DNA from: a virus
Virus record (IMG/VR): IMGVR_UViG_3300006874_000001
Location: 1-64,000 of that record
Reading direction: 5' to 3' (one strand)
Length of the DNA stretch: 64,000 nucleotides
In this document: positions 1 to 64,000 of the stretch, piece after piece
How the letters are laid out: each line of letters opens with the position of its first letter
Position numbering within the stretch: the first letter of the stretch is position 1
Position numbers and translations under genes: made by a program
Notes under the pieces: generated by a model
Seen by the model: the letters and a program-made list of their open reading frames with translations, nothing else
Database searches by the model: none
Told to the model about the DNA's origin: nothing

Positions 1-1
1 T

Positions 2-1315
2 GCGTTCATGTCTGAGATGGCTCAGCAACAGGTTCTAGTCACAGACAAGGGTCAGTACACAGACTACATGAAGCTCAACCTAGCGGCTCGTATGATTCGC
101 TTGGCTGAGGACGGAGAGAAACACAGCGCGTTGATCCGTGCGGCTAAGCTATGTGGTGGGTACATCGCAGCTGGACGCATGGAGGACGAAGAGGTGGTTC
201 GAGTCCTGTACCGCGAGATTGCCAAACGCGACATCGACTCAGAGGCGCAGGCCATGAAGACGATCCGCGACGGCATCGAGATGGGGCGTGTAGTTCCGAT
301 CCGTGACCTCATCAACGAGGAGAAGAAGGTTCAGCGGGAGATGCTCATCAATGACGGGGACATGTCATTCGTGTCCTCTGACGACGAGGACTTCCGATGG
401 ATTGATGACTACGCTCAAGGCAAGATTCAGCTTGGGTTGGAGACAGGTGACCCTCAGCTTGACGAGTACTTCAGGTACAAGAAGGAGTTCCTTATCATCA
501 ACGGACACAGCAACGTTGGTAAGACAACGACAGCTCTGTACTTGATTGTCAACTCAGCCATTCGTCATGGATGGAAATGGGTTATCTACTCAAGCGAGAA
601 CACCACTGCGTCGGTGAAGATGAATCTGATGCAGTTTGCGACTGATAAGAAGATCTCCAACATGAACTACATGGAGCGCAAGAATGCGTACAAGTGGGTT
701 CAGGAGCACTTCACAATCATCAGCAACAATCAGGTGTATAGCTACTCAGATTTGCTCGTGTTCATGGAGAAGGTCATGCGTCAACAGCAAGTGGATGCGG
801 TCTTCATTGACCCGTACAACAGCTTGCGGCTTGACCTGAAGAACTCAGGTGTTAACTCTCATGAGTACCACTACGAGGCAGCTTCAGAGTTCCTGACGTT
901 CAGCAAGACAAACGACATTGCCGTGTGGCTGAATATGCACGCTGTAACCGAGGCACAACGGCGCAAGGGTGATGACGGGTTGCCTATCGCTCCGTACGCT
1001 GAGGACACAGAAGGTGGCGGTAAGTTCGTCAACAGAGCTGACTGCTTCCTGACGCTACACCGTAAGGTTCAAGCAGAAGATCCAAGCATCCGTGCCATGA
1101 GTGAGATACACGTCCGCAAGGTTCGTGAGGTGGAGACAGGTGGGCGTCCATCGCCCCTTGATTCACCGTACAGGATGATCATGAACAGTAGTCACACTGG
1201 CTTTACAAATGTGGTGGGCGTGAACAAAATGTTCCAACCTATTGATTTACAGCCAAGAGACCAGCGTTTATTCACTGATAAAATTAACATTGACTTTCTC
1301 AAAAATTCTGTGTAA
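2..1315 (+). CDS. Primase-helicase C-terminal part (RecA/DnaB-type ATPase), 5' partial
   Basis: Replicative helicase-type ATPase. Counting from the ATG at 8, a Walker A motif GHSNVGKT lies at residues 166-173 and a Walker B strand VFID at about 265-268. A late conserved stretch with HVRKVRE follows, as in DnaB/RecA-fold phage helicases. Residues 20-95 (KLNLAARMIRL, KTIRDGIEMG) look like the helical end of a phage primase module, so the N-terminal catalytic primase part is probably missing. The frame is open upstream of the ATG at 8 (GCG TTC ATG), so the gene may start outside the window; the ATG at 8 remains a possible start. Two nuclease genes follow on the same strand. Helicase class is well supported; the truncation is inferred. 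Confidence 0.8.
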   Translation, partial: AFMSEMAQQQVLVTDKGQYTDYMKLNLAARMIRLAEDGEKHSALIRAAKLCGGYIAAGRMEDEEVVRVLYREIAKRDIDSEAQAMKTIRDGIEMGRVVPIRDLINEEKKVQREMLINDGDMSFVSSDDEDFRWIDDYAQGKIQLGLETGDPQLDEYFRYKKEFLIINGHSNVGKTTTALYLIVNSAIRHGWKWVIYSSENTTASVKMNLMQFATDKKISNMNYMERKNAYKWVQEHFTIISNNQVYSYSDLLVFMEKVMRQQQVDAVFIDPYNSLRLDLKNSGVNSHEYHYEAASEFLTFSKTNDIAVWLNMHAVTEAQRRKGDDGLPIAPYAEDTEGGGKFVNRADCFLTLHRKVQAEDPSIRAMSEIHVRKVREVETGGRPSPLDSPYRMIMNSSHTGFTNVVGVNKMFQPIDLQPRDQRLFTDKINIDFLKNSV

Positions 1316-1324
1316 CTTCACTGA

Positions 1325-1825
1325 GTGAGAAAGAAACAACGAAGAAGCAGGGGACGTAAGTCCGCCAAGAGATCGCTAGGGAAGTTCAAGAGCTCTATTG
1401 AAAAGTATTGCTCAGATCAGTTACGAGAACGAGGGGTAAGCTTTACCTACGAGGAAGATACGTTCTACCTCATGGACTCGTTCCGATTCCCTAACAAGTA
1501 CTTCAAGATGACGGCCAAGAGGAAAGACATGAGCAATAGAACGAACTCTGTACAACAACCGATTAGGTATACACCAGACTTCGTTGGTAAGGACCAGAAG
1601 TGGATTATCGAAACCAAAGGGTACTTGCCGTCGCACCATGACTTTCCAATGCGGTGGAAGTTGTTTTTGAAGCACATTGTTGACAACGATCTCGGGTATG
1701 ATGTGTACCTTGCAAGGAATAAACATCAAGTCGATCAAGCGATCGATGAGATAATTAAATCTAGAGACAATGACGAAAGACCAACTAGGCCAGGTGTACT
1801 CGATGGCGAGCCTGAGGATGCATGA
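1325..1825 (+). CDS. Putative T7 endonuclease I-like / PD-(D/E)XK endonuclease
   Basis: Protein of 166 residues with a very basic N-terminus (many K/R in residues 1-22) and a PD-(D/E)XK core: P84-D85 in YTPDF, then E96-x-K98 in IIETKG, followed by a helix-rich half. This order and spacing fit Holliday-junction-resolving or structure-specific phage endonucleases such as T7 gp3. The start is GTG at 1325, ten bases after the helicase stop; no ATG lies early enough to keep the core. It overlaps the next gene by 56 bases, as in a tight operon. Role inferred: resolving recombination or replication intermediates. The family call is by motif only; a homing-type or Vsr-like nuclease is possible. Confidence 0.6.
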   Translation: MRKKQRRSRGRKSAKRSLGKFKSSIEKYCSDQLRERGVSFTYEEDTFYLMDSFRFPNKYFKMTAKRKDMSNRTNSVQQPIRYTPDFVGKDQKWIIETKGYLPSHHDFPMRWKLFLKHIVDNDLGYDVYLARNKHQVDQAIDEIIKSRDNDERPTRPGVLDGEPEDA

Positions 1826-1994
1826 CGCGATTACGCAATCGTATGAGCGGATGCACGATCCAGACGGAGACCCTACAGAGTCATTGGACCGACTCGAATC
1901 AATTATTACTAACCTAAGAGCTACAGTGGAGAGTGAGATTGAGTTTGTGGTGACAGCCCTTGAAGAGCGGCTGGATGTCACAGAGCAAGGGTAG
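1770..1994 (+). CDS. Small helical hypothetical protein
   Basis: A 74-residue acidic protein, apparently all alpha-helical (long run without Pro or Gly from residue 38 on). No family recognised. It starts inside the preceding nuclease gene and ends inside the following nuclease gene, so the three are translationally linked. The ATG at 1770 has an A-rich leader (gacaatg). Its place between two nucleases suggests a role in DNA processing, but nothing in the sequence proves it. Confidence 0.55.
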   Translation: MTKDQLGQVYSMASLRMHDAITQSYERMHDPDGDPTESLDRLESIITNLRATVESEIEFVVTALEERLDVTEQG

Positions 1995-2478
1995 GAGAGC
2001 GTATAGCAATGCAACTGGACGCGTAGCTGAGATCAGGTTTATACGTGCAGCTCGAAAGAAAGGGTTGCTCGTAACCAAGTCTTCACACACTGAGGACAGG
2101 CACGAACACATCGACTACTGGCTGGCTCTGTCAAGAGATAAGACCAAGTGGGGCGTTGATGTGAAAGGAAACAATCTACCAGATGAGATCTGGTGTGAGT
2201 TCAAGAATGTATCAGGAAATCCAGGTTGGATGTATGGTGGTGCCACCATCATAGCATTTGACATGCCCGAAGAGGGAGGGTTTTCTATCGTAGATAGGCA
2301 AGAGCTCGCATTCTTTTGCGAGAAGAACGTCAGCCCTGAAAAGGTGACAGACAAGAAGGAAGCATACCTAAAAAGGTACACTCGTAAAGATCGAAAGGAT
2401 GAGATAACAATCCTTAAACTACACGATCTCAAGACGTTAGTTTCCTATCGCGTTTGGATATACGATCAGGAGTATTGA
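1975..2478 (+). CDS. Putative PD-(D/E)XK-type nuclease (restriction-endonuclease-like fold)
   Basis: A 167-residue protein with E19 in a helix, D47 in HIDYW, and D62-V-K64 in GVDVKGNN. This is the E...D...(D/E)xK layout of restriction-endonuclease-like nucleases. The same ORF is open from a TTG at 1960, but the ATG at 1975 is the better start and overlaps the previous gene by 20 bases. It ends just before a promoter-like element for the reductase gene. It probably acts on phage or host DNA. No target or subfamily can be assigned by eye. Confidence 0.5.
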   Translation: MSQSKGRRAYSNATGRVAEIRFIRAARKKGLLVTKSSHTEDRHEHIDYWLALSRDKTKWGVDVKGNNLPDEIWCEFKNVSGNPGWMYGGATIIAFDMPEEGGFSIVDRQELAFFCEKNVSPEKVTDKKEAYLKRYTRKDRKDEITILKLHDLKTLVSYRVWIYDQEY

Positions 2479-2488
2479 CGTATCTTAG
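2456..2488 (+). promoter_or_regulatory. Bacteroidota-type promoter for the reductase gene
   Basis: TATCTTAG at 2481-2488 resembles the -7 box TAnnTTTG and equals the TAnnTTAG form at 57695. A TTG lies 22 bases upstream (2456-2458). The leader to the ATG at 2520 is A/T-rich with no Shine-Dalgarno. The -7 box is clear; the TTG spacing is slightly long. Confidence 0.45.
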
Positions 2489-2519
2489 CCGTCCCTTTTT
2501 TAATTTCTAAACCCAAAAA

Positions 2520-4412
2520 ATGAGTTACAACCCAGAGTTAATCCCCTGGGGCGAGGTCGGCTACGCTACATATAAGCGGACCTATGCACGCCCTATCAAA
2601 GACCGAACAGAGGAGTGGGAAGAGACAGTTGACCGCGTTGTCGAGGCGTGCAATAAGCAGTTGAAGTGTGAGTTCAACGAGAAAGACCAAGAAGACATCA
2701 AGCGGATGATGATGCAGCTCAAGGGAACCGTCGCTGGGCGGTTCCTTTGGCAGCTCGGCACAAAGACGGTTGATCGCCTTGGCCTTCCGTCACTGCAAAA
2801 CTGTGCTTTCGTTGTGGTGGATGAGCCTGTACGGCCATTCACTTGGGCGTTCGAGATGCTGATGCTTGGTAGCGGAGTTGGATTCAATATCCAGCGAGAG
2901 CATGTCTACCAGCTCCCGAAGATCCGCAAGAAGGTAAACGTAAAGCACGTAGAGGATGCAGGAGCTGATTTCATCGTGCCTGACTCACGTGAAGGTTGGA
3001 CTGAGCTTCTTAAGCGCGTCCTAGAAGCCTCATTTGTAACTGGCAAGGGATTCACGTACGACACGTCGCTTGTGCGCCCTGCAGGAACGCCAATCAAAGG
3101 CTTCGGAGGTACAGCTTCAGGTCCTAAAGATTTGATCTGGGGCATGAACGAGATCAACCGCATCCTGAACGAACGAAGCGGAAAGCGCCTGCGCCCGATC
3201 GACTGCTTGGATCTAATGAATATCATCGGCAAGATCGTCGTAGCTGGAAACGTACGTCGATCTGCACAAATTGCAATCGGAGACCATGACGATATCGAAT
3301 ACTTGCGAGCTAAGCGCTGGGACCTTGGAGGTATCCCGAACTGGAGGGCTATGTCCAACAACTCCGTGGCTTGTGACGACATCTCACTCCTTCCTGAAGA
3401 GTTTTGGGAGGGCTACAAGGGGAATGGCGAGCCGTATGGGCTTATCAACCTTGAGGCATCACGACGCATGGGAAGGACGGGTGACCTTATGTACCCTGAC
3501 CCAGACGTCATGGGGTACAACCCGTGTGCAGAGCAGAGTCTTGCTCCATTTGAAACCTGCTGCTTGGCAGAGATCTATCTCCCGAACATTGAGACTGAAA
3601 GAGAGCTCAAGGATGTTGCGACGCTATTGTATCGCATCAATAAACATAGTCTGGCGATCAAGTGCGCGGTTCCCGAAACTGAAGATATCGTTCACAAGAA
3701 CATGCGAATGGGTATCGGAGTAACGGGTTATCTTCAGGCTACTGAAGAGCAACGCCAATGGCTGACTTCTGTATACACACACCTACGAGCCTATGACCAA
3801 GAGTACTCTAGAATTTGCGGATTTCCAACATCTATTAAACTTACAACTGTTAAGCCCAGTGGAACGCTGTCTCTACTTGCTGGCGTTACACCAGGAGCAC
3901 ATCCAGGATATTCACAGTACTACATTCGACGAATTCGGATGGCTGCAGATAGTGAGTTGGTCGGCGTGTGCCGAGACAATGGGTATCACGTAGAGTACGT
4001 AAGGAACTTCGACGGCACGGAGGATCACTCCACAGTCGTTGTGAGCTTCCCATGCTCCTTCCCAGAAGGCACTACGTTTGCTCACGACATGAGCGCTGTG
4101 GATCAGCTGGAGGTGATCAAGCGCCTTCAGGCCGAATGGTCAGACAACTCCGTCTCCGTAACTATCTACTACAGAAAGGAAGAGCTTGACGATATTAAAG
4201 CTTGGCTTGATGTAAACTACGCTAACGTAAAGAGTGTCAGCTTCTTGCTTCACAATGAGCACGGTTTCGATCAGGCTCCTATGGAGGAGATCACTCATGA
4301 GGAGTGGCTAAAGATGACAAAGGCTGTGACTCCTATCACCAGCTTGAACCAGCTCAACATGGAGGACATCGATATCGCTGACTGCGAAGGCGGAGCATGC
4401 CCTGTACGATGA
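2520..4412 (+). CDS. nrdJ: Class II (adenosylcobalamin-dependent) ribonucleotide reductase
   Basis: Makes deoxyribonucleotides for phage DNA synthesis. The 630 residues show the monomeric B12-dependent triphosphate-reductase pattern: NCAF with C95 (first redox cysteine), the catalytic motif NPCAE at 334-338 (thiyl C336, E338), FETCCLAE with the partner cysteine at 347-348, TVKPSGTLSLLAG in the middle, and a C-terminal redox pair in CEGGACPVR. It is shorter than the roughly 740-residue lactobacillar enzyme. No R2 subunit gene is visible, which agrees with a radical generated from B12. The start at 2520 has an A-rich leader (acccaaaaaatg). It ends 60 bases before a bidirectional terminator. Family assignment is secure; the triphosphate specificity is inferred. 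Confidence 0.92.
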   Translation: MSYNPELIPWGEVGYATYKRTYARPIKDRTEEWEETVDRVVEACNKQLKCEFNEKDQEDIKRMMMQLKGTVAGRFLWQLGTKTVDRLGLPSLQNCAFVVVDEPVRPFTWAFEMLMLGSGVGFNIQREHVYQLPKIRKKVNVKHVEDAGADFIVPDSREGWTELLKRVLEASFVTGKGFTYDTSLVRPAGTPIKGFGGTASGPKDLIWGMNEINRILNERSGKRLRPIDCLDLMNIIGKIVVAGNVRRSAQIAIGDHDDIEYLRAKRWDLGGIPNWRAMSNNSVACDDISLLPEEFWEGYKGNGEPYGLINLEASRRMGRTGDLMYPDPDVMGYNPCAEQSLAPFETCCLAEIYLPNIETERELKDVATLLYRINKHSLAIKCAVPETEDIVHKNMRMGIGVTGYLQATEEQRQWLTSVYTHLRAYDQEYSRICGFPTSIKLTTVKPSGTLSLLAGVTPGAHPGYSQYYIRRIRMAADSELVGVCRDNGYHVEYVRNFDGTEDHSTVVVSFPCSFPEGTTFAHDMSAVDQLEVIKRLQAEWSDNSVSVTIYYRKEELDDIKAWLDVNYANVKSVSFLLHNEHGFDQAPMEEITHEEWLKMTKAVTPITSLNQLNMEDIDIADCEGGACPVR

Positions 4413-4470
4413 AAAGGATTGATCAATGCTGGATCTCCCAGCTATATCATATTGGTAGTGTGAAATAAAA

Positions 4471-4493
4471 GAGGGCCCTTCGGGGCCCTTTTT
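4471..4493. terminator. Bidirectional intrinsic terminator
   Basis: Perfect 6-bp stem GGGCCC/GGGCCC with a UUCG loop (4473-4488), flanked by AAAA on the left and TTTTT on the right. It therefore works in both directions, between the convergent reductase (+) and late-block end (-). Confidence 0.9.
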
Positions 4494-4496
4494 CGT

Positions 4497-5102
4497 TTAG
4501 CAGTTCCATTTTCTTAGAGCAAGCGCCTTACGTGTTGGCTTGCCGTTTGGCTTCTTCATGGGTCCAGGCATCCCGCTCATACGAGCGCAGAACGACTTAC
4601 GCCTCTTTGCTGCCTTGCTCCCTGCCTTAAGCTTAGATGGCTCTGTAGTGACTGCAGTCTTAAGCTTGCTACCTGGGTTAGCACGTCTGTAAGCGGCTAC
4701 ACCCTTTGCAGTGAGGCCTCCCTCTCTGCTCTTGTGAACACCCATCTTCATCTTGGGCATTTTCTGGGTCCTCCCCCCAGACTTCATAACCTTCATGCCC
4801 TCCATGGCTTTCTTTTTTGCCTTGTACCTAGACACCCTTCCCTTCTCCTTCTTCTCCTTTGCGGCTGCAGCTTTCTCACCTTTGCTCAGCTCACTCCAGG
4901 TCGCTGGGGTGTCTTCTGAGATCCTCTTAGTCGGTCTGAATGTCCTATCCGATCCGCTGTATTCTTCCTTGCCTCTTGGTGTCTTCCAGTCCTCCTTGAA
5001 CCATCTCTTCAAGTTTAGGCCTTCTTTAGTCTTTCTTACTGCCACCTTTACCCCAGTTTGATGCTCCGACTTTTCTACACTTTGCAATAGCCCCTGAAGC
5101 AT
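4497..5102 (-). CDS. Basic protein with DUF5872/DUF6321-like motifs
   Basis: Lysine-rich 201-residue protein, last gene of the late block. It contains LNLKRWFKEDWK and a following RPTKRISEDTP stretch, and ends with KRRKSFCARMSG and KPTRKALALRKWNC. These motifs are common in small basic proteins of aquatic phages; function unknown, possibly nucleic-acid binding. The usual upstream partner motif (YASGAIAKCRKVG) lies in another frame just upstream (gene 5026-5196), so the two ORFs may be one protein joined by a frameshift, or a split gene. The ATG at 5102 has an atypical leader, so the N-terminus is uncertain. Confidence 0.6.
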   Translation of the reverse strand: MLQGLLQSVEKSEHQTGVKVAVRKTKEGLNLKRWFKEDWKTPRGKEEYSGSDRTFRPTKRISEDTPATWSELSKGEKAAAAKEKKEKGRVSRYKAKKKAMEGMKVMKSGGRTQKMPKMKMGVHKSREGGLTAKGVAAYRRANPGSKLKTAVTTEPSKLKAGSKAAKRRKSFCARMSGMPGPMKKPNGKPTRKALALRKWNC

Positions 5103-5196
5103 AGGCTGAAGGCCAGACCTTGTAACGTGCCTTCACCTTGTAGTAGCACGCGTCCTTTGTAGATCCGCCCTCTTTGTATGACTTTTTGGCTTGCAT
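5026..5196 (-). CDS. Small basic protein (YASGA-KCRKVG motif)
   Basis: A 56-residue ORF with CYYKVKARYKVWPSAYASGA followed by KCRKVGASNWGKGG, a motif often seen fused to LKRWF/SFCARMSG domains in phages. It starts 4 bases after a TATATTTG box and overlaps the next ORF by 77 bases in a different frame. The conserved motif and the promoter make it very likely real. See the frameshift finding. Confidence 0.75.
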   Translation of the reverse strand: MQAKKSYKEGGSTKDACYYKVKARYKVWPSAYASGAIAKCRKVGASNWGKGGSKKD

Positions 5197-5200
5197 AACA

Positions 5201-5208
5201 CAAATATA
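5201..5208 (-). promoter_or_regulatory. Late TATATTTG box
   Basis: TATATTTG on the minus strand, 4 bases before the ATG at 5196. It matches the Bacteroidota -7 box and the other late boxes of this phage; no TTG lies at the -33 position. Confidence 0.55.
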
Positions 5209-5219
5209 ATGACACTGCG

Positions 5220-5528
5220 TTAATTGCAGTCCTTCTGCCTGAGCTCGTCAACAAGAACTTCTAGATGTTCAATACGTCTTTCTACGTGGTTGAGCCTAAG
5301 ATTCTGCTCTGCATCGTCAGGAAGGCTCCCCATCTCACCTCTTGGCCACTTGATTCTAAACTCTGAGTTCAGCTCGATCTCTTGGTTGTGACGCATTGTC
5401 TCTATCTCAAGCTGAGATAGCGCAGACATGATGGTGAAATACAGGGTTACAGCTGCCCCAACGCCCAATACGATCTGAATGAGCCACTTGATGTTAATAC
5501 CTACGTTTGTGCTATCGTCTAACTTCAC
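5220..5528 (-). CDS. Membrane-anchored coiled-coil protein (spanin-like candidate)
   Basis: A 102-residue protein with one hydrophobic segment at about residues 14-35 (IKWLIQIVLGVGAAVTLYF) and a charged helical C-terminus ending in KDCN. It overlaps the 70-residue membrane protein upstream by 4 bases and lies in the lysis cluster with the holin, so an inner-membrane spanin-like role is plausible. No family signature is visible. Confidence 0.6.
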   Translation of the reverse strand: MKLDDSTNVGINIKWLIQIVLGVGAAVTLYFTIMSALSQLEIETMRHNQEIELNSEFRIKWPRGEMGSLPDDAEQNLRLNHVERRIEHLEVLVDELRQKDCN

Positions 5529-5737
5529 TCTACCTTGTTCTTAGCTAACAACAACTTGATCTCCTGGATGTCTTTCAGCAACTGCTTGACGTCATCCTTA
5601 AATTCTTTATTGTCAGCTTCCAAGGTGTGAACTCTTGAGCTAAGTTTATTGTAATCTGCTTGAAACTTCAACCACCCGCCTACAAGAGTACTAGCCACTA
5701 CTAGAAATTCGAAGTGAGATAGGTATTCTTGCATCAT
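5525..5737 (-). CDS. Small membrane/coiled-coil protein of the lysis cluster
   Basis: A 70-residue protein with a short hydrophobic N-terminus (FEFLVVASTLVGGWLKF) followed by a heptad-like coiled coil (residues 30-66). It overlaps the holin stop (ATGATG) and the next gene by 4 bases, indicating coupled translation. Possibly an accessory holin or a structural partner of the following spanin-like protein. Confidence 0.6.
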   Translation of the reverse strand: MMQEYLSHFEFLVVASTLVGGWLKFQADYNKLSSRVHTLEADNKEFKDDVKQLLKDIQEIKLLLAKNKVE

Positions 5738-6177
5738 TTCTTGGCTTTTTCTATGGTTCTTCCTGCGAAGTAGGCTCCGAAGGCGGTTAGCATGAGTATC
5801 TCCAGCAAAGATACGTAGGAATTTTTTACGTTAAATGGCAGATTATCAATGGAGTCTGCAATCATGGTTGCCATAAACATGACCATCAGGCAGATAAGAG
5901 TCACGGGTCTAATGTATTTTGCGAGCTTGACGTCGCTCCCCATGTCTGCCTTCCAGCGTTCAGAAACGTTGTTCTGAAACTGAACCTCAGCGTCAAGTCT
6001 TGCCTTGACTTCTTCTGGGTCCAAGTCAGGATATTGCCTGTCAATCAGGTTCTTTACAACACCTAGTCCACCGCTGTCTGGAAGCAGGTCCCCAACAGTT
6101 TCGAGTACGGATGGTGCCTTCTCCCTGAGCCACTGCCCAAGCTTAGTGTCTCTGATCTTCTTACCTTCTTTCATCAT
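5734..6177 (-). CDS. Holin, 3TM gene-transfer-agent type
   Basis: The 147 residues include EVQFQNNVSERWKADMGSD and KLAKYIRPVTLICLMVMFM, then a second hydrophobic stretch ending GAYFAGRTIEK. This is the recognisable layout of the GTA-type three-TM holins (Holin_3TMs), common in phages and gene transfer agents. It would permeabilise the inner membrane to release the endolysin. It starts inside the 3' end of the giant gene. The M15 endolysin lies far away at 50.4 kb, so the lysis genes are split. Confidence 0.75.
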   Translation of the reverse strand: MMKEGKKIRDTKLGQWLREKAPSVLETVGDLLPDSGGLGVVKNLIDRQYPDLDPEEVKARLDAEVQFQNNVSERWKADMGSDVKLAKYIRPVTLICLMVMFMATMIADSIDNLPFNVKNSYVSLLEILMLTAFGAYFAGRTIEKAKK

Positions 6178-9100
6178 CGTAGATCCTTTGCATGATGTCT
6201 AACACCATGATTGTGTGTTTCTTAAACATCTTGTCTTCACCAAACTCTTTAATACCGCTGAAGTCTCCAGCAACGTTATTCATAGCTTCTAGCTTGTCTG
6301 CATCGCTCATGCTCTTGTACTCTTCAGAGTTCACAAGCTTTTCAAGAGCCTGATATCTCTCTCTATTTGCTACAGCTGCCAGATCGTTGATGTCTTCGAT
6401 CGAAAATCTCACCTTGCTGTTCATGAACTCCTCATCTTTCAAGAATGAGTACTCCTTTCCAGTAGCTTCAAGGGCAGCAAGCTCTTTCTTGGTCTTGATT
6501 TTTGGAGGTGCGATCCTACGAGTTGTGGCAAAGTATGGTGTTCCGCAGGCGCTAGTCAGCTCCTCCGTCTGTTCGAACAGTCTCCACACCTCGTTCGACA
6601 CTGGGTCGGCTTCTCCTTGTCTTGACTTGTAGACGTCGAAAAGGTAGTACCCGCCAGGGACATCACCTCTAGGACGCTGCCTGATTGGCTCGCCCTTCCA
6701 GTTCACTCTGATTGGAGCGTCACCCAAACCAAATGTTCTGTCTAGAAATGTGTACCTGAATCGCTGCATAATCCTTTCCTCCAGAGGCAAGTTTGGATCC
6801 ACTCTAGTGTCAGGGAGGTACTCTCTGTTTTGCTTGTACAGCGCAGACAGTGTGTTTGGAAGGATGGTAGAAGAGACTGCTTGGAAAGTGGAGCCAGACC
6901 AACGCTCAAACTTTCTCTCGAAGTCGTCAGCATCGCCAGCAGAGATGAGCTCTGTAAAGGAGCTAACACCCTGCAAGAAGCTTTGGTCCATCATGTGAGC
7001 CATGGTGCTAAAGGCGGTTACTCCAAACGCATCCCTGAGCATTCTGTTCGCGATGAACGGATCTTCACCGAGAGATGGGTCAGCTGCATTTGTTGCCTTC
7101 ACTCTGGCGCCGATGATCGCTCCGAAGATACCCAGCTTCTGGTAGCTCATGAAGTAATCATCTGGTTGCTTAGCTGCGGTAGCGCCAGCCAAGAACCGCT
7201 TGAGAGCTGAGATGTTGATGGAGTTAGGAGGGAACTGATCGTAAGCAATGTTTCTCTCTTCGTCTTCTCCAGCTTCCAGCGCCCCAGAAATAATTCCTTC
7301 TCTAATCATAAGCTCTGTGGCATATGCAACGCTCTGACCTACAATCAACTTACCCATGTTTTGAGAAGCTGATCTGGCATCACCTTTCTTCAAATCAGCC
7401 ATGATCCTTGGGATAGCAATAACTGGTGAGGTGAAAGTGAGTGTCTCATAGAGAATGTTCGCTGGAGTTCTCACGTAAGGCATCTGGCTTCGAATCAAGA
7501 ACTTAGCAAACTGTTGGCCGTTGACCCCAGGGAGGAATCCAAAAATCTGACCTGCAGCCTTCTCGACGAAGTTTATGAATCCTTCACCAATGTTAGAGGC
7601 TACCCCTTGCTCCTGGAACGTCAACTTTCTTCCCTCTTGCTCAGCCCGTTGTCTCACGTCCATTGGAGGGTGCTTAAGAAATCTTCTCAGTTCTTCACCT
7701 TTGAGGCCTCTTGACAAAGCCTCTTGATAAACCTCAATTCCTTCAACACCTCTTCTGAATGGAGTATCACCAACGCCGAGGAATCTGAACATTACCTCTG
7801 CAGGGATACCAAGAGTGCCATTAATAAACAGCTTAAGTCTCTGGCTAAGGCTAGACTTACCATCAGGTCCAAGAGGAAGCTCAGCGCCCTTACCGAATGC
7901 TGAGAGAATAGATCTAAATGGAGCAAAGCCTCTTTGGACCCTCCACTCTGTTACGTCCTTCTCTTGTCCAGTGACAACCGCCTCTAGAGATTCCACGAAT
8001 CCAGCCCCAAACTTTCTCAACCCATACATGTAGGCATTGACTGAGTAGTTTCTTTTGATCGGTGAGTCGAACCCAAACAGGTTAAGCGCCTTCTCAATAG
8101 GGAGGGCGATGATGTCTCTAGGGATCATCAATGCTGCGTTGTACAGGTTTGCAATCACGTTAGTGACCTGAGACATAGGGGTCAAAAGGTTACCCTGAAC
8201 AAGCATGGACCCAATGTCACCCCAGCCTCTTTCAATCACAGCGTTTGTGAACGTCTCCATGCTTCGCTCTGCTTGCTTCAGTCTCTTTACAGCTGTTTCA
8301 AGCTCTGCGTCAACTTCTTCACCTCTGATAGCTCTCTCCATCAAGTCTCTTGCAGCTGCATGACTTTCCATCAACTCAACAGACAGAGCGGTGAGCCTTT
8401 CTTTCTGAGCATCTGAGAGCTTGTTTCCGCCCCTCTCAACCTCTTTCTCGATCATCATGATCATTCCAGCAGGCGTGGACGACTTAAGCTCAGCAAAGTG
8501 CCTCAAAAGACGTCCAGCGGTTGTACCGATCTTGGATAGCTCTGCGACGATGCCAGGAATGGAGTCTGGGTTACCGTCAGCGACAGCCCTGTTGATGAGC
8601 TCAACGCCAGCAAGAACACCCATGTCGTCATTGCGCTGAGATAGCCTGCCTAAAGACTCGTCAGTCAACAACCCCATAAGCTCACCACTATCCATAGACG
8701 AAAGCTTATCCTTAGCCTCTTTCAGGTTTTGAGTGGAGATGTAGTTCTCAGGGTTCTGAAGAATCTCAGATCTAACGCTGTCGTAAAGAACAGCCGTTCT
8801 GCCAGCTGTCTGTCTGATTCTAGCAGAGGCTCTACCCTGCCTGATAGCCTCCTCAGCATTCTTAGCAACCTCAGACTCATTGAGTGCAACCTGAGAATTG
8901 ATAGGCATAGAGTCGTACGCAGCCTTAGCCTCAAGGTCTGATTCGTACTTCACGCCAAGAACCGCCTCTGAGTAAGCTCTAAAGCGCTTGAGCGCGGCGT
9001 CATACTTAGGACCGCGCTTTACTCTTTTCGCTCTCTGCTCTTCTGTTTCTGTGCGACCAGCAGTAACAACAGGGTCGTCGTAGTCAAAGTACTCGATCTC

Positions 9101-12100
9101 TCCAGTAAGGTACACGTTGTTCCCAACGATGACGGCATTTTCTGCAGACTTAATCGGTCTCCCCGATACATCGACAAATGTGTTATGCTTGAACGGATTG
9201 AAGATTGCCTTCACTCCTTCGTAGCTAATCTCTGACATATCAGTGCTAACCAGCTCACCATCAACGCTGGCCATAGGAAACTTGTTCTCCTGGAAGGTGA
9301 CAATCTTGTTTCTAGCCTCTTGATTCACATTCATCGTGACGTTAGATACTCGAACGACTGGAGCGTATTGCAAAGCCTCCCCAGTCGCTGTCTTGTCATG
9401 AATGGTCTGCACTGGAACTCCAGTGTTTTTCAACACATTCAGGTTCAGTCTAACGCCAACCTTGTCTCCGATCTCAGGGGTCTTCCCTTTGTTCATAACC
9501 CTGACAGAGTTTCTGTCAGTCTGAAGTGCTTGATCAACAAGCTCCTGTGTAATCTTACCTTCACCTTTCAGGGCGAGTGCTTCTGTATCAGACCTGTCTC
9601 TAAACAGTCTAGAGTCCTCGGCATTTACCTTGAGTCCTGCGTCACCAAAGTCAAGAGCCAGTTGCAATCTGCTCGAAGCTCTTCCTTCCATTTCGACCTC
9701 TTGCTGGGCGCTAATCGTTCCGCCTGTGGATGCGATCACCTCTGGTGCAGGGACATTTATGCTTCGTTCGACAAGCCTGTTGACCTCTTCCTGAGCCAAA
9801 TTTTCCGACACACCCTCTTCTACACTCAAGTTTCTGTACGACCCATCCTCCATGATCTTCTCCATAATTGGATGCCATGGTGTGTACTGGTCTCGTTGAG
9901 CTGTCTCGCTATCAAGGTCCATTCTGAACGCAGCGATTTGATCAAAGGCGTACATCATTTGCCCAACCTGAGCAATGGTGTAGGGATTGTCTGGGTTTCT
10001 TCTGTTGTGGTCATTTACAAACGCCTCAACAACTTTGTATCTCAGTTTCTTTGCGTCCTTATCAAAGTTTCTACCAGACATGGGGTTAAACATATCCGCC
10101 AGCAGATCTCTTGCTGATCTGTTTCCAGCGTTAGCTTCTGCAAGCAAAGCCTTAACTAGCGTTTTGGTGTGTGCTTTTGGCGAGACCTTTCCTTTAAGAA
10201 TCTTCAGCATCTCCGCCCTGTTTACCGTGACAGTCATTCCTCTTGGAACACCCACCTCGCCAGTAAACACTCCCATGTAGTCCATGAAGTGAGAGTCTTG
10301 TGTCAGGAAGTTCTGACCCAATGCCCCCATCATCGTAGCTGCAAAAGATCCAATCTTTGGTGCGCCAATCTTTCTTTTAGACATCTCCTCAGACGCAACA
10401 GGAAGGTCGCTCTTAATTTGAGATCTCTGAGTCATGTCTTGAACAAATCCATCAGCATCAAACTTTCCGTCAACAGACAAGTACCTGTTAAAGAGATCGT
10501 TGACAGTCTCAAGAGTGGCGCCAATGGTCGTCATGGATGCACCACCAACACCAATGTTTGATTCAGCGAACTTTCTACCCGTTGGCAGGTCAGCAGCCTC
10601 TCTTTGCTTGTCAGTTGTCTTTAGATCATCGATCAAGCTCTTCGGGATGAAGTCAAATGGCTTTCCTGGGATGTAGTTTCTCTTGAAGTTAGCTATGCAG
10701 GTGTGAAGGATGTTCATAGCCATCCGCATGTTCGGTTCAGCTGGCCTAAACGTAGACGTGGCTGCAACAAGAACATCTAAGATCGGCGAGAACTGCTCAA
10801 CAGGAACGCCAGGGAACTCTGCTGACAACTGTGACAAATATTTTTGCTTAGCCCCTTCATACCCGCTAAAGAAGGTTTCTGGGTTTTCCATACCCAGCTC
10901 TTCCATCAGTTTCAAAGAGTATTGAAAGTCTGCAGTCATAGACTTTACGATTGCCTCCTTAACACCCGAGTTCTCATCCTCAAGCAAAGCAAGCTTTTCT
11001 GAGGATGACATGTCTTGAAAACGGATGTTCTTACCCGTGGCTTCCGCTACGGCAGCGTTGATCATTCTAGCACTCTCCATAGCAACAAACTGATATGTCG
11101 TGCTCTTTGCCTGCTGCTGCCTTTTGTCAATCTCTTTTTGAGTAAACCCTAGCATCTTCATGGCCTCAACCTTTAATTCATGGAAGCCTTTCAAAGAGAG
11201 ACCTTGAAGATCAGAGGTGTTGAGATCGACAAGGATGTCCCCAGCCCTAGACATGTCGATGAGTCGGAGAGACGCTCGTTCCGCAGCCTTATCGTCTCCA
11301 AAAATGATGGACTCAGCGTCTCTGAGTTGATCCATGGTGAGCGTTCTGATCTTGCCTACAGCGTCAATAGCGTCATCGTACTCGATCTCCAAAGCATCAA
11401 GAATAACAGCGAAGTCATTACCAACGTATGGCTGAAAATCCTCTTCGGTGTTCTTTCTTTGCTCTCTCACCTTAGCAGAGAGCTCGTTTTGGTATTTAAT
11501 CCTGTTTACCCTACGAGCTTCGGCTTCAGCCATTTTTTGACCCTTAGTCTTTGGTGGCTTGAGGTTCCAGTTGATCATCCTGTCAGCGTCAATGAACATA
11601 CCAGTGTTCTCACCTCTGATGATCTTAACATTAGCCATTCTTTTAGGGAACTGGCCGTTGTTCGTAATGTGATTCCAGTAGTTGATGAAGTCCCACTTCC
11701 CTCTGAACGTCTTAGATCGAACCCTTGAGATGTTTGTGTGCTTGTTTGCGTGGCTGTACGTGACCTCAAACTCACCTTCTGCTGGGATGTCTTGAGGCAT
11801 CATCAGTCTACCTGAGGAACGACCCTCTGCACCAGAGTCAACCATCTCCTTCACAGAAATATGAGAGCCGTCTTTAACCGAATTGGCAAAGGCAGTTACA
11901 ATCTGTGCAGCAGAGCTGTCAGATGAAATTACAAACTTGTTGTTGGTGGCAGAAAACAGGCTGTTAAACCACAGCTTGACGTTTCCAATCAGTGACTTTT
12001 GAATGTCTGGGTTGGCTGCAAGAGCTGAGATCATCTCTGTAATCATCTCGTCCTGTGCAATCAACATAACCTTATCTTCGCCATAGCGCTTCGCGTATCC

Positions 12101-15100
12101 GTTGGCCCGAAGATTTTTAATGTATTGCTCATACTTGACCTGAGCTCTAGTGACAACAGGGCTGTTCTTGCCTAAGATTTCTGCAAGCTCTCTCGCAAGT
12201 CGAGCACGCCCTGTTGGATTCATCTCAGCGAGCATAGGGCTGATTGCAGTGTGGATAACCTCCTCAAGAACCGTCTCTTCAAAAGTCTTTTTCTTCTGCA
12301 GGCCAGTGTCAGTCAACATGTTCGTAAGGATGTTGTCTACAGAGATGTGAATGACTCCATCGACGACATACCCGCCTGCATTTTCCTGGAACGCATCCAT
12401 AGACTCCTTTGAGTGCATACGAAGCTTGAGGCCTGGGTGAAGTGCTCTCAATGCCTTTAGAGCGTTGGTCAAGAACTTTCTTTGCTTCTCGTTGAGACCG
12501 CTGAGGTCGTCTTCTGAAATTTCAAATTCACCGTTTTCGTCTGAAGTGTACTCATTGTACTTTCCTTCCAGACCCCTTGTAGAGGTTCCGTCAACCATGA
12601 CAGTGTTCCCTTCAACAAACTGATCCTTGCTAATAGCCTCGCCCTTTGAGTTTTGAAAGGTTTCGGTCAAGGTCATGTTGAACTTCTTGACGTTCCCGTC
12701 TTTGTCTTTAATGGCAGAGAAGAAGTCTGTCTCAGCCTCAGCGTCGTTTACACCTTCTGCAAACAGCTGCATGTCACCATTAGCTTTAACCAACCCCTTC
12801 TTGTGAGCTACAGTTTCTTGTTCGAACATAGCAGCGAACTCCTGTGCTTGCTCGACAGTCATACCCTCAACAAGAAAGCTATTCTCACCGTTCTGGTACT
12901 TACCTTTGACTTCGTGGAACACCAATCCCTGAGACTCCAGCCACTCTCGGGCCTTTTGGTTTCTCGCTTCGTTCTCTGCATCACTGAGCTCAGCCCTACC
13001 CATCGGGTTTTCAGCTGTCAGAACGGCAAATTCATCAGAAGCAAAGATAGAATCAATCTCTTCTTTAGTCAACCCTGAGTTCTCCATGTTCTCGATTGCT
13101 GTGGCAATCCAGGAGTCGGTCCTTCTTGCTTTCGATTCTTTGACCCTTGTGGCTACAATATCACCAGCAGCTCTCACGTCACCACTCTGTGTGACTGGAA
13201 GCCCAAACATTCCGTCAAGGTGAGCAGCTGCCTGCATAACTCCTGACAAGTTCTCGTCGGTATTGTCTTCTGCAAGTCTCTTTTCTGCTGCCTCTAGGTC
13301 CTGCCTAGCCTTCACTGCAGCATCGTACTCTGCTGCGGCCTGGTCTCTTGCTTCTCTAGCCGTTCTTAACGCACCTTCATCAACGCTTTGCCCGTTGGCA
13401 ATTCTTTCTTCCAGGATTGCTACGGCATTTTCAGCAAGTGTCTTCTCGGTTGTCAACCTGTTCTCTGCCTCTTGGCGAAGCATACCGCGAGCGACGTCAA
13501 GCTCATCTTGAGTCATCTCTGTAGACTCACCCTTGTGCTGATTGGTCAACTCGGTGCGCTCCCTTACTAGCTGTTCAAACGCGGCCTTGTGAACGGCTGC
13601 TTGCTCAGGGTTTACTGAGCGCTGGAACTGTCTGTACGAGTTCTCGATTTTGACATCAAGCTCGCTGATCTTGTTAAGAACATCTGGGTGTCTTACAGCT
13701 AGCATATCGTAGAAAGGTCTGTTAGCTTCAGCCTTCTCTTTGATGGTCTTCTGTGTGTTCTGGATCTGAACCTCAATAGCTCTTCTTTCTTTTGAACCAG
13801 GCTCAAGGTCCCTTGCTTGCTTCTCAAGATTGGCCAAGATATCTCTGGCTTCAAACTCTGCTTGGATATTGACCATGTCTCCACGAGCAAACATAGCTGC
13901 GCGTGCCTGACCGAACTTAGTACCGCTGTACTCGAACACACCACCAGCCAGAGCACCGACAATAAATGAGTCAACCACTCCGTTAACAAACTCATCTGTA
14001 TTGAGTCGTTTGCCAGTGATCATAGCGTTACCGATCATAGTTGTGGCTGTGGTAGCTACCTCCTCCAACCCCTCTGTAAGCCCAGAGAGACCGTAGTGCT
14101 TAAGCATGCCAGTAGCCATCTCCTTGGTCATGATTCTTCCCTGAGCCCTGGTAAGAGCGGTTGCGCCGCGAAGGCCTTTTTCTGCAGCTGAGGCTGCTCT
14201 ACCGAAGATAGCGCTACCAACCAAGGCAAACGCAGTCTCAGATCCGCCAACAAGCATTGAAGATCCAAGCCTTTGTAGATCGTTTTCAAAAATCGGGGCC
14301 TTTCCGTGGGCAACAAGGATCTCATCATCAGTCTTTGTGCTAGAGAATTGATTTATCCCTGATGAAACACCTAGAAGGCCAGCGCCAACCATAGGCAGTC
14401 CTACTGCTGAAGACGCTACAACCAAGCCAACGGTAGGCAAGGTCTCGGCCAAGCCAACAGCAGACTGTCTAAATCCGTTGTAGATGTCTCCGTTAGCGAA
14501 AGACTGACCGATTCCCATTGGAATCACGGTCATCTCGGATCTCATCTTCTCCGCTTCGAAAGCGTTTTCCCTTCTGACCTGTGCTGCAGTATTCCCTCCT
14601 GTAAACTCATCTTTGACCGATGCGTACAGATACTCTGCTGGGTTGACAACCAAGTCAATAGTCCCTTGATAGAGTCCGCGTGCCATGTCACTAACAAGCC
14701 ACTTCTCGTTGTATCTGCCGTTGCCATCAAGATCAAGGGCAAGGCCATGCTGGAAGAACATGTAGTCATCAAGCTTGTCGATGATATCTTGATCCTTGTC
14801 GTCTCCAACGGTGATGCCTTCATCACCGAGAACCCCCAAGAACTCCTGCTTATACTTACCGAGCTGCTCTCTCTGGAATTTCTGATTTACTCGTCTCAGA
14901 CCAACAGCTCTAAGAACTTCTTCGTAGTCTTCGTAAGACATTCGAAGGCCTTCGATTTTGGTTGTAACCTTTCCGTTACCATCCAACGATGAGCTTTCAA
15001 TAGGATCGAACCTGCCTTCGTAACTGCCCATTTGCAGTTCTTTCATGCCGCCTCCAGTCCACACCCCTCTTGACTTGAAATCACCTATAACATCAGAAAT

Positions 15101-15985
15101 GCCGAGCTCCCTAGCATCCTTCATCAATGACATGGCCATATCTGCTGGAACGGTAATCATTCTGTTAGGGTCATCACTGATATCCCTACCGAATTGATCA
15201 ACACCCATATCCATGATGGCATCAAGACGCTCACCTGACCACTCTTTCCACTGGTCAGAGGCCATCCACATCTTGACAGCTTCACTGTGTTCGTTCTGAA
15301 CACGCTCTCTAAAATCGTTCGCTACGACTCTAACGTTGACTCCAGTCTCTTCGTAGAGATCTAGAGACGTGACGAGGCTCTCTCTAAACGCCTCCTCCTC
15401 TTTCATGCGCTCTCGATCCTTCACGGTGGCTTCTAGCAGTTCACGCTCCATCTCAGCCCCCTCGTTGTATTCTTCACGAAGAACGCCGTTGACGTATGTT
15501 TTGCCCCCGTATCTCTCTACCTTGTCTTCGATCTGTAGGTCTTGCGGTTTGTGCTCTCTGGCCCGCCCCTGAAGCTCTGTTTCGTAGTTGTTTAGAGCTT
15601 CGAAGTCAAAGTCACCCGTTGATGGGTTGTACGCCTCCCTGTAGATATCCAACATATACTGCGGAGTCTCCTCTGGAAACAAGGAGGCCAACTGCTCGTC
15701 TGTTAAATCTGAAAGAGACTCTAAGACCTGACCAGAAGGGTCTTCTGGCTGTTCTTTTTTTTTTAGACCTGTAGCGTACTGGAAGTCCTCTTGAGAGAAC
15801 TCCTGCTCTCCGAGAGCACCAAAGATCTTTTCGTTGTAGTCTGCATCGGTGCTAATGCGCTCGGCAAAAAGTTCTTTATCCCATCCGCGATCTTCACCAC
15901 CAAGAGAGGCGTAAAGGCTATCAATAAACGACTCCTCCTCTACTACTGGGGCGTTCTCTGGGTTGGGGTTTTGATTCTCTTCCAT
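6161..15985 (-). CDS. Giant internal virion / DNA-ejection-type protein
   Basis: A 3274-residue polypeptide, the largest in the window. The N-terminal part is acidic and charged. A hydrophobic Gly/Ala-rich region at roughly residues 480-690 (for example VASSAVGLPMVGAGLLGVSS) could insert into membranes. Long coiled-coil segments follow. A degenerate metallopeptidase-like EEVIHTAISPML occurs in the middle third. The C-terminal third contains LLTPMSQVTNVIANLY and GVGDTPFRRGVEGIEVYQEA, as in large polyvalent or ejection proteins of podovirus-type phages. It lies next to the tail genes and upstream of the holin. No DxDGD RNA-polymerase signature was seen, so it does not look like the virion RNA polymerase of classical crAss-like phages. 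Function inferred: packaged protein ejected with the DNA. Confidence 0.7.
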   Translation of the reverse strand: MEENQNPNPENAPVVEEESFIDSLYASLGGEDRGWDKELFAERISTDADYNEKIFGALGEQEFSQEDFQYATGLKKKEQPEDPSGQVLESLSDLTDEQLASLFPEETPQYMLDIYREAYNPSTGDFDFEALNNYETELQGRAREHKPQDLQIEDKVERYGGKTYVNGVLREEYNEGAEMERELLEATVKDRERMKEEEAFRESLVTSLDLYEETGVNVRVVANDFRERVQNEHSEAVKMWMASDQWKEWSGERLDAIMDMGVDQFGRDISDDPNRMITVPADMAMSLMKDARELGISDVIGDFKSRGVWTGGGMKELQMGSYEGRFDPIESSSLDGNGKVTTKIEGLRMSYEDYEEVLRAVGLRRVNQKFQREQLGKYKQEFLGVLGDEGITVGDDKDQDIIDKLDDYMFFQHGLALDLDGNGRYNEKWLVSDMARGLYQGTIDLVVNPAEYLYASVKDEFTGGNTAAQVRRENAFEAEKMRSEMTVIPMGIGQSFANGDIYNGFRQSAVGLAETLPTVGLVVASSAVGLPMVGAGLLGVSSGINQFSSTKTDDEILVAHGKAPIFENDLQRLGSSMLVGGSETAFALVGSAIFGRAASAAEKGLRGATALTRAQGRIMTKEMATGMLKHYGLSGLTEGLEEVATTATTMIGNAMITGKRLNTDEFVNGVVDSFIVGALAGGVFEYSGTKFGQARAAMFARGDMVNIQAEFEARDILANLEKQARDLEPGSKERRAIEVQIQNTQKTIKEKAEANRPFYDMLAVRHPDVLNKISELDVKIENSYRQFQRSVNPEQAAVHKAAFEQLVRERTELTNQHKGESTEMTQDELDVARGMLRQEAENRLTTEKTLAENAVAILEERIANGQSVDEGALRTAREARDQAAAEYDAAVKARQDLEAAEKRLAEDNTDENLSGVMQAAAHLDGMFGLPVTQSGDVRAAGDIVATRVKESKARRTDSWIATAIENMENSGLTKEEIDSIFASDEFAVLTAENPMGRAELSDAENEARNQKAREWLESQGLVFHEVKGKYQNGENSFLVEGMTVEQAQEFAAMFEQETVAHKKGLVKANGDMQLFAEGVNDAEAETDFFSAIKDKDGNVKKFNMTLTETFQNSKGEAISKDQFVEGNTVMVDGTSTRGLEGKYNEYTSDENGEFEISEDDLSGLNEKQRKFLTNALKALRALHPGLKLRMHSKESMDAFQENAGGYVVDGVIHISVDNILTNMLTDTGLQKKKTFEETVLEEVIHTAISPMLAEMNPTGRARLARELAEILGKNSPVVTRAQVKYEQYIKNLRANGYAKRYGEDKVMLIAQDEMITEMISALAANPDIQKSLIGNVKLWFNSLFSATNNKFVISSDSSAAQIVTAFANSVKDGSHISVKEMVDSGAEGRSSGRLMMPQDIPAEGEFEVTYSHANKHTNISRVRSKTFRGKWDFINYWNHITNNGQFPKRMANVKIIRGENTGMFIDADRMINWNLKPPKTKGQKMAEAEARRVNRIKYQNELSAKVREQRKNTEEDFQPYVGNDFAVILDALEIEYDDAIDAVGKIRTLTMDQLRDAESIIFGDDKAAERASLRLIDMSRAGDILVDLNTSDLQGLSLKGFHELKVEAMKMLGFTQKEIDKRQQQAKSTTYQFVAMESARMINAAVAEATGKNIRFQDMSSSEKLALLEDENSGVKEAIVKSMTADFQYSLKLMEELGMENPETFFSGYEGAKQKYLSQLSAEFPGVPVEQFSPILDVLVAATSTFRPAEPNMRMAMNILHTCIANFKRNYIPGKPFDFIPKSLIDDLKTTDKQREAADLPTGRKFAESNIGVGGASMTTIGATLETVNDLFNRYLSVDGKFDADGFVQDMTQRSQIKSDLPVASEEMSKRKIGAPKIGSFAATMMGALGQNFLTQDSHFMDYMGVFTGEVGVPRGMTVTVNRAEMLKILKGKVSPKAHTKTLVKALLAEANAGNRSARDLLADMFNPMSGRNFDKDAKKLRYKVVEAFVNDHNRRNPDNPYTIAQVGQMMYAFDQIAAFRMDLDSETAQRDQYTPWHPIMEKIMEDGSYRNLSVEEGVSENLAQEEVNRLVERSINVPAPEVIASTGGTISAQQEVEMEGRASSRLQLALDFGDAGLKVNAEDSRLFRDRSDTEALALKGEGKITQELVDQALQTDRNSVRVMNKGKTPEIGDKVGVRLNLNVLKNTGVPVQTIHDKTATGEALQYAPVVRVSNVTMNVNQEARNKIVTFQENKFPMASVDGELVSTDMSEISYEGVKAIFNPFKHNTFVDVSGRPIKSAENAVIVGNNVYLTGEIEYFDYDDPVVTAGRTETEEQRAKRVKRGPKYDAALKRFRAYSEAVLGVKYESDLEAKAAYDSMPINSQVALNESEVAKNAEEAIRQGRASARIRQTAGRTAVLYDSVRSEILQNPENYISTQNLKEAKDKLSSMDSGELMGLLTDESLGRLSQRNDDMGVLAGVELINRAVADGNPDSIPGIVAELSKIGTTAGRLLRHFAELKSSTPAGMIMMIEKEVERGGNKLSDAQKERLTALSVELMESHAAARDLMERAIRGEEVDAELETAVKRLKQAERSMETFTNAVIERGWGDIGSMLVQGNLLTPMSQVTNVIANLYNAALMIPRDIIALPIEKALNLFGFDSPIKRNYSVNAYMYGLRKFGAGFVESLEAVVTGQEKDVTEWRVQRGFAPFRSILSAFGKGAELPLGPDGKSSLSQRLKLFINGTLGIPAEVMFRFLGVGDTPFRRGVEGIEVYQEALSRGLKGEELRRFLKHPPMDVRQRAEQEGRKLTFQEQGVASNIGEGFINFVEKAAGQIFGFLPGVNGQQFAKFLIRSQMPYVRTPANILYETLTFTSPVIAIPRIMADLKKGDARSASQNMGKLIVGQSVAYATELMIREGIISGALEAGEDEERNIAYDQFPPNSINISALKRFLAGATAAKQPDDYFMSYQKLGIFGAIIGARVKATNAADPSLGEDPFIANRMLRDAFGVTAFSTMAHMMDQSFLQGVSSFTELISAGDADDFERKFERWSGSTFQAVSSTILPNTLSALYKQNREYLPDTRVDPNLPLEERIMQRFRYTFLDRTFGLGDAPIRVNWKGEPIRQRPRGDVPGGYYLFDVYKSRQGEADPVSNEVWRLFEQTEELTSACGTPYFATTRRIAPPKIKTKKELAALEATGKEYSFLKDEEFMNSKVRFSIEDINDLAAVANRERYQALEKLVNSEEYKSMSDADKLEAMNNVAGDFSGIKEFGEDKMFKKHTIMVLDIMQRIYDDERR

Positions 15986-17080
15986 TTAGTTTCTTGGGTT
16001 GTATGGGTCGTACAGTTCTCTATTAGCAACCTCTTTGTTGTTGTACATCTCTCTGAGCTGCTCAACAACCTTGTCTACATACATGGTGATTGCTGTAGCT
16101 CCTTCGATAGGTGTTGACCCTTCGAACTCGTCTACAGCTGTCTTCACGGCATTTCTCATTGGGTCCGCTGGAGACATGCTCTCCACGTCGCTCATGGTTT
16201 TTACAAGCTGCTCTCTAATGGTGTTCAAGGTACTCTCTAAATCGACTCCGCCGCCAGAAAGAGGATTAACCTTTGCAAAAAGTGGCTGGATAAATCCCAT
16301 AGCCACATCTGATGGATCCATGCCTCCCCTCTCCGTGAGAGAAGGCGAGTAGAGCTCGCGCTTACCTCTAGTAGGCGCATCCAGAATCGGTCCGAAGACA
16401 GGCTTCCCGTCTTCCCCAAGCATTCTGTTTCCCTGCAGGTCGAGGTAGTAACCCTCCCATTGCATGGTCTGCTCGTTAAATTGCTGGCCCTCAGTATCAA
16501 CTCCCCCCATGTTAAAGATTCGGTCTTTCTCCTTCAGACTTTCCACGTCATCGGTGAGCTCAAAGTTGTTGTCGCTGAACCCATCGGTGATTGCCGATTC
16601 AAGGGCTGATCTCTGGTTAATTACATCTGACGATCCAGCTTGAGAGTAACTGTCGTAAGTGGCTCCAAACACTTCTAGGTCAGCGAGGAACTGCTCGTAA
16701 CCTCCATTTCCGCTCTCCTCATCGTAGAATCCTGATTTGAGTTTTTGAGCAAAAACATCTCTATGCTTAGCAAATCTCTCCACGTCGGATTCGGCCCAGT
16801 TGTCATACTTCAAGCCGTACAAGCTTGCCATCTGCTGCTGCCGAGTAGCATTTAGGTTTTTGTGTTGCTCTACCTGAGCTCTTACCTCTTCAGGAGATTT
16901 GTTGGCTTTGTCGTTTACGCCTAGCTGATCCTCCAGTTGTTGCTCAGCGGTTTGTTCAGAGGCCTGTTGAGCGCCCTCTACAGCGATCATTCTTCCGCCT
17001 CCCCCTGGGTTTTTTGCAAACGGAGCCATTCGACCACGTTTCGCAACGGACCTAGGTGTGGTTCTTTCCAGGATGCTCAT
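15986..17080 (-). CDS. Virion-associated protein, unknown
   Basis: A 364-residue hydrophilic protein with Gln-rich residues 35-90 and many predicted helices. It directly abuts the giant protein gene and overlaps the preceding gene by one base, so it is probably part of the same ejection or tail-interior assembly. No recognisable domain. Confidence 0.6.
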   Translation of the reverse strand: MSILERTTPRSVAKRGRMAPFAKNPGGGGRMIAVEGAQQASEQTAEQQLEDQLGVNDKANKSPEEVRAQVEQHKNLNATRQQQMASLYGLKYDNWAESDVERFAKHRDVFAQKLKSGFYDEESGNGGYEQFLADLEVFGATYDSYSQAGSSDVINQRSALESAITDGFSDNNFELTDDVESLKEKDRIFNMGGVDTEGQQFNEQTMQWEGYYLDLQGNRMLGEDGKPVFGPILDAPTRGKRELYSPSLTERGGMDPSDVAMGFIQPLFAKVNPLSGGGVDLESTLNTIREQLVKTMSDVESMSPADPMRNAVKTAVDEFEGSTPIEGATAITMYVDKVVEQLREMYNNKEVANRELYDPYNPRN

Positions 17081-17949
17081 TAGTCAAACTGAGGTTGATT
17101 GAACACACTACGAACGGCGCTGTACAGCCCCATTAGATCTCGCTGAGAAGGTCTCTTCTTTTTGGAGATAGCGTCCTGAGCTTTATCGATTTTAGATGCC
17201 TGTTGAGGGTTGAGGATGTATTCACCACCAGTCATCTCTCCGATCTTAGCCCCTTTCTGTACGATGTCGATAGGGTTTCTTTTGTGACTAAACTCGCCAG
17301 GGGTCTTCTTTACCTTAGCGCCGTTCCTAGCCTCACCGCCAAACCTGGCGTCAAGCAGGCTAGACCCCATGCTCATAATGGACTCTCTCTGAGCGTCCTT
17401 AGCAGCTCTTTCTCTGAGAGCAGCCTCTCTACGCTCTAGCTCTGCAGCCTGCATGTTCTCTTCGGCTGTAGCCTCGTCTTGCTCAGCCCCCACAAGCTTT
17501 CTCGCTGCAATCTTCTTATCCATCTCAATGTTTTTAGAGAGAGCAGTGTCTTCAAGACCTGCCAGCTTGCTTTCCGATTCAATCTCTCTATCCAAGTCGG
17601 CTTGTTTGGCACTCTCTTCAGCCTGTGCGGCTCTTTGCGTAGTTCCAGTGATCCCAGCTGCCAAGGCTCGCGGGTCCTGTGATAGCGCAGAAAGCTCCAT
17701 GGCCTGTCTGGCTGCGATACCAGAGGTGTCCGTTCTTTTCTTTCCAGCTTGCGCTAGATCTCGCTGCGCTTGAGATACCCGTGCGTCAAACTTACCTGCT
17801 TCTTCTTGAGCGTAAAACTTGCTTTGCTCTTGCTTAGCCTTAGCCTTTAGCGCTTTCTGCCTGAGCTTGTCGGCGCTGGCCGTCGCAGCGTCTTGTCTTG
17901 CGTACTGACCAGCTGCTCTTGACCGTAAGATATCACCAATGAATCCCAT
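17080..17949 (-). CDS. Virion protein with GGEYILNPQQA motif
   Basis: A 289-residue protein. The N-terminal two thirds is an Ala/Glu/Lys-rich coiled coil (residues 10-200). The C-terminal part contains MTGGEYILNPQQASKI, a motif found at the end of many phage internal or tail-tip proteins. It lies between tail fibre-type genes and the ejection protein genes. Probably an internal virion protein; the function is inferred from place and motif. Confidence 0.6.
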   Translation of the reverse strand: MGFIGDILRSRAAGQYARQDAATASADKLRQKALKAKAKQEQSKFYAQEEAGKFDARVSQAQRDLAQAGKKRTDTSGIAARQAMELSALSQDPRALAAGITGTTQRAAQAEESAKQADLDREIESESKLAGLEDTALSKNIEMDKKIAARKLVGAEQDEATAEENMQAAELERREAALRERAAKDAQRESIMSMGSSLLDARFGGEARNGAKVKKTPGEFSHKRNPIDIVQKGAKIGEMTGGEYILNPQQASKIDKAQDAISKKKRPSQRDLMGLYSAVRSVFNQPQFD

Positions 17950-17990
17950 ACTATTTCGTTTGTTCTGCGAATTTACAAAAAATGCCCTTA

Positions 17991-18848
17991 TCAGGTGTCA
18001 AGTCCAGAGTATTCGTAGTCAACGTTGATTGCATGGAGTTCAAAATCCCAACCAACAAAAGCCGCTGACTCTAACGTCAGAACACAAACTCGACCTCTAA
18101 GGCTATCACCATCAATGCTATCTGGGTATGCAAGGTATAGATAGAAGAAGATAGGGCTGAAGATTGCTGGGGCAGCATCACCGCTAAGCGTGATCGAGTT
18201 ACCTGATGTATCTCCTTCGTTACCAGAAACCCTTACAGCATTCTCTTGACCCGTGTAGATTTGCGCTTGACCGTTTACAATGCATGTAGGTACAGGGCCG
18301 TTATACCCGATGAGTACAGCCTCTTCGTTGAGCGCTGTTGACACTTGAGACATGTTATCCAAAAGCACCAACTTGCCTTCGGTGGTGTACTCGTCTCGTC
18401 TACCAAGGAAGACGATATTAGCTGAAGATCCTGAATCAAATCCTCCAGACCGACTCGCCCTAGGGATGTCAGTGTATCTAGCCCCCTCTTTAGTCAAAAA
18501 CTTACTGCTGTCAATGTATGAGTTCTGAGATTCGTGGATGACTTTTGAGTCTGGAAAGGTTGTAAGAAGCGCGTTCCATTTCGGAAGAGTCGTCTCTAGA
18601 GAGAGGTTCTGAAAGATCTTGTTTCTAGAAGGCTCTTGGTTTGACGCCACAGTCAATGTCACTCCCTTCTGCTGACCATAGTAATTGCATTTGTCTACAG
18701 TAGATGTGTGACGCCACGCCTGACTCGCTGCAGTGTTCGTGCAGGTGATCATGTGGTTGTCTACGTAGGCGTAACAACTTGGCGTAAACGAGTATCTCGT
18801 CTTCCAGTAGTCACCGTCTGCAGCGTATGCAATCGTTTTGCTAGGCAT
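17991..18848 (-). CDS. Tail-associated protein, unknown
   Basis: A 285-residue, beta-rich, Ser/Thr/Tyr-rich protein without clear domains (begins MPSKTIAYAADGDYW). Its start overlaps the stop of the 2720-residue tail gene. The composition is that of phage tail or fibre proteins. It may bind the C-terminal part of its large neighbour. Confidence 0.55.
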   Translation of the reverse strand: MPSKTIAYAADGDYWKTRYSFTPSCYAYVDNHMITCTNTAASQAWRHTSTVDKCNYYGQQKGVTLTVASNQEPSRNKIFQNLSLETTLPKWNALLTTFPDSKVIHESQNSYIDSSKFLTKEGARYTDIPRASRSGGFDSGSSANIVFLGRRDEYTTEGKLVLLDNMSQVSTALNEEAVLIGYNGPVPTCIVNGQAQIYTGQENAVRVSGNEGDTSGNSITLSGDAAPAIFSPIFFYLYLAYPDSIDGDSLRGRVCVLTLESAAFVGWDFELHAINVDYEYSGLDT

Positions 18849-21800
18849 CAGCTTTTGGTTGTTGTGGTTTCTCTACTATCTTGTTTCTCGCTATAAGAGC
18901 ACAGGCTTTGTGAGTGAGCTCGCGCCATAGGATCGTAGTTGTCAGCCGCAGGATCCATACATCCACACGAGACATCTCCCTCAGGGAAGTCCTCACATAG
19001 AGGGTACTGCTTCTTTGTGGTAACAGAGTCGGTCTTTACGTCCCCATCAGGCGTCGGTGTAAACCCAGAAGGTGGGTTGTAACCTTCACATTGTTGAAGG
19101 AAGGCCTCGTCAGTCGTTAGTCCGACAAGCTCAAGAGCGACATTTCTGTCATTTGATGTCGCAACGCCGTCGCCGTCAAAGTCAATTGCATTGGGGTTGT
19201 CGTAGACACCATCGGTAGCGGTGGAGTACATTTCGAGAACTTTCTGAAGCGTAATCTCATTCCCATCTAGAAGGCTACAAATGTTAGGGAAGTCGCCAAA
19301 GCCAGGGTTGCCCGTGCAATCGTATATCTCATCTGAGATGGTAAAGTTGTCTGCAATGCAAGCATCGTTGAACGCACTCATAAGCCCAGGTAGGTCTTCG
19401 GAAAAATTGAGCGCACCGTCGCCCGTGGTGTCGAAGTAAGCGATAATCTCAGGGATGGTGCAGTTAGCGAACGCTGTCCACTTTGATCTAAACGCGCCCC
19501 AGCGAGGGCCATCTTCGTTAAACCCATCATTTACGTACCCATTGACTGCCGCCGTCAGAGCACCAGAAACGTCCTGTGCATTAACAATTCCATTTCCGTC
19601 ATCATCCATGGCGCATGGGAACGCAGCTGGACAGCCGCCAGCAGGGTATTCACAGCTACCATCATCGTTAGTAGCTTGAGAGTTGTAGTTCGTTGCGGTT
19701 GGATCGGTACACCCAAAGACAATACACGATCCGTCGTCTTGCGTCGCTGTGGGGTCGTAGTTGTCAGCCGCTGGGTTCGTGCAACCGCTGATGATACAGC
19801 TTCCGTCATCCTCAGTGGCGGCTGGATTGTAGTTCGTGGCATTAGAGTTGGTGCACCCAGTGATAATCCCAGTGAAATTGCCATCGCAATCGTAGTCAGG
19901 ATCAGGGAATGTGCAACTTCCGTCGTTCCAAGTAGCGTCAGGGTTGTAGTTGCAGGCTGTCTCGATAGTGCATCCTGCCACACCGCCGCAGTCCCTGTTT
20001 TTCTGCATTTTGTAAAGCCTGTCGGTGATGACAGAGAAAACTTCAGGACTAGCGTTGTACCAATTAGCGCCGTACGCCGTCTTAAACGGCGCTGGACCCA
20101 GCTTTGTCTCGGGGTGTCCAAGCCCATTTCCTTCGGGTTGAACGTTGGTGAAGTCCATAAAGTTTTGGTAGAGAGGATTGGTCCATAGCCCTATCACAGG
20201 AGTTGTTGTCTCTCCCTCAACAGGATCGTACTCAAAGCATTCAGGGAGAGAACACCATTGCCTAATAAGCGCAGGGGTGTTTCTGACGTTCCCGTAATTG
20301 GTTTCGTTGTACTTCGTCGTTGCAGTCAGCTCTTGAATATATGTGATGTCTCTACTTGCCTCTCCGTTGCTAGTGCTGAAGTTAGTGGCAACGTCTGAAG
20401 GGCATTGTATCGTAACGAAGCTCGTGTTGGTTTGAGTCCATCTCAAATCATTAGTGACTGACAACTTCTCTAGCGCGTTAGAGTTGGTTGACGCATACCA
20501 CTCGTCGTTAGTCTCAGCTCCTGCAGGCCAAACGTTAGTGCCTGGGAGGATACGACCAAATCCGCTGCTTTCAGAGCCCGATTTATCGTCGGCGAAGTTA
20601 TACGTAAGCGTCAGGTCTTTACACGTAAGTGTTTGGAGCTGAATACCACCTTGAGAGAAGCCTAGCGCATCTTGAGTCTGACTTAGAATAGATTCATCCA
20701 AGACAATTTCAGTCTCACCGCTCAGAAACGCACCGTCGATGTTTTCTGATGCAACCATTGGAGCTCCGACGGGTATAGGATCCCCTGCATCAGGTGCAGC
20801 ACCAAAAATGATTTTTACGTTTTCCGATGGCAAGATACCAGAAGTCTCTATGAACAAAGTCTTTGTGAAGGTTCTATTGTTGTTGTTTGAGTTGTATGGC
20901 GGGTCGGTGGAAAAGTATACTGGGTTCTCCAGAACCTGCCCCACTGCAGGGAACCCGATCGTCTCTACAATGTTGTCGTAGTAAATGTAGAAAAACCCAT
21001 CCCACTGCCCTGTTCCAATTGGCTGAGCGAAAGGAGCAGTATCAGCACTTTGTCCTGACTCGTAAACCTTCACGTATCGTGGTGGTGTATTCGTATCACT
21101 GCTGGGGATGCTTACAGATCCTGAGATCCCCACAAAGTCAGTTGTCTTTGAACATCCATCGTCATTTGAAGCCGCAATTGTCAACTGCGCTGCTTCACCA
21201 ATGGTGTACTCTGCTGATGGAGTCCAACGGAGTATCAGCGTTTCGCTTTCACCAGGAGCAATGGTCTGTCCGATAACGTCTGGCGTTGGCGATGGCGAGG
21301 TAAAGAAGAATAGCGAGAAGTCGTTAGAGTACGTAACTCCGTTGAAAGCTACATCCGTAATGGTGGCCACCCCGTCACCAGTATTCGTTACGACAACACT
21401 AACGTTGTATTCCACGTTAGGGTTTCCATCCGCATCGACTTGATCTTCAGTCAAGCTATTGGATCCGAAGGAGAACGATGAAGGGTCGAACGAAAGGTTA
21501 ATTTGATCACAACCCTCAACCACCTCTTCGTATTCGCAAGATCCGTCATCGACAGTTGCGAAAGGGTTGTAGTTCAAAGCGGTAGGGTCTGTACAACCGT
21601 AGATTGCCGTTTCTGTCGGACCACCGTCATCGCCCCCTACAACATCATCAGGCACGTCTTTAATCGTGATTAGATACTCCTTTGTGAGTGGGTCGTAACC
21701 ACCTGGAATCCTGATGTCAGAGTAGCCAGACATGCTTGAGGTCTTAAGCGCATCTTCAAAAGCTCTTCTGAAGAAAGCTGCCATGTTCTTGTCAGAGATG

Positions 21801-24800
21801 GTTGTTACACCTCCTCCTGGCTGGTACTTGTAAATCTTGCCAAGCGTCTTATGGGCAAAGAACACAGCGTTCTCAGGAGTGACAGCGACCGACTCGGGGT
21901 TACCGTCGCATCCAGCTCTCAACCCAAAAGTTCTTGCTGTTCCGAGTACGTTCGTTGAGGCGACAACAGTGTTCGCCCCAGAGGTATCAGAGAACAAGGT
22001 CTTGCTGGCAGGAACCATACTGACTCTCTCGTTTTGGATCACAAGGATGTCACCAGATTCGTTCATCATGTAGTCAATACCGCCAAACTCCTCGTTCAGG
22101 TCCTTGTAGTTAGACAAGGCGTAGTTGAATGACGAGTACTTGATCTTTGTCGCTTCAGGGTTGTTGAAGTCTGAGTAAGTAATCGTAGCCTCTCTTCTGC
22201 TCTCTTTCGCTCCTGGAAGGTATGCGTTAGGCCTTCCGATGAAAGAACTGTCTCCGTCGATCAAATCAGAGGCGGTCATCGACTCTGCTGTTACAGGAAG
22301 GAAGTTTGGAACTGATGGGTTTGTGCCTGCTGGTGCTTCAGGGTCGGTGTCTCTGATTACATCTACAAGACCTGACGGCGTGACGTTTATGGCGTATACA
22401 TCCTCGTTCCCTGTTTGCTTCTTCCTTATGTTCATGGCGATAGGCCTCCACCACGTATCACCCTTAGTGACAGTGAGTTCTGAAGGGTACAGCACACCGT
22501 TTTGAACGAAAGGAAGGTAGTCTGCTCCAGCAGGTGTGTAGGACTGATCAGGGATTTCGTAGTACACAGCAGTCTCTGACTTCTTTTTTGCAGGCGAGTA
22601 AATCTCTATCAGACAGTTATCACCCCAGAAGTGTTGGTCCTGGTTTACATCCTCGTAAGAAAATCCTCCTGCAAGAGGGTTGTTTCTAAGAACCAGGAAC
22701 TGCCCTTGGAGCCAGTTTGGAGCTCTGTTCTCGGTTTCAGGCCACAGCGGGTTTTCAAATGGCCCAAAGTTCTTGACCTCAAGCACGTCGAAATCAATCT
22801 TGTTTGGGTACACCCTTTCATCGCCCTGAGCATACGAGATAACTCTCAACCTATCTCCACTCTTGTACTTGTAGAGATTGAGCTCCCCTTCTGGTCCTCG
22901 CGCACCAAAAGCACTAGTGTAGGAGATTGTTGACTCTTGCAGGTAGTTCAGAGAAACGTAGATAACAGAAGACCCTCCAGCATCAGCTCCTGCAGCAAGA
23001 TATGCTCCTCCAGCCATGTGCTGAACAAAGGACTCAACTGTGCTGTTCGGGGCGTATACAAGCTTATAGTTTGTAGCCCAAGGGGGTGCAACAGTGTCTG
23101 AAAAGTCTAACTTAATCTCGACCTTTCCCTTGCCCTCGTTAGAACCTCTCTCAGTGTCTGAGTATCCTGGAACATATACCGTCGTTGCTGGGTTGACAAA
23201 GCCGTGCCTTCCTCTCTCGTCGTAATACACAATGCCGAAGTCGTGAAACGCATTGGTCTTGAATGTCCTGTCCTTAGGGTCTCCTGCGTCAATAATGCTA
23301 TTGAAAGAGCTAGACTCGGCCTGAGTAGCTCCATTTCTTCTATTGTAGATCCTAATCTTAGTGAATCCTGCGTCGAACCTCGTGACAGTATTGTCTTGCC
23401 ACGTATCTTGCACGTCGTAAAACTGGATATCTCTAAACGCAAGAAGCGGCCTGTATATTGCTGGGGCGTCTGGCGGTGTCCATGGGTCAGCAGGGTCGCC
23501 GTTTGTTTGCAAGCAAGTAGTTCCTACATCATCAGCCCCGAAATTGGTGAGGGTGATGTAAGGGTAAGGAATAATGCCAGGCATAAAGAAAGCATCTTGA
23601 GACCTAGCTGTCGTATACGAAGCTTGGACCAACGGTAAGAAACCATTTTGGTTAAGTGTAACACCGTTTTGGTTTCCAGTTTCGTTTAGGTTTTTCGCAG
23701 CAACTTTGGCAACACCGTACCCGCAGAACTCAGTGGAGTGGATGTTTCCGTTCCAGAACACACCTGTCATAGAAACGCCATGCTCGTTGTCATTGAACGT
23801 TCCAGCACCAACTTGCACAAATACACCGTCTTGAATCGTAGCGTTGTTGACGGTGTTGACAAGACGAGGTATCGTGCTGAAATAAGAGATAGATCCGAAG
23901 ATGGAGTTGGCTCCCTCGTCAATCCTTCTCAACCCGCCTGGACCGCCAGCGCCATCTAAGAGGCTAAACTTAAATCGAGTATTGTTGTAGTAGTCTAGGT
24001 TATCTTGATTGGGCTTCGGCTGTCCGTCAAGACCTTGAATCCCCAACCCAACATACCCGTCATTGGCGCCGTTGCCTACATTTTGATTGATTGTAGCTCT
24101 TCCGCAAGCAAACCTAAAGTTGTCGCTAGGGTAAATGCTGTGCAGGCAAGCAAAGTTTTGGCGTGACGCCTCAGCCTTGTTTGGCCTATGACATATTTGC
24201 ACGAATTCGTGAGGGCCATTAAATGTTGTAGTGGTTACCTCGATTCCGTTGACAGTACCCGTATTGGAGCCTGCATCTATATACTTGTTAAGGAACAAGT
24301 CCATCCCAGGTGTTTCGTTATCGACGTCTAGGTCGATTGTGCTACCTAGGTAATCAACTTGCGTTTGCACATTCAGAGCGCAATCTGGCCACGAAAGCTG
24401 CTTAACGTTTGTGCTAAGCTCTCTGATTTCAGGGTCTGCATACCTGAACAGAGTGAAGTTGATATCATCTGCCAAGTAAGCGTAATCTCCACCGTCAGCA
24501 ACGTCTAGATACCTTTTCAAGCTGTCTCTGCCACCGTTTGGGCTTAGTGCTGGAGGTAGACTGCTTTGGTACTGGTCAAGGCTGAAAGACGGCTGACTTA
24601 GAAGGCTGTTGTTTAAGATAAACCAAGGGGAGTTGTCGTATACGGCGAAATCCCCGTTGTTGGTGAAAGGGATAGCTGACTGATACGGAAAACTCCCGTC
24701 TTGGAAGGTCATCGTAAGGCTTCTAGTATCTAGCCTTCTCATGCATGTAGACAACTCGATATCTGAGATGTCTTTCACAGCAAGTCTAACCTCAGCAGTT

Positions 24801-27010
24801 CCTCCTGATGACGGGGCGTCGGCTCTAGATACATTGTAGTCGCCTGTTTCGATGCTATCGTATAGCCATTCGCCTGTCCCCCAGTTCTGCTCAAACATAA
24901 AGTCAACCTCTGCTTTGTTCAACAGGGCGTATCCGATAGGAGCTCCATCTACTTGGTTGTACTCTGAGAAATCCCCTCCGCCTGCAGTGCCTCCAATCTC
25001 CGCGGTACCGAGGAGCTCAGACTTTCTCCCGATACCCATGACAAGCTTTCCAGTGGACTCTCTATCATAGAACCTATCAAAATTCTGATACCCCTGGTCA
25101 ATAGACATGGTGGGGATGATGTCGGCAGAGACAAGCTCAAAATTCCCTAGGCCGATTGCTTCAAAATTCGTAACTCCAGATAAAGCTGCAGCCAGAGCGT
25201 TAGCAACGCGTTGAGGGCTGTTCTCTTGTTCAATGGTCTTTAGCGTAACCGAGAAGCTAAGCTGCCCGCCTGACCCAGCTGCTGGGATGATAAATGGGTT
25301 TGCAGCGCTAGTTCCTACAACAGCATCAAACGTCCTTCCGATATAGCTTTGTGAGCTTGTTTCCGCTGGCGGTCCATCTACAGTAGACCACCGAAGGCCC
25401 CTGATAACTCCCTCATTGTTTCCAAAGTAAGGGAAGTATTGCTGGCTGTCGTTTCCGTGGCCTGGAGCCCCTAAAAGAAACCCCTCCCCAGAAGCCTCTG
25501 GTGTTTGATACGTTTGATAGTGTGGGTCTAGGTTGTTCTGAGCAAACTGTTCAGTGTAAAAGAAGTTGTAGTTCCCTTCATCACCTCTAATTGCGTTTTG
25601 ATGGTAAGAATTTCTTGCGTCGTAAAGGTGAAAGTTCTGTTGAGGAAGAACCTGAATTGTAAGGTTGATCAGAGTCTCTGGCTCAAGGTCTGGCACGCCA
25701 GAACAATCGATCTTATAGCTAGTGGCCTTGTTGAACTGGTGGCACGGCTGGCCGTTCGGAAGGAAGTTTGATCCAGGGATCTCCCTGATGATATCAGTGA
25801 CCTCGATTGTTCCTGAAACAAAGTCATCAGGACGCTCAGCAAAGATCAATGTTGAGGTGCAAGAGACTGGCTGCTCATCAAATCCATCAACGTAGTTCCC
25901 ATACATGAGTCGGTTATTGATAACCGCCTGTGCCTTTGCGATCTTAGGTAGCGCATCATACTGCTTGGCCACCTCGTTAGGATCGACTCCTGTAACAACC
26001 CTATCGTTGTAGAACCTGTAGATCAGTTCGTTTGCTGTATTGTTGGCTACATCGGCACCGTTATAGATTGTTGTTGTGTTGTCGTTGTAAGTGACTACAA
26101 TGTTTTCATCCTTCTTGAACTCGTCAATAGCGAAGAAAAATCCATCGTTACCCTCTCTGGCAAGCAACCTGATCTTCTCGATCTCATCTCTGTTCTGAAT
26201 GTTAGTATCAAAGTCGATCTCCAGAACATTATTCGCCGTGTAGTCAACCACCTCTTGAGCCCCTTGCTTGACAATAACTGGGGGAAACATGATGTCAGAG
26301 TATGGCGAGATAGCCGTCTCAACTCCGTCCTTATAGATCAGCTGATACGCAAACTGAAATCCTTTCGTGTTTACGAAGTTGCTGCTTGATCTACTAGAGT
26401 CGCCTGTAAACCTAGCCCCCAAGGTCTTGAGACCTAGCTTTGGGCAGGCAGTGATGAAGTCTGTTTCGTTAGGCCCCTCACCGAGTGGCGCGTCATCCAA
26501 GAGGCATCTGAAGACATTCAGCTTCTTTGGCTCACTTCTTCCATCAGTGAAGTACAAGATACAGTCCTTCTCGTATCTCTCATCGCCAGACACATCTGTC
26601 CTGTGGTTGATGTACACGACATCACCCTTGACGTATCCAAACTCATCGAAATTGAACTTCGTAGAGGTGAACACCTTTCTGACATACCCAGCAGTACCGT
26701 TAGGCAGGTTTCCGTATGGGTCGTAAACGTACACTCCGTGCTCGGCAGTGACAGAGCTGTAAAGGAACATGTAGATTACCTTCAGCCTCTCGTCTGTCAC
26801 AGCGCCGATAACCTTTCCTACTCCCTGGCCCGTAGGCGTGAGGTACGGGATGGCTTCGTTTCCTCTTGCCGCCTTGATCACCCCCTCGTTACCTGTCTCT
26901 CCTTCTGAGCTGGTAATCAGTATGTTAAGGGCGTCAATCAGTCCTGTATTGGGTATAAGCCTTTCGTCAGCCGACTTATTCAGCTTCTTTGGTGTGATTT
27001 TATCCCTCAT
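18848..27010 (-). CDS. Giant tail/adhesin protein with Cys-NYxP and Ca-loop repeats
   Basis: 2720 residues. The N-terminus (NTGLIDALNILITSSEG, then NEGVIKAARGN) matches the start of tail or stabilisation proteins in many podovirus-type phages. About two thirds in, there is an Ig-like 'choice of anchor' segment (VVVTNTGDGVATITDVAF). The C-terminal third carries six copies of a GCTxPxAxNYxPxAxxDDGSC repeat, plus three EF-hand/dockerin-like loops (DDDGNGIVNAQD, DTTGDGALNFSED, DFDGDGVATSNDR). Such repeats are typical of extracellular Bacteroidota proteins and probably bind calcium. Likely role: tail structure and host attachment. It precedes the ejection genes and follows two connector genes. Confidence 0.75.
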   Translation of the reverse strand: MRDKITPKKLNKSADERLIPNTGLIDALNILITSSEGETGNEGVIKAARGNEAIPYLTPTGQGVGKVIGAVTDERLKVIYMFLYSSVTAEHGVYVYDPYGNLPNGTAGYVRKVFTSTKFNFDEFGYVKGDVVYINHRTDVSGDERYEKDCILYFTDGRSEPKKLNVFRCLLDDAPLGEGPNETDFITACPKLGLKTLGARFTGDSSRSSSNFVNTKGFQFAYQLIYKDGVETAISPYSDIMFPPVIVKQGAQEVVDYTANNVLEIDFDTNIQNRDEIEKIRLLAREGNDGFFFAIDEFKKDENIVVTYNDNTTTIYNGADVANNTANELIYRFYNDRVVTGVDPNEVAKQYDALPKIAKAQAVINNRLMYGNYVDGFDEQPVSCTSTLIFAERPDDFVSGTIEVTDIIREIPGSNFLPNGQPCHQFNKATSYKIDCSGVPDLEPETLINLTIQVLPQQNFHLYDARNSYHQNAIRGDEGNYNFFYTEQFAQNNLDPHYQTYQTPEASGEGFLLGAPGHGNDSQQYFPYFGNNEGVIRGLRWSTVDGPPAETSSQSYIGRTFDAVVGTSAANPFIIPAAGSGGQLSFSVTLKTIEQENSPQRVANALAAALSGVTNFEAIGLGNFELVSADIIPTMSIDQGYQNFDRFYDRESTGKLVMGIGRKSELLGTAEIGGTAGGGDFSEYNQVDGAPIGYALLNKAEVDFMFEQNWGTGEWLYDSIETGDYNVSRADAPSSGGTAEVRLAVKDISDIELSTCMRRLDTRSLTMTFQDGSFPYQSAIPFTNNGDFAVYDNSPWFILNNSLLSQPSFSLDQYQSSLPPALSPNGGRDSLKRYLDVADGGDYAYLADDINFTLFRYADPEIRELSTNVKQLSWPDCALNVQTQVDYLGSTIDLDVDNETPGMDLFLNKYIDAGSNTGTVNGIEVTTTTFNGPHEFVQICHRPNKAEASRQNFACLHSIYPSDNFRFACGRATINQNVGNGANDGYVGLGIQGLDGQPKPNQDNLDYYNNTRFKFSLLDGAGGPGGLRRIDEGANSIFGSISYFSTIPRLVNTVNNATIQDGVFVQVGAGTFNDNEHGVSMTGVFWNGNIHSTEFCGYGVAKVAAKNLNETGNQNGVTLNQNGFLPLVQASYTTARSQDAFFMPGIIPYPYITLTNFGADDVGTTCLQTNGDPADPWTPPDAPAIYRPLLAFRDIQFYDVQDTWQDNTVTRFDAGFTKIRIYNRRNGATQAESSSFNSIIDAGDPKDRTFKTNAFHDFGIVYYDERGRHGFVNPATTVYVPGYSDTERGSNEGKGKVEIKLDFSDTVAPPWATNYKLVYAPNSTVESFVQHMAGGAYLAAGADAGGSSVIYVSLNYLQESTISYTSAFGARGPEGELNLYKYKSGDRLRVISYAQGDERVYPNKIDFDVLEVKNFGPFENPLWPETENRAPNWLQGQFLVLRNNPLAGGFSYEDVNQDQHFWGDNCLIEIYSPAKKKSETAVYYEIPDQSYTPAGADYLPFVQNGVLYPSELTVTKGDTWWRPIAMNIRKKQTGNEDVYAINVTPSGLVDVIRDTDPEAPAGTNPSVPNFLPVTAESMTASDLIDGDSSFIGRPNAYLPGAKESRREATITYSDFNNPEATKIKYSSFNYALSNYKDLNEEFGGIDYMMNESGDILVIQNERVSMVPASKTLFSDTSGANTVVASTNVLGTARTFGLRAGCDGNPESVAVTPENAVFFAHKTLGKIYKYQPGGGVTTISDKNMAAFFRRAFEDALKTSSMSGYSDIRIPGGYDPLTKEYLITIKDVPDDVVGGDDGGPTETAIYGCTDPTALNYNPFATVDDGSCEYEEVVEGCDQINLSFDPSSFSFGSNSLTEDQVDADGNPNVEYNVSVVVTNTGDGVATITDVAFNGVTYSNDFSLFFFTSPSPTPDVIGQTIAPGESETLILRWTPSAEYTIGEAAQLTIAASNDDGCSKTTDFVGISGSVSIPSSDTNTPPRYVKVYESGQSADTAPFAQPIGTGQWDGFFYIYYDNIVETIGFPAVGQVLENPVYFSTDPPYNSNNNNRTFTKTLFIETSGILPSENVKIIFGAAPDAGDPIPVGAPMVASENIDGAFLSGETEIVLDESILSQTQDALGFSQGGIQLQTLTCKDLTLTYNFADDKSGSESSGFGRILPGTNVWPAGAETNDEWYASTNSNALEKLSVTNDLRWTQTNTSFVTIQCPSDVATNFSTSNGEASRDITYIQELTATTKYNETNYGNVRNTPALIRQWCSLPECFEYDPVEGETTTPVIGLWTNPLYQNFMDFTNVQPEGNGLGHPETKLGPAPFKTAYGANWYNASPEVFSVITDRLYKMQKNRDCGGVAGCTIETACNYNPDATWNDGSCTFPDPDYDCDGNFTGIITGCTNSNATNYNPAATEDDGSCIISGCTNPAADNYDPTATQDDGSCIVFGCTDPTATNYNSQATNDDGSCEYPAGGCPAAFPCAMDDDGNGIVNAQDVSGALTAAVNGYVNDGFNEDGPRWGAFRSKWTAFANCTIPEIIAYFDTTGDGALNFSEDLPGLMSAFNDACIADNFTISDEIYDCTGNPGFGDFPNICSLLDGNEITLQKVLEMYSTATDGVYDNPNAIDFDGDGVATSNDRNVALELVGLTTDEAFLQQCEGYNPPSGFTPTPDGDVKTDSVTTKKQYPLCEDFPEGDVSCGCMDPAADNYDPMARAHSQSLCSYSEKQDSRETTTTKS
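18896..19978 (-). repeat. GCTxPxAxNYxPxAxxDDGSC repeat cluster within the tail gene
   Basis: Five of the six Cys-flanked repeats lie here, at about 19906-19978, 19796-19861, 19727-19790, 19652-19718 and a diverged copy at 18896-18972. A sixth lies apart at 21531-21600. Three Ca-loop motifs lie between the main cluster and the diverged copy. Confidence 0.85.
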
Positions 27011-27852
27011 CAGTATTTAGGTGCCTGTCTGAAGTTCTTACGAATTACCTTGAGTGCCTCTTCTTTGGTGAAGTTTGACATTCTGGAATTCGCCTTTCTT
27101 CTTTCATTGTAATATTCCGCCTTAGCCCTAGCCTTTTCGTTTGCAGGCACGTTGCTCTTTCTTTCAATAATCTTGTAGTACATGTAGCTCCTCAGGGCCT
27201 CTTCCAGATACACATGAACCTCTGGGTCTCCAGCTCTTGCCTCGTCAGCGATGTACTCCAAGACAACCTCAGTGGCCCCAGTATTCATCTCTAGCTCGAT
27301 CCTGTTTTGGTCGAGATTGATCCTGTACTCGCCTCTGGAGTAACCTCCACCAGCACCGTACAGTCTTCCTTCGCCTCCTTGGTATAAGTAGTTCTGAAAC
27401 ACGTAAAAGTCGAAGTCGTTGTCCTGAGCCTCTGATTCAGTTCCAGTCTTATCGTCAACCCTATCCTTGATTTTGTTTTCAGGGATGTTCAGCGGCGAAG
27501 CGTCAAACGTATCAGTTCTCGTTCCCTCAGGGTCGTCAGCTGCCGTCTCCAGCCTTCTAGAGTAGTTGATGTTTCTATTCTCATTCAAGACGTAGACAAG
27601 CCCGTCAGCACCCACCACACCAAGCTTAGACAAGTCCACGTAGTCATCTGGCAGGGTGACAGTTTGATTTGATTCAATGTCTCTTTTGATCGATTTGATC
27701 TTTTTGCTGAGATCGAATCCAAATTCACGAATGCCTCTCAAGGCGATATTTCTCAGAGCAATGTCTGATACAGAGCTCCCGTGGTCGTCGCCATCCAATG
27801 TGATGAGAAAGTCTCTAATGATCTGACTCAGCTTTACTTTGTTCATACTCAT
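27010..27852 (-). CDS. Head-tail connector / tail tubular-type protein
   Basis: A 280-residue protein beginning MSMNKVKLSQIIRDFLITLD. It has a helical N-terminal third (ALRNIALRGIREFGFD) and then TVTLPDDYVDLSKLGVV, a pattern of tail tubular or adaptor proteins in crAss-like and related phages. It overlaps its neighbours by one base on each side. Role inferred: ring at the portal-tail junction. Confidence 0.6.
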   Translation of the reverse strand: MSMNKVKLSQIIRDFLITLDGDDHGSSVSDIALRNIALRGIREFGFDLSKKIKSIKRDIESNQTVTLPDDYVDLSKLGVVGADGLVYVLNENRNINYSRRLETAADDPEGTRTDTFDASPLNIPENKIKDRVDDKTGTESEAQDNDFDFYVFQNYLYQGGEGRLYGAGGGYSRGEYRINLDQNRIELEMNTGATEVVLEYIADEARAGDPEVHVYLEEALRSYMYYKIIERKSNVPANEKARAKAEYYNERRKANSRMSNFTKEEALKVIRKNFRQAPKY

Positions 27853-28613
27853 TATCTAGCGGCTTCTTCTTGTTTTCCGTAATCCAGCAAGTCCTGGTCT
27901 CTCAACCTCAAACCAATCAACTTAGCCATTTCATACACGATCTCTGGGAACATCTCCTCTGGGAGCATAAAGTCATAGGACGCGTCTGGATCAAAGACGT
28001 GTTGAGATGGGTCGTTTCCTGACTGTTTGTAGGCGTACGATGGGGAAAGGATTAAAGCCGTTCCTCGTACGTCGTAAGAGCCTGGAAGCCTGTAATAGAC
28101 AATCTTAATGTTGTTGATTGTCGTCGGGAATACCTCGATGAGCTCGTGCACTAATGCCACTGGGAAATCCTCCGTTGGAGTTGACAAGTTGCTGTTTAGA
28201 AGCAAGTTCGCCTTCTCCATGTCGTAAACAATCTCGCACCTGTTGCCCAGTCTTCGAGCGCTAGACTCCCCAACTCTCCCATCTTGTAAAACAACATTCC
28301 CAGCTTCAATAGAGATGATCTTTGATAGGTCTTCTGGCTTCTTAAACAGATTGTTAGACTGCTGGAATGTATATGTCTTTACGTACATTGACAGGTCGTT
28401 CATCTTCAAGACCTTGCCGCCAAGGTACCTACCAACACCTTCAGACCTGTTTCTAGCTCGCCTTTCGTCAGAGAGCTCATCGAAGAGCTCATTGTAAACC
28501 TTCATCTGAGCCATGCCAGCGAAAGAGTTGAACGCCACAGGCGTAACAAAGCCTTTCTGTTCCTTGTTGGCTAGGTCTTTGAGGGCGCGGTATACTCGAT
28601 AAACGCTAATCAT
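27852..28613 (-). CDS. Head-tail connector / ring protein
   Basis: A 253-residue protein beginning MISVYRVYRALKDLANKEQK with FVTPVAFNSFAGMAQMKVYN, resembling structural connector proteins of crAss-like phages that precede the tail genes. It is the first gene after a terminator and a TATATTTG box (box 4 bases from the ATG), so it begins a late tail transcription unit that runs towards the holin. Confidence 0.6.
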   Translation of the reverse strand: MISVYRVYRALKDLANKEQKGFVTPVAFNSFAGMAQMKVYNELFDELSDERRARNRSEGVGRYLGGKVLKMNDLSMYVKTYTFQQSNNLFKKPEDLSKIISIEAGNVVLQDGRVGESSARRLGNRCEIVYDMEKANLLLNSNLSTPTEDFPVALVHELIEVFPTTINNIKIVYYRLPGSYDVRGTALILSPSYAYKQSGNDPSQHVFDPDASYDFMLPEEMFPEIVYEMAKLIGLRLRDQDLLDYGKQEEAAR

Positions 28614-28617
28614 GAAG

Positions 28618-28625
28618 CAAATATA
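28618..28625 (-). promoter_or_regulatory. Late TATATTTG box (tail operon)
   Basis: TATATTTG, 4 bases before the ATG at 28613 and directly after a terminator. It fits the Bacteroidota -7 box; a TTG at -33 is lacking. Confidence 0.6.
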
Positions 28626-28657
28626 CGAAAAGAAAAACCACCCCTTTCGGAGTGGTT
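28626..28657 (-). terminator. Intrinsic terminator between head and tail units
   Basis: On the minus strand a stem AACCACTCC/GGGGTGGTT (one mismatch) closes a GAAA loop and is followed by TTTTTCTTTT. It lies just after the gene ending at 28680. Confidence 0.8.
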
Positions 28658-28679
28658 TCTCTCAGCTCTGCAGTGCTAA

Positions 28680-29534
28680 TTATCCTAGCCTATCTAATTT
28701 TTCCTGAAGTGTGTCGAGTACCGAAGACCCTTTCTCAGTCAAGCAGAATCTCACTGCAATATCCATTGCGTCTTGACCGTGTGGGACGGAAACGATAAGT
28801 CCGTTTGAGTCGAACCAATACACGCCATCAGGCTTCATTCGAATCATCTGATACTCAGTAGCTTGCTTCAAGATAGATCTAGCTCTCACGCGAGGGTTGT
28901 CAAACGAATCAATAAAATCCTTTGGGTTCTTCTTGGCTACAGTGAGCAAGTTGTATCTGATCTCACTTGTAGGTTTGTTGATGTTGATTCCATAGAACAA
29001 GGCCACTGGGAGAAGCTCCTGGATATCCTTGTCTCTAACCATGGTTACAGCGTCGTTGAGCAAGAACTCTTTGTTCAGAGTGTCCTCAGCGTCTCGCTTG
29101 AGGTCAATCTTTCCGAACAACTTCCCTCCGTTCTCGGTGTTGCCTGGGTGCATCTCCATGAACTTACGCAAATTCGGCTGGTCCTTTCGAACGAAGAGTC
29201 TGCCTTCTCGGAAGATCACGGACTGCTTCAGCGCTTTGTCGCTTTGCTCATCGACGAAGATCGACGGCTCATTTGGGCAGAACCTGATTTCACGAACAGT
29301 ATCCTTTTCCTCGTCGTAAATAGTAACCCCCTTCTGAGGAAGCATGTAGACGACTCCTGAAGGCTTTGTGGTCTTGAACTCAACGTTGGTGTTCTCAACA
29401 ACCTTTCGCTTCAATGAAGCTTTTTTCTTGGCAGGAGCCTCCTTCACAACTGTTTCTGTTACAGCTGACTCAACAGCTTCTGCTTGTGGCTGGGCTTTAG
29501 GGCGCCCAGCAGGCCGCTTGGTTTGTGTAGACAT
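28680..29534 (-). CDS. Virion structural protein, unknown
   Basis: A 284-residue protein with a Lys/Ala/Pro-rich, probably flexible N-terminus (RPAGRPKAQPQAEAVESA) followed by a mixed domain (SGVVYMLPQKGVTIYD). The ATG at 29534 is chosen over the upstream ATG at 29633, which would lie inside the previous gene. It is the last gene before a terminator, in the head gene set. No family is recognised with confidence; similar proteins occur between capsid and tail genes in crAss-like phages. Confidence 0.55.
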   Translation of the reverse strand: MSTQTKRPAGRPKAQPQAEAVESAVTETVVKEAPAKKKASLKRKVVENTNVEFKTTKPSGVVYMLPQKGVTIYDEEKDTVREIRFCPNEPSIFVDEQSDKALKQSVIFREGRLFVRKDQPNLRKFMEMHPGNTENGGKLFGKIDLKRDAEDTLNKEFLLNDAVTMVRDKDIQELLPVALFYGININKPTSEIRYNLLTVAKKNPKDFIDSFDNPRVRARSILKQATEYQMIRMKPDGVYWFDSNGLIVSVPHGQDAMDIAVRFCLTEKGSSVLDTLQEKLDRLG

Positions 29535-29550
29535 GTTTGTATGAATTAAA

Positions 29551-30939
29551 TTAAACGGTTGGCTTGTAAAGCTCATAGAGGTCTTGTGCAAGCTGCGAGC
29601 AGTTTGCTTCTCCGATATCTCTAGCGATGACACCGAACCTTCCTAGTGTAGCAGAAAAGCTGTCAGTGACTTTGCTTCCTGAGCTACCAAGTTGTTGGAT
29701 GAAAAGGTTCCCATCTGTCCTTCCTGGTGTGTCTTCGTTAACCTTTCCGATAGGCTCGGTGGTTGATTTCGGCTCCTTCTTTTTGGCTTCTTGTGCGCTG
29801 TATAGGGTTGATTTTGATTTAACTTCTTTGATAACGGTTTTGAATGTAGAGTTCACTGTCAGCGCAGGGATGAACGCTACAATCTCACCTAAGTGGTTGT
29901 AAAGATACAAATTAAATTCTTTGTCTCTTCTAATGACAAAAACATAACAGAACTGCCTCTCGCCAACCTTGGTCTTTGACGACCTCTCTGGGAAGGAGTA
30001 GGGCTCTGTTCCGCTGGTTCGGTCTGAAGTCTTTGCTTTTGCAGGCTCTCCAGTAAGCCCGTAATGTCTGATAGAGAAGACGTCAGGAAAGAACTTTTCT
30101 GAAAAACCCGTAGTCTCTCCGCTATCGTCACCAAACAAAACACCAAACCCCTCTCCGCTAGATCCAGCGCCTGGATCGCCGATAACAAAGTACATTGTAT
30201 AATCATCCTTGACTGTGAAGTCAGGCACGTCAAGAAACGAGTTTGTAGCAAACTGAACGCATGTCTGTGACAGCCCCGTCACGGCTGCCGTAGCGTCGGT
30301 TTGAGTAGTTACAGAGCCAGTCCCTGTGATAATGTTGTAAGTAGCACCACCAGTTCCAGCATTACGCCATGAGGCCGCCCCAACGGCCACAATATCTGTT
30401 CCGTCAATAGGGTACATGCTTTCGTGATTGTAATCAATCGTAGGCTTGTTCTCTCTACTGCCGAAGTTGACTCCAGCGATGATGTTTTGAAATCGGTTTC
30501 CTACGTCTCCTGTGCTCACCTTCTGAGACACTCTTTCTGTAGGTTGGGACTTTACTTTTGCCTTAATGTCTGCAACGCTTGCTACGACAGCCTCCTTAAA
30601 CGACGATCTCTCGTCAACAGCGTCAAAGTACATGACATTTCTCCCATCTTCTGCAGACACAAATCCCATGATCTTTTGGATCAAATCCATCTCCTTTCCC
30701 ACCTCACACGACAGCGTGACGTTTGTCTTTTCGATAGAGTCCCCAACGAAGAGTTCGTTTGACTCATACATTCCAGCGTTGTTGAACGTAATGTTGATCG
30801 AGCCTCTACCTGCTGTAATGAAAGAGATTTGATGTGCTGGAATCCCTAAGATGGGGATATCGACACCGTTCTCTGAGAACCTCTTCTCTGGTCCTACTGG
30901 TTCAGATCTTCTGAAGATGAAAAACTTCTTGCTTGTCAT
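29551..30939 (-). CDS. Structural protein with LamG/concanavalin A-like domain
   Basis: A 462-residue protein. The first half is beta-rich (ISFITAGRGSINITFNNAG). Residues from about 225 on look like a jelly-roll lectin (YTMYFVIGDPG, FCYVFVIRRDKEFNLYLYN). The end, GRFGVIARDI then QLAQDLYELYKP, is the usual LamG terminus in phage fibres. Probably exposed on the virion and carbohydrate-binding. It overlaps the next upstream gene by 4 bases. Confidence 0.6.
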   Translation of the reverse strand: MTSKKFFIFRRSEPVGPEKRFSENGVDIPILGIPAHQISFITAGRGSINITFNNAGMYESNELFVGDSIEKTNVTLSCEVGKEMDLIQKIMGFVSAEDGRNVMYFDAVDERSSFKEAVVASVADIKAKVKSQPTERVSQKVSTGDVGNRFQNIIAGVNFGSRENKPTIDYNHESMYPIDGTDIVAVGAASWRNAGTGGATYNIITGTGSVTTQTDATAAVTGLSQTCVQFATNSFLDVPDFTVKDDYTMYFVIGDPGAGSSGEGFGVLFGDDSGETTGFSEKFFPDVFSIRHYGLTGEPAKAKTSDRTSGTEPYSFPERSSKTKVGERQFCYVFVIRRDKEFNLYLYNHLGEIVAFIPALTVNSTFKTVIKEVKSKSTLYSAQEAKKKEPKSTTEPIGKVNEDTPGRTDGNLFIQQLGSSGSKVTDSFSATLGRFGVIARDIGEANCSQLAQDLYELYKPTV

Positions 30940-31730
30940 ACTGTAGCTATTGTTACCGTAGCCCCATAAATAACCGTCGTATTTGACGCTGGGGATACTA
31001 GAATCACCAGGTCTTGAGTAGAGCTAGCGGTAATGTCGTTGATGTCAATGTTTGAATTAAAGGCTCCATTTGAAACTGTTACCGCCGTGGTGTCTCCTGT
31101 CTGGTAGTTGTAAGACTGAACTGCCACGGCGTTCAAAGTGGTGAGGCTGGCGTGAACCTGTACGTGAGTAGCCTTGTATCCATTAGGAATTTTAACAAAC
31201 GCATACATGCTGTCAGTCGTGTCAAAGCACCTGATCCCAATCTCACCAGCGGTATCGTCTTCAACCTGAACAGGCCTACCTACGTTGTCATTGATTTGAA
31301 ACTGATGAGGGAGCACCTTGATCGTCGTAGAGTCCCATGGGTCGGTGACAGGGGCTGGATTCTGAATTATGAGCGCATCTGATTGATCGTCAAAAACAGG
31401 GGCAATGGCAGGGTTGATGTTAATCGTCACGTCAGAGGGGCTGCTAAGCCTCTCTGCGTAATCCATAACCTTGATAAAAGCCTTCTCTCCAAAATTGATC
31501 TCGTCAGTCAGCGCAACCATGAAGGACTTCTGAAAAGCGTACTGCTCGTGAGCTACGGTGATGACGGTAGCGTCAACACCCTTGCTCCCCTTGAAGTAAA
31601 ACTTAGCAAAGCCGCTTGTAGTGATCTCAATACCAGACAATCTAGACACTGGATAGGATGCAGAAGAGTCCATCTCTCCTTGAGTAGCGTCTGGGTTGAA
31701 GTAAAGATATTTCTTGCCAGGGTCGATCAT
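30936..31730 (-). CDS. Structural protein, N-terminal domain paralogous to the ~105-residue genes
   Basis: 264 residues. The N-terminal 105 residues (begins MIDPGKKYLYFNPDA) align by pattern with the three small proteins encoded upstream: an F/Y-rich start, an S/P-x-RL motif, a beta hairpin, then an Ala-rich helix and a second beta region. The C-terminal half is beta-rich and may be a second head domain. Probably a capsid decoration or fibre base. Confidence 0.55.
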   Translation of the reverse strand: MIDPGKKYLYFNPDATQGEMDSSASYPVSRLSGIEITTSGFAKFYFKGSKGVDATVITVAHEQYAFQKSFMVALTDEINFGEKAFIKVMDYAERLSSPSDVTININPAIAPVFDDQSDALIIQNPAPVTDPWDSTTIKVLPHQFQINDNVGRPVQVEDDTAGEIGIRCFDTTDSMYAFVKIPNGYKATHVQVHASLTTLNAVAVQSYNYQTGDTTAVTVSNGAFNSNIDINDITASSTQDLVILVSPASNTTVIYGATVTIATV

Positions 31731-32068
31731 GTAAAGCTACCGTCTAAGGTTGTCTCAATCGCTGTGATGTCTCCGTGGATGAAGTCTCCATTTGCTTCAT
31801 CTGCGATTACGATGAACGCGCTTTCACCGAGAGAGATTTCTTCTGCAATGGCTGCCATGACCTCCCTTCCAGTGTCCGCGTTGATAGACAACACGATCTG
31901 AGTGTCTGCTCCTCGTGTCTCCACCATGCTGTCAAAGGACAGTGTGAGGTCTGTCCCGTCAGAGTTGATTTGCATGTCCGCCAATCTGTCTGCTGGGATT
32001 AGTGCCGCATCGTTTGGGTAGATGGTGGCATCGTACGTGTCGCTCTGGAAGAAGAGGAACTTAATCAT
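31727..32068 (-). CDS. Small decoration-type protein (paralogue family)
   Basis: A 113-residue protein starting MIKFLFFQSDTYDAT, with IPADRLADMQ, a long helix (GREVMAAIAEEISLG) and an ending HGDITAIETTLDGSFT. It is paralogous to the products of 32131-32454 and 32472-32789. An upstream GTG would extend it by two residues; the ATG at 32068, 5 bases after a TATATTTG box, is chosen. Probably a capsid decoration protein. Confidence 0.6.
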   Translation of the reverse strand: MIKFLFFQSDTYDATIYPNDAALIPADRLADMQINSDGTDLTLSFDSMVETRGADTQIVLSINADTGREVMAAIAEEISLGESAFIVIADEANGDFIHGDITAIETTLDGSFT

Positions 32069-32073
32069 GAACA

Positions 32074-32081
32074 CAAATATA
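32074..32081 (-). promoter_or_regulatory. Late TATATTTG box
   Basis: TATATTTG, 5 bases before the ATG at 32068 and directly after a terminator. Confidence 0.6.
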
Positions 32082-32109
32082 CGACAAAGAAAAAGGGGCC
32101 GAAGCCCCT
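32082..32109 (-). terminator. Intrinsic terminator downstream of the capsid unit
   Basis: Minus strand AGGGGC-TTCG-GCCCCT followed by TTTTCTTTG: a 6-bp stem with a UUCG loop and T-tract. Confidence 0.85.
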
Positions 32110-32130
32110 TTCTCGTCTCATACTATTTGA

Positions 32131-32454
32131 TTACGCTGGGTTTGCGTTACCGTCTGCAACAATAGCCACCACATCATCCAAGTCTGGGTGGATGTAGTCA
32201 GACGTGTGATCGTCTGCAATAGTGATGATGTTGTTTGCGCCTTGGTTGATTGCCTCAACAATGGCTGTGATAACACCCTTTTCGTTTTCGTTGATAACGC
32301 TCAAATCGACATAGTCAACGCGATCAGCTGTATTTGAGGCTGGCTCAAAGTACAACTGGATTTCGTCGTCCACAGTGTCTGCAATCCCAACGAGTCTATC
32401 TACTGGTCTGTATTCGAGAGTATCCTCTCCATCTCTGTATCTAACAAATTTCAT
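32131..32454 (-). CDS. Small decoration-type protein (paralogue family)
   Basis: A 107-residue acidic protein (begins MKFVRYRDGEDTLEY) with VDRLVGIAD, IQLYFEP, a central helix and YIHPDLDDVV near the end. It shares pattern and length with 31727-32068 and 32472-32789, so these are probably tandem duplicates. Placed directly after the major capsid protein gene; a capsid decoration role is inferred. Confidence 0.6.
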   Translation of the reverse strand: MKFVRYRDGEDTLEYRPVDRLVGIADTVDDEIQLYFEPASNTADRVDYVDLSVINENEKGVITAIVEAINQGANNIITIADDHTSDYIHPDLDDVVAIVADGNANPA

Positions 32455-32471
32455 GATTTTAGTTTTTAAGG

Positions 32472-32789
32472 TTAGGCAGCAAGAGATCCAAGCGTGATAG
32501 CAGAAGCAGTGATATCAGAGTGAACACCTTCACCAGCAACGGCGTCATACACAACCACAAATGGGCTGGTCGAGCTGTTGATGGCATTGATGATCGCTTC
32601 ACACACAGCAACCTCTGTTTCGTCAGCGATTGTCAAAGCAATAGAGTCAACGTCTCCCGCATCATTTGACCGTGGCTCGAAGATTAAAGTAACCGTCGTG
32701 TCACCAGTCTGCTTGATGGCAATGAGCTTGTCAACGCTGTTGCAGTAAGCGTCATTTACGCCGTCTTTGAAGTACAAAAATCTGTTCAT
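32472..32789 (-). CDS. Small decoration-type protein (paralogue family)
   Basis: A 105-residue protein (begins MNRFLYFKDGVNDAY) with VDKLIAIKQ, TLIFEPRSND, a helix AVCEAIINAINS and GVHSDITASAIT. Closest in pattern to the 107-residue neighbour. First gene after the major capsid protein. Confidence 0.6.
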   Translation of the reverse strand: MNRFLYFKDGVNDAYCNSVDKLIAIKQTGDTTVTLIFEPRSNDAGDVDSIALTIADETEVAVCEAIINAINSSTSPFVVVYDAVAGEGVHSDITASAITLGSLAA

Positions 32790-32823
32790 AATGATTAGGT
32801 TTTAATAGTTTGACAATAGACTA

Positions 32824-34275
32824 TTATCCCTTGATCATTACGTGCTGGTTTGCAGCGCGGGTGCAGAGTGCAACTTCAGATCTGTAGTGGAAGACAGCCT
32901 GGTCCTTACCAGTATCGCCGTTGTTGGTGTGACCCAAAACGCCGCCACCAGTTACCCAGTGCTCCATTTCACGAGAGTAGCCGTTAGCTTCCTTGTAGAA
33001 CATAGCCAAAGCTGGAACGTTCACACCGCTGCGAGCATCCGTAACTTGAGTCAAAGGAACCATAGCGCCCTGGACGTAGTTAGAAGCACCCAAGAGGGTA
33101 GGATCATTCAAGAGCTTCCAGTCATGCTTGTGGAAGGTGTACCCGCCACGAGTGAACGACTTAAAGCCGAGCTTCACAGCCATGTCAGCGTCGTTGTTGA
33201 ACGCACCGAACTGACCAGCCAAGCCTGCAGTCACACCAGTAGAGATACCGCTTGCGAGCATGTCATCGATAGCCAAATCTTGAGCTCTGTTCACGTACAT
33301 AGCGTACTCAGATGGAGCACCCTGCTTATCGAGCTCGATGATCAAGTCGTCAAACTCAGCGAAGCTGTCCATTGGGTTAGACGCTGCGTTCTGAACAACT
33401 ACACCTCTGTCTTCAATGGCAGAGAAGTAACCTTCAGAACCTGCTCTGTCCGTGAGAGGAGCGTCAGACAATCCAGAAGCAGCCTTCTTCTCACCGAAGA
33501 GGAGCATCATCTCTCTCTTGTCTTCGAAGCGCTTACGAGCCTCTTGCTCACCCTTCAAGTACCAGCGGTAGTTTCCACCACCCAAGTTCACCCAACCGAT
33601 GTTGGTAGCTTGTGATCCGCTCACTTCGTAGCGATCTTTCACAATCATGAATGGGTTGGTGTACTTTCTGATACCCATGTCTTGGTAAGCGTGTGGCTGA
33701 GCTGTGCCCTGAGCGTACAAGTTACCAATCTTGAGGAGTGTTCCGTTAGAAGCAGTGATGTCAGCAGCGGCCACATCAGTTTGATCGAGCTTGTTGAGCT
33801 TAATCTGGCTGTAAGTAGCTGGCTCCGTGTCGAGCGTACCGCCTTCAATAACGATGAATCTCACTCCAGTGCTAGCGTCCATAACGACGTCGTTGACTTG
33901 GAGCTTGTCATTCAAGCCTGTGTCAGTGTCGTCGAGCTGAACGAAGTCAGCGCCAGAAGCATCGATGGTTGCCGCCGTGTAGCTGATTGTTTCGTGACGA
34001 CGACCGATCTCCCACCAGTTAACCTCGTCAGACTGACCGCCTGAGTTGATTGCTCCAGTGAGTTTCAAAAAGCCTGTGATCCCCTGGTCGCCATAGGTTT
34101 CGACCAATTGATCCATGTGGAAGTCCTTGGTCGTCTTGACCAAGTTATCCAAAGTAGTGTAAGTCTCTGGGGAGACTCTGAACGACGAAGCGTTGGCAGT
34201 TGTGTTGCCTGCCGCTGTCGTAGTGTTATCGATATACGGGATGTTTGTACCCCGCGTAGATGAGAGATTACTCAT
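32824..34275 (-). CDS. Major capsid protein (HK97-fold, crAss-like type)
   Basis: A 483-residue protein. Supporting motifs: a long insert after the N-arm, WYLKGEQEARKRFEDKREMMLLFGE (spine helix region, about residues 239-263), EGYFSAIEDRGVVV, and FDDLIIELDKQGAPSEYAMYVN. This order is that of crAss-like major capsid proteins. It follows a scaffold-like gene and precedes small decoration genes, the usual head order. Forms the icosahedral shell. The start at 34275 has a T/A-rich leader without Shine-Dalgarno. Confidence 0.8.
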   Translation of the reverse strand: MSNLSSTRGTNIPYIDNTTTAAGNTTANASSFRVSPETYTTLDNLVKTTKDFHMDQLVETYGDQGITGFLKLTGAINSGGQSDEVNWWEIGRRHETISYTAATIDASGADFVQLDDTDTGLNDKLQVNDVVMDASTGVRFIVIEGGTLDTEPATYSQIKLNKLDQTDVAAADITASNGTLLKIGNLYAQGTAQPHAYQDMGIRKYTNPFMIVKDRYEVSGSQATNIGWVNLGGGNYRWYLKGEQEARKRFEDKREMMLLFGEKKAASGLSDAPLTDRAGSEGYFSAIEDRGVVVQNAASNPMDSFAEFDDLIIELDKQGAPSEYAMYVNRAQDLAIDDMLASGISTGVTAGLAGQFGAFNNDADMAVKLGFKSFTRGGYTFHKHDWKLLNDPTLLGASNYVQGAMVPLTQVTDARSGVNVPALAMFYKEANGYSREMEHWVTGGGVLGHTNNGDTGKDQAVFHYRSEVALCTRAANQHVMIKG

Positions 34276-34288
34276 TTTTTTCTAGGTT

Positions 34289-35359
34289 TTAGATTTTGAA
34301 AGTCATCTTGTTGCTGTTGTTGCTAAAGATGGTTTTGAGTTGCTCTGCCACTGGGGATTGTTGAGTCGGTTGTGCTTGTGGGTTCTGTACACCAACGTTC
34401 GCAGCTCTGTTGACTAGACCTCTCTGTCCGTCGCCAATGCCTTGATTGTACGCAGAGGAGATGATAGCGTCAATGTTGTCTACCAAAGCTCTGTGTGAGT
34501 TGAGTGTATCGAAATCCCAGTTGCCGTCTTCGTCAACGTAAGGATCGAAGTATTGATCAAGATTGACGTTTCTGTCGATCAGGCTCTCCCTGTATGCGTT
34601 GTCTAGACTAAATGTAAAGGACCGACCGTTTCCGAGGTCGAATTCCAAACCTTCGAGAGCGTCTGTCTCTCGGGCCATAGTTTGAATCCAATCATCATTG
34701 ATTACATCATCGATTGAATCACGGTAGTCTGACTCCTCTGGGAGGGCGTACGTCTCTCGAATCTCTTCGATTGTTTCCCTAGCTTCCTGAGCGTCGATTT
34801 TGAGCTGCAGAGATGCAAGACGCACCTGTTCATCATCGTAGATGTCAGGGTTGATCTTGTACTTGTCGTTGACAAGAATTTCGATTTCGTCATAAGAAAG
34901 GTTTGGGTACTGTGACGCCATATCTACTTTGATGGCAGTCATATCATCCATTTCGGATGTGTCAAGAGACTGATACCTAAACCAATCTTCAGGGGATCTA
35001 TTCGTGCTCTCCACGAACTCTACAATCCCTCGAACTCTGTCATCGAGCTGGTACTCTCCTTGCTCGGTATATGAAAGGTCTTCAAACGAGTTCACGTCAC
35101 GCCCGAGCCTTTCGCTCAGGTAAGTGAAGATCTCTTGTTCAAATTGACCCTGGTCATATTCTTCTTGATAGCCTTCTTGAGGCTGTTGATATTGTTGCTC
35201 TTCATACTGCTGAGGCTGCTCTTCGAACTGCCCCCCTTGTTCGTACGAATCTTCCTGCTGTGGCTGCTCTACTGGTTGTTCAGTAGTTTCTGCTGCCATA
35301 GCTTCTGCGAGTTGCTCTGGAGTGTCAAAGAACTCGGCTTTTTCAAATTGCTCTTCCAT
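34289..35359 (-). CDS. Scaffolding-type protein
   Basis: A 356-residue acidic, Gln/Glu-rich protein (EEQPQQYEEQQYQQPQ) with long helices, directly upstream of the major capsid gene: the usual place and composition of a capsid scaffold. The start is placed at the ATG at 35359 (MEEQFEKAEFF, A/T-rich leader) instead of 35395. It ends NNSNKMTFKI; a C-terminal capsid-binding tip would be typical but is not proven. Confidence 0.6.
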   Translation of the reverse strand: MEEQFEKAEFFDTPEQLAEAMAAETTEQPVEQPQQEDSYEQGGQFEEQPQQYEEQQYQQPQEGYQEEYDQGQFEQEIFTYLSERLGRDVNSFEDLSYTEQGEYQLDDRVRGIVEFVESTNRSPEDWFRYQSLDTSEMDDMTAIKVDMASQYPNLSYDEIEILVNDKYKINPDIYDDEQVRLASLQLKIDAQEARETIEEIRETYALPEESDYRDSIDDVINDDWIQTMARETDALEGLEFDLGNGRSFTFSLDNAYRESLIDRNVNLDQYFDPYVDEDGNWDFDTLNSHRALVDNIDAIISSAYNQGIGDGQRGLVNRAANVGVQNPQAQPTQQSPVAEQLKTIFSNNSNKMTFKI

Positions 35360-35378
35360 TGTATTTAGTTGTTTTGTT

Positions 35379-35753
35379 TTATTCTGTGAATGCAAATCCC
35401 GTGAAAGTACCGTCAGAACTTACCGAAGTCCACCTCCCGTAAATAGTCTGCCCAGAAACCATGGTCAAGCCGACGTTGATGGTAGGTACGAACTCGTAGT
35501 ATCCGTCACCAGCAGCTAGTAGGGCGTCGGCGTCTGCAAATCTCTTTCCCGTAGACGGGTCTATGTATGCAACCCATCCAGTTGGCGATCCGTCAGCGTC
35601 AGCAAAACCGAATAGGCCTGAACCTCTAACAATCACGTTACCCGCAACATTGCATGTGATTGCAGAAAAGTACCCAGTGGACGGTCTTCCATTGGTCGTA
35701 TCCGTCTCGATCACATAAGAACTCTTGAGGTATTTGCTTGATGGATGTGCCAC
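35379..35753 (-). CDS. Small beta-rich virion protein (MAHPS paralogue 2)
   Basis: A 124-residue protein beginning MAHPSSKYLKSSY with IDPSTGKRFADAD and GQTIYGRWTSV. It has the same length and plan as its neighbour at 35769-36143, so the pair is a tandem duplication. Probably a head decoration or fibre protein. Confidence 0.6.
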   Translation of the reverse strand: MAHPSSKYLKSSYVIETDTTNGRPSTGYFSAITCNVAGNVIVRGSGLFGFADADGSPTGWVAYIDPSTGKRFADADALLAAGDGYYEFVPTINVGLTMVSGQTIYGRWTSVSSDGTFTGFAFTE

Positions 35754-35768
35754 TCCCTATGGTTTGCT

Positions 35769-36143
35769 TTATGCCAAGTACAACACTGCAGCGTCAGTGG
35801 TAGTAGCATCTACTTCAGTAAATCTACCATATACAGTGCTACCAGGTGTAATCTCGATGGTTACAGCCACAGTGTCTAGCGCTTCGTAATACCCTGCGTC
35901 ATTGTCAGCTGCTGTAAAGGCAACACCTGTGGTAGGGTCAATATGACTTGTGGCTGCAGCATTGCTAGCCCCTAGGTACTGATAGATTCCGCTACCCTTT
36001 ACAGTAAATGTGCCAGCGCCAGCTAAGACATCTGTGTTTGTAATGGCGCAAATGATCTTACCTGATGGAGCGCTTACAGCTCCCTGATCTTCATCGATTA
36101 CGATAATGCCTCCATTCCCTAAGTAGTCGCTTGGATGTGCCAT
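35769..36143 (-). CDS. Small beta-rich virion protein (MAHPS paralogue 1)
   Basis: A 124-residue protein beginning MAHPSDYLGNGG with IDPTTGVAFTAAD, GYYEAL and GSTVYGRFTEVDA. Paralogue of 35379-35753. Lies between the second paralogous pair and the scaffold gene. Confidence 0.6.
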   Translation of the reverse strand: MAHPSDYLGNGGIIVIDEDQGAVSAPSGKIICAITNTDVLAGAGTFTVKGSGIYQYLGASNAAATSHIDPTTGVAFTAADNDAGYYEALDTVAVTIEITPGSTVYGRFTEVDATTTDAAVLYLA

Positions 36144-36146
36144 GTC

Positions 36147-36551
36147 TTATGAAAGTGTTACAGCTGAGCTATCGAGTCCGAACACACCGAGTTCAACGAT
36201 GGTGTCAACTCTCGTAGCGTAAGCTTTGATTGTCTGATCTGGTGCCACTGGTACGAAACAAAACTCACCACCAGCCAATTTTGCGAATACGTCGTTTGAG
36301 TTGGCGTCGTTGTACAAGTACACGTACTTCTCCCTCTCTGAGTCCATGTTTTTCACATAGATGTAAGCAGAAGTGAGCTTATCGTTTTCCTTGTAGACAA
36401 CGAGTGCATCATCGTTAACTGCTGTGTGCAGAACCTTAGCTCTCATTAGGTATCCAGAATCTGCAGCTGCAGCCTGGACAACATTGAGAGCGACAGGGGT
36501 CGTCAAAACGTCACCGCTTGCCAACGCAAGTGTTGCTCTCAGAGTACCCAT
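36147..36551 (-). CDS. Small beta-rich virion protein (paralogue B)
   Basis: A 134-residue protein starting at the ATG at 36551 (MGTLRATLALASGDVL); the longer frame upstream is a shadow. It overlaps the stop of the next gene by one base (TAATG). It shares the plan of 36551-36961: beta start, YIYVKN..REKYVYLY, then an aromatic-rich strand EFCFVPVAPDQ. Probably decoration or fibre-base. Confidence 0.6.
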   Translation of the reverse strand: MGTLRATLALASGDVLTTPVALNVVQAAAADSGYLMRAKVLHTAVNDDALVVYKENDKLTSAYIYVKNMDSEREKYVYLYNDANSNDVFAKLAGGEFCFVPVAPDQTIKAYATRVDTIVELGVFGLDSSAVTLS

Positions 36552-36961
36552 TAGGCTTCGAAGATGATGGCGTATTCTACAGTCATGTCCGTAGCTACGC
36601 TTGGAGTGTATGTAATATCTGCGTCTGTAGCCGTGGTGTCTGCATTCCAAGGGAAGAACATCCAATCTCCAGCATACAGTCTGCCGACCTCGGTGCCACC
36701 AACCTTAACCAGAACGTACTCAGTAGCAGTTGTAGCCGTGTTTCTGATGTAAATCTTGTGGGATTTGTCGTCAGTGTACGATGCTGCAGCAAAAAGAGTT
36801 ACCTCTGTTGTAGCCGTGGTAGTTTTTCTTCCCACCCCAGAAGTTTGATCAAGACCAGTAAGCGAATCAGCTTTGGTCAAGGTTGATGTAGTGCTGAGCG
36901 AGAGGGTGTCTCCAGTCAGGTCCGCGCTAGAAAGCGTCAGTGTTGCAGTGGTTGTTGCCAT
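36551..36961 (-). CDS. Small beta-rich virion protein (paralogue A)
   Basis: A 136-residue Thr-rich protein (begins MATTTATLTLSSADL) with HKIYIRNTATTATEYVLVKV and AGDWMFFPWNADTT, patterned like the 134-residue neighbour. First gene after a TATATTTG box at 36984. Confidence 0.6.
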   Translation of the reverse strand: MATTTATLTLSSADLTGDTLSLSTTSTLTKADSLTGLDQTSGVGRKTTTATTEVTLFAAASYTDDKSHKIYIRNTATTATEYVLVKVGGTEVGRLYAGDWMFFPWNADTTATDADITYTPSVATDMTVEYAIIFEA

Positions 36962-36983
36962 TGTATGGGTTGTTTCGTTTGTG

Positions 36984-36991
36984 CAAATATA
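36984..36991 (-). promoter_or_regulatory. Late TATATTTG box (capsid unit)
   Basis: TATATTTG, 22 bases before the ATG at 36961, in a 56-base gap. It likely drives the decoration, scaffold and capsid genes down to the terminator at 32.1 kb. Confidence 0.55.
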
Positions 36992-37017
36992 ATCAAGAAG
37001 TAATTACCATTTTGACC

Positions 37018-37242
37018 TTAAAGATTTTCAGAGTACTCCATGAGATTACCATAGGTCAAGTCGTCAAGCTTTGCTTCGTCGGAAATGCCTGAGTCTGTGT
37101 AGAAAGAAACAGACGGGATATTCCCAGCCTTAGCCCAAGCAAGAGCCCCAGCCTCAGTTTCGAAATATTCTTCGATGCTGTCAATCCTTACCACGTATCC
37201 AGCAGTAATCTTGTTTCCTGTATCAGTAGCTATCCTTGCCAT
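37018..37242 (-). CDS. Small hypothetical protein of the fibre cluster
   Basis: A 74-residue protein (begins [15 protein letters not shown]) with an EEYFETEAGALAWAKA helix; no family recognised. Its start overlaps the stop of the lectin-like gene (TGATG). It could be a fibre chaperone or a small structural protein. Confidence 0.5.
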   Translation of the reverse strand: MARIATDTGNKITAGYVVRIDSIEEYFETEAGALAWAKAGNIPSVSFYTDSGISDEAKLDDLTYGNLMEYSENL

Positions 37243-38192
37243 CAATAAACAGAGTAGTATGTGTTGGTGTCGGTCATGACGTTATCTCTGTCTGGCAGTG
37301 TCGTGTCGGACCATATAATTGCTTCTGCAAGGTAGCCCTGATATTGAGCTGCACCATTATCAGACCTTCTCCCCAGAGCCATCTTGAGGCTTCCGTTGTT
37401 AATTGTTCCGCTAGTTGGGAATCCAATATCTGTGTCAGCAGTATCTCCATTGACATCAATATCCCCCTCGTAAGGAGATGCGGAGGCGTAGTTTGTAACT
37501 ATGTACTCCGTATTTGTTGATACTGTTGCGTTCGTATCGCTTCTGCCAAGTTGACCCCCACTGTATCTTGCTGAAATTCTGAGCTTCTGCGTTGCGCCAA
37601 GAATGCTGAGCTGTGTTACCTGTGTAGACGTAGAAGCAGACCACTGACTAAGTACTTGTTGACCAGTGGTTACAGTTCTAAACTCACCTAGATATGATAT
37701 CAAGAGGTGGTCTCCGTTGTTAGATACAAACGTGTCCTCTAGCCACCTAGCTGTAGAGCTGAAATAAAAGTCTAGAGCTGGGATAGAATTGGTCGTTGTT
37801 GTGATTACACTGCCAGACGCATTCACGATGTATGGTCTAGATGCGGCTGTCGTATTAACCATGTGGTTACCGTTTCCGCTTTGGTCCCACCACTGGCTCA
37901 CCCTGCCGTAGTTGCTGCCGCAGTGAGTTGTGAGCGCAGACGTATCTAAGTCGCCGTTAGAGTCAAAACCTATATCAGCTGTCGTACCAGACGAGTTCTC
38001 TACGGTGATAGCCGTAGTGGCTGTAGATGAAAGCTTTCTCAAGCTATAGGCTGCAACAGCACCCGCATGGGTATCAAGGAAGTAGTCTACTGGCACATCA
38101 ACGCCTGCGACCTTGGAGATGTTTGCGACAGCGACTCCGTCAACCTTGCTGATAGACGACCAAGAAACTCCAGATAGCTTATCTATGCTCAT
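37242..38192 (-). CDS. Lectin-like fibre protein (arabinofuranosidase-B/LamG-like fold)
   Basis: A 316-residue protein. After a short attachment region, residues from about 40 read [45 protein letters not shown] and SRPYIVN. These are the motifs of the concanavalin-like domain shared with fungal arabinofuranosidase B that phages use in fibres. Likely binds a host surface glycan; catalysis is not implied. It overlaps the collagen-like fibre gene by 4 bases. Confidence 0.65.
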
Positions 38193-40213
38193 GCCACAAC
38201 AATCCAGTCAGACGATGGGTTGAAGTAAATCATGTTTGCCGAGGGCTTAACTACATACCCAACAATCCTAACAACATTTCCGCTCCCTGTAGGAGCTGTT
38301 GTCGTGACAGTTCCAGCAGTGGTGTTTAGATACACCTTGTCACCAATAGACGCTGACGTGAGCGTAGTAGAGACTCTCACCACCCCTCTTGCAAGGAGTT
38401 CGGCCCTATCCTCTGCGTCAGTCACCACCACGAGCATGCCAGAGCCACCAGCCTCTGTCGATGCATTGGCCGCTACAGAGGTAGCGCTACCCAAGTAATG
38501 AACCTCCCCAGCGTCGCCTGTAAGTGTGGAAGAGGAGTATACTGAGCCGAGTATCTCTGAGCCAACTGCGTAATTCCCAGCGATACTCAAAGCAGTCTTG
38601 GCACTACTGTTTATTCTATCTGCAGCTAGCTCACCCTCAACTGTTAGCTTTGTTCCATTCCACGTGAGGTTCGCATCACCCTCAATGGTGTCTGCATCTG
38701 TAAAGACTGCAAGCTGATCATTAGCTGGGGTCCCGCTAGTGTCTACAGTACCGACACTAGTCCAGCTCGTGGTACCACTACCGTTTGTTTGAAGAACCTG
38801 CCCAGAGCTACCGTCAGTAGCAGGGAGGTAGTAAGTAGTGTTTGACGTCAGGTTAGCAGGAGCCCTGAGGATTACGTAATTGCTCTCATCGACGTCATAG
38901 ATAGCCAGCTGAGCAGCAGTAGCTCCTTGAGGCCTAAACGATGTAACGCCAGTGAGCGTATCGGAGTTTCCGTCAAGGACATTCCCCCATGACAGAGTGC
39001 CAGCCCCATTTGTTGTTAAGGCTTGACCGTTTGTCCCATACCCGTCTGGAAGGGTGAACGTAATATCAGAAGTCACGCTGAGCGGAGCCGACAGAGCAAT
39101 AAAGTTGCTGCCTAGTACGTCAGTCTCATAGAGCTTGATCTTCCCAACGCCTAGACCTCCTGCACCGTCAAACTGAATGTCGTCTGACTTGAGGATGATG
39201 GCTCCTGTGCCGTCAGGGTCAATGGTGATGTCGCCGTTAGAAGCAGACGTAATCTTGTTTCCGTTGACGTCAAGGTCACCACCGAGCTGTGGCGTTGAGT
39301 CCAGATCAATTCCAAATGCTGTTGGTGTGGCTACGCCGCTAGCGTTACCAATCCAGATCTGATCCTGAGGTATGTTGGGGACGTCATTTGCCCTGCCAGC
39401 ACCCATAACAATTCCAGAGATCTTGTTTCCGCTTACATTGACCTTGATGATAATACCAAGGTTCTGTATGGCATTTGTTCCTGTTGGCTTAGTAGTCACC
39501 CATCCACCAGAAGCCCCAAGATATACGGTCTGACCTTCTGTATAGATAGAAGCGTCAGGGACGTCTACGTTGTTGATAAACCCAAGGGCGATACCCTGCC
39601 CCTCTCCCTCGTCAGCCAGATCCTGATCGAGCACGAAGTGTGCTGGGTAGTTCGTGGCGGCATCGGCAGCGATTACCTCAGCGAGATTGCCAACAGAGCC
39701 CGTGACGTGAACTGGAGTGCCCTTGTATAGGACACCTCCGCTTACATTCTTTACGTTCTCAGAGATAGTCTTTGGGTAGGCGAATGTAACGGTTCCTGCT
39801 CCATCAGTAGTAAGGACTTGACCATCATCTCCGTCAGTAGCTGGTAGCGTATATGCGCTCCACTTTGTGTCGTAGTCAGTGGCGCTATTCTTCTGAAGAA
39901 ACTGGTTTTCAGAACCACCAGCAATTACGCCTTCACCAGCGGGACCTGTAGCGCCAGTCTCTCCCTGGATGCCTTGGATGCCCTGCTCTCCCTGTATACC
40001 TTGTTCCCCCTGAGGTCCAGTAGCACCCGTAGCACCCGTAGCGCCAGCTTCACCTGTGTCTCCTTTAGGACCTTTGCTGCTAACAGAGATCTCTGACGAA
40101 GCAGGCGATGTTACAGATACAGAGGATGTGGATGTAGTGAAGGAGGTTTTCGTACCTCCCGACACACTAACACTTACAGAGGTGCCGCTTGTTGTGGTGA
40201 CTGATACTGACAT
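38189..40213 (-). CDS. Collagen-like head/tail fibre protein
   Basis: A 674-residue protein. The first 46 residues are Ser/Thr/Val-rich. Residues 48-95 are Gly-X-Y triplets ([16 protein letters not shown], then [10 protein letters not shown]), predicting a trimeric collagen-like stalk. The rest is beta-rich with repeated strand patterns ([45 protein letters not shown]). The C-terminus ([14 protein letters not shown]) is a compact beta domain. Surface fibre on the capsid or tail. The position next to the portal gene favours a head fibre, but this is not certain. Confidence 0.75.
39929..40072 (-). repeat. Collagen-like Gly-X-Y coding repeat
   Basis: About 16 consecutive Gly-X-Y triplets (residues 48-95), including repeated GIQGEQ and GATGAT units. 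Confidence 0.85.
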
Positions 40214-40638
40214 TATACTTGCTCACGGATGTTTGTGTTCAAGTTGAAGGATCCTCTAAGGAACGTCGTGTAAGTATCGATCCCTGTTGTGCTTGGGATT
40301 CTGTATTGAATTTCGTAATTGTAAACGCCAGACTTAATTCTACTCATCACCTGTGAAGAGGCGTTAAAAGTAGCATTGCCGCTGTCGTCAATGACAGTGT
40401 CCTCGAATGTGTTCTCAGATCCGCTTACGTTCGGCGTAGACAAAACGATGCGCTGTGGAGTAGACCCTCTAGCAGGCGTAGCTTGCTTGACAATAAAAAA
40501 GAACTCATAATTCAAGGTGTCTAGCGTGATCGCAGTACCTGCAGAGTCCTTCAATGTAACTGTAAGTGAGAAGCTGTCACCGCGTCTGGCAGTGATGTTT
40601 AGAGCCTCGCTAACATCAAGATTTACGTTACTGGCCAT
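40213..40638 (-). CDS. Fibre-attachment/upper-stalk-type protein
   Basis: A 141-residue protein (begins [15 protein letters not shown]) with [20 protein letters not shown] and a C-terminal beta strand ending [10 protein letters not shown]. This resembles the beta-sandwich proteins that precede fibre genes in phages. It overlaps the portal 3' end by 11 bases and the fibre start by one base. Probably attaches the fibre to the head or collar. Confidence 0.5.
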
Positions 40639-43102
40639 TATTCAGCATTTGATTGAAGATTCCACTCATGATATCACCTGTTTCTTCCTTGGCAGGAACC
40701 TCTTGAAGCTCACCTCTCATTCCATCTCTTTGCGAGATGAGTTTGCTTTGTTCCACGGCTTGCTTCTTTACTCTTTCGTCTTTTCTATCGTCTTTCTCTT
40801 TTTCGACATCAAGCTTTGACTGCTTGTCGCTGTCTAGCTTTTGAATCATCGCGTTAGCTCTGATCATCTCAATCTCTCTGTTAAACTCGTGCTGCATTTG
40901 AGCCATCTTCATGTCTAGCTCTGCCTTGAGCTGAACCTTCTGAAGTTCTCCTTGAGCAAGAGCTTGAATTTCTTGCATCTTTGCTTCAGCCTTGGCGGCT
41001 TCTGCTTGCTGAGCAGCTTGCCCTTGAGCTTGAATCTCCTGCATTTTAGACTCTTGCAGCTTTTTCATACGCTTCTTTCTTCGAAGCACAAGAAGTCTTT
41101 CTGCCTGGTTGATGTCTTTCATATCTCGAATAGCCAAGGCGTCTTCAAGATCGATCTCCTTCTGAGCCAGGGATGCCTGGATATTCTGCTCTAGAAACGC
41201 CTTTTCAGTCTCCTCCATTTCCTTCACTACCTGAACACCGAAGTTGTACATCGGAAGGTCTCCAAAGGAAGACAGAACCCTCATGTTTTCTTTTCCAATC
41301 GCATTCTCATAGGTTGAGAAGATGACTGACTCTGAAGGTAGGATTTGAAGGCATTTCACGACATCTTCGCATACCTTTTTGTAAAGGATCATCGCGGCGT
41401 TTGTGATGTCGTAAATGGCGTTGTTTCCAGCGTTGATTGCTTGCTCCTGAACCCCCACCAAGGCATCCCCTTTTGGTGATGACGCATCCATGGCTTCATT
41501 GATACCAGTTGTATCTCTGATCATGGTTAGGTAGTGATTGTAGAGTCGAATTAGCTCATTGATATTCCTGATGCTATTGCCAATCTCTCTGACAGGAGGG
41601 TTTTGGAATCCTCCCTCTGGATTCTTGCTTCTGTAGTAGAAGACACCAGTCTGCTCGTAGATATCATGAAGGTCGAGAGGCTGAAGCTCTCCGCCTTTTC
41701 CTAGCTGTACGTTCTCCAGACCTTCAATGTCGATGATTAGTCCGTCTGGCTTTGCTTTAGCTACGGCTTGCTGAATCTTCAAGTGCGTGAGCTGAAGCAT
41801 GTCTGCAAACCCGATGCAGCTGTCAACCATAGACTTAGGCATCATGTCTTGCAAGTTGGTTGCAATGACAGAGTACGAGGTTCTAGCTTTGGTGAGGTCG
41901 TGGACGTTCTTTGGAACGTTCATAGCCCTTCCGTACCCAAACAGGTAGTCTTTGGTTCCAAGGACGTAAGAACCCTTGTAAACCGTCTTCATCTCCATCT
42001 TGTGAGGCTTTCTAGCGTACACAGAGTTTTCTTTCTCCTTGTAAGAGAAACCCTTGTAGTAGAAACCAGAACCACCGAATCGGTTCTCTTTCTCCTCAAA
42101 GTAGATTGTGTCTGTAGCGATAAACTCAAAGTCCAACACGTCTACCAGGTACTCATCATACCCGAAATGGGTTCTCCCTGTGATCGTGTTGTACGTAGAC
42201 TTGCCGTATTCAGCTGAGTTGTTACCGTGCTTGTTTTGGTACTGCTTTGCGATCTTAGCGTACTGCTCTTCAGTAAGCTCGTCTCCCGCCAGTCTCTTCA
42301 GCTCGTTAATAGGGATTGTCTTGACATGACCGCCATAGATCAGGTCTTCAAAGTTTGGGTCTTCGGTTCTGCTGTGTACAAACTTCTTTGGATCGACGTA
42401 GTTGATGCTAATCCCGTAGTTTGGGTCGTTGTATCTCTGAACAACGGCAATCCCAAGAGTAGCGAGGTCGTTAACGCATCTTCTGAACGTGTTATCGTTG
42501 AAGTTGCTCCAGGACAGCGTCATGTTTGTCGCAATCTGTGCTGCGATCTCAGCGTCTGTCTTGATGTTCGTGTCCAGCAGGATCTCCGCCTCTTCAAGAG
42601 TCTCAGGAAGTGCCTCAGGGTCCTGATCAAGCACAACCCCAGTCTTTTGCTTCAGAGTAGCAAGCTTTTCTCTAGCTTGAACCTGCATCTTGACCTTGTT
42701 CTTTTCCTTGTTCTTCTGAGAAGAAGAAAGAGGGTCAATGGCCTCAAGATTTGGGTAGGGGTTCCTTGAAAGGATCTTGTTGACTACAATGCGAACAAAC
42801 TTCGGCAAAATAGGTACAGGCGTGTAGTCGATGTTCATCAAGCTGCCGTCACCTGCGTTTGGATCCATGGTGTTGAGCAGACGCTTGTAGATGTTCGTGT
42901 CCTGGATGCCGTTGGCATACATCCTGCACCTGTCAAATACTCTTTGCCTCTCGCCGTGCAGAGAGTTGCTTTCTTGCATCTTCCCCCACTGCTTTTCGAT
43001 GGCTTTTGCGTACTTGAGCCCGTACTCCTTCCCCTCCTTTACTTCGGTGGGTGCCAATGGGTCAGGGAATCCTCCCTTGATGTCCTTCTCTGCCTTATAC
43101 AT
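40628..43102 (-). CDS. Portal protein (crAss-like type)
   Basis: About 824 residues. The N-terminal part reads AGDGSLMNIDYTPVPILPKFV, IVVNKILSRNPYP and AIDPLS, the pattern of crAss-like portals. The centre has IRNINELIRLYNHYLTMIRD and GINEAMDASSPKGDALVG, as in other large portals. The last 170 residues are a Gln/Lys/Ala-rich coiled coil (QAAQQAEAAKAEAKMQEI). The start is set at MYKAEKD (43102), 6 bases after a TATATTTG box; the frame upstream has only non-standard starts. It lies next to the terminase. Forms the dodecameric DNA entry ring. Confidence 0.8.
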   Translation of the reverse strand: MYKAEKDIKGGFPDPLAPTEVKEGKEYGLKYAKAIEKQWGKMQESNSLHGERQRVFDRCRMYANGIQDTNIYKRLLNTMDPNAGDGSLMNIDYTPVPILPKFVRIVVNKILSRNPYPNLEAIDPLSSSQKNKEKNKVKMQVQAREKLATLKQKTGVVLDQDPEALPETLEEAEILLDTNIKTDAEIAAQIATNMTLSWSNFNDNTFRRCVNDLATLGIAVVQRYNDPNYGISINYVDPKKFVHSRTEDPNFEDLIYGGHVKTIPINELKRLAGDELTEEQYAKIAKQYQNKHGNNSAEYGKSTYNTITGRTHFGYDEYLVDVLDFEFIATDTIYFEEKENRFGGSGFYYKGFSYKEKENSVYARKPHKMEMKTVYKGSYVLGTKDYLFGYGRAMNVPKNVHDLTKARTSYSVIATNLQDMMPKSMVDSCIGFADMLQLTHLKIQQAVAKAKPDGLIIDIEGLENVQLGKGGELQPLDLHDIYEQTGVFYYRSKNPEGGFQNPPVREIGNSIRNINELIRLYNHYLTMIRDTTGINEAMDASSPKGDALVGVQEQAINAGNNAIYDITNAAMILYKKVCEDVVKCLQILPSESVIFSTYENAIGKENMRVLSSFGDLPMYNFGVQVVKEMEETEKAFLEQNIQASLAQKEIDLEDALAIRDMKDINQAERLLVLRRKKRMKKLQESKMQEIQAQGQAAQQAEAAKAEAKMQEIQALAQGELQKVQLKAELDMKMAQMQHEFNREIEMIRANAMIQKLDSDKQSKLDVEKEKDDRKDERVKKQAVEQSKLISQRDGMRGELQEVPAKEETGDIMSGIFNQMLNNGQ

Positions 43103-43108
43103 TTGCTG

Positions 43109-43116
43109 CAAATATA
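43109..43116 (-). promoter_or_regulatory. Late TATATTTG box (portal)
   Basis: TATATTTG between the terminase stop and the portal ATG at 43102; 6 bases separate the box from ATG. Confidence 0.5.
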
Positions 43117-43120
43117 GCAA

Positions 43121-45229
43121 TTAACCAATTACTCTGTATCGCCTTAGGAATTTCTTCGTGCCGAAGTCAGCTGTCTTCTTTGGCTTTGCCTTTTGAGCGG
43201 CCAGAAGAGCCATCCCAGAGCTTATGGTAAGGTCAAACTTTGTTCTTTTGTCAATCTTAAATCCAATCCAGTCTTCTAGCGTTTTGTTGAAGTACATCTT
43301 CCCCATCAGTCCCGAGTCATAATTTACCCCAACGTGGTCATGAATATACGTCTCAATGGCTTGAGCGTGAGCTTGGATCACATCCTGAGAGTTCGAAGGT
43401 ATTCCCTTGGTCTTGCTTTTCATGCTAGAAGCAGAGCTAAGGTGCTCTGGTCTATCCATTAGGTAGCCATCGTAACCTCTTGATTCAAAGTATCTTGCGA
43501 TACCGTACTTATTGTTTTCAATTAAGATAGGGTACCCGTAAAAGAAGGCGCACATCAACACGTCTTCGTAGAAGATCTTAGCTAGGTCTGGCCTCGATGC
43601 GTACTCCACCACAAACATGTTTGACGGGTGCTGCATATGGAACTTATTGAACATGTGCAAGGCGCCTTTCGACCCTCTTCCGTCAACAGTGGCGTCAAGG
43701 TCGTAGGAGTCAACGCCTCCACAACCCCAGTCGTGAGGCGCTACCTTTTTGCCCCTGTCATATTTCAACACATTCCTGTATTCTGCAGGAGGCATCCAGG
43801 CTACCTTGAACCTTCCATTAGGCGTTGGACTGAAGATGACTTCTTTGTCTTTCTCCTTCCAGACGAAGTTGCCTGTAACTACTGGATTGGGGAATAAGTC
43901 GTCGTTGTGCTCGATCTGCTCATAGATCTTTCCGATGTTGAACAGGCTCCCCTCAATGCTGTCTCTGAATGCCTCGTCTTCGGTAAAGGGGAACTGACGA
44001 ACAACCTCATTCAGCTCTGACGGGTCGTCTTTGAGCGCTTTTCTTTCGTTTTTGAGGTACGTCTTCGCCCCAATAGTAACCAGCTCGCCATCAAGACCAT
44101 CCACAGGGCTATCAGGATCTTCCACGATTGGATTTCCATACTTGTCAAAAAATCCTTCGAGTGACTCGTATGCAGGCATGAATAGGCGATATAGTCCAGT
44201 GCGTGTTCTACCATTTTCATTCCTCATCTTCGGATCGGAGTCCTTCCACAACTCCTTGTACTCTTGACCACCTTTGTCCATCGGGTTGACGGTGCTTCCT
44301 ACCAGAGCTTTTCCGACGATTTTTCGCCCGACGATCAAACACGTCCGTTGAATCCTCCAGGCGTCTCTTATGTCTGTAGGTTTTTCCCATTTTCCTGCCT
44401 CATCAAGGTACATGATGTGAAGTTTCTCACCATCGTACGCGTTGTTTGTTGTGTTTTTCCAGTTGATAACAGTATTCAAAGCCTCACCCTTCTGTGAAGT
44501 CTTGTTCTTCTTTGTGATTCGCTTTGATGGCTCTCTGAACGCAAGCTCCATACGAGGGTTGGTAGTACCATCCTGGATAGGCTTGAAGAAGAAAGGGTAG
44601 CTTCTGAACATGAACACCACCTTCTTCATGAAGATGTTCTCTTGAGCGTCTTTACCAGTCTTTGATTGTATCCCTAGAAGTTTGTCTTTGACCTGCGTAG
44701 CCTCGTCAACAAGTACAGAGGAACAGATATTAGTATAGCCAGAACGGCGACACTTAGTATAAAGCTGACCGATACAACGGGGATCAGCTTCGCACGCAGC
44801 CATGTGGATAAAGATTTCACGTTGGAACGCAAGATAGTCAGGATTCCCTACATCCATCCTGCTCCACTGTAGCATCATGTAGTGCCTGCCCGTAATATAT
44901 GTAGCGACACCATTGTTGAAAAACCAAAAGCCTTCACGCCTACGGCGAAACTCCTCTTCGATATACGGAGAAAACTTTTGTCTAAACTCCCTTGGCATCT
45001 CCCCCCACTCATCCATAGACTTAATCCTAGACAACTCCTCTGGCATAGGAATCCTCTGCCACATCTGCATGTCGTCTGGACGTCCATATCCGTGAATTTC
45101 CTCTTTGGGAGGCTGAGAGGGAAGTGCAATGAATAGCCCACCGAGTTCAAGAATCTCACCTTGCGTACCCTTGGGGCAAATTGAGACAACAAGCTCATCA
45201 TAGCCCTCTATGTTCAGCAGAGTAGACAT
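43121..45229 (-). CDS. terL: Terminase large subunit
   Basis: Packaging motor of 702 residues. The ATPase has a variant Walker A CRRSGYT at 160-166 and a Walker B IMYLDEAGKW (D276, E277). The nuclease half contains WGCGGVDSYDLDATVDGRG (first acidic cluster), FVVEYASRP, and IGFKIDKRTKFDLTISSGM near the end. Length and motifs match terminases of crAss-like and related Bacteroidota phages. It overlaps the zinc-ribbon gene by one base and precedes the portal gene. Confidence 0.88.
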   Translation of the reverse strand: MSTLLNIEGYDELVVSICPKGTQGEILELGGLFIALPSQPPKEEIHGYGRPDDMQMWQRIPMPEELSRIKSMDEWGEMPREFRQKFSPYIEEEFRRRREGFWFFNNGVATYITGRHYMMLQWSRMDVGNPDYLAFQREIFIHMAACEADPRCIGQLYTKCRRSGYTNICSSVLVDEATQVKDKLLGIQSKTGKDAQENIFMKKVVFMFRSYPFFFKPIQDGTTNPRMELAFREPSKRITKKNKTSQKGEALNTVINWKNTTNNAYDGEKLHIMYLDEAGKWEKPTDIRDAWRIQRTCLIVGRKIVGKALVGSTVNPMDKGGQEYKELWKDSDPKMRNENGRTRTGLYRLFMPAYESLEGFFDKYGNPIVEDPDSPVDGLDGELVTIGAKTYLKNERKALKDDPSELNEVVRQFPFTEDEAFRDSIEGSLFNIGKIYEQIEHNDDLFPNPVVTGNFVWKEKDKEVIFSPTPNGRFKVAWMPPAEYRNVLKYDRGKKVAPHDWGCGGVDSYDLDATVDGRGSKGALHMFNKFHMQHPSNMFVVEYASRPDLAKIFYEDVLMCAFFYGYPILIENNKYGIARYFESRGYDGYLMDRPEHLSSASSMKSKTKGIPSNSQDVIQAHAQAIETYIHDHVGVNYDSGLMGKMYFNKTLEDWIGFKIDKRTKFDLTISSGMALLAAQKAKPKKTADFGTKKFLRRYRVIG

Positions 45230-45411
45230 CAGAACACCTGACCATACCGATTGCTTCTAAAGCTAGGGGCTCCAGATTTTGGGTTTGAAAGCTCCATATA
45301 CTCACCGCACTTGTCGCAAGTGATCTCGTGACGAGCCTTATCGTTTACGAACTTGATCTTTACTCCTGAGGCTTCTTTTTCCTCACCGCATTCGCATTTG
45401 TACTTAGCCAT
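45229..45411 (-). CDS. Small zinc-ribbon protein
   Basis: 60 residues with two CxC/CxxC knuckles (KCECGEE and CDKCGEY), a classic zinc ribbon. It lies directly upstream of terL with a one-base overlap, so it may assist packaging, in the place of a small terminase subunit; no helix-turn-helix is visible. The start at 45411 lies between the tRNA and terL. Confidence 0.65.
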   Translation of the reverse strand: MAKYKCECGEEKEASGVKIKFVNDKARHEITCDKCGEYMELSNPKSGAPSFRSNRYGQVF

Positions 45412-45423
45412 GTCAATTCAATT

Positions 45424-45500
45424 TGGTACGCCTGACAGGATTCGAACCTGTGACCGTCTGCTTAGAAGGCAGATGCTCTATCCGACTGAGCTACAGGCGC
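45424..45500 (-). tRNA. tRNA-Arg (anticodon TCT), CCA encoded
   Basis: Complete cloverleaf on the minus strand: acceptor GCGCCTG/CAGGCGT (one G-U), D arm with AGTCGGATAG loop, anticodon stem TCTGC/GCAGA with loop CTTCTAA (anticodon TCT, reads AGA), T arm ACAGG-TTCGAAT-CCTGT, discriminator A and encoded CCA (45424-45426). The -7 box at 45506 sits 5 bases before its first base. Confidence 0.95.
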
Positions 45501-45505
45501 ATAGT

Positions 45506-45513
45506 CAAATTTA
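45506..45513 (-). promoter_or_regulatory. -7 box for tRNA-Arg
   Basis: TAAATTTG (TAnnTTTG) ends 5 bases before the tRNA 5' end, inside the end of the upstream CDS. If transcription starts at the tRNA 5' end, this calibrates the distance from box to start. Confidence 0.45.
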
Positions 45514-46440
45514 CCTAATAAGAGTCACAAACCCTTGAATAGAAACAACTTTTGTTGATCTGAAGGTTTTTCCTTTGATGGTCCAGGTGTAAACTCCGTC
45601 TGAAACGTAAGATAATCCACCCTCGCCAAACCACTTATCTGAAGGGTCTTCGCTCCACCAAACAACCTGACCCCATCTGTTGTAAACCTTACACTCCCAC
45701 TCTAGCCAGCAGCTAGAAAGCGTAATGGGTCTCCAATAGTCGTTGATGTTGTCACCGTCTGGCGTAAAGACGTTTGGAACGTGGATGCATGGGTCTTCAC
45801 ACGGGTCTCCCACTGGTCGTACAGGCCTGGTTGGTCTTACTGGGTCCACTGTGGTCGTGGTGTCTCCGTCTACTGGTTCTGGATCAACAGGGACAGGAGG
45901 TGGAGGGGGGTCGCAACCGCCGTCTAGTGAGAACTCCAACCAGTTGTTTGCAATGTCATCGTCTGGGTACGGGAATCCCCCAATACCAGGTTCCCCGAAA
46001 ATGTCGTCGCTGTCATTGATCTGACTAACAGTTAGGATAACGCACTCCTCGAAGAAAGACCCCTCTTCCAGAGCCTCATTCCAGCACTGTAGTGTTCCGC
46101 TTCCAGCCAAAGAAGTGTCATCTAGTATATTGAAAAGCACAGTGTCTCCAGCCTGAAGGATGTTGTCGCTACCCTCTCCAATGTCAAATCCTGGGAAGTC
46201 CAATGGGTACAGCAGGAGCATAAATTCGTCATCGCCAAAACAAGGCCATGGAGTGATCTCTAGCGGCGGGTTGAACCCTAGAGCGAGAATAAACTCACCA
46301 ATGCTGTCTGCCTCTGTGCCACACTGTCCTCCGTTCACTGTGATCAATAGGTCTGTAGAGATAGGGTCAAAACCCAGGATCTCAATGTCACACTGACCAT
46401 ACGAAATCAGAGGGATGAAGAACAGAAGCAGCTTTTTCAT
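45511..46440 (-). CDS. Secreted protein with T9SS type B (gliding-motility C-terminal) sorting domain
   Basis: A 309-residue protein with a Sec signal peptide (MKKLLLFFIPLISYGQC) and an acidic, mostly beta central part. A Pro/Val/Thr linker with PPPPPVPVDPEPVDGD follows. The C-terminal domain reads VPNVFTPDGDNINDYW, CKVYNRWGQVVWWSE, DGVYTWTIKGK and ends GFVTLIR. That is the CHU_C / gliding-motility-associated sorting domain, read by the Bacteroidota type IX secretion system to export and anchor proteins at the cell surface. Its start overlaps the stop of the metalloprotease gene (ATGA), so the two are co-translated. Function unknown: it could alter the host surface or act as an exported adhesin. 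Confidence 0.8.
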   Translation of the reverse strand: MKKLLLFFIPLISYGQCDIEILGFDPISTDLLITVNGGQCGTEADSIGEFILALGFNPPLEITPWPCFGDDEFMLLLYPLDFPGFDIGEGSDNILQAGDTVLFNILDDTSLAGSGTLQCWNEALEEGSFFEECVILTVSQINDSDDIFGEPGIGGFPYPDDDIANNWLEFSLDGGCDPPPPPVPVDPEPVDGDTTTTVDPVRPTRPVRPVGDPCEDPCIHVPNVFTPDGDNINDYWRPITLSSCWLEWECKVYNRWGQVVWWSEDPSDKWFGEGGLSYVSDGVYTWTIKGKTFRSTKVVSIQGFVTLIR

Positions 46441-48353
46441 TGTACGAAGATCTTCTTGGTTTTCGTGGCGCTCTTTTGAATGTAGATGCCTGGGGCTAGG
46501 TTCTCTAACGGTCCAGGGACTATCCTTCCAGACATGTCGTAGTAGACTGGTGAGGCATAGCTTTGATCGGTTTGGCTCGCGCCTTGCTCAGTGAGCTCAA
46601 TGATTTCGGACACCTCTAAGCTAGTTTCTGCCGAAACAATGCAACCTGACTCCGCAAAGTAAGTCAGGAACTCAAGGATGTCCATGACGTTTACCACGCC
46701 GTTTCCATCTAGGTCTGCGATGCACTCTCCTTCACACTGATAGTCACCGACAAGAATGGCAACGTCTTCCGCTCCAACTACCCCGTCGTTGTCAAAATCT
46801 GCTGGGCACACATTAACCTCTTCCGTCTCCACGCAAAAATTAAACACTAGCTGGTTCCAGTCTCCAGAGACGTCTACATCTAAAGGGCCTCCATTCAGCC
46901 AAACCAAGACTTCGCCTCCGTAAGGGATACCGTCTCCTCCTGTGTCATAGATGATCAGGTTGTAACAGCCGTTAGGTAGGCACGTCTCGTAGCTTCTAGT
47001 GGTAATTCCAGCAGGCCAGTTCCCGTCCTCAATGACAGGGTTCTTGCTGCCATCAGGCAAAAGTACCCAGTCTGTCTCTGATGCAAAGAAGTCGCTGGTA
47101 AAGTCCATCTCCCATAGCGCACCTGGCTCGTAAGCAACGCTACCAGACGCTGTGTTGTTAGCTTCGTACTGATCGCTACCAGAGAACAGCGTCACAGAGA
47201 AGTCTCCCTGCAGTTCCACGCCACTGAACAAGACTTCGTAGGACTGCCCGTAAGCGATGTCGTTAAGCGTGTAGTTGTATGACGCCCCGCTAGCTGTTAG
47301 GGTAACCGTTGCTACTGGGGTGGCGAGTGGGCCGACGCCTGTAACAGTTACTGTTACGTCCTGCTCGGGTAAGCAGAATGGCGTTTTGTAGTCCACGTTG
47401 GATACAGCAACATCGTAGTCTACAGGAGGTACGCATGCAAGGTTGTCATTCCATAGGTCATACCTTCCACCCAACAAGCAGTCATGCATGCGCTCGGCCT
47501 GACCAGTAGTGTACATGTTTCTGCACTGCTCACCAGTGTAATCCATGTAGTTTTCTGTGATTGCGTCAGGACAAGATGGCTGGCTACAGAAGTAGTTTGT
47601 AGTGGTTACAGGGGTGTCACAAATCTTATCCCCTTGAGTCTCACAGTTGGTCTCTTGAGCGCAAGAGAAGGTGTTGGCAAAGGTGTGATCGATAGTCAGG
47701 TAGTGACCAAGCTCGTGAACGAATGTCTTACCAAGATTGAAAGTAGAGACAATCATCTTGTTCGAAAGCATGACCACTCCGTCACGACAGTCATTCGTTG
47801 GGCCTAGGTAGGCATACCCTTGAATACCGCCTCCGCCGTTATTCCCGTCGATCTCCGTCACAATGTAGATGTTGACGTACCTGTCTACATCCCAACAGGC
47901 GTAGCTCTTCATCGCTAGATCATCCATTCCAGACTGAGTGGCGCTTGGAGAAACACCATCTTGCACGTACTCTGGCTCACCTGACAGGTCGTGACGAGTG
48001 ATCCCTGTTGTAGGGTTTCCATCAGGGTCTCTCTGTGCAAGGCAGAAGTCAATCTTGGTGTCAACTCCGCTGCCATCCCCAACAGATCCTGGGACTTTTC
48101 GAAACATCTCGTTGGCTCGACCAAGCATCTCGATGACCTGCTCGTCAGTGATGTTTGCACCCTCCCCAATGGCTTGGCCAGTATGCATGATGTGAAAAAC
48201 GATAGGGAGAGTCGCCCCCTCAACGTCGTTCAAATCGACATTAGATCGGCTTGAAAGCCCCATTGTTTTGACATTGCTAGACAGAACAACGCACTCCTGA
48301 GAGTGCGTCATGAGGCTGATTGTCAGCAAGATAGCTGTTAAAATTCGTTTCAT
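46437..48353 (-). CDS. Secreted M43 (pappalysin-type) metalloprotease with T9SS type A sorting signal
   Basis: 638 residues. Signal peptide at 1-18. Catalytic domain with zinc motif HELGHYLTIDH (213-223) and Met-turn NYMDY (268-272), plus the family Cys pattern and GDKICDTP. Then a CARDB-like beta domain (VAVSNVDYKTPFC, about 318-410) and a beta domain with CLPNGCYNLIIYDTGGDGI. Two dockerin/EF-type loops follow (DFDNDGVVGAEDV, DLDGNGVVNVMDI). The C-terminus carries a type A sorting signal (YYDMSGRIV, LAPGIYI, ending KKIFVQ). The domain order is that of secreted Bacteroidota proteases, so the gene was probably captured from a host. Predicted to be exported through T9SS. It forms a pair with the type B cargo gene. 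Confidence 0.88.
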   Translation of the reverse strand: MKRILTAILLTISLMTHSQECVVLSSNVKTMGLSSRSNVDLNDVEGATLPIVFHIMHTGQAIGEGANITDEQVIEMLGRANEMFRKVPGSVGDGSGVDTKIDFCLAQRDPDGNPTTGITRHDLSGEPEYVQDGVSPSATQSGMDDLAMKSYACWDVDRYVNIYIVTEIDGNNGGGGIQGYAYLGPTNDCRDGVVMLSNKMIVSTFNLGKTFVHELGHYLTIDHTFANTFSCAQETNCETQGDKICDTPVTTTNYFCSQPSCPDAITENYMDYTGEQCRNMYTTGQAERMHDCLLGGRYDLWNDNLACVPPVDYDVAVSNVDYKTPFCLPEQDVTVTVTGVGPLATPVATVTLTASGASYNYTLNDIAYGQSYEVLFSGVELQGDFSVTLFSGSDQYEANNTASGSVAYEPGALWEMDFTSDFFASETDWVLLPDGSKNPVIEDGNWPAGITTRSYETCLPNGCYNLIIYDTGGDGIPYGGEVLVWLNGGPLDVDVSGDWNQLVFNFCVETEEVNVCPADFDNDGVVGAEDVAILVGDYQCEGECIADLDGNGVVNVMDILEFLTYFAESGCIVSAETSLEVSEIIELTEQGASQTDQSYASPVYYDMSGRIVPGPLENLAPGIYIQKSATKTKKIFVQ

Positions 48354-48536
48354 TTAGTCTTCGTATTCTTCGTTCCAGGAGTCTTCCCAAAAGTAATGAA
48401 TACCGTCGTTACCGTTCTGCCCGATTATGTTAACCCTGTTGTTGAGGAATACTTCGTCTTGCCACCACTTGAATTTACTTTGAGTATCGCTCTGCAAATC
48501 CTCCTGTGTAGTCTTTTGCTTCTTCGATTCCGCCAT
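48354..48536 (-). CDS. Small hypothetical protein
   Basis: A 60-residue protein: Lys/Gln-rich start (MAESKKQKTTQEDLQS), then an aromatic, acidic C-terminus (IHYFWEDSWNEEYED). It ends one base before the protease start and overlaps the upstream gene by 62 bases in another frame. No family recognised; could be a local regulator or structural peptide. Confidence 0.45.
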   Translation of the reverse strand: MAESKKQKTTQEDLQSDTQSKFKWWQDEVFLNNRVNIIGQNGNDGIHYFWEDSWNEEYED

Positions 48537-48762
48537 TTGTTTGTAGGTCTTTGATCATTTGGTCCAATCGCTGTCTTTCAACGATCAGTTCTTTGCAATC
48601 TGTTGCTGTTTGCTTGATAGACTGAAGCTCTGCTTTTCTCGCGCTGCCGTTGATTTCTGGGTCAACAGGCTTCTTGACCTCGTCAATCATGTTGTCGATG
48701 GCTATCTCCATAGACTTCATAAGTCTTTCAGCAGCATCAATCGTTGTGAACTTCTTCCGCAT
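48475..48762 (-). CDS. Small coiled-coil protein
   Basis: A 95-residue all-helical protein with a long amphipathic stretch (AAERLMKSMEIAIDNMIDEV, later ELIVERQRLDQMIKDL). No family recognised. It starts within the 3' end of the GroES-like gene (26-base overlap), so it is co-expressed with it. Confidence 0.5.
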   Translation of the reverse strand: MRKKFTTIDAAERLMKSMEIAIDNMIDEVKKPVDPEINGSARKAELQSIKQTATDCKELIVERQRLDQMIKDLQTNGGIEEAKDYTGGFAERYSK

Positions 48763-49342
48763 ACATCAAGTCTTCAGCACGGGTCCGATAGTACTCTTTC
48801 CCGTCGATTTTGATTCTGTAGTCTCTGTTCTCTTTGAACCCTACGACGTCACCAACCTTCAATCCAAGATCCTCAATCCAAGGAGCCGTAAAAGCGACAC
48901 GACCCTTTGTTGGTAGGCCCTGTTTAAGTTCGACAACTTCGACAACATCTGATTTTGTTTTTAGCTCTTCCTGCTCTACTGGCTCCAAGAGAGTCCATCC
49001 AGCAAGAGGTCTGATCTCACCATCTTTGTTCTTATACCCGATAGCCTGGTTGTTGATGGTGTGCTCTGGATCGAAACGAACAAGGTAGTGCTTGTCGTGA
49101 CCAGTAAGAACCTGACCCTCGTTCATAACCACCAAATGATGGAAGTACAAGGTGTCACCAGCTTCCACACCAGTGTCATGCTTCATTGGGGCGCACACAA
49201 CAGGCCCTTCAGTGACTCTGTGCTCAAACTGACTGCCCTCGAAGTTTCGAGTGTCGATGAACAATTCCAAACCACTTTCCGTGGTGATAGTGTCGTTGAT
49301 AGGCTTTTCAAGCTCAACGACGAATAGATCCAATGTCTTCAT
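48737..49342 (-). CDS. GroES-like co-chaperonin, tandem-domain form
   Basis: A 201-residue protein. The C-terminal 90 residues follow the GroES pattern: IRPLAGWTLLEPVE (first strand), then LGLKVGDVVGFKEN and YRIKIDGKEYYRTRAEDLMY (roof and last strands). The first half looks like a diverged second GroES fold (AGDTLYFHHLVV, HYLVRFDP). It would cap host GroEL, as T4 gp31 does, to fold capsid proteins. The doubled length is unusual against the roughly 95-residue GroES. It sits among late genes near head proteins. Confidence 0.7.
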   Translation of the reverse strand: MKTLDLFVVELEKPINDTITTESGLELFIDTRNFEGSQFEHRVTEGPVVCAPMKHDTGVEAGDTLYFHHLVVMNEGQVLTGHDKHYLVRFDPEHTINNQAIGYKNKDGEIRPLAGWTLLEPVEQEELKTKSDVVEVVELKQGLPTKGRVAFTAPWIEDLGLKVGDVVGFKENRDYRIKIDGKEYYRTRAEDLMYAEEVHND

Positions 49343-49578
49343 TAAAAATTACAGTCAAGCTCCGTAATGCAGGGCATATCGTCGATAGCCTTCCACAAGG
49401 TCTGAGAGTCGTCGGTGTCGATATAGATCAAAAACCGACTCTTGCCATACCTATGGAGGTGTCTGTCGTCTTGAACGATAGCGCACACCTTACCGCCGCC
49501 AGCTTTCATGCCGACGTAGTAAGCCATAGCGTCTTTAGGATCACGTCCTACTACTATCTTTCTGATTACCCCCTCCAT
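49342..49578 (-). CDS. Small hypothetical protein
   Basis: A 78-residue alpha/beta protein (MEGVIRKIVVGRDPKDAMAY), ending PCITELDCNF. No family recognised. It overlaps the preceding 59-residue gene by 38 bases and the GroES-like gene by one base. Confidence 0.55.
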   Translation of the reverse strand: MEGVIRKIVVGRDPKDAMAYYVGMKAGGGKVCAIVQDDRHLHRYGKSRFLIYIDTDDSQTLWKAIDDMPCITELDCNF

Positions 49579-49720
49579 AAGGAAACATTTTATTCAATTT
49601 CTCTTGTCTGCGCTTGCAGCCACAATCCTTTGTGACAGCCTCTACGGCAGATTTAATGCCAGTCATCTTCGTTACTCGTGCGATAGTGTCGCCGAGTCCT
49701 TTGTCTTTTTCAATTCCCAT
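49541..49720 (-). CDS. Small Cys-motif protein common in Bacteroidota phages
   Basis: A 59-residue ORF with KGLGDTIARVTKMTGIKSAV, DCGCKRRQEKLNKMFPY and a Gly tail. Proteins with this GLGDTI...TGIK...DCGC...LNKMFPY plan are frequent in phages of this host group; function unknown. A TATCTTTG box (49728) lies 7 bases before the ATG. Overlaps the next gene by 38 bases. Confidence 0.75.
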   Translation of the reverse strand: MGIEKDKGLGDTIARVTKMTGIKSAVEAVTKDCGCKRRQEKLNKMFPYGGGNQKDSSRT

Positions 49721-49721
49721 T

Positions 49722-50036
49722 TCAGTTCAAAGATATGCCAGTTCCGTCAAACAGATCTGACAGGTCAATATCATCGTCTGGATCTTTGTAGCTCGTTCTG
49801 ATGAAGTCTAGAATGTCCTCTAGCTCTTCTCGGCTACTAATGTCATAGCTGTAGATAGCTTTAAGTCTAGTCTTGTCAGACTCAACGTCCTCAAGAATGC
49901 CCGTCATCATAACGGAGATGACTTCGCCTCGCAGATCGTAGTCGTCAATCAAACGGTCGAGTTCAATAGCCAATCTCTGCACTTCAAACAAAAAGCCTTC
50001 TTTCTCCATATATTTGTGAGTATTGTAGCCTGCCAT
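49722..50036 (-). CDS. Small acidic hypothetical protein
   Basis: A roughly 104-residue acidic helical protein (EVQRLAIELDRLIDDYDLRG), ending DLFDGTGISLN. The start is uncertain: 50036 (MAGYNTHKYMEKEG), 50063 or 50009 (MEKEGF). With 50036 the gene touches the start of the + strand gene at 50035. It is the first minus-strand gene left of the only rightward gene in the late block. No family recognised. Confidence 0.5.
   Translation of the reverse strand: MAGYNTHKYMEKEGFLFEVQRLAIELDRLIDDYDLRGEVISVMMTGILEDVESDKTRLKAIYSYDISSREELEDILDFIRTSYKDPDDDIDLSDLFDGTGISLN
49728..49735 (-). promoter_or_regulatory. -7 box (TATCTTTG)
   Basis: TATCTTTG on the minus strand, 7 bases before the ATG at 49720. Matches TAnnTTTG exactly. 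Confidence 0.5.
50009..50016 (+). promoter_or_regulatory. -7 box for the lone + strand gene
   Basis: TATATTTG on the plus strand, 18 bases before the ATG at 50035; no TTG lies at -33. It would drive the winged-helix-like gene. Confidence 0.4.
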
Positions 50037-50457
50037 GCCAAAAAGTAAAGTCTCAAAGAGCAAGAAGTTCAGAGAGTTCTCGCGTCTACCCGAAAGATAC
50101 GTAAAAAATAACTACCTCAAAAGTCTGAGGAAAGCTCTCATTTCAACACAAGAACAACACCGTGTGTTCGAAAAGGAGCTTATGTTTATGTTATGGGCGT
50201 ACGACCTAGAGTTCTGGACTCTAGACTATGCAGCTGAGCAATACGGGTACAGCAAGAAAAAGATCGGGGAGAGGATTGTATACCCTCTTATGAGTGAAGG
50301 GTTGGTGTACAAGCACTTTGACAAGCTTACACCGTCAGATACGTACGAGGACCACCTCTTTAGAGATGAAACCAAATTTAACTACAGAGTGAGATATGCT
50401 CTAACTCAGAAGGCTAGGCTTCTGGTCCAGCGTTTTTACTCGAAGATGACTTCGTAG
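50035..50457 (+). CDS. Winged-helix-like DNA-binding protein (putative regulator)
   Basis: A 140-residue protein with a basic N-terminus (KSKVSKSKKFREFSR). From about residue 45 the fold reads MLWAYDLEFWTLDYAAEQYG, then YSKKKIGERIVYPLMSEGLV and a wing-like TKFNYRVRYALTQKARLLV. This is the helix-turn-helix plus beta-wing order of MarR-type winged-helix proteins. It is the only + strand gene inside the minus-strand late block, so it may act as a transcription switch. Its 3' end overlaps the end of the endolysin gene by 22 bases in convergent orientation. Confidence 0.55.
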   Translation: MPKSKVSKSKKFREFSRLPERYVKNNYLKSLRKALISTQEQHRVFEKELMFMLWAYDLEFWTLDYAAEQYGYSKKKIGERIVYPLMSEGLVYKHFDKLTPSDTYEDHLFRDETKFNYRVRYALTQKARLLVQRFYSKMTS

Positions 50458-50906
50458 TACGTCTTGCCCTGATCGTCTCTACAAGCTTTGAGACAGCGAC
50501 CACGATTATGGCCATCGTGAACGTAAGACACGTGAACCCAACTAGGATTGTCTTCTGTACCAAACTCCCAAACCACTTGATCAAACTCCAGATTCTCCCT
50601 AATGTAGTGGAAGATTTGAGCGTTTGTAACACCTCCGAATACGTCTGCGTCAAGGTCGAGTGCTCTTCCTTCCATATGTTGACTACGCTTCGCGCCACCG
50701 ATAGCACGGTTGAGCTCAGGTCCACGATAGCCTGACGACACATATACAGGAACTCCGAAATGGTCGCGCAAAGGTTGAAAAATGTGTTCTGCAACTTTCT
50801 TAAGATTTTCAGTGGCCCACTCATCTGGTGTATTGTCGATGCCGAGTCTGTCGGCTGTCTTGCTTCTGATGCACTCTTGCAGCGTCAGGTTCTTTGATAG
50901 TTTCAT
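50436..50906 (-). CDS. Endolysin, M15 peptidase (D-Ala-D-Ala carboxypeptidase type)
   Basis: A 156-residue single-domain peptidase with SSGYRGPELNRAIGG (57-71), the zinc motif SQHMEGRALDLDA (H77, D84) and WVHVSY with H125. These are the M15A metal ligands in the usual order. It cleaves peptidoglycan cross-bridges at lysis. No signal peptide, so export depends on the holin, which lies at 5.7 kb. A 136-residue alternative frame with one transmembrane segment overlaps it (see findings). Confidence 0.85.
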   Translation of the reverse strand: MKLSKNLTLQECIRSKTADRLGIDNTPDEWATENLKKVAEHIFQPLRDHFGVPVYVSSGYRGPELNRAIGGAKRSQHMEGRALDLDADVFGGVTNAQIFHYIRENLEFDQVVWEFGTEDNPSWVHVSYVHDGHNRGRCLKACRDDQGKTYYEVIFE

Positions 50907-51205
50907 TTACCTTTCTTCTTGACTTTTTCGTATCTATCAAGTTGTCTTTCAGTTCTATTGGCTAGGCGCCTGTCTCTTGACTCAATGCGTGATGCCTTTG
51001 CCCGCATTCTGCTAAGCTTGCGATTTGGCTTTTTCAGGTCCTTCTCTGTTGTCTCATCAGTAATGGTCGAGGCGACTTCATCTCTGTACTCGTTGTGTGC
51101 TTTGATTACGCCTTGATATTTTTTCTCGTTACCTCTGTGCTTCTCGAACTTACGCTTGATTCTGTCATGAATGCGCTCAGAACGAGGTTTCTTCTTTGCT
51201 CTCAT
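50903..51205 (-). CDS. Highly basic small protein
   Basis: A 100-residue Lys/Arg-rich (about 40%) helical protein, with a start and end of almost pure basic runs (MRAKKKPRSERIHDRIKRKF; YEKVKKKGK). Possibly a packaged DNA-binding protein; no family recognised. It overlaps the endolysin start by 4 bases. Confidence 0.6.
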   Translation of the reverse strand: MRAKKKPRSERIHDRIKRKFEKHRGNEKKYQGVIKAHNEYRDEVASTITDETTEKDLKKPNRKLSRMRAKASRIESRDRRLANRTERQLDRYEKVKKKGK

Positions 51206-51207
51206 GA

Positions 51208-51663
51208 TTAGGAAATTGCTGCGAAAACTTCAACGTCACAAGCGCCACCATTGCCTGTGGCTGCGATCTTGTCAATCTCTGTCATATCTGTCGATGCCCC
51301 TACGCTAGAGTCGCCAGTAGCGTTAGCGTCGATCTTAGAGTTGTTAAGGATGTAGCTCTCTCCAGGGCCGAGAAGAACCCCATACTCTTCAGACGAGGTG
51401 TCGATTACCTCCACAACAATGCTATTTGATGTGTCGAGATTGGTGATTCTCAAGTATTGAAGGCTGGTGTTCAGTGGCTTCTGACCTTCTGTAGACCCAG
51501 CTGTGGTAGACAACTCAAGAAGTGTATGCGACACGTTCTGGGTTACATTCATGATTCTGTGGTACACCTCTGTGATAGATGTGACGTTCTGAACCACCTC
51601 TGATCCGCGTGACTTACCGTTCAACGTGATGTCTTCCGATACAGTTACTGTTAGCGTAGCCAT
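51208..51663 (-). CDS. Small beta-rich structural protein
   Basis: A 151-residue Thr/Ser/Val-rich protein (begins MATLTVTVSEDITLNG) with YLRITNLDTSNSIVVEVID and a LLGPGESYILNN hairpin. The pattern is that of small phage decoration or head-tail joining proteins. It overlaps the upstream gene by one base. Confidence 0.55.
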   Translation of the reverse strand: MATLTVTVSEDITLNGKSRGSEVVQNVTSITEVYHRIMNVTQNVSHTLLELSTTAGSTEGQKPLNTSLQYLRITNLDTSNSIVVEVIDTSSEEYGVLLGPGESYILNNSKIDANATGDSSVGASTDMTEIDKIAATGNGGACDVEVFAAIS

Positions 51664-52688
51664 TACTTCTTATTCTTTGATTTATACTTATTAAGCCATG
51701 AAGAATCTGAATGACGTACGGCGACACTCTTTTTAGGTCTTAATGTGTTTGAATGGTGTACAGCGACGCTCTTTTTTTCTGGGGCTGAGAAGTCAGTAAT
51801 GCTGTGCTTAGACTTCTTTACCTTAAGGTTTCGCATTATATGTGGCATCTTACCTCCATACTTCATGTTGATACCTCTCTGTACAGGAGGTGAGAACTCA
51901 CCGTAAGGGGTTCCCTGGAAAGAAGTTGTCTTCCCTGAAGGTAGTGTCTGCTGCTGAGGACCCATTCTCTCCATCTGCTTGAGCAAGTGGCCCACAGGAG
52001 CGACATTTTGAGGTCTGTTTTGTGGGCTACGCTGCTCATCTCTCATGCTCATCTCTTGGTCGTATGCGGCAGCGTCGAGCTGGTATTCACCAGTCTCGGG
52101 GTCCTGCACAATAGGGAGGTCCAGATCTTCAGGGACAGACATGAACTGCCCCATTCCCTGTTCGTCTCTCATGGTAACTCCCTCTACCTCTCCCCATCCG
52201 TAGTTGTCTGAGTACACCTGCACTACCTGTCCGTCAGGGAGGCGCATGTTGAGGTACTCACGACCCTGAGGGTCTTTCATTACTTCACCAGCATCGGCGG
52301 CTACAGTTGCTCTAACGGGACCGCCTTGGTCTCCAGGACCTTCCTGGCCACCTGCTTCTGGGACTACTCCCCCGTCCTCAAAGCCTTTTTTAGGTGGGGC
52401 GAGGACAAGCTTATCACCCATCTGCATGACCTGAAAGTCATCGTCTGGCAGAGCTGGGCCGCCCATACCCATGACGCGGTCTTGGTAGTTGTCTGGGATG
52501 TACACCTTCATGGTGGACCCATCACCGAAGTCGTAGTTAGCGTACTGACCATCTCCGTCTTCCATGACGTCACTAAAATACTGTCCAGCGTACGTTCTGT
52601 CTTGGCTGTACTGCTTAGGTGTTCCGCCTTGGCGTTGTGCGGAAGGCATCATGCCCATTATGCCTCTCGGCTTGTTAAAATTCATCAT
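51663..52688 (-). CDS. Head-associated Gly/Pro/Gln-rich protein with KYGGK motif
   Basis: A 341-residue, mostly disordered acidic protein with a basic C-terminus (VKKSKHSITDFSAPEKKSVA) and repeated KSVAV(H/R)HS units. It contains INMKYGGKMPHIMRN, one of several aromatic-GG-basic motifs shared by neighbouring genes. It starts at the ATGATG that overlaps the 26-residue gene. Function unknown; may be packaged. Confidence 0.5.
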   Translation of the reverse strand: MMNFNKPRGIMGMMPSAQRQGGTPKQYSQDRTYAGQYFSDVMEDGDGQYANYDFGDGSTMKVYIPDNYQDRVMGMGGPALPDDDFQVMQMGDKLVLAPPKKGFEDGGVVPEAGGQEGPGDQGGPVRATVAADAGEVMKDPQGREYLNMRLPDGQVVQVYSDNYGWGEVEGVTMRDEQGMGQFMSVPEDLDLPIVQDPETGEYQLDAAAYDQEMSMRDEQRSPQNRPQNVAPVGHLLKQMERMGPQQQTLPSGKTTSFQGTPYGEFSPPVQRGINMKYGGKMPHIMRNLKVKKSKHSITDFSAPEKKSVAVHHSNTLRPKKSVAVRHSDSSWLNKYKSKNKK

Positions 52689-52765
52689 CGGTCAATCATG
52701 TTTTTGACTCCTTTTGGAGCATTAAAGTTCATTACGCCTCCATATCTGAACTCACGTTGTCGCAT
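52685..52765 (-). CDS. 26-residue peptide with YGG motif
   Basis: Short ORF MRQREFRYGGVMNFNAPKGV plus six residues. It overlaps the next gene by ATGA and carries the RYGG motif of its neighbours, both arguing that it is real. Too short for a functional call. Confidence 0.45.
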   Translation of the reverse strand: MRQREFRYGGVMNFNAPKGVKNMIDR

Positions 52766-52776
52766 AGTGTTTTTGG

Positions 52777-54240
52777 TTACTTCTTAAGTCTTCCGCCTCT
52801 TTTAAATCTGGCTTTGGTGGTCGGCTTAGGCTTAGGCTTAGGCTTAGGCATAAACTTCTGCAAGTAGTCGTACTTTGCTTGGGCGTTGGCGATGGCGTCT
52901 TCCCGTTCTTTCGTGGTGGCAAACCGACTAGACTTGGCTGCATTAATCGATGCACCAAGATCCCTAGCTAGTATCTGCTTGTTTTGGTAAGAAAGGTCTT
53001 TGTACGCAACGCCTCCATCTGTTACGTACCCTTCACTGGGGCGTCCATTTTTTACGGACCCTCCACCAGTAAACTTGCGGGAAACTCTCTTCTTTCTAGC
53101 ACCAGTAGCTGCCTCTTCAACACCTTCCCTGGCCATTTTCTTTCCAACACCCTCTCCTGCCATCGTTGCACCACCCATTGCTCCAGCGATAGCTGCCTTA
53201 GCAATCTTCTTGGAATTAACACCGCTCTTCTTTTTCTTGAAGCTCGATACGGTCTTCTTGTTCTTCGGTCCTGGGGCCTTACCACCGTACTTGAAGTTGT
53301 CGCTGCGCTGACCTGGCTTATCAGGCTCACCGAAGTCACCCTTCTTAGGCTTCATGGTGACTTTCATCTCCACGTTATCCCAAGTCACGTCATGGGTCTT
53401 GTCGATACCCTGCTTCTTCAGGTAGGCGTTGATCTCTTTGTCAGAGGCCCCGCCTTCTAGCATGGACTTGATCTTCTTCTTTGGATCTGTTGGATTCATT
53501 TTTCCTCCTTTTTCATAAGAACTCATAGCTGTCATAGCTGCTCTGTGGTGTTTGTTTCTTGCTGCTCTTTTTTCGTAGCGATCTCTAAAGCCCTCTGCGA
53601 CATCAAGGCCCTTGTTTGCAAGACCCTTGGCCTTGTCGAGAAGCTCTTGTCTTCTCTCCTTACGCTCTTCTTTTGTTTTGCGTGTCTTACTCGGTCTCTC
53701 TTTTGCCGCTTCTTCAGACTTTTCCTGTACCTCTTGGGCTGTCTTCTTCTTTGGTGCTGGACCCATATCGAGCGATCCGATCAGTTGATCTTCAGCAAAC
53801 ACAGACCCCATGCCGCCGCCACCCTTTGGTGACAACCCAAAACCAAGGCCTTTCTTCTCTGCTACAGAGTTGTCAGCTGTTTTTGGTTTAGCCTTGTCTG
53901 CAGTCTTCTTTCTTGGGGTGGTAGAGCCAGATCCTCTGCCCTGCTCGGCTCTTGCGTCAAGAGTAGGGTCTACAGGACCGCCTCCTCTCTTGTACACTCT
54001 CTTCTTTCTCTTCTTAACCTTCATCTTGGCCCCGTTCTTAGCAAATACCTTAGGCATAGCCTTTGACGCTGCTGACTGAGCGATCTTTGAACCCAAGGTG
54101 CTCGGGACAGCCCCATCTGTCAACCCTGAAATTGCTTGCCCAGCCTTGCTGATAGCCACATCTTTGAGCTTGCTCACTGCAGCTTTCTTGAGCATTGGTA
54201 CGGCTGCTTTGGCAGCCAGGGCGAGTAGGGGTAGAGGCAT
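52777..54240 (-). CDS. Basic low-complexity head-associated protein with repeated GG motifs
   Basis: A 487-residue protein. It has an Ala-rich helical N-terminus (PLPLLALAAKAAVPMLKKAA), then long Lys/Arg/Gly/Pro stretches. Motifs YKRGGGP, YEKGGKM, FKYGGKA, FTGGGSV and FKRGGRL recur along it, and the end is KPKPKPK plus basic residues. Such proteins are often packaged with DNA; no family recognised. First large gene of the late block after two small ones. Confidence 0.55.
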   Translation of the reverse strand: MPLPLLALAAKAAVPMLKKAAVSKLKDVAISKAGQAISGLTDGAVPSTLGSKIAQSAASKAMPKVFAKNGAKMKVKKRKKRVYKRGGGPVDPTLDARAEQGRGSGSTTPRKKTADKAKPKTADNSVAEKKGLGFGLSPKGGGGMGSVFAEDQLIGSLDMGPAPKKKTAQEVQEKSEEAAKERPSKTRKTKEERKERRQELLDKAKGLANKGLDVAEGFRDRYEKRAARNKHHRAAMTAMSSYEKGGKMNPTDPKKKIKSMLEGGASDKEINAYLKKQGIDKTHDVTWDNVEMKVTMKPKKGDFGEPDKPGQRSDNFKYGGKAPGPKNKKTVSSFKKKKSGVNSKKIAKAAIAGAMGGATMAGEGVGKKMAREGVEEAATGARKKRVSRKFTGGGSVKNGRPSEGYVTDGGVAYKDLSYQNKQILARDLGASINAAKSSRFATTKEREDAIANAQAKYDYLQKFMPKPKPKPKPTTKARFKRGGRLKK

Positions 54241-54257
54241 GTTTTACTGTTTGAAGG

Positions 54258-54265
54258 CAAATATA
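54258..54265 (-). promoter_or_regulatory. Late TATATTTG box
   Basis: TATATTTG, 17 bases before the ATG at 54240. Confidence 0.5.
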
Positions 54266-54277
54266 AGCACTTTCATT

Positions 54278-54712
54278 TTAGCGCTTAGGGGCCATAAGCC
54301 TAATTGCACCTCCACCAGCATACAAACCAGCTGTCTTAGCCGCACCCTTGATAACACCTCTCTTTACAAACCCTACACCTCTCTGATCTAAGATCCCATC
54401 AAGCAAGGACTCGGTGTCTACGTTGTATTTCTCTTGAAGGTTCTGGACGACACCCCTGATCTCACCAAGATTACCCATGACATTAGAGATACCGCCTGCA
54501 ACATCACCTCTATCTTCAGGCGCAAGCCTCTTAACCAACCCCAAAAGGTCATTCATCTCCTGATCACTCATCCCACGAAGACTAGCGAAGTCTAGAGGTA
54601 GGTTTTCAAGCCCTTTGAGGGGCTTTCCTGTCAGGTCACGAGCCCTCTGAATGAACTCTTGCTTAGGGTCAGTATCTTTAGGGTCGCCTGGACCCCCTTT
54701 AAGTACTCTCAT
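54278..54712 (-). CDS. Small hypothetical protein of the late block
   Basis: A 144-residue protein with a Pro/Gly/Asp-rich N-terminus, a helical middle (EMNDLLGLVKRLAPEDRGDV) and an Ala/Gly-rich end (TAGLYAGGGAIRLM). No family recognised. The start lies 4 bases after a TATATTTG box. Confidence 0.55.
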   Translation of the reverse strand: MRVLKGGPGDPKDTDPKQEFIQRARDLTGKPLKGLENLPLDFASLRGMSDQEMNDLLGLVKRLAPEDRGDVAGGISNVMGNLGEIRGVVQNLQEKYNVDTESLLDGILDQRGVGFVKRGVIKGAAKTAGLYAGGGAIRLMAPKR

Positions 54713-54716
54713 GATG

Positions 54717-54724
54717 CAAATATA
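54717..54724 (-). promoter_or_regulatory. Late TATATTTG box
   Basis: TATATTTG, 4 bases before the ATG at 54712. Confidence 0.55.
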
Positions 54725-54730
54725 AGCATC

Positions 54731-54850
54731 TCACCCTTTCTTTTTCTTCCACATGCTCAGAGCAATGGCAATGGACTGCTTATGAGGTTTCCCCTCACCC
54801 TTAAGGATCTTGATTTTCCTTGAAACAAACCGATTCTTAGTAGTAGACAT
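54731..54850 (-). CDS. Small basic phage peptide (AIAL motif)
   Basis: A 39-residue ORF (begins MSTTKNRFVSRKIKILKGEG) with KPHKQSIAIALSMWKKKKG. Small proteins ending in a (K)QAIAIALS..K motif are common in aquatic phages and are probably DNA-associated. It is the first minus-strand gene beyond the divergent control region. No clear -7 box precedes it. Confidence 0.55.
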   Translation of the reverse strand: MSTTKNRFVSRKIKILKGEGKPHKQSIAIALSMWKKKKG

Positions 54851-55442
54851 AGCTATCCTCGCGTATAAACGTCTTATTTGCCGTTTTTCCTTCCAAAAAC
54901 AACATCAGACTCAGCATTGCTTTCACGCCTTGCTTCATATAGCGAAGGTATAAACTTTTTTCTTAAAAGTCAACCCTAAAGTCAACGTTTAATCAACAGT
55001 GTCTAATGCATTGCTAGTCAATAGGTTAGGTTTTGAAGGGTGAAAACCCGAGAAAAATAGTGGGGTTAAAAATTTTGATCAGTAATACGCAGATTGGGGA
55101 TTAACTATACTATACGACGTCACGCATGCATTCCCGAAACGCAATACGACACGCGTTTGCACGTGAAAATCGACATTTTGCCTGTAACTTTCAGCTTTTT
55201 TAAGTTGCTGAGTCTCATTGCGTTATGGCTGGTAGGGTGAAGCACTGCGTTAGGTTACACATCGCAACCCGCTGAAGCTCTGTGCGGGACAGTCACACCC
55301 CTGCTCACACACCTTGCACACACTCACCACACACGGGGACACACATCCCCACGTCGTCCTCGCGTGTATACGTGCACACGCTAATTCTTCGCGCCTGTTT
55401 TACCGAAGGTAAAATCACGCATGGAATTAGTCCCTTGAAAAT
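54851..55442. other. Divergent non-coding control region
   Basis: About 590 bases without a supported gene, between the leftward late block and the rightward early block. It contains an A/T-rich left part and a C/A-rich right part. Dyads: GGTTTT/AAAACC (55028-55047), GGGGA/TCCCC (55335-55350), GCGTGT/ACACGC (55362-55381) and TTTTACC-GAA-GGTAAAA (55398-55414). Candidate operators or a replication origin; no run of DnaA-type boxes was seen. Confidence 0.5.
55398..55414. promoter_or_regulatory. Perfect dyad TTTTACC-GAA-GGTAAAA (operator candidate)
   Basis: 7-bp perfect inverted repeat, 28 bases upstream of the TTG of the first early promoter; the place of an activator or repressor site. Confidence 0.45.
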
Positions 55443-55474
55443 TTGGAAACAAGCTACCCATCGCCATATCTTTG
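55443..55474 (+). promoter_or_regulatory. First early promoter
   Basis: TTG at 55443-55445 and a perfect -7 box TATCTTTG at 55467-55474 with 21 bases between. The leader contains CAAACATCAAA before the ATG at 55525. Confidence 0.75.
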
Positions 55475-55524
55475 TGGTCGTTGGTTCGAAGGTCGAGCCA
55501 CGCAAACATCAAATACCTAATCAC

Positions 55525-56094
55525 ATGGCAAACGTCCATTACACCCCAACCCACTGCCCAGACACAGGGCGCAAGTTCACCCGAGCCGAGCGCAAGGCTG
55601 CCAACAAGGCCAAGTACACGGCATCCGTCAAGAGCAAGCCCTCACCTGCCAAGGCGAGCAAGGGCAAGAGCGCATCCAAGCCTGCGAAGGCAGGGCGTCC
55701 AACCCTGACGGCCAAGCAGTTCGATGGCATGGTGAAGCGCAACATGAAGCTCACCAAAGCCCAATTGGTTGACATCATCATGAGCGGATATGAGGTCGAG
55801 TCCAAGCCTGCGTCCAAGCCTGCGTCCAAGCGTAAGCCCAAGCGTATGAGCAAGAACACCAAGTTGGAGGTTCAAGCCCAACGTGTGAGCCGAGGCATAG
55901 CACAGACGTACATCAAGCCCGAAGAGACGAAGGTCAAGAACGGGAAGAAGATGACCTACGACGAGTACGTTGGCGTCCCTGCTGAAGTGCAAGCCTACCC
56001 CGAGTACGCAGAGTTGCGAGCCATCGGGTACAGCGTGGAAGACGCAGTGCGCTACGTCTCTGCACTCATGGACGGAGCACCCCAAATCGCCTGA
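55525..56094 (+). CDS. Basic early protein, unknown
   Basis: A 189-residue protein, first gene of the early block. The N-terminal half is Lys/Ala-rich (AERKAANKAKYTASVKSKPS), then an AKQFDGMVKRNMKLTKAQLV helix, repeated PASKP units, and a more structured C-terminus (YAELRAIGYSVEDAVRYVSA). The ATG at 55525 is chosen because it follows the promoter and leader; the same frame is open upstream to 55282 but would precede the -7 box. May bind host DNA or RNA early in infection; no family. Confidence 0.6.
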   Translation: MANVHYTPTHCPDTGRKFTRAERKAANKAKYTASVKSKPSPAKASKGKSASKPAKAGRPTLTAKQFDGMVKRNMKLTKAQLVDIIMSGYEVESKPASKPASKRKPKRMSKNTKLEVQAQRVSRGIAQTYIKPEETKVKNGKKMTYDEYVGVPAEVQAYPEYAELRAIGYSVEDAVRYVSALMDGAPQIA

Positions 56095-56097
56095 GCC

Positions 56098-56247
56098 ATG
56101 TTAAGAACAACCATGCACTTCATAGACACGCTCGTGGCCGTAGCAGGCTCCGTGTCTACATACAAGGCGGTCAAGCACGACCCCGAGGCAGAGGCGTACA
56201 TGATGGACGCTCACCTTGACGAGGAACTCGAAATGTACTTGTCATGA
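56098..56247 (+). CDS. 49-residue early protein
   Basis: Short ORF (begins MLRTTMHFIDTLVAVAG) with an acidic C-terminus (LDEELEMYLS). It starts 3 bases after the previous stop and ends in an ATGA overlap with the next ORF, supporting real translation. No family. Confidence 0.5.
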   Translation: MLRTTMHFIDTLVAVAGSVSTYKAVKHDPEAEAYMMDAHLDEELEMYLS

Positions 56248-56360
56248 AGAACTATTGTCCTTGGGAGCAAGCATACCAGCTATGCGATGGCGCCTACACG
56301 AGAGAGCAAATCGACGAGATGCCACTATGTGAAATCATGGAGATAATCCTAGGCACATGA
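56244..56360 (+). CDS. 38-residue early protein
   Basis: Short ORF (MKNYCPWEQAYQLCDGAYTR) linked by overlaps (ATGA) to both neighbours. No family recognised. Confidence 0.45.
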   Translation: MKNYCPWEQAYQLCDGAYTREQIDEMPLCEIMEIILGT

Positions 56361-56527
56361 TGACGCTCGTCCTGCTCAAAGCGCTTGCAAGCGTACCCAC
56401 AGGGTGCGAGGTACGGAACATCTCGTTCTCGTATCAGACGTGCTACTATGTGGCGTTCGAGCGTGACGGACGCTTGGAGGCGGTTGATGGGTGCGTTGTC
56501 CTCGAAGAGGATGACGAGGAACCCTGA
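56357..56527 (+). CDS. 56-residue early protein
   Basis: Short ORF starting at ATGATG (either ATG possible), ending with an acidic EEDDEEP tail. Its stop TGA is the first base triplet of the upstream repeat of the next promoter. No family recognised. Confidence 0.5.
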   Translation: MMTLVLLKALASVPTGCEVRNISFSYQTCYYVAFERDGRLEAVDGCVVLEEDDEEP

Positions 56528-56599
56528 AATGTTAAAAGTGTTAATTTTCTTGGAATCTAGAACCTGACCTCGTATCTTTGGGGTCGAATCAAACATCAA
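56525..56599 (+). promoter_or_regulatory. Early promoter module, copy 1
   Basis: TGAAATGTTAAAAGTGTTAA (56525-56544), then 5 bases, TTG (56550-56552), 20 bases, TATCTTTG (56573-56580), then the leader motif GTCGAATCAAACATCAA (56583-56599). Same spacing as copy 2 at 57647. Confidence 0.85.
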
Positions 56600-56603
56600 A
56601 CAC

Positions 56604-56795
56604 ATGACCTATACACAGACCTGCGAGTTCATCGCACAGCGAATCATGGAAGGACGCGACTACGCCTTCATCAACGACAGCTTCATCAATCTCCCTACAC
56701 CACAGCGGTCAGGGACATACACACAACAGCACACATACGCCCTGCTCAAGGCTCGTGAGATTGTGGATAACCTACGGGGTGTTCAGGCACACTGA
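56604..56795 (+). CDS. 63-residue early protein upstream of the ribozyme
   Basis: A 63-residue protein (begins MTYTQTCEFIAQRIMEG) with a helical end KAREIVDNLRGVQAH. It directly follows promoter copy 1. Its last three codons and stop form the 5' strand of stem I and the first core bases of the hammerhead ribozyme, so self-cleavage would cut its mRNA 34 bases past the stop. No family recognised. Confidence 0.6.
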   Translation: MTYTQTCEFIAQRIMEGRDYAFINDSFINLPTPQRSGTYTQQHTYALLKAREIVDNLRGVQAH

Positions 56796-56835
56796 TGAGT
56801 CCTGATTGGACGAAACGCCGTGAGGCGTATGTGTC
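56786..56835 (+). ncRNA. Type I hammerhead ribozyme
   Basis: Stem I GGCACA (56786-56791) pairs with TGTGTC (56830-56835; one G-U). Core CTGATGA is at 56792-56798. Stem II GTCC/GGAC has a TGATT loop (56799-56811). Core GAA follows (56812-56814). Stem III ACGCC/GGCGT has a GTGA (GNRA) tetraloop (56815-56828). Predicted cleavage is after A56829 (GTA, a valid NUH). All universally conserved core residues and the G10.1-C11.1 pair are present. Stem I can be extended beyond a 2x2 internal loop (GTT 56781-56783 with AGC 56838-56840), offering the usual partner for a tertiary contact with loop II. The open end is at stem I, so it is type I. Confidence 0.92.
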
Positions 56836-56869
56836 AAAGCAAACGTGGCTTTGAGGGGCGTAGCCCGCA

Positions 56870-56937
56870 AGGTGTGATGGTGTAACAGGATAGCACGCCA
56901 CTATGTGGAGGTGCGGGTTCGAATCCCGCCACATCTA
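56870..56937 (+). tRNA. tRNA-like element with collapsed anticodon arm (non-canonical)
   Basis: Acceptor AGGTGTG/CACATCT (one G-U) with discriminator A, D arm GTGT/GCAC around AACAGGATA, and a perfect T arm GCGGG-TTCGAAT-CCCGC. The anticodon region is about 5 bases too short: CCAC-TAT-GTGG, with no 7-base loop. No CCA is encoded. An alternative reading gives loop ATGTGGA with anticodon GTG (His) but leaves no variable loop. Either a decayed tRNA or a functional tRNA mimic. Confidence 0.5.
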
Positions 56938-56966
56938 AAATTTGTCAAACATCAAAAACATTAACC

Positions 56967-57140
56967 ATGATAAACATTTGGGAGTACTACACATACTTCG
57001 GACGTGACCGCGACGACTGGGCGGGGCCTCACACCGTGAAGGCATCCACTCGTGATGAAGCCATCCGCAAGGCACAACATGACTGCTTTGGCTCATGCGA
57101 AACAGTTTGGAAAAAGACATTCAAAATCGTAAAATCATGA
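56967..57140 (+). CDS. 57-residue early protein
   Basis: Short ORF (MINIWEYYTYFGRDRDDWAG) ending WKKTFKIVKS. Leader TCAAACATCAAAAAC, as at other early starts. It overlaps the next gene by ATGA. The WEYYTYFGRDRDDWAGP..VKASTRDEAI pattern is a small alpha/beta fold; no family. Confidence 0.55.
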   Translation: MINIWEYYTYFGRDRDDWAGPHTVKASTRDEAIRKAQHDCFGSCETVWKKTFKIVKS

Positions 57141-57334
57141 CACAAGAACAATGCGAACGTGCAGTCAAGTCACTGCAAAACCACGGCTTCAAGGCCTCTC
57201 ACGTAATTGGTGCGCCTGACGACCACGGGGTGTGGTTGGATGCCGTATGGACTGACGAACTCGGTGATGCGTGTAGCTTCCGCATCCACGACGAAGAAAT
57301 CGAATGGTGGCAAACCCAAGACAAACCAGCATGA
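57137..57334 (+). CDS. 65-residue early protein
   Basis: A 65-residue acidic protein (MTQEQCERAVKSLQNHGFKA), with aromatic strands later (GVWLDAVWTDE, EEIEWWQTQ). The ATG at 57137 (ATGA overlap) is preferred over 57095. No family. Confidence 0.55.
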   Translation: MTQEQCERAVKSLQNHGFKASHVIGAPDDHGVWLDAVWTDELGDACSFRIHDEEIEWWQTQDKPA

Positions 57335-57513
57335 CAGACCACACAAAATGCCACAAGTGCGGAGGCGAGGGCATCTTCCTCGGCTCACAAGAAACAGGGT
57401 ACAGCGCAGGCGGTTGGGTACAGCAGTGCCACGACTTCCAATGCGAGGACTGCCAAGCTACATGGGACGTGACCATGGAAATCACACCGACAAACCGATA
57501 CAACCATGACTGA
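57331..57513 (+). CDS. 60-residue zinc-ribbon protein
   Basis: Two knuckles CHKCGGEG and CEDCQATW around a Gly-rich middle: a DnaJ-type or ribbon-like zinc module. It starts in an ATGA overlap and overlaps the next ORF by 8 bases. Could bind nucleic acid or a host protein early in infection. Confidence 0.6.
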   Translation: MTDHTKCHKCGGEGIFLGSQETGYSAGGWVQQCHDFQCEDCQATWDVTMEITPTNRYNHD

Positions 57514-57649
57514 CATCGTAAACGTAATCATCAAGCTTGCCCGCATGCAAGGGCAGGCAATCGATCGAGTGGAGGCAGAGATGCTGAACAAAGCGGTCGA
57601 GGAAGCACACGACAAGTGGCAATCCGAAAAGCAACAGGATAGTGACTGA
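57506..57649 (+). CDS. 47-residue helical early protein
   Basis: Short ORF (MTDIVNVIIKLARMQGQAID) that is one long helix ending QQDSD. Its stop forms the first bases of promoter copy 2. No family recognised. Confidence 0.5.
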   Translation: MTDIVNVIIKLARMQGQAIDRVEAEMLNKAVEEAHDKWQSEKQQDSD

Positions 57650-57721
57650 AATGTTAAAAGTGTTAAAAAACTTGCAAACTTGGAATTGCTGACGTAATTT
57701 AGCAGTCGAATCAAACATCAA
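57647..57721 (+). promoter_or_regulatory. Early promoter module, copy 2
   Basis: The same 20-base TGAAATGTTAAAAGTGTTAA (57647-57666), 5 bases, TTG (57672-57674), 20 bases, TAATTTAG (57695-57702) and GTCGAATCAAACATCAA (57705-57721). Element order and every distance equal copy 1. Confidence 0.85.
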
Positions 57722-57730
57722 TTTAATCTC

Positions 57731-58360
57731 ATGAAACAATATGCAGTAATACACGGAGTCGCAGGACTTCACGAGGGCTACTCCGAGACCACTTGCGAGT
57801 TCTTCCCCAAGCGTTCATTCGCAGAGAAGCACATGAAGCAACTCATCGCAACCTTCCGAGAGGATGAGACGTGCGTTCACATCAACGACATTCAGGGCGA
57901 CTTCCTTGACGCAAGCGTAATTGGAGGTGCTGACCTGTCCATGACGAGATGGTGGGAAGATTACCATGCCTCCGTGCCCGCAGAGTTTGACCACGACGAC
58001 TACATGGAATCTCGGTCTGACGACGTTTGGGTAGAGGTACTCCGAATCATCGAGCTTGATATGTCCAACCGCGACGCAAACACCGAGTCGTGTTGGCTCA
58101 CGTGGGACCAACTCGAATGCAGACCTGCATGGGACTACACACCATTGTGCATGTCCTTAGTGGCTCGTGTAACATCTGACGTCATGGACACTACAAGTGA
58201 CGACCACCCTACCCAAGCTCTTCACAACCTTGCACAGCTCGGTGATTTTGTCTCGGCTGTGTACTACCGCAATCATGCCATCATCGACGTTGACGACTAT
58301 GTGATGCACGCTTTCCGAATCCCCAAACCCAAAAACTCTGACAGCTATGACGCACAATGA
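57731..58360 (+). CDS. Acidic early protein, unknown
   Basis: A 209-residue Asp-rich protein, first gene after promoter copy 2. It begins MKQYAVIHGVAGLHEGYSET, an alpha/beta start, and contains SFAEKHMKQLIATFRED. No family recognised. Strongly acidic small early proteins in phages often block host nucleic-acid-binding proteins, but there is no direct evidence here. Confidence 0.6.
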   Translation: MKQYAVIHGVAGLHEGYSETTCEFFPKRSFAEKHMKQLIATFREDETCVHINDIQGDFLDASVIGGADLSMTRWWEDYHASVPAEFDHDDYMESRSDDVWVEVLRIIELDMSNRDANTESCWLTWDQLECRPAWDYTPLCMSLVARVTSDVMDTTSDDHPTQALHNLAQLGDFVSAVYYRNHAIIDVDDYVMHAFRIPKPKNSDSYDAQ

Positions 58361-58505
58361 AATGGTACGACGTGTGGTAGAAGCACGCATGAATCGAATG
58401 AACATACAGCAATGCCTCAAAGCACTTCGCAACTACATGATTACGGACTACGGAGGATGCGACATGGAAGAACTCCATGAATTTTACCAAAAATACGCAG
58501 GATAA
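58347..58505 (+). CDS. 52-residue helical early protein
   Basis: Short ORF (MTHNEMVRRVVEARMNRMNI) that is mostly helical. It overlaps the previous gene by 14 bases and the next by one base (TAATG). No family. Confidence 0.5.
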   Translation: MTHNEMVRRVVEARMNRMNIQQCLKALRNYMITDYGGCDMEELHEFYQKYAG

Positions 58506-58747
58506 TGACGAAGAAAGAACGACTACGACAGCAGACTGAACTGCAATACGAGATGCAGAAGGCAGGTCTCAACCTTGTGGACTGCGGGAACTGCGGAAGC
58601 ACCCTCATCCACGAGACAATGACGAGAGTCGGTGATATGTATGACATCACCTGCCCCTACTGCGAATACACATCAGAACCATGCGACTTCCCTGACCACT
58701 TCCACGAGGGGTTCGAGGAGTCAGCAGAATTTCAAGACAATGAATAA
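58505..58747 (+). CDS. 80-residue zinc-ribbon protein
   Basis: A helical start (TKKERLRQQTELQYEMQKAG), then CGNCGSTLIH and CPYCEYTSEP (two CxxC knuckles) and an acidic C-terminus. Zinc ribbon; may act on nucleic acids or bind a host factor. TAATG overlap upstream, 8-base overlap downstream. Confidence 0.6.
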   Translation: MTKKERLRQQTELQYEMQKAGLNLVDCGNCGSTLIHETMTRVGDMYDITCPYCEYTSEPCDFPDHFHEGFEESAEFQDNE

Positions 58748-58943
58748 CACAATCAACTTCACCGACGAGCAGAAGCAAGAGCTTGTCGAGCGTATCAGCG
58801 ATGTGCTCAACGAGACAGGTGCATACTCCGCCCTGTACAAGCTACTCGTTGTCCGCGAAGAGGTGCTACTGCACACCGACATGGAGAACCTTGCCGAAGA
58901 AATCGAAGAATTTATTTTCAACTTCACAAAAATCGAAGAGTAA
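58740..58943 (+). CDS. 67-residue acidic helical protein
   Basis: Starts MNNTINFTDEQKQELVERIS and ends FIFNFTKIEE; highly acidic and helical. The ATG at 58740 overlaps the previous stop; the longer frame upstream is a shadow. Joined to the next gene by TAATG. No family. Confidence 0.55.
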   Translation: MNNTINFTDEQKQELVERISDVLNETGAYSALYKLLVVREEVLLHTDMENLAEEIEEFIFNFTKIEE

Positions 58944-59056
58944 TGACGAAGAAAGAAATCATCGAAGACCTCTGCCACAAGGTGGCGGACATCAAGTACG
59001 ACCTGCAAGTGGTACTCGACAAACTTTATCAACTAGAAAACGAAGACGATGAGTAA
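58943..59056 (+). CDS. 37-residue coiled-coil peptide
   Basis: Short ORF (MTKKEIIEDLCHKVADIKYD) predicted as one coiled coil, linked by TAATG and an 8-base overlap to its neighbours. It shares its first residues (MTKKE) with the product of 58505. No family. Confidence 0.45.
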   Translation: MTKKEIIEDLCHKVADIKYDLQVVLDKLYQLENEDDE

Positions 59057-59243
59057 ATCAGCAGAAACAAGCACGATGCAAACCGTCATTTACAACGCAG
59101 CCATTGGCACACAGTTCATGGACATCATGGAGGACTACATGAAGCGTCAAGATGACGACCCAAACTTTGATGGGCATCATGAGCTATACGATTTGTACCA
59201 CGACCTTTCAACCCTTTATTTCAACAACAATGAAAATGACTGA
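59049..59243 (+). CDS. 64-residue acidic early protein
   Basis: A protein (MSKSAETSTMQTVIYNAAIG) with Asp/His-rich middle and NNNEND end. It overlaps both neighbours. No family recognised. Confidence 0.5.
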   Translation: MSKSAETSTMQTVIYNAAIGTQFMDIMEDYMKRQDDDPNFDGHHELYDLYHDLSTLYFNNNEND

Positions 59244-59448
59244 CATCACAGACCGCATCATCAGCTACGAGATGGGCGACATGAACGACGCGGAAACGCT
59301 CGAACTCTTCTCCGAACTCATCTCAAACAAGATGGCTTGGGGACTGCAGGGACACTACGGACGAACAGCCAACGCTCTCATCGAGGACGGGTGGATCGAC
59401 TCGGACGGGACTATCACAGACAAAGCACACGACAACGACATTCTTTAA
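59230..59448 (+). CDS. 72-residue early protein
   Basis: Starts at ATGAAAATG (59230, or 59236); sequence MTDITDRIISYEMGDMNDAE then ELFSELISNKMAWGLQGHYG. This pattern (EMGDMNDAETLELFSELISN..A..LQG.YGR.A..LI..G.I) occurs in small proteins of many phages; function unknown. Confidence 0.6.
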   Translation: MKMTDITDRIISYEMGDMNDAETLELFSELISNKMAWGLQGHYGRTANALIEDGWIDSDGTITDKAHDNDIL

Positions 59449-59465
59449 TTCAAAATCCAAACATC

Positions 59466-60083
59466 ATGCAATCAGTACAAGAATCCAAGCAAGAGCTTGA
59501 AGCGGCTATCCGCTACGCAGAGAACGCTATCTCCTCTGCCCAAGGCACCATCGAGTCGATGGAGTTTCGCCAAGAGATGGCACAGAAGAACTACCAAGAG
59601 CAGACAGGGCGTGAAGAAGCGCTGACCAAGCAGGTGCAAGAGCTCGAATCCAAGGTGCAGGGTCAGTACGACGACATCGTCATGCTCGAACGTGAGGTTG
59701 CCAACCTCAAAGAGTGCCTCAAGATAGAGACGGCAGCACTTGAGCGCATTCGAGAGGACATCCCTACCATGCCCGTCATCCCCAAGGCTGTTGCCATCGC
59801 CATCTTCCGTGAGGGTGTGGCACATGGTGTAGCCAACGCTTGCGATGAGATTGACAACGACGCTGGAATCAGCATCGAAGAGAGCGAATACGTTGGAGGG
59901 TTCGAGGTATCGTTCAGCCGACACATCGACCTCTCTGACCACCTCGACCTTGACTGGATGCGCGACAAGGTGGGTGACTACGATGAAGCATCTGTCATTG
60001 AAGCCCTCAAGAACCTGTGTGCAGACAAGGAGTTCGAGTGCCGTATCCACGGGGTTGACGACCAAGAGCAAAAGGTTAATTGA
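59466..60083 (+). CDS. Coiled-coil early protein
   Basis: A 205-residue protein: residues 1-100 form a heptad coiled coil (QSVQESKQELEAAIRYAENA), followed by an alpha/beta domain of about 100 residues with VAHGVANACDEIDND and HLDLDWMRDKVGD. The ATG at 59466 with leader CCAAACATC is chosen over a long upstream frame. No family recognised. Confidence 0.6.
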   Translation: MQSVQESKQELEAAIRYAENAISSAQGTIESMEFRQEMAQKNYQEQTGREEALTKQVQELESKVQGQYDDIVMLEREVANLKECLKIETAALERIREDIPTMPVIPKAVAIAIFREGVAHGVANACDEIDNDAGISIEESEYVGGFEVSFSRHIDLSDHLDLDWMRDKVGDYDEASVIEALKNLCADKEFECRIHGVDDQEQKVN

Positions 60084-60094
60084 TGTTTGGCCTT

Positions 60095-60131
60095 GAGGGG
60101 CTTGTGTGACTGAAACGTCAGTCCGCCCCTC
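60095..60131 (+). other. Strong stem-loop before the second tRNA-like element
   Basis: GAGGGGC (60095-60101) pairs with GCCCCTC (60125-60131); inside, GACTG/CAGTC closes an AAACGT loop. There is no T-tract, so a processing or leader structure is likelier than a terminator. It lies 9 bases before the tRNA-like element. Confidence 0.6.
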
Positions 60132-60140
60132 TTCACTTTC

Positions 60141-60212
60141 AAGGGAGCGCAGTCGGTGCGTACGTCTGAGTTGTAGGCAGACGGCAGTTGTGTTCGAATC
60201 CCAACCTCCCTT
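60141..60212 (+). tRNA. Second tRNA-like element (non-canonical)
   Basis: AAGGGAG/CTCCCTT acceptor-type stem and a D arm GCGC-AGTCGGT-GCGT without the two usual linker bases. The anticodon-type stem CGTCTG/CAGACG has a 9-base loop (AGTTGTAGG), and the T arm loop TTCGAAT is closed by a stem with a T-C mismatch. If an A-G pair closes the loop, the anticodon would be TGT (Thr). Encodes no CCA. Likely a degenerate tRNA or mimic. Confidence 0.45.
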
Positions 60213-60227
60213 CAATTCAATTCACAC

Positions 60228-60695
60228 ATGAACATTTTCTATTTACACGAAGACCCGCACGTTGCGGCCACCTACATGTACAACAAGCATGTAGTGAAGA
60301 TGATTCTCGAATCAGCGCAGATGTTATGTACGGCGCACCACCACTATGGCAACCACGACGTGCCATACAAGAAGGCGCACTACAACCATCCTAGCACAAT
60401 TTGGGCAAGGTCTTCACGAAACCAATACTATTGGCTATACCTTCATATGATGGCCTTGGGTGACGAATACACGCGTCGCTACGGCAAGGTGCATAGCTCG
60501 ATCGAAAAATGTGGTGAGGTGCTACGCTACGCTCCTGAAGATATGCCCAACCTTCCCTTCGAGCAACCGCCACAATGCATGCCTGACGAGTACAAAGACC
60601 CGTGTAGCGTGACCGCGTACTGGAACTACTACATCGGGGATAAACACAACGTAGCTAACGCAGATGAGCAAATTAAAACAGCCCACTTCACATGA
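60228..60695 (+). CDS. Putative pyrimidine-dimer DNA glycosylase-like protein
   Basis: A 155-residue protein with MNIFYLHEDP, NKHVVKMILESAQMLCTA, HPSTIWARSS then YYWLYLHMMALGDEYTRRYG, and CMPDEYK. This pattern belongs to a common phage family related to pyrimidine-dimer-DNA glycosylase. It would start base-excision repair of UV damage. The leader is CAATTCAATTCA. Its last codons overlap the next ORF by 4 bases. Family recognised by pattern, catalysis not shown. Confidence 0.6.
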   Translation: MNIFYLHEDPHVAATYMYNKHVVKMILESAQMLCTAHHHYGNHDVPYKKAHYNHPSTIWARSSRNQYYWLYLHMMALGDEYTRRYGKVHSSIEKCGEVLRYAPEDMPNLPFEQPPQCMPDEYKDPCSVTAYWNYYIGDKHNVANADEQIKTAHFT

Positions 60696-60853
60696 GTAGA
60701 GACCTTACTGAATTTCAAAAATTTCTAGAAACAATTTCAAACGACAAAAACACACACACACCACGAGCTCGACGTCGCAAGATGGAACGAGCAATCAAAA
60801 AGTACAACGTAAACAATGGCAAAGTATCAACTGACAGAGAGAGCGAAACATGA
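60692..60853 (+). CDS. 53-residue basic early protein
   Basis: Short ORF (MSRDLTEFQKFLETISND) with a basic middle RARRRKMERAIKK. It starts in an ATGA overlap and ends 38 bases inside the DnaA-like gene, in another frame. Possibly a DNA-binding partner of the next gene; no family. Confidence 0.5.
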   Translation: MSRDLTEFQKFLETISNDKNTHTPRARRRKMERAIKKYNVNNGKVSTDRESET

Positions 60854-61301
60854 CCTAGCCGAGCTAGAAGCAGAGGTCAACAACATCATTGCTCAATGCA
60901 CCGAAACCGAGGGTTTTGACTTGCGTACAACCGAGTCGAAGCGGTTGTATAGCACAGCAGTTCAGCTCATGTGCATGTTTGTGCGTGATTTCATGCATAG
61001 GTTCGAGCGACACCAACGGACTAGAGCCTTGGCTGAATGGTTCGGAAAGGACAGGACGACAATGCTCCACCACTTCAAGGGCGGAAACATCCGTCTTGAA
61101 TCTGAAGAAGGCTTCAGGCACATGTACTCCATGCTCAGCTCGTTGGGAATCCAATGCACCACGGAGGGATGGATTAGATCGCACGAGTTGCGAATCAGGT
61201 TTATCGACAGGCAGATTTCTATCCTAAAGGATAGGAGAAAGAAATTAGAAAAAAAACGCGAAAAAGGTTGCAAAATCACCCTTGACGACCTATCTTTGTA
61301 A
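60816..61301 (+). CDS. DnaA domain IV-like DNA-binding protein
   Basis: A 161-residue protein. Residues 50-100 resemble the DnaA C-terminal helix-turn-helix: MFVRDFMHRFERHQRTRALA, then WFGKDRTTMLHHFKGG, where the DnaA signature would read DHTTVLHA. The last 40 residues are a basic coiled coil. It likely binds specific duplex DNA, perhaps the phage origin, just upstream of recombination genes. No ATPase domain is present. The early promoter at 61268 lies inside its 3' end. Confidence 0.6.
   Translation: MAKYQLTERAKHDLAELEAEVNNIIAQCTETEGFDLRTTESKRLYSTAVQLMCMFVRDFMHRFERHQRTRALAEWFGKDRTTMLHHFKGGNIRLESEEGFRHMYSMLSSLGIQCTTEGWIRSHELRIRFIDRQISILKDRRKKLEKKREKGCKITLDDLSL
61268..61298 (+). promoter_or_regulatory. 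Early promoter inside the end of the DnaA-like gene
   Basis: TTG (61268-61270), 20 bases, TATCTTTG (61291-61298): a perfect Bacteroidota promoter overlapping the last codons of the upstream gene. The leader has CAATTCAATTCAATTCATG. Confidence 0.8.
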
Positions 61302-61320
61302 ACTCAATTCAATTCAATTC

Positions 61321-61875
61321 ATGTCTAATTATCAGTTCAAGACCACGAACATCCGTGGCAAGAAGTACGTCGAAGTGAACGAACGTATCAAGTTCTTTCG
61401 GCAAGAAGCCCAGTACAAAAACTGGACCATCTCGACAGAGTTCCCTGTGATGGACTCCGAGATGTGTGTATGCAAATGCGTCGTTGCTGACGCAGAAAAG
61501 CGAGTAATCGCTACAGGTCACGCTCACGAGGAGCGTAGCTCATCTAACATCAACAAGACAAGCTATGTCGAAAACTGCGAAACATCCGCTGTCGGAAGAG
61601 CGCTGGCGATGCTCGGAATCGGAATCGACACGTCTATTGCGTCAGCTAATGAAGTCGAAGAGGCTATCGCAAAGCAGCAAGCCATCGTTGACAATCCTCA
61701 AGTTCAGAAGCTTGCCAAAGCGCTCGACGCACCGCTAGAGAACATCATGGATAAGGCCGTGGGTTACATCAAGTCCGCTACGGACAAGAAGAAAGCCTTC
61801 GACGCCATCATCAACAAGCACGGTGACCAACTCACCGAGAAGCAAGTATCAGGACTCAAAAAATTCGTACGATGA
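61321..61875 (+). CDS. Single-strand annealing-type recombination protein
   Basis: A 184-residue protein (begins MSNYQFKTTNIRGKKYVEVN). The core ENCETSAVGRALAMLGIGID and the following SIASANEVEEAI are the typical signature of a phage recombinase family found next to exonucleases. It pairs with the PD-(D/E)XK exonuclease two genes downstream as a Red/RecET-like module. Possibly a Sak/ERF-type protein; the exact class cannot be set by eye. It follows a strong early promoter. Confidence 0.6.
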   Translation: MSNYQFKTTNIRGKKYVEVNERIKFFRQEAQYKNWTISTEFPVMDSEMCVCKCVVADAEKRVIATGHAHEERSSSNINKTSYVENCETSAVGRALAMLGIGIDTSIASANEVEEAIAKQQAIVDNPQVQKLAKALDAPLENIMDKAVGYIKSATDKKKAFDAIINKHGDQLTEKQVSGLKKFVR

Positions 61876-62237
61876 AAAACCTAACTAATTTCCAACAAGC
61901 TATCCTAGCGTCAGCATTTGTGTCGCTATGGATTTCACTCACCATGTGGTTCACTGGCAACGAGATGGTTGCCCTGTATGTAGGCATGTGGACCCCGACA
62001 ATCTTGTCCCTATCTCCGTTCTTCAAGGGCAAGGAGATGTCCAAGCGAAAGTATCGGATGAAGGCGCGAAATTCAGGCAAGAAGCCTGTAGGACGTCCTG
62101 TGGGCTGGCGCAAGCATGACAACGTAGCAAACCGCATCATCACGATGCGTCGCCGTGGGCACACGATCCGTGAAATCTCGGAGACGATGAACGTCCCCAA
62201 GTCAACCATCCACAACTACATCAAGCGTGGACACTAA
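61872..62237 (+). CDS. Membrane-helix plus helix-turn-helix protein
   Basis: A 121-residue protein. The N-terminus has two hydrophobic segments (AILASAFVSLWISLTMW, and VALYVGMWTPTILSL, about residues 10-48). The C-terminus is a basic linker and a resolvase-type helix-turn-helix (TIREISETMNVPKSTIHNY). An inner ATG at 62037 would give only the soluble DNA-binding half (66 residues). Starts in an ATGA overlap. If the long form is made, it tethers DNA to the membrane. Confidence 0.55.
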   Translation: MKNLTNFQQAILASAFVSLWISLTMWFTGNEMVALYVGMWTPTILSLSPFFKGKEMSKRKYRMKARNSGKKPVGRPVGWRKHDNVANRIITMRRRGHTIREISETMNVPKSTIHNYIKRGH

Positions 62238-62238
62238 C

Positions 62239-62997
62239 ATGCGGGAGCAACTAACGGAGAAGGTGGGCAAGCCTCACCTCTCCTACTCCTCCCTCAAGTA
62301 CGCTCTTGGAGACATGAAGCTCTGGGAGATGTACATGCGGGGCCAGCTCAAGAAAGAGTCTGAAGCCTTGACTTTTGGGAGTTTGTATGACATGCTCTTG
62401 TTTGAACCAGAAAAAGCACATGACACTTACTATGTATTGGACGATAGCGACATTGTTGCTAGTATTGGGGGCAAGTATCCTCGCAGTACGAAACGCTATA
62501 AAGAGTGGAAGGCCGAAGCGGTCGAAAACAACTCGAACAAAGAGCTGGCGAGCCAAGAAGACTGGAAGAAAGCGCAGGAGATGATTCAACGTCTCAAGGA
62601 CTGTGGGCTTTACGACAAGAGATTTGCAGGTGGCAAGTATCAGGTGGAGTTCAACGTAGACCTTGACGGGGTTCCTCTCAAGGGATTTCTAGACTGTTTG
62701 CAAGGTGATAGTATCATTGATTCTAAGTCGTCTCGATCCATCGACAAGTTCAGGTACGACGTTAATAGCTTCAGCTATGACATCCAAGCCTACGTCTACA
62801 CCAAAGTGTTCGGCATCAAGGACTTCTATTGGGTAGTGCAAGAGAAAGCATTCCCCTTTTACCCTGCAGACGTCAAGTGTTCTGATGAGACGCTTTTCAG
62901 GGGAGAGATGAAGTTTCACGAAGCCTTGGAAAACATCAAAAACTGGCTTCAGAATGGAACGCCTACTGAAAAGCATTACGCAGAGTTTATTGTATAA
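62239..62997 (+). CDS. PD-(D/E)XK exonuclease (recombination module)
   Basis: A 252-residue protein: HLSYSSLKYALGDMKLWEMY and EALTFGSLYDMLLFEP at the N-terminus, VPLKGFLDCLQGDSIIDSKS in the middle, then FSYDIQAYVYTKVFGIKDF. These are the motifs of the PDDEXK-like phage exonuclease family (DUF3799-type), with the catalytic D and DxK near the centre (FLDC, IDSK). It would make 3' tails for the annealing protein. The ATG at 62239 is preferred to a GTG at 62227 that lies inside the previous gene. Confidence 0.8.
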   Translation: MREQLTEKVGKPHLSYSSLKYALGDMKLWEMYMRGQLKKESEALTFGSLYDMLLFEPEKAHDTYYVLDDSDIVASIGGKYPRSTKRYKEWKAEAVENNSNKELASQEDWKKAQEMIQRLKDCGLYDKRFAGGKYQVEFNVDLDGVPLKGFLDCLQGDSIIDSKSSRSIDKFRYDVNSFSYDIQAYVYTKVFGIKDFYWVVQEKAFPFYPADVKCSDETLFRGEMKFHEALENIKNWLQNGTPTEKHYAEFIV

Positions 62998-63004
62998 CCA
63001 CACC

Positions 63005-63097
63005 ATGAAGCTTTTGGCTACGGGATGTTTCATGGTATTAGTTTACGTAGTATCACTAATTCTTATTTCCAAAATCCTTAATTTATTTCTGTCATGA
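63005..63097 (+). CDS. 30-residue single-pass membrane peptide
   Basis: Short ORF (MKLLATGCFMVLVYVVSLIL plus ten residues) that is almost wholly hydrophobic. It starts 7 bases after the exonuclease stop and overlaps the SSB-like gene by ATGA. Possible regulator or toxin-like peptide; no family. Confidence 0.5.
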   Translation: MKLLATGCFMVLVYVVSLILISKILNLFLS

Positions 63098-63396
63098 GTG
63101 ACACTAAGTATGATTCCGTACTCGTTGGGTACACCGAAGAGCCTCGCATGTACGAGGGAGAGCTTTCTTCTTGGAGCGTTCGCTTCAAAGACCACGAGCT
63201 CAAAGAGATGATTGAGAAGTACGCAACATCTCGCAATCAAGAAGGCCAAGGTGGCAACATCTACCTCACGCTTTTCATGTCTAAAAACGGCAAACCTTGC
63301 TGTCGTGTGTTCGACCCGAACAGCGAAGCGGCCAAGGAGCGTCGCAACGCAAAGGCAGAAAAGTCAGAGGCTGAATCGGATGCCCTCCCGTTCTAA
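63094..63396 (+). CDS. SSB-like protein with acidic DALPF tip
   Basis: A 100-residue protein: an OB-fold-compatible beta-rich N-terminus (SVLVGYTEEPRMYEGEL, NIYLTLFMSKNGKPCCRVF), then a charged linker and the C-terminal tip ESDALPF. Acidic-LPF tips are the protein-protein interaction tails of bacterial SSBs. Its place in a recombination/replication operon fits ssDNA binding. The ends of the next gene overlap it. Confidence 0.55.
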   Translation: MSDTKYDSVLVGYTEEPRMYEGELSSWSVRFKDHELKEMIEKYATSRNQEGQGGNIYLTLFMSKNGKPCCRVFDPNSEAAKERRNAKAEKSEAESDALPF

Positions 63397-63676
63397 AGCC
63401 CCTATCTACCACATGTATGCTCGTGTCGCCTTCAAGAAACGGAAGGTAGTACACGAGCGTACTAAGTGGATTGTCTCGGTCTTCGACAACCCTCATGATA
63501 TCATGACCTATGACTCCAAAACAATGACGAGGCTCCAAGATGAGCTCTACGGAAGCACAAAGTCAGAGAGACATGTCATCATCAGGGAGGTCTTTGACCT
63601 TCAGAAGATTAGCGATTCAAACCTAACTATCGATGAACACAAGTCAGCGAATCAAAGAAAAGTGCAAGAGGCTTGA
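63380..63676 (+). CDS. Small basic hypothetical protein
   Basis: A 98-residue protein from the ATG at 63380 (MPSRSKAPIYHMYARVAFKK); a later ATG at 63413 is also possible. Mixed alpha/beta (WIVSVFDNPHDIMTYD). It overlaps the next gene by 44 bases. No family recognised. Confidence 0.5.
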   Translation: MPSRSKAPIYHMYARVAFKKRKVVHERTKWIVSVFDNPHDIMTYDSKTMTRLQDELYGSTKSERHVIIREVFDLQKISDSNLTIDEHKSANQRKVQEA

Positions 63677-63998
63677 AGAGCTTCTTCTGCATAAGAACGA
63701 AAAGTACGGGAACTCAGCACTTGAACCGCTGAACATTTTCTCGGAGGCAAATGCCGTAGCTGGTATCAAGGTAAGAATTGACGACAAGCTGAAGCGCATA
63801 CAGAACGCGGGGCTCGTAGACGAAACAGAAGACACACTCCAAGACCTTGCAGGGTACTTCATCCTGCTGATGATTGCAAAAGAAAATGAAAGTAACTCTA
63901 TTCAAGAACGTATACGACAAGACCACCCCGCACCACGTGACGATGAAGACCGCTTTGCGTCGCATACAGGAGGGGAAATCGAGTTCGGCTATATCTGA
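63633..63998 (+). CDS. Nucleotide-modification-associated (DUF1599/Nmad1-like) protein
   Basis: A 121-residue frame with LHKNEKYGNSALEPLNIFSE, VRIDDKLKRI and EDTLQDLAGYFILLMIA. This is the motif set of the DUF1599 / Nmad1 family, found in phages that alter nucleotides. Its conserved part ends by about residue 85. The last 35 residues overlap the primase start at 63886, so the frame's end may be unusual or the gene may be shorter in relatives. MazG-like function is possible. Confidence 0.7.
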   Translation: MNTSQRIKEKCKRLEELLLHKNEKYGNSALEPLNIFSEANAVAGIKVRIDDKLKRIQNAGLVDETEDTLQDLAGYFILLMIAKENESNSIQERIRQDHPAPRDDEDRFASHTGGEIEFGYI

Positions 63999-64000
63999 TG
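63886..64000 (+). CDS. Primase N-terminus (VirE_N / BT4734-like), 3' partial
   Basis: The frame from the ATG at 63886 is open to the window edge (38 codons): MKVTLFKNVYDKTTPHHVTM then ALRRIQEGKSSS. The pattern (KxTLFKNxxD..TP..V....AL..I..GKS) is the start of VirE_N-type primase proteins in Bacteroidota and their phages. It overlaps the previous frame by 113 bases. It may continue into the primase-helicase ORF at the start of the window. Confidence 0.6.
   Translation, partial: MKVTLFKNVYDKTTPHHVTMKTALRRIQEGKSSSAISD

Follow-up and report, generated by a model that had tools for sequence, protein, structure and literature searches.

What a self-cleaving ribozyme contributes to a phage is a question raised anew by a hammerhead that lies between two small early genes, upstream of a tRNA-like structure (TLS), in an uncultured phage; the role of hammerheads in phages has been described as an open question of the field (PMC6155905). 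The window analysed here is a stretch of 64,000 nucleotides from the viral record IMGVR_UViG_3300006874_000001 (64,478 bases). Its terminase shares 48% identity with that of an uncultured podovirus and 34-41% with those of Flavobacterium elemo phages and Cellulophaga phages. Because these relatives infect Flavobacterium and Cellulophaga, the comparison supports a Bacteroidota host, in agreement with the first-pass annotation of this DNA.

Features of the locus are listed in Table 1. Against 0.51 expected by chance, the window has two matches to a Bacteroidota-type promoter, each just 5' of an early gene, and the common early-gene leader TCAAACATCAA was present in three copies (0.2 expected); the label early is based on promoter matches and gene order. 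Throughout the phage group of the window, early genes carry the leader CAAACWTCAA before the ATG, and this leader directly follows a promoter, a hammerhead, a TLS or a long hairpin. The small ORF that ends in the hammerhead had no PHROG match and no homologue in the loci examined.

Table 1. Features of the hammerhead locus and of the second RNA element in the window
Feature	Position	Strand	Description and basis
Bacteroidota-type promoter match	56550..56580	+	TTGG-N19-TATCTTTG; for the predicted hammerhead-carrying transcript
Common early-gene 5' leader	56589..56599	+	TCAAACATCAA; motif count
63-codon early ORF	56604..56795	+	TGA stop 56793-56795 in hammerhead core; second in-frame TGA after it
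Type I hammerhead ribozyme	56786..56835	+	Predicted cleavage A56829/U56830; sequence, folding, covariance model, Markov control
Hammerhead stem I	56786-56791/56830-56835		6 bp, one G-U
Hammerhead core CUGAUGA	56792..56798	+	Read from sequence
Stem-loop II	56799..56811	+	Stem 56799-56802/56808-56811, loop UGAUU; folding and covariance model
Hammerhead core GAA	56812..56814	+	G56812 = G12; read from sequence
Stem-loop III and cleavage-site A56829	56815..56829	+	Stem 56815-56819/56824-56828, loop GUGA (GNRA)
5' part of unit	56830..56869	+	UGUGUC, hairpin 1 (56835-56853), hairpin 2 (56856-56866), GCA; conservation and covariation
tRNA-like structure TLS2	56870..56937	+	Rfam tRNA 36.2 bits; comparison with relatives
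Second early-gene leader copy	56945..56955	+	9 nt after TLS2
Downstream small gene	56967..57140	+	57 aa; start codon 30 nt past TLS2 acceptor stem
Second RNA element	60074..60213	+	Anti-leader UUGAUGUUUG, hairpin, TLS1; 3' end abuts TLS2 unit in L231 and L232

A complete type I hammerhead

The window contains a complete type I hammerhead. Both the sequence and its folding bore out the core bases, three stems, GNRA loop and GUA cleavage site given by the first-pass annotation. The minimum-energy fold of 56781-56840 was the hammerhead secondary structure, with stem I open and stems II and III closed by loops, and the CUGANGA...GAA core and UH cleavage site (A17 being A56829) were located between the three stems. 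The first-pass annotation was right about the class and the point of cleavage. A covariance model, R1, built from 50 other phage hammerheads with the window left out, gave a single match on both strands of the window (56784-56838, 62.7 bits, E=1.5e-14). The core together with three stems was matched once in the window by a strict motif search, whereas 150 second-order Markov windows gave no match. A theta (HDV-like) ribozyme, a nested double pseudoknot cleaved at its 5' end, was rejected as the identity of this RNA on the grounds of its hammerhead fold.

Two further details had been expected. The strong Rfam hit did not appear: no hammerhead model reached its gathering score in a scan of the window, a threshold that is curated and not a defining feature, and RF00008 scored 24.4 bits against a gathering score of 48.5, in the wrong (type III) register. 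This check fails because of the model and not the RNA; thus, taking the lack of a hit to any model as a refutation would mislead for a real hammerhead. The internal loop assigned to stem I, a putative partner of loop II in a tertiary contact, corresponds to the AG/AA that flanks the 6-bp stem on the outside. The A on its 3' side was invariant in 50 of 50 relatives, and the AG on the 5' side is partly a selection rule.

It is very improbable that the motif is an inactive relic, maintained by constraint on coding or structure but unable to cleave. Such a reading could appeal to the cleavage triplet, which is GUA here and GUC in most relatives; however, all core bases are intact, the independent model match is strong at the above E value, and three relatives have intact hammerheads with differing stem III sequences.

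The stop codon of the small ORF falls inside the core, as had been claimed, and this would suit a ribozyme gated by translation, in which folding is controlled either by a ribosome at the stop or by an 11-nt complement in the upstream ORF (56731-56741 with 56824-56834). No other hammerhead of the 158 compared had a complement as long (6 of 2000 triplet shuffles), and this one competes in folding. When 110 nt of upstream mRNA were included, the hammerhead was not the favoured thermodynamic structure; yet the same was seen for about half of the family, so that predicted occlusion is common, and the complement lengths of the family were barely above control and not a family trait. We consider gating of this kind improbable.

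Hammerheads at the ends of phage genes

The position of the hammerhead at the 3' end of an ORF had been regarded as an oddity; on the basis of the present survey, it is the rule in phages. Reports of hammerheads between phage cistrons go back to 2011, when these ribozymes were proposed to divide long phage transcripts into mRNAs of one gene each; tandem copies showed cleavage both in vitro and in E. coli (Perreault et al., 2011, PMC3088659). A hammerhead pattern scan of viral contigs gave at least 120 loci, where by our estimate a handful would be expected by chance, and a script that also required paired stems identified 169 hammerheads across 94 loci examined. In 50 aligned hammerheads (window excluded), 99.9% of cells were paired, a percentage favoured by the picking of rows by stem rules, and 12 of 16 pairs showed double changes. 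Among 143 non-redundant phage hammerheads with enough flank, 114 had an ORF stop at -40 to +45 of the core, compared with 21% of random positions. The stops peaked at -9/-8, -3 and +1, and the next ATG after the cleavage site was most often found at 20-27 nt. The +1 register of the window is shared by 22 hammerheads, because CUGAUGA itself contains UGA codons.

Several hammerheads per phage genome were already known (PMC3088659); one 39.8-kb contig carried 14 copies. Two cultured phages also carry members of the family: Cellulophaga phage phi19:3 and Flavobacterium phage elemoA_7-9A, which infects Flavobacterium sp. BAL314 and has its hammerhead at 17287-17349 (-). In elemoA_7-9A, the annotated ORF gp68 (NC_055852.1:17275-17382) runs antisense over the hammerhead and is probably spurious. 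The window copy has the core, the open stem I and the location between small phage genes in common with the type I hammerheads of phages and prophages (PMC3088659; Rfam clan CL00010). It differs in that its cut is predicted to define the 5' end of a unit with a tRNA mimic, and in being missed by the Rfam models.

Type I hammerheads were also observed in which the cleavage site coincides exactly with the first nucleotide of a tRNA-Tyr (GTA) gene of the phage and one strand of stem I is the 5' strand of the acceptor (L059:8399-8442; L063:6483-6524 and 6633-6673; L256:6877-6920; L257:7078-7121; further examples in L255, L258, L259 and L262). At the first L063 copy and at L261:2319 the tRNA was not called by ARAGORN, and all abutting tRNAs that could be identified were tRNA-Tyr. 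Judging from this arrangement, the hammerhead would make the mature 5' end of the tRNA without RNase P. The retron-Eco7 defence degrades tRNA-Tyr, and T5 phages supply this tRNA (PMC11555353). The open-access literature searched contained no report of a hammerhead at the 5' end of tRNA-Tyr, which is no proof of novelty, and no hammerhead was found upstream of the similar tRNA-Tyr genes of Stenotrophomonas phages.

A conserved unit downstream of the cleavage site

Cleavage after A56829 would begin a conserved unit composed of UGUGUC, two hairpins and a TLS. The tRNA-like RNA reported downstream of the hammerhead is this structure, TLS2, which has a 7-bp acceptor stem, a D arm, a 5-bp T stem with a UUCGANU loop and discriminator A; it encodes no CCA. 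A normal 17-nt anticodon arm, with a 5-bp stem and 7-nt loop, is replaced by a dwarf arm (CCAC-UAU-GUGG, 56898-56908), which indicates that TLS2 is tRNA-like and not a decoding tRNA. ARAGORN did not call it. The annotated release of this RNA by the ribozyme holds only in part: the cut does lie upstream of it, but a conserved, structured leader of 40 nt is left on the mimic, so the tRNA-like part would still need RNase P if it is released.

The hammerhead, 40-nt spacer and TLS also occurred together in L048, L123 and L124 (L001 and the window represent one phage, and L001 was excluded from counts). The segment equivalent to 56830-56869 was near-identical in these three, and within the group there was a compensatory G7-C66/A7-U66 change and, in L048, an anticodon stem capped by GAAA. 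Across the helices of the unit, 100% of cells were paired, with 25 double-changed cells compared with 10.6 in shuffles. No cultured phage with the hammerhead and TLS unit was found by blastn, and a genome scan for prophage copies yielded three matches in unrelated bacteria, approximately the chance number.

TLS2 gave weak, sub-threshold Rfam matches to two tRNA-like substrates of RNase P, MALAT1/mascRNA and tmRNA, with which it shares a 12-bp acceptor/T stack, an altered anticodon arm and a longer transcript (PMC4919913); its phage origin, the ribozyme in front and the lack of a tag ORF set it apart. An alanine-charged mimic or mini-tmRNA was also considered, as the window has G3-U70 and A73. 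L231 has G3-C70, and C73 replaces A73 in L123, L124 and L230-L232; alanine charging is unlikely because these features are not conserved.

Unrelated phages have other anticodon-deficient TLSs in the same slot, between a stop codon 7-8 nt upstream and an ATG 21-28 nt downstream, with no anticodon arm or one of 4 bp and 3 nt (L125, L143, L174, L181, L184, L211 and L224; also L164, L171, L219, L208, L197 and L218). In Porphyromonas phage BK068092 (L266:382-449; host P. gingivalis), an unannotated tRNA-like structure with a T arm resembling that of the window was located between a stop codon and a transposase gene.

Hammerheads and tRNA mimics at the same predicted RNA start

A scan with the pattern GGGCNTAGCCCGCAAGGTGT detected the unit in three more phages, L230, L231 and L232, where no hammerhead precedes it (L233 matched the pattern only, not the unit). 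In L231 and L232, the sequence immediately before UGUGUC is CUCCCUU-C, the acceptor and discriminator of another mimic, TLS1; in L230 it is CUCUGCU-AC, and UGUGUC is one nucleotide off the 3' end of a tRNA mimic. Between the hammerhead group and these three phages, both sides of hairpin 1 had changed at five of six pairs, with the register kept. UGUGUC is thus retained also in phages that have no use for it as a strand of hammerhead stem I. The point at which UGUGUC begins matches a predicted RNA end, which the hammerhead would generate in four phages and a tRNA mimic in two or three others, a comparison based on seven sequences from uncultured contigs that represent about two independent states. 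Since relatives have the 5' end of the unit where another mimic terminates, hammerhead and mimic look exchangeable as devices for making RNA ends.

These observations bear on plain intercistronic punctuation, in which the hammerhead does nothing except separate two mRNAs and the adjoining TLS is independent and follows by chance. In its favour, the majority of phage hammerheads are simply located between genes, with no TLS in the vicinity, and the prophage proposal of 2011 is a precedent (PMC3088659). However, four phages with partly different flanking genes share the conserved 40 nt from cleavage site to mimic, and the unit still begins with the six nucleotides UGUGUC in phages that lack the hammerhead. 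Punctuation alone is rather unlikely to be the whole explanation.

We regard it as likely that the hammerhead sets the 5' end of the unit and trims the upstream mRNA, and that processing of a tRNA mimic does the same job in relatives. The hammerhead, placed between two cistrons of an early transcript, would cleave itself after A56829. The upstream small mRNA would then terminate at a fixed point shortly after its stop codon, with the hairpins of the hammerhead as a 3' cap, and the same cut would set the 5' end (UGUGUC, with a 5'-OH) of a conserved structured RNA ending in the tRNA mimic. Host RNase P at 56869/56870 and an RNase Z-type activity near 56937 would probably process the mimic, and the downstream mRNA would be left starting just before its leader. 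RNase P is known to measure the acceptor/T stack and to accept tRNA-like parts of other RNAs (PMC4919913), and the phage mimics keep a 12-bp stack. In this scheme, we infer cleavage in vivo, the action of RNases P and Z, the persistence of the unit as a stable RNA and the importance of trimming the upstream mRNA. A broader proposal is more tentative: within the lineage, hammerheads and anticodon-deficient tRNA mimics may be interchangeable devices for making RNA ends, the hammerhead having perhaps taken over formation of the 5' end once the unit no longer followed another mimic.

In the window, the TLS1 element is located away from the hammerhead unit. The 5' start of the TLS1-bearing RNA is the exact complement of the common early-gene leader, and such anti-leader RNAs were found at L036:6844-6980, L048:6116-6266 (-), L230:2644-2790, L231:12068-12275 and L232 (-) near 12650-12858, as well as in the window. 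Leader and anti-leader covary (CAAACATCAA/TTGATGTTTG in the window, CAAACTTCAA/TTGAAGTTTG in the others), with one change only. From this complementarity, the TLS1-bearing RNA is a candidate antisense regulator of early mRNAs. Flavobacterium phage elemoA had one leader-like copy after a hammerhead and no anti-leader, so the leader system was not found there. Near the TLS1 array, tRNA-like structures of 130 nt were present (L230:2792-2921; L048 (-), reverse complement of 5672-5799), with a 7-bp acceptor, the T arm GGUGGUUCGACUCCACC and about 60 extra nucleotides in a tmRNA-like layout. A long hairpin, TATATATACTCTCTCTGAACGTAGTGAAGAGAGTATATATAC, recurs just 5' of early leaders, in the slot of the hammerhead or TLS, in L036, L048, L124, L230-L232 and L245-L247; we suggest only that it could be an RNase III-type site.

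Self-cleaving RNAs beside tRNA genes in phages are also known from the theta ribozymes, HDV-like RNAs in gut phages of Bacteroidota and Bacillota that were proposed to trim the 3' trailers of tRNAs (PMC10879173). The window hammerhead, by comparison, is predicted to act 5' of a non-decoding TLS. A conserved RNA with a defined start 3' of the cut, together with another processing element at that same start in relatives, makes the function testable, the prediction being one 5' end generated by two mechanisms. If this is true, phages use non-decoding tRNA mimics as processing signals, and the exchange of hammerhead and tRNA mimic among relatives hints at why phages carry hammerheads.
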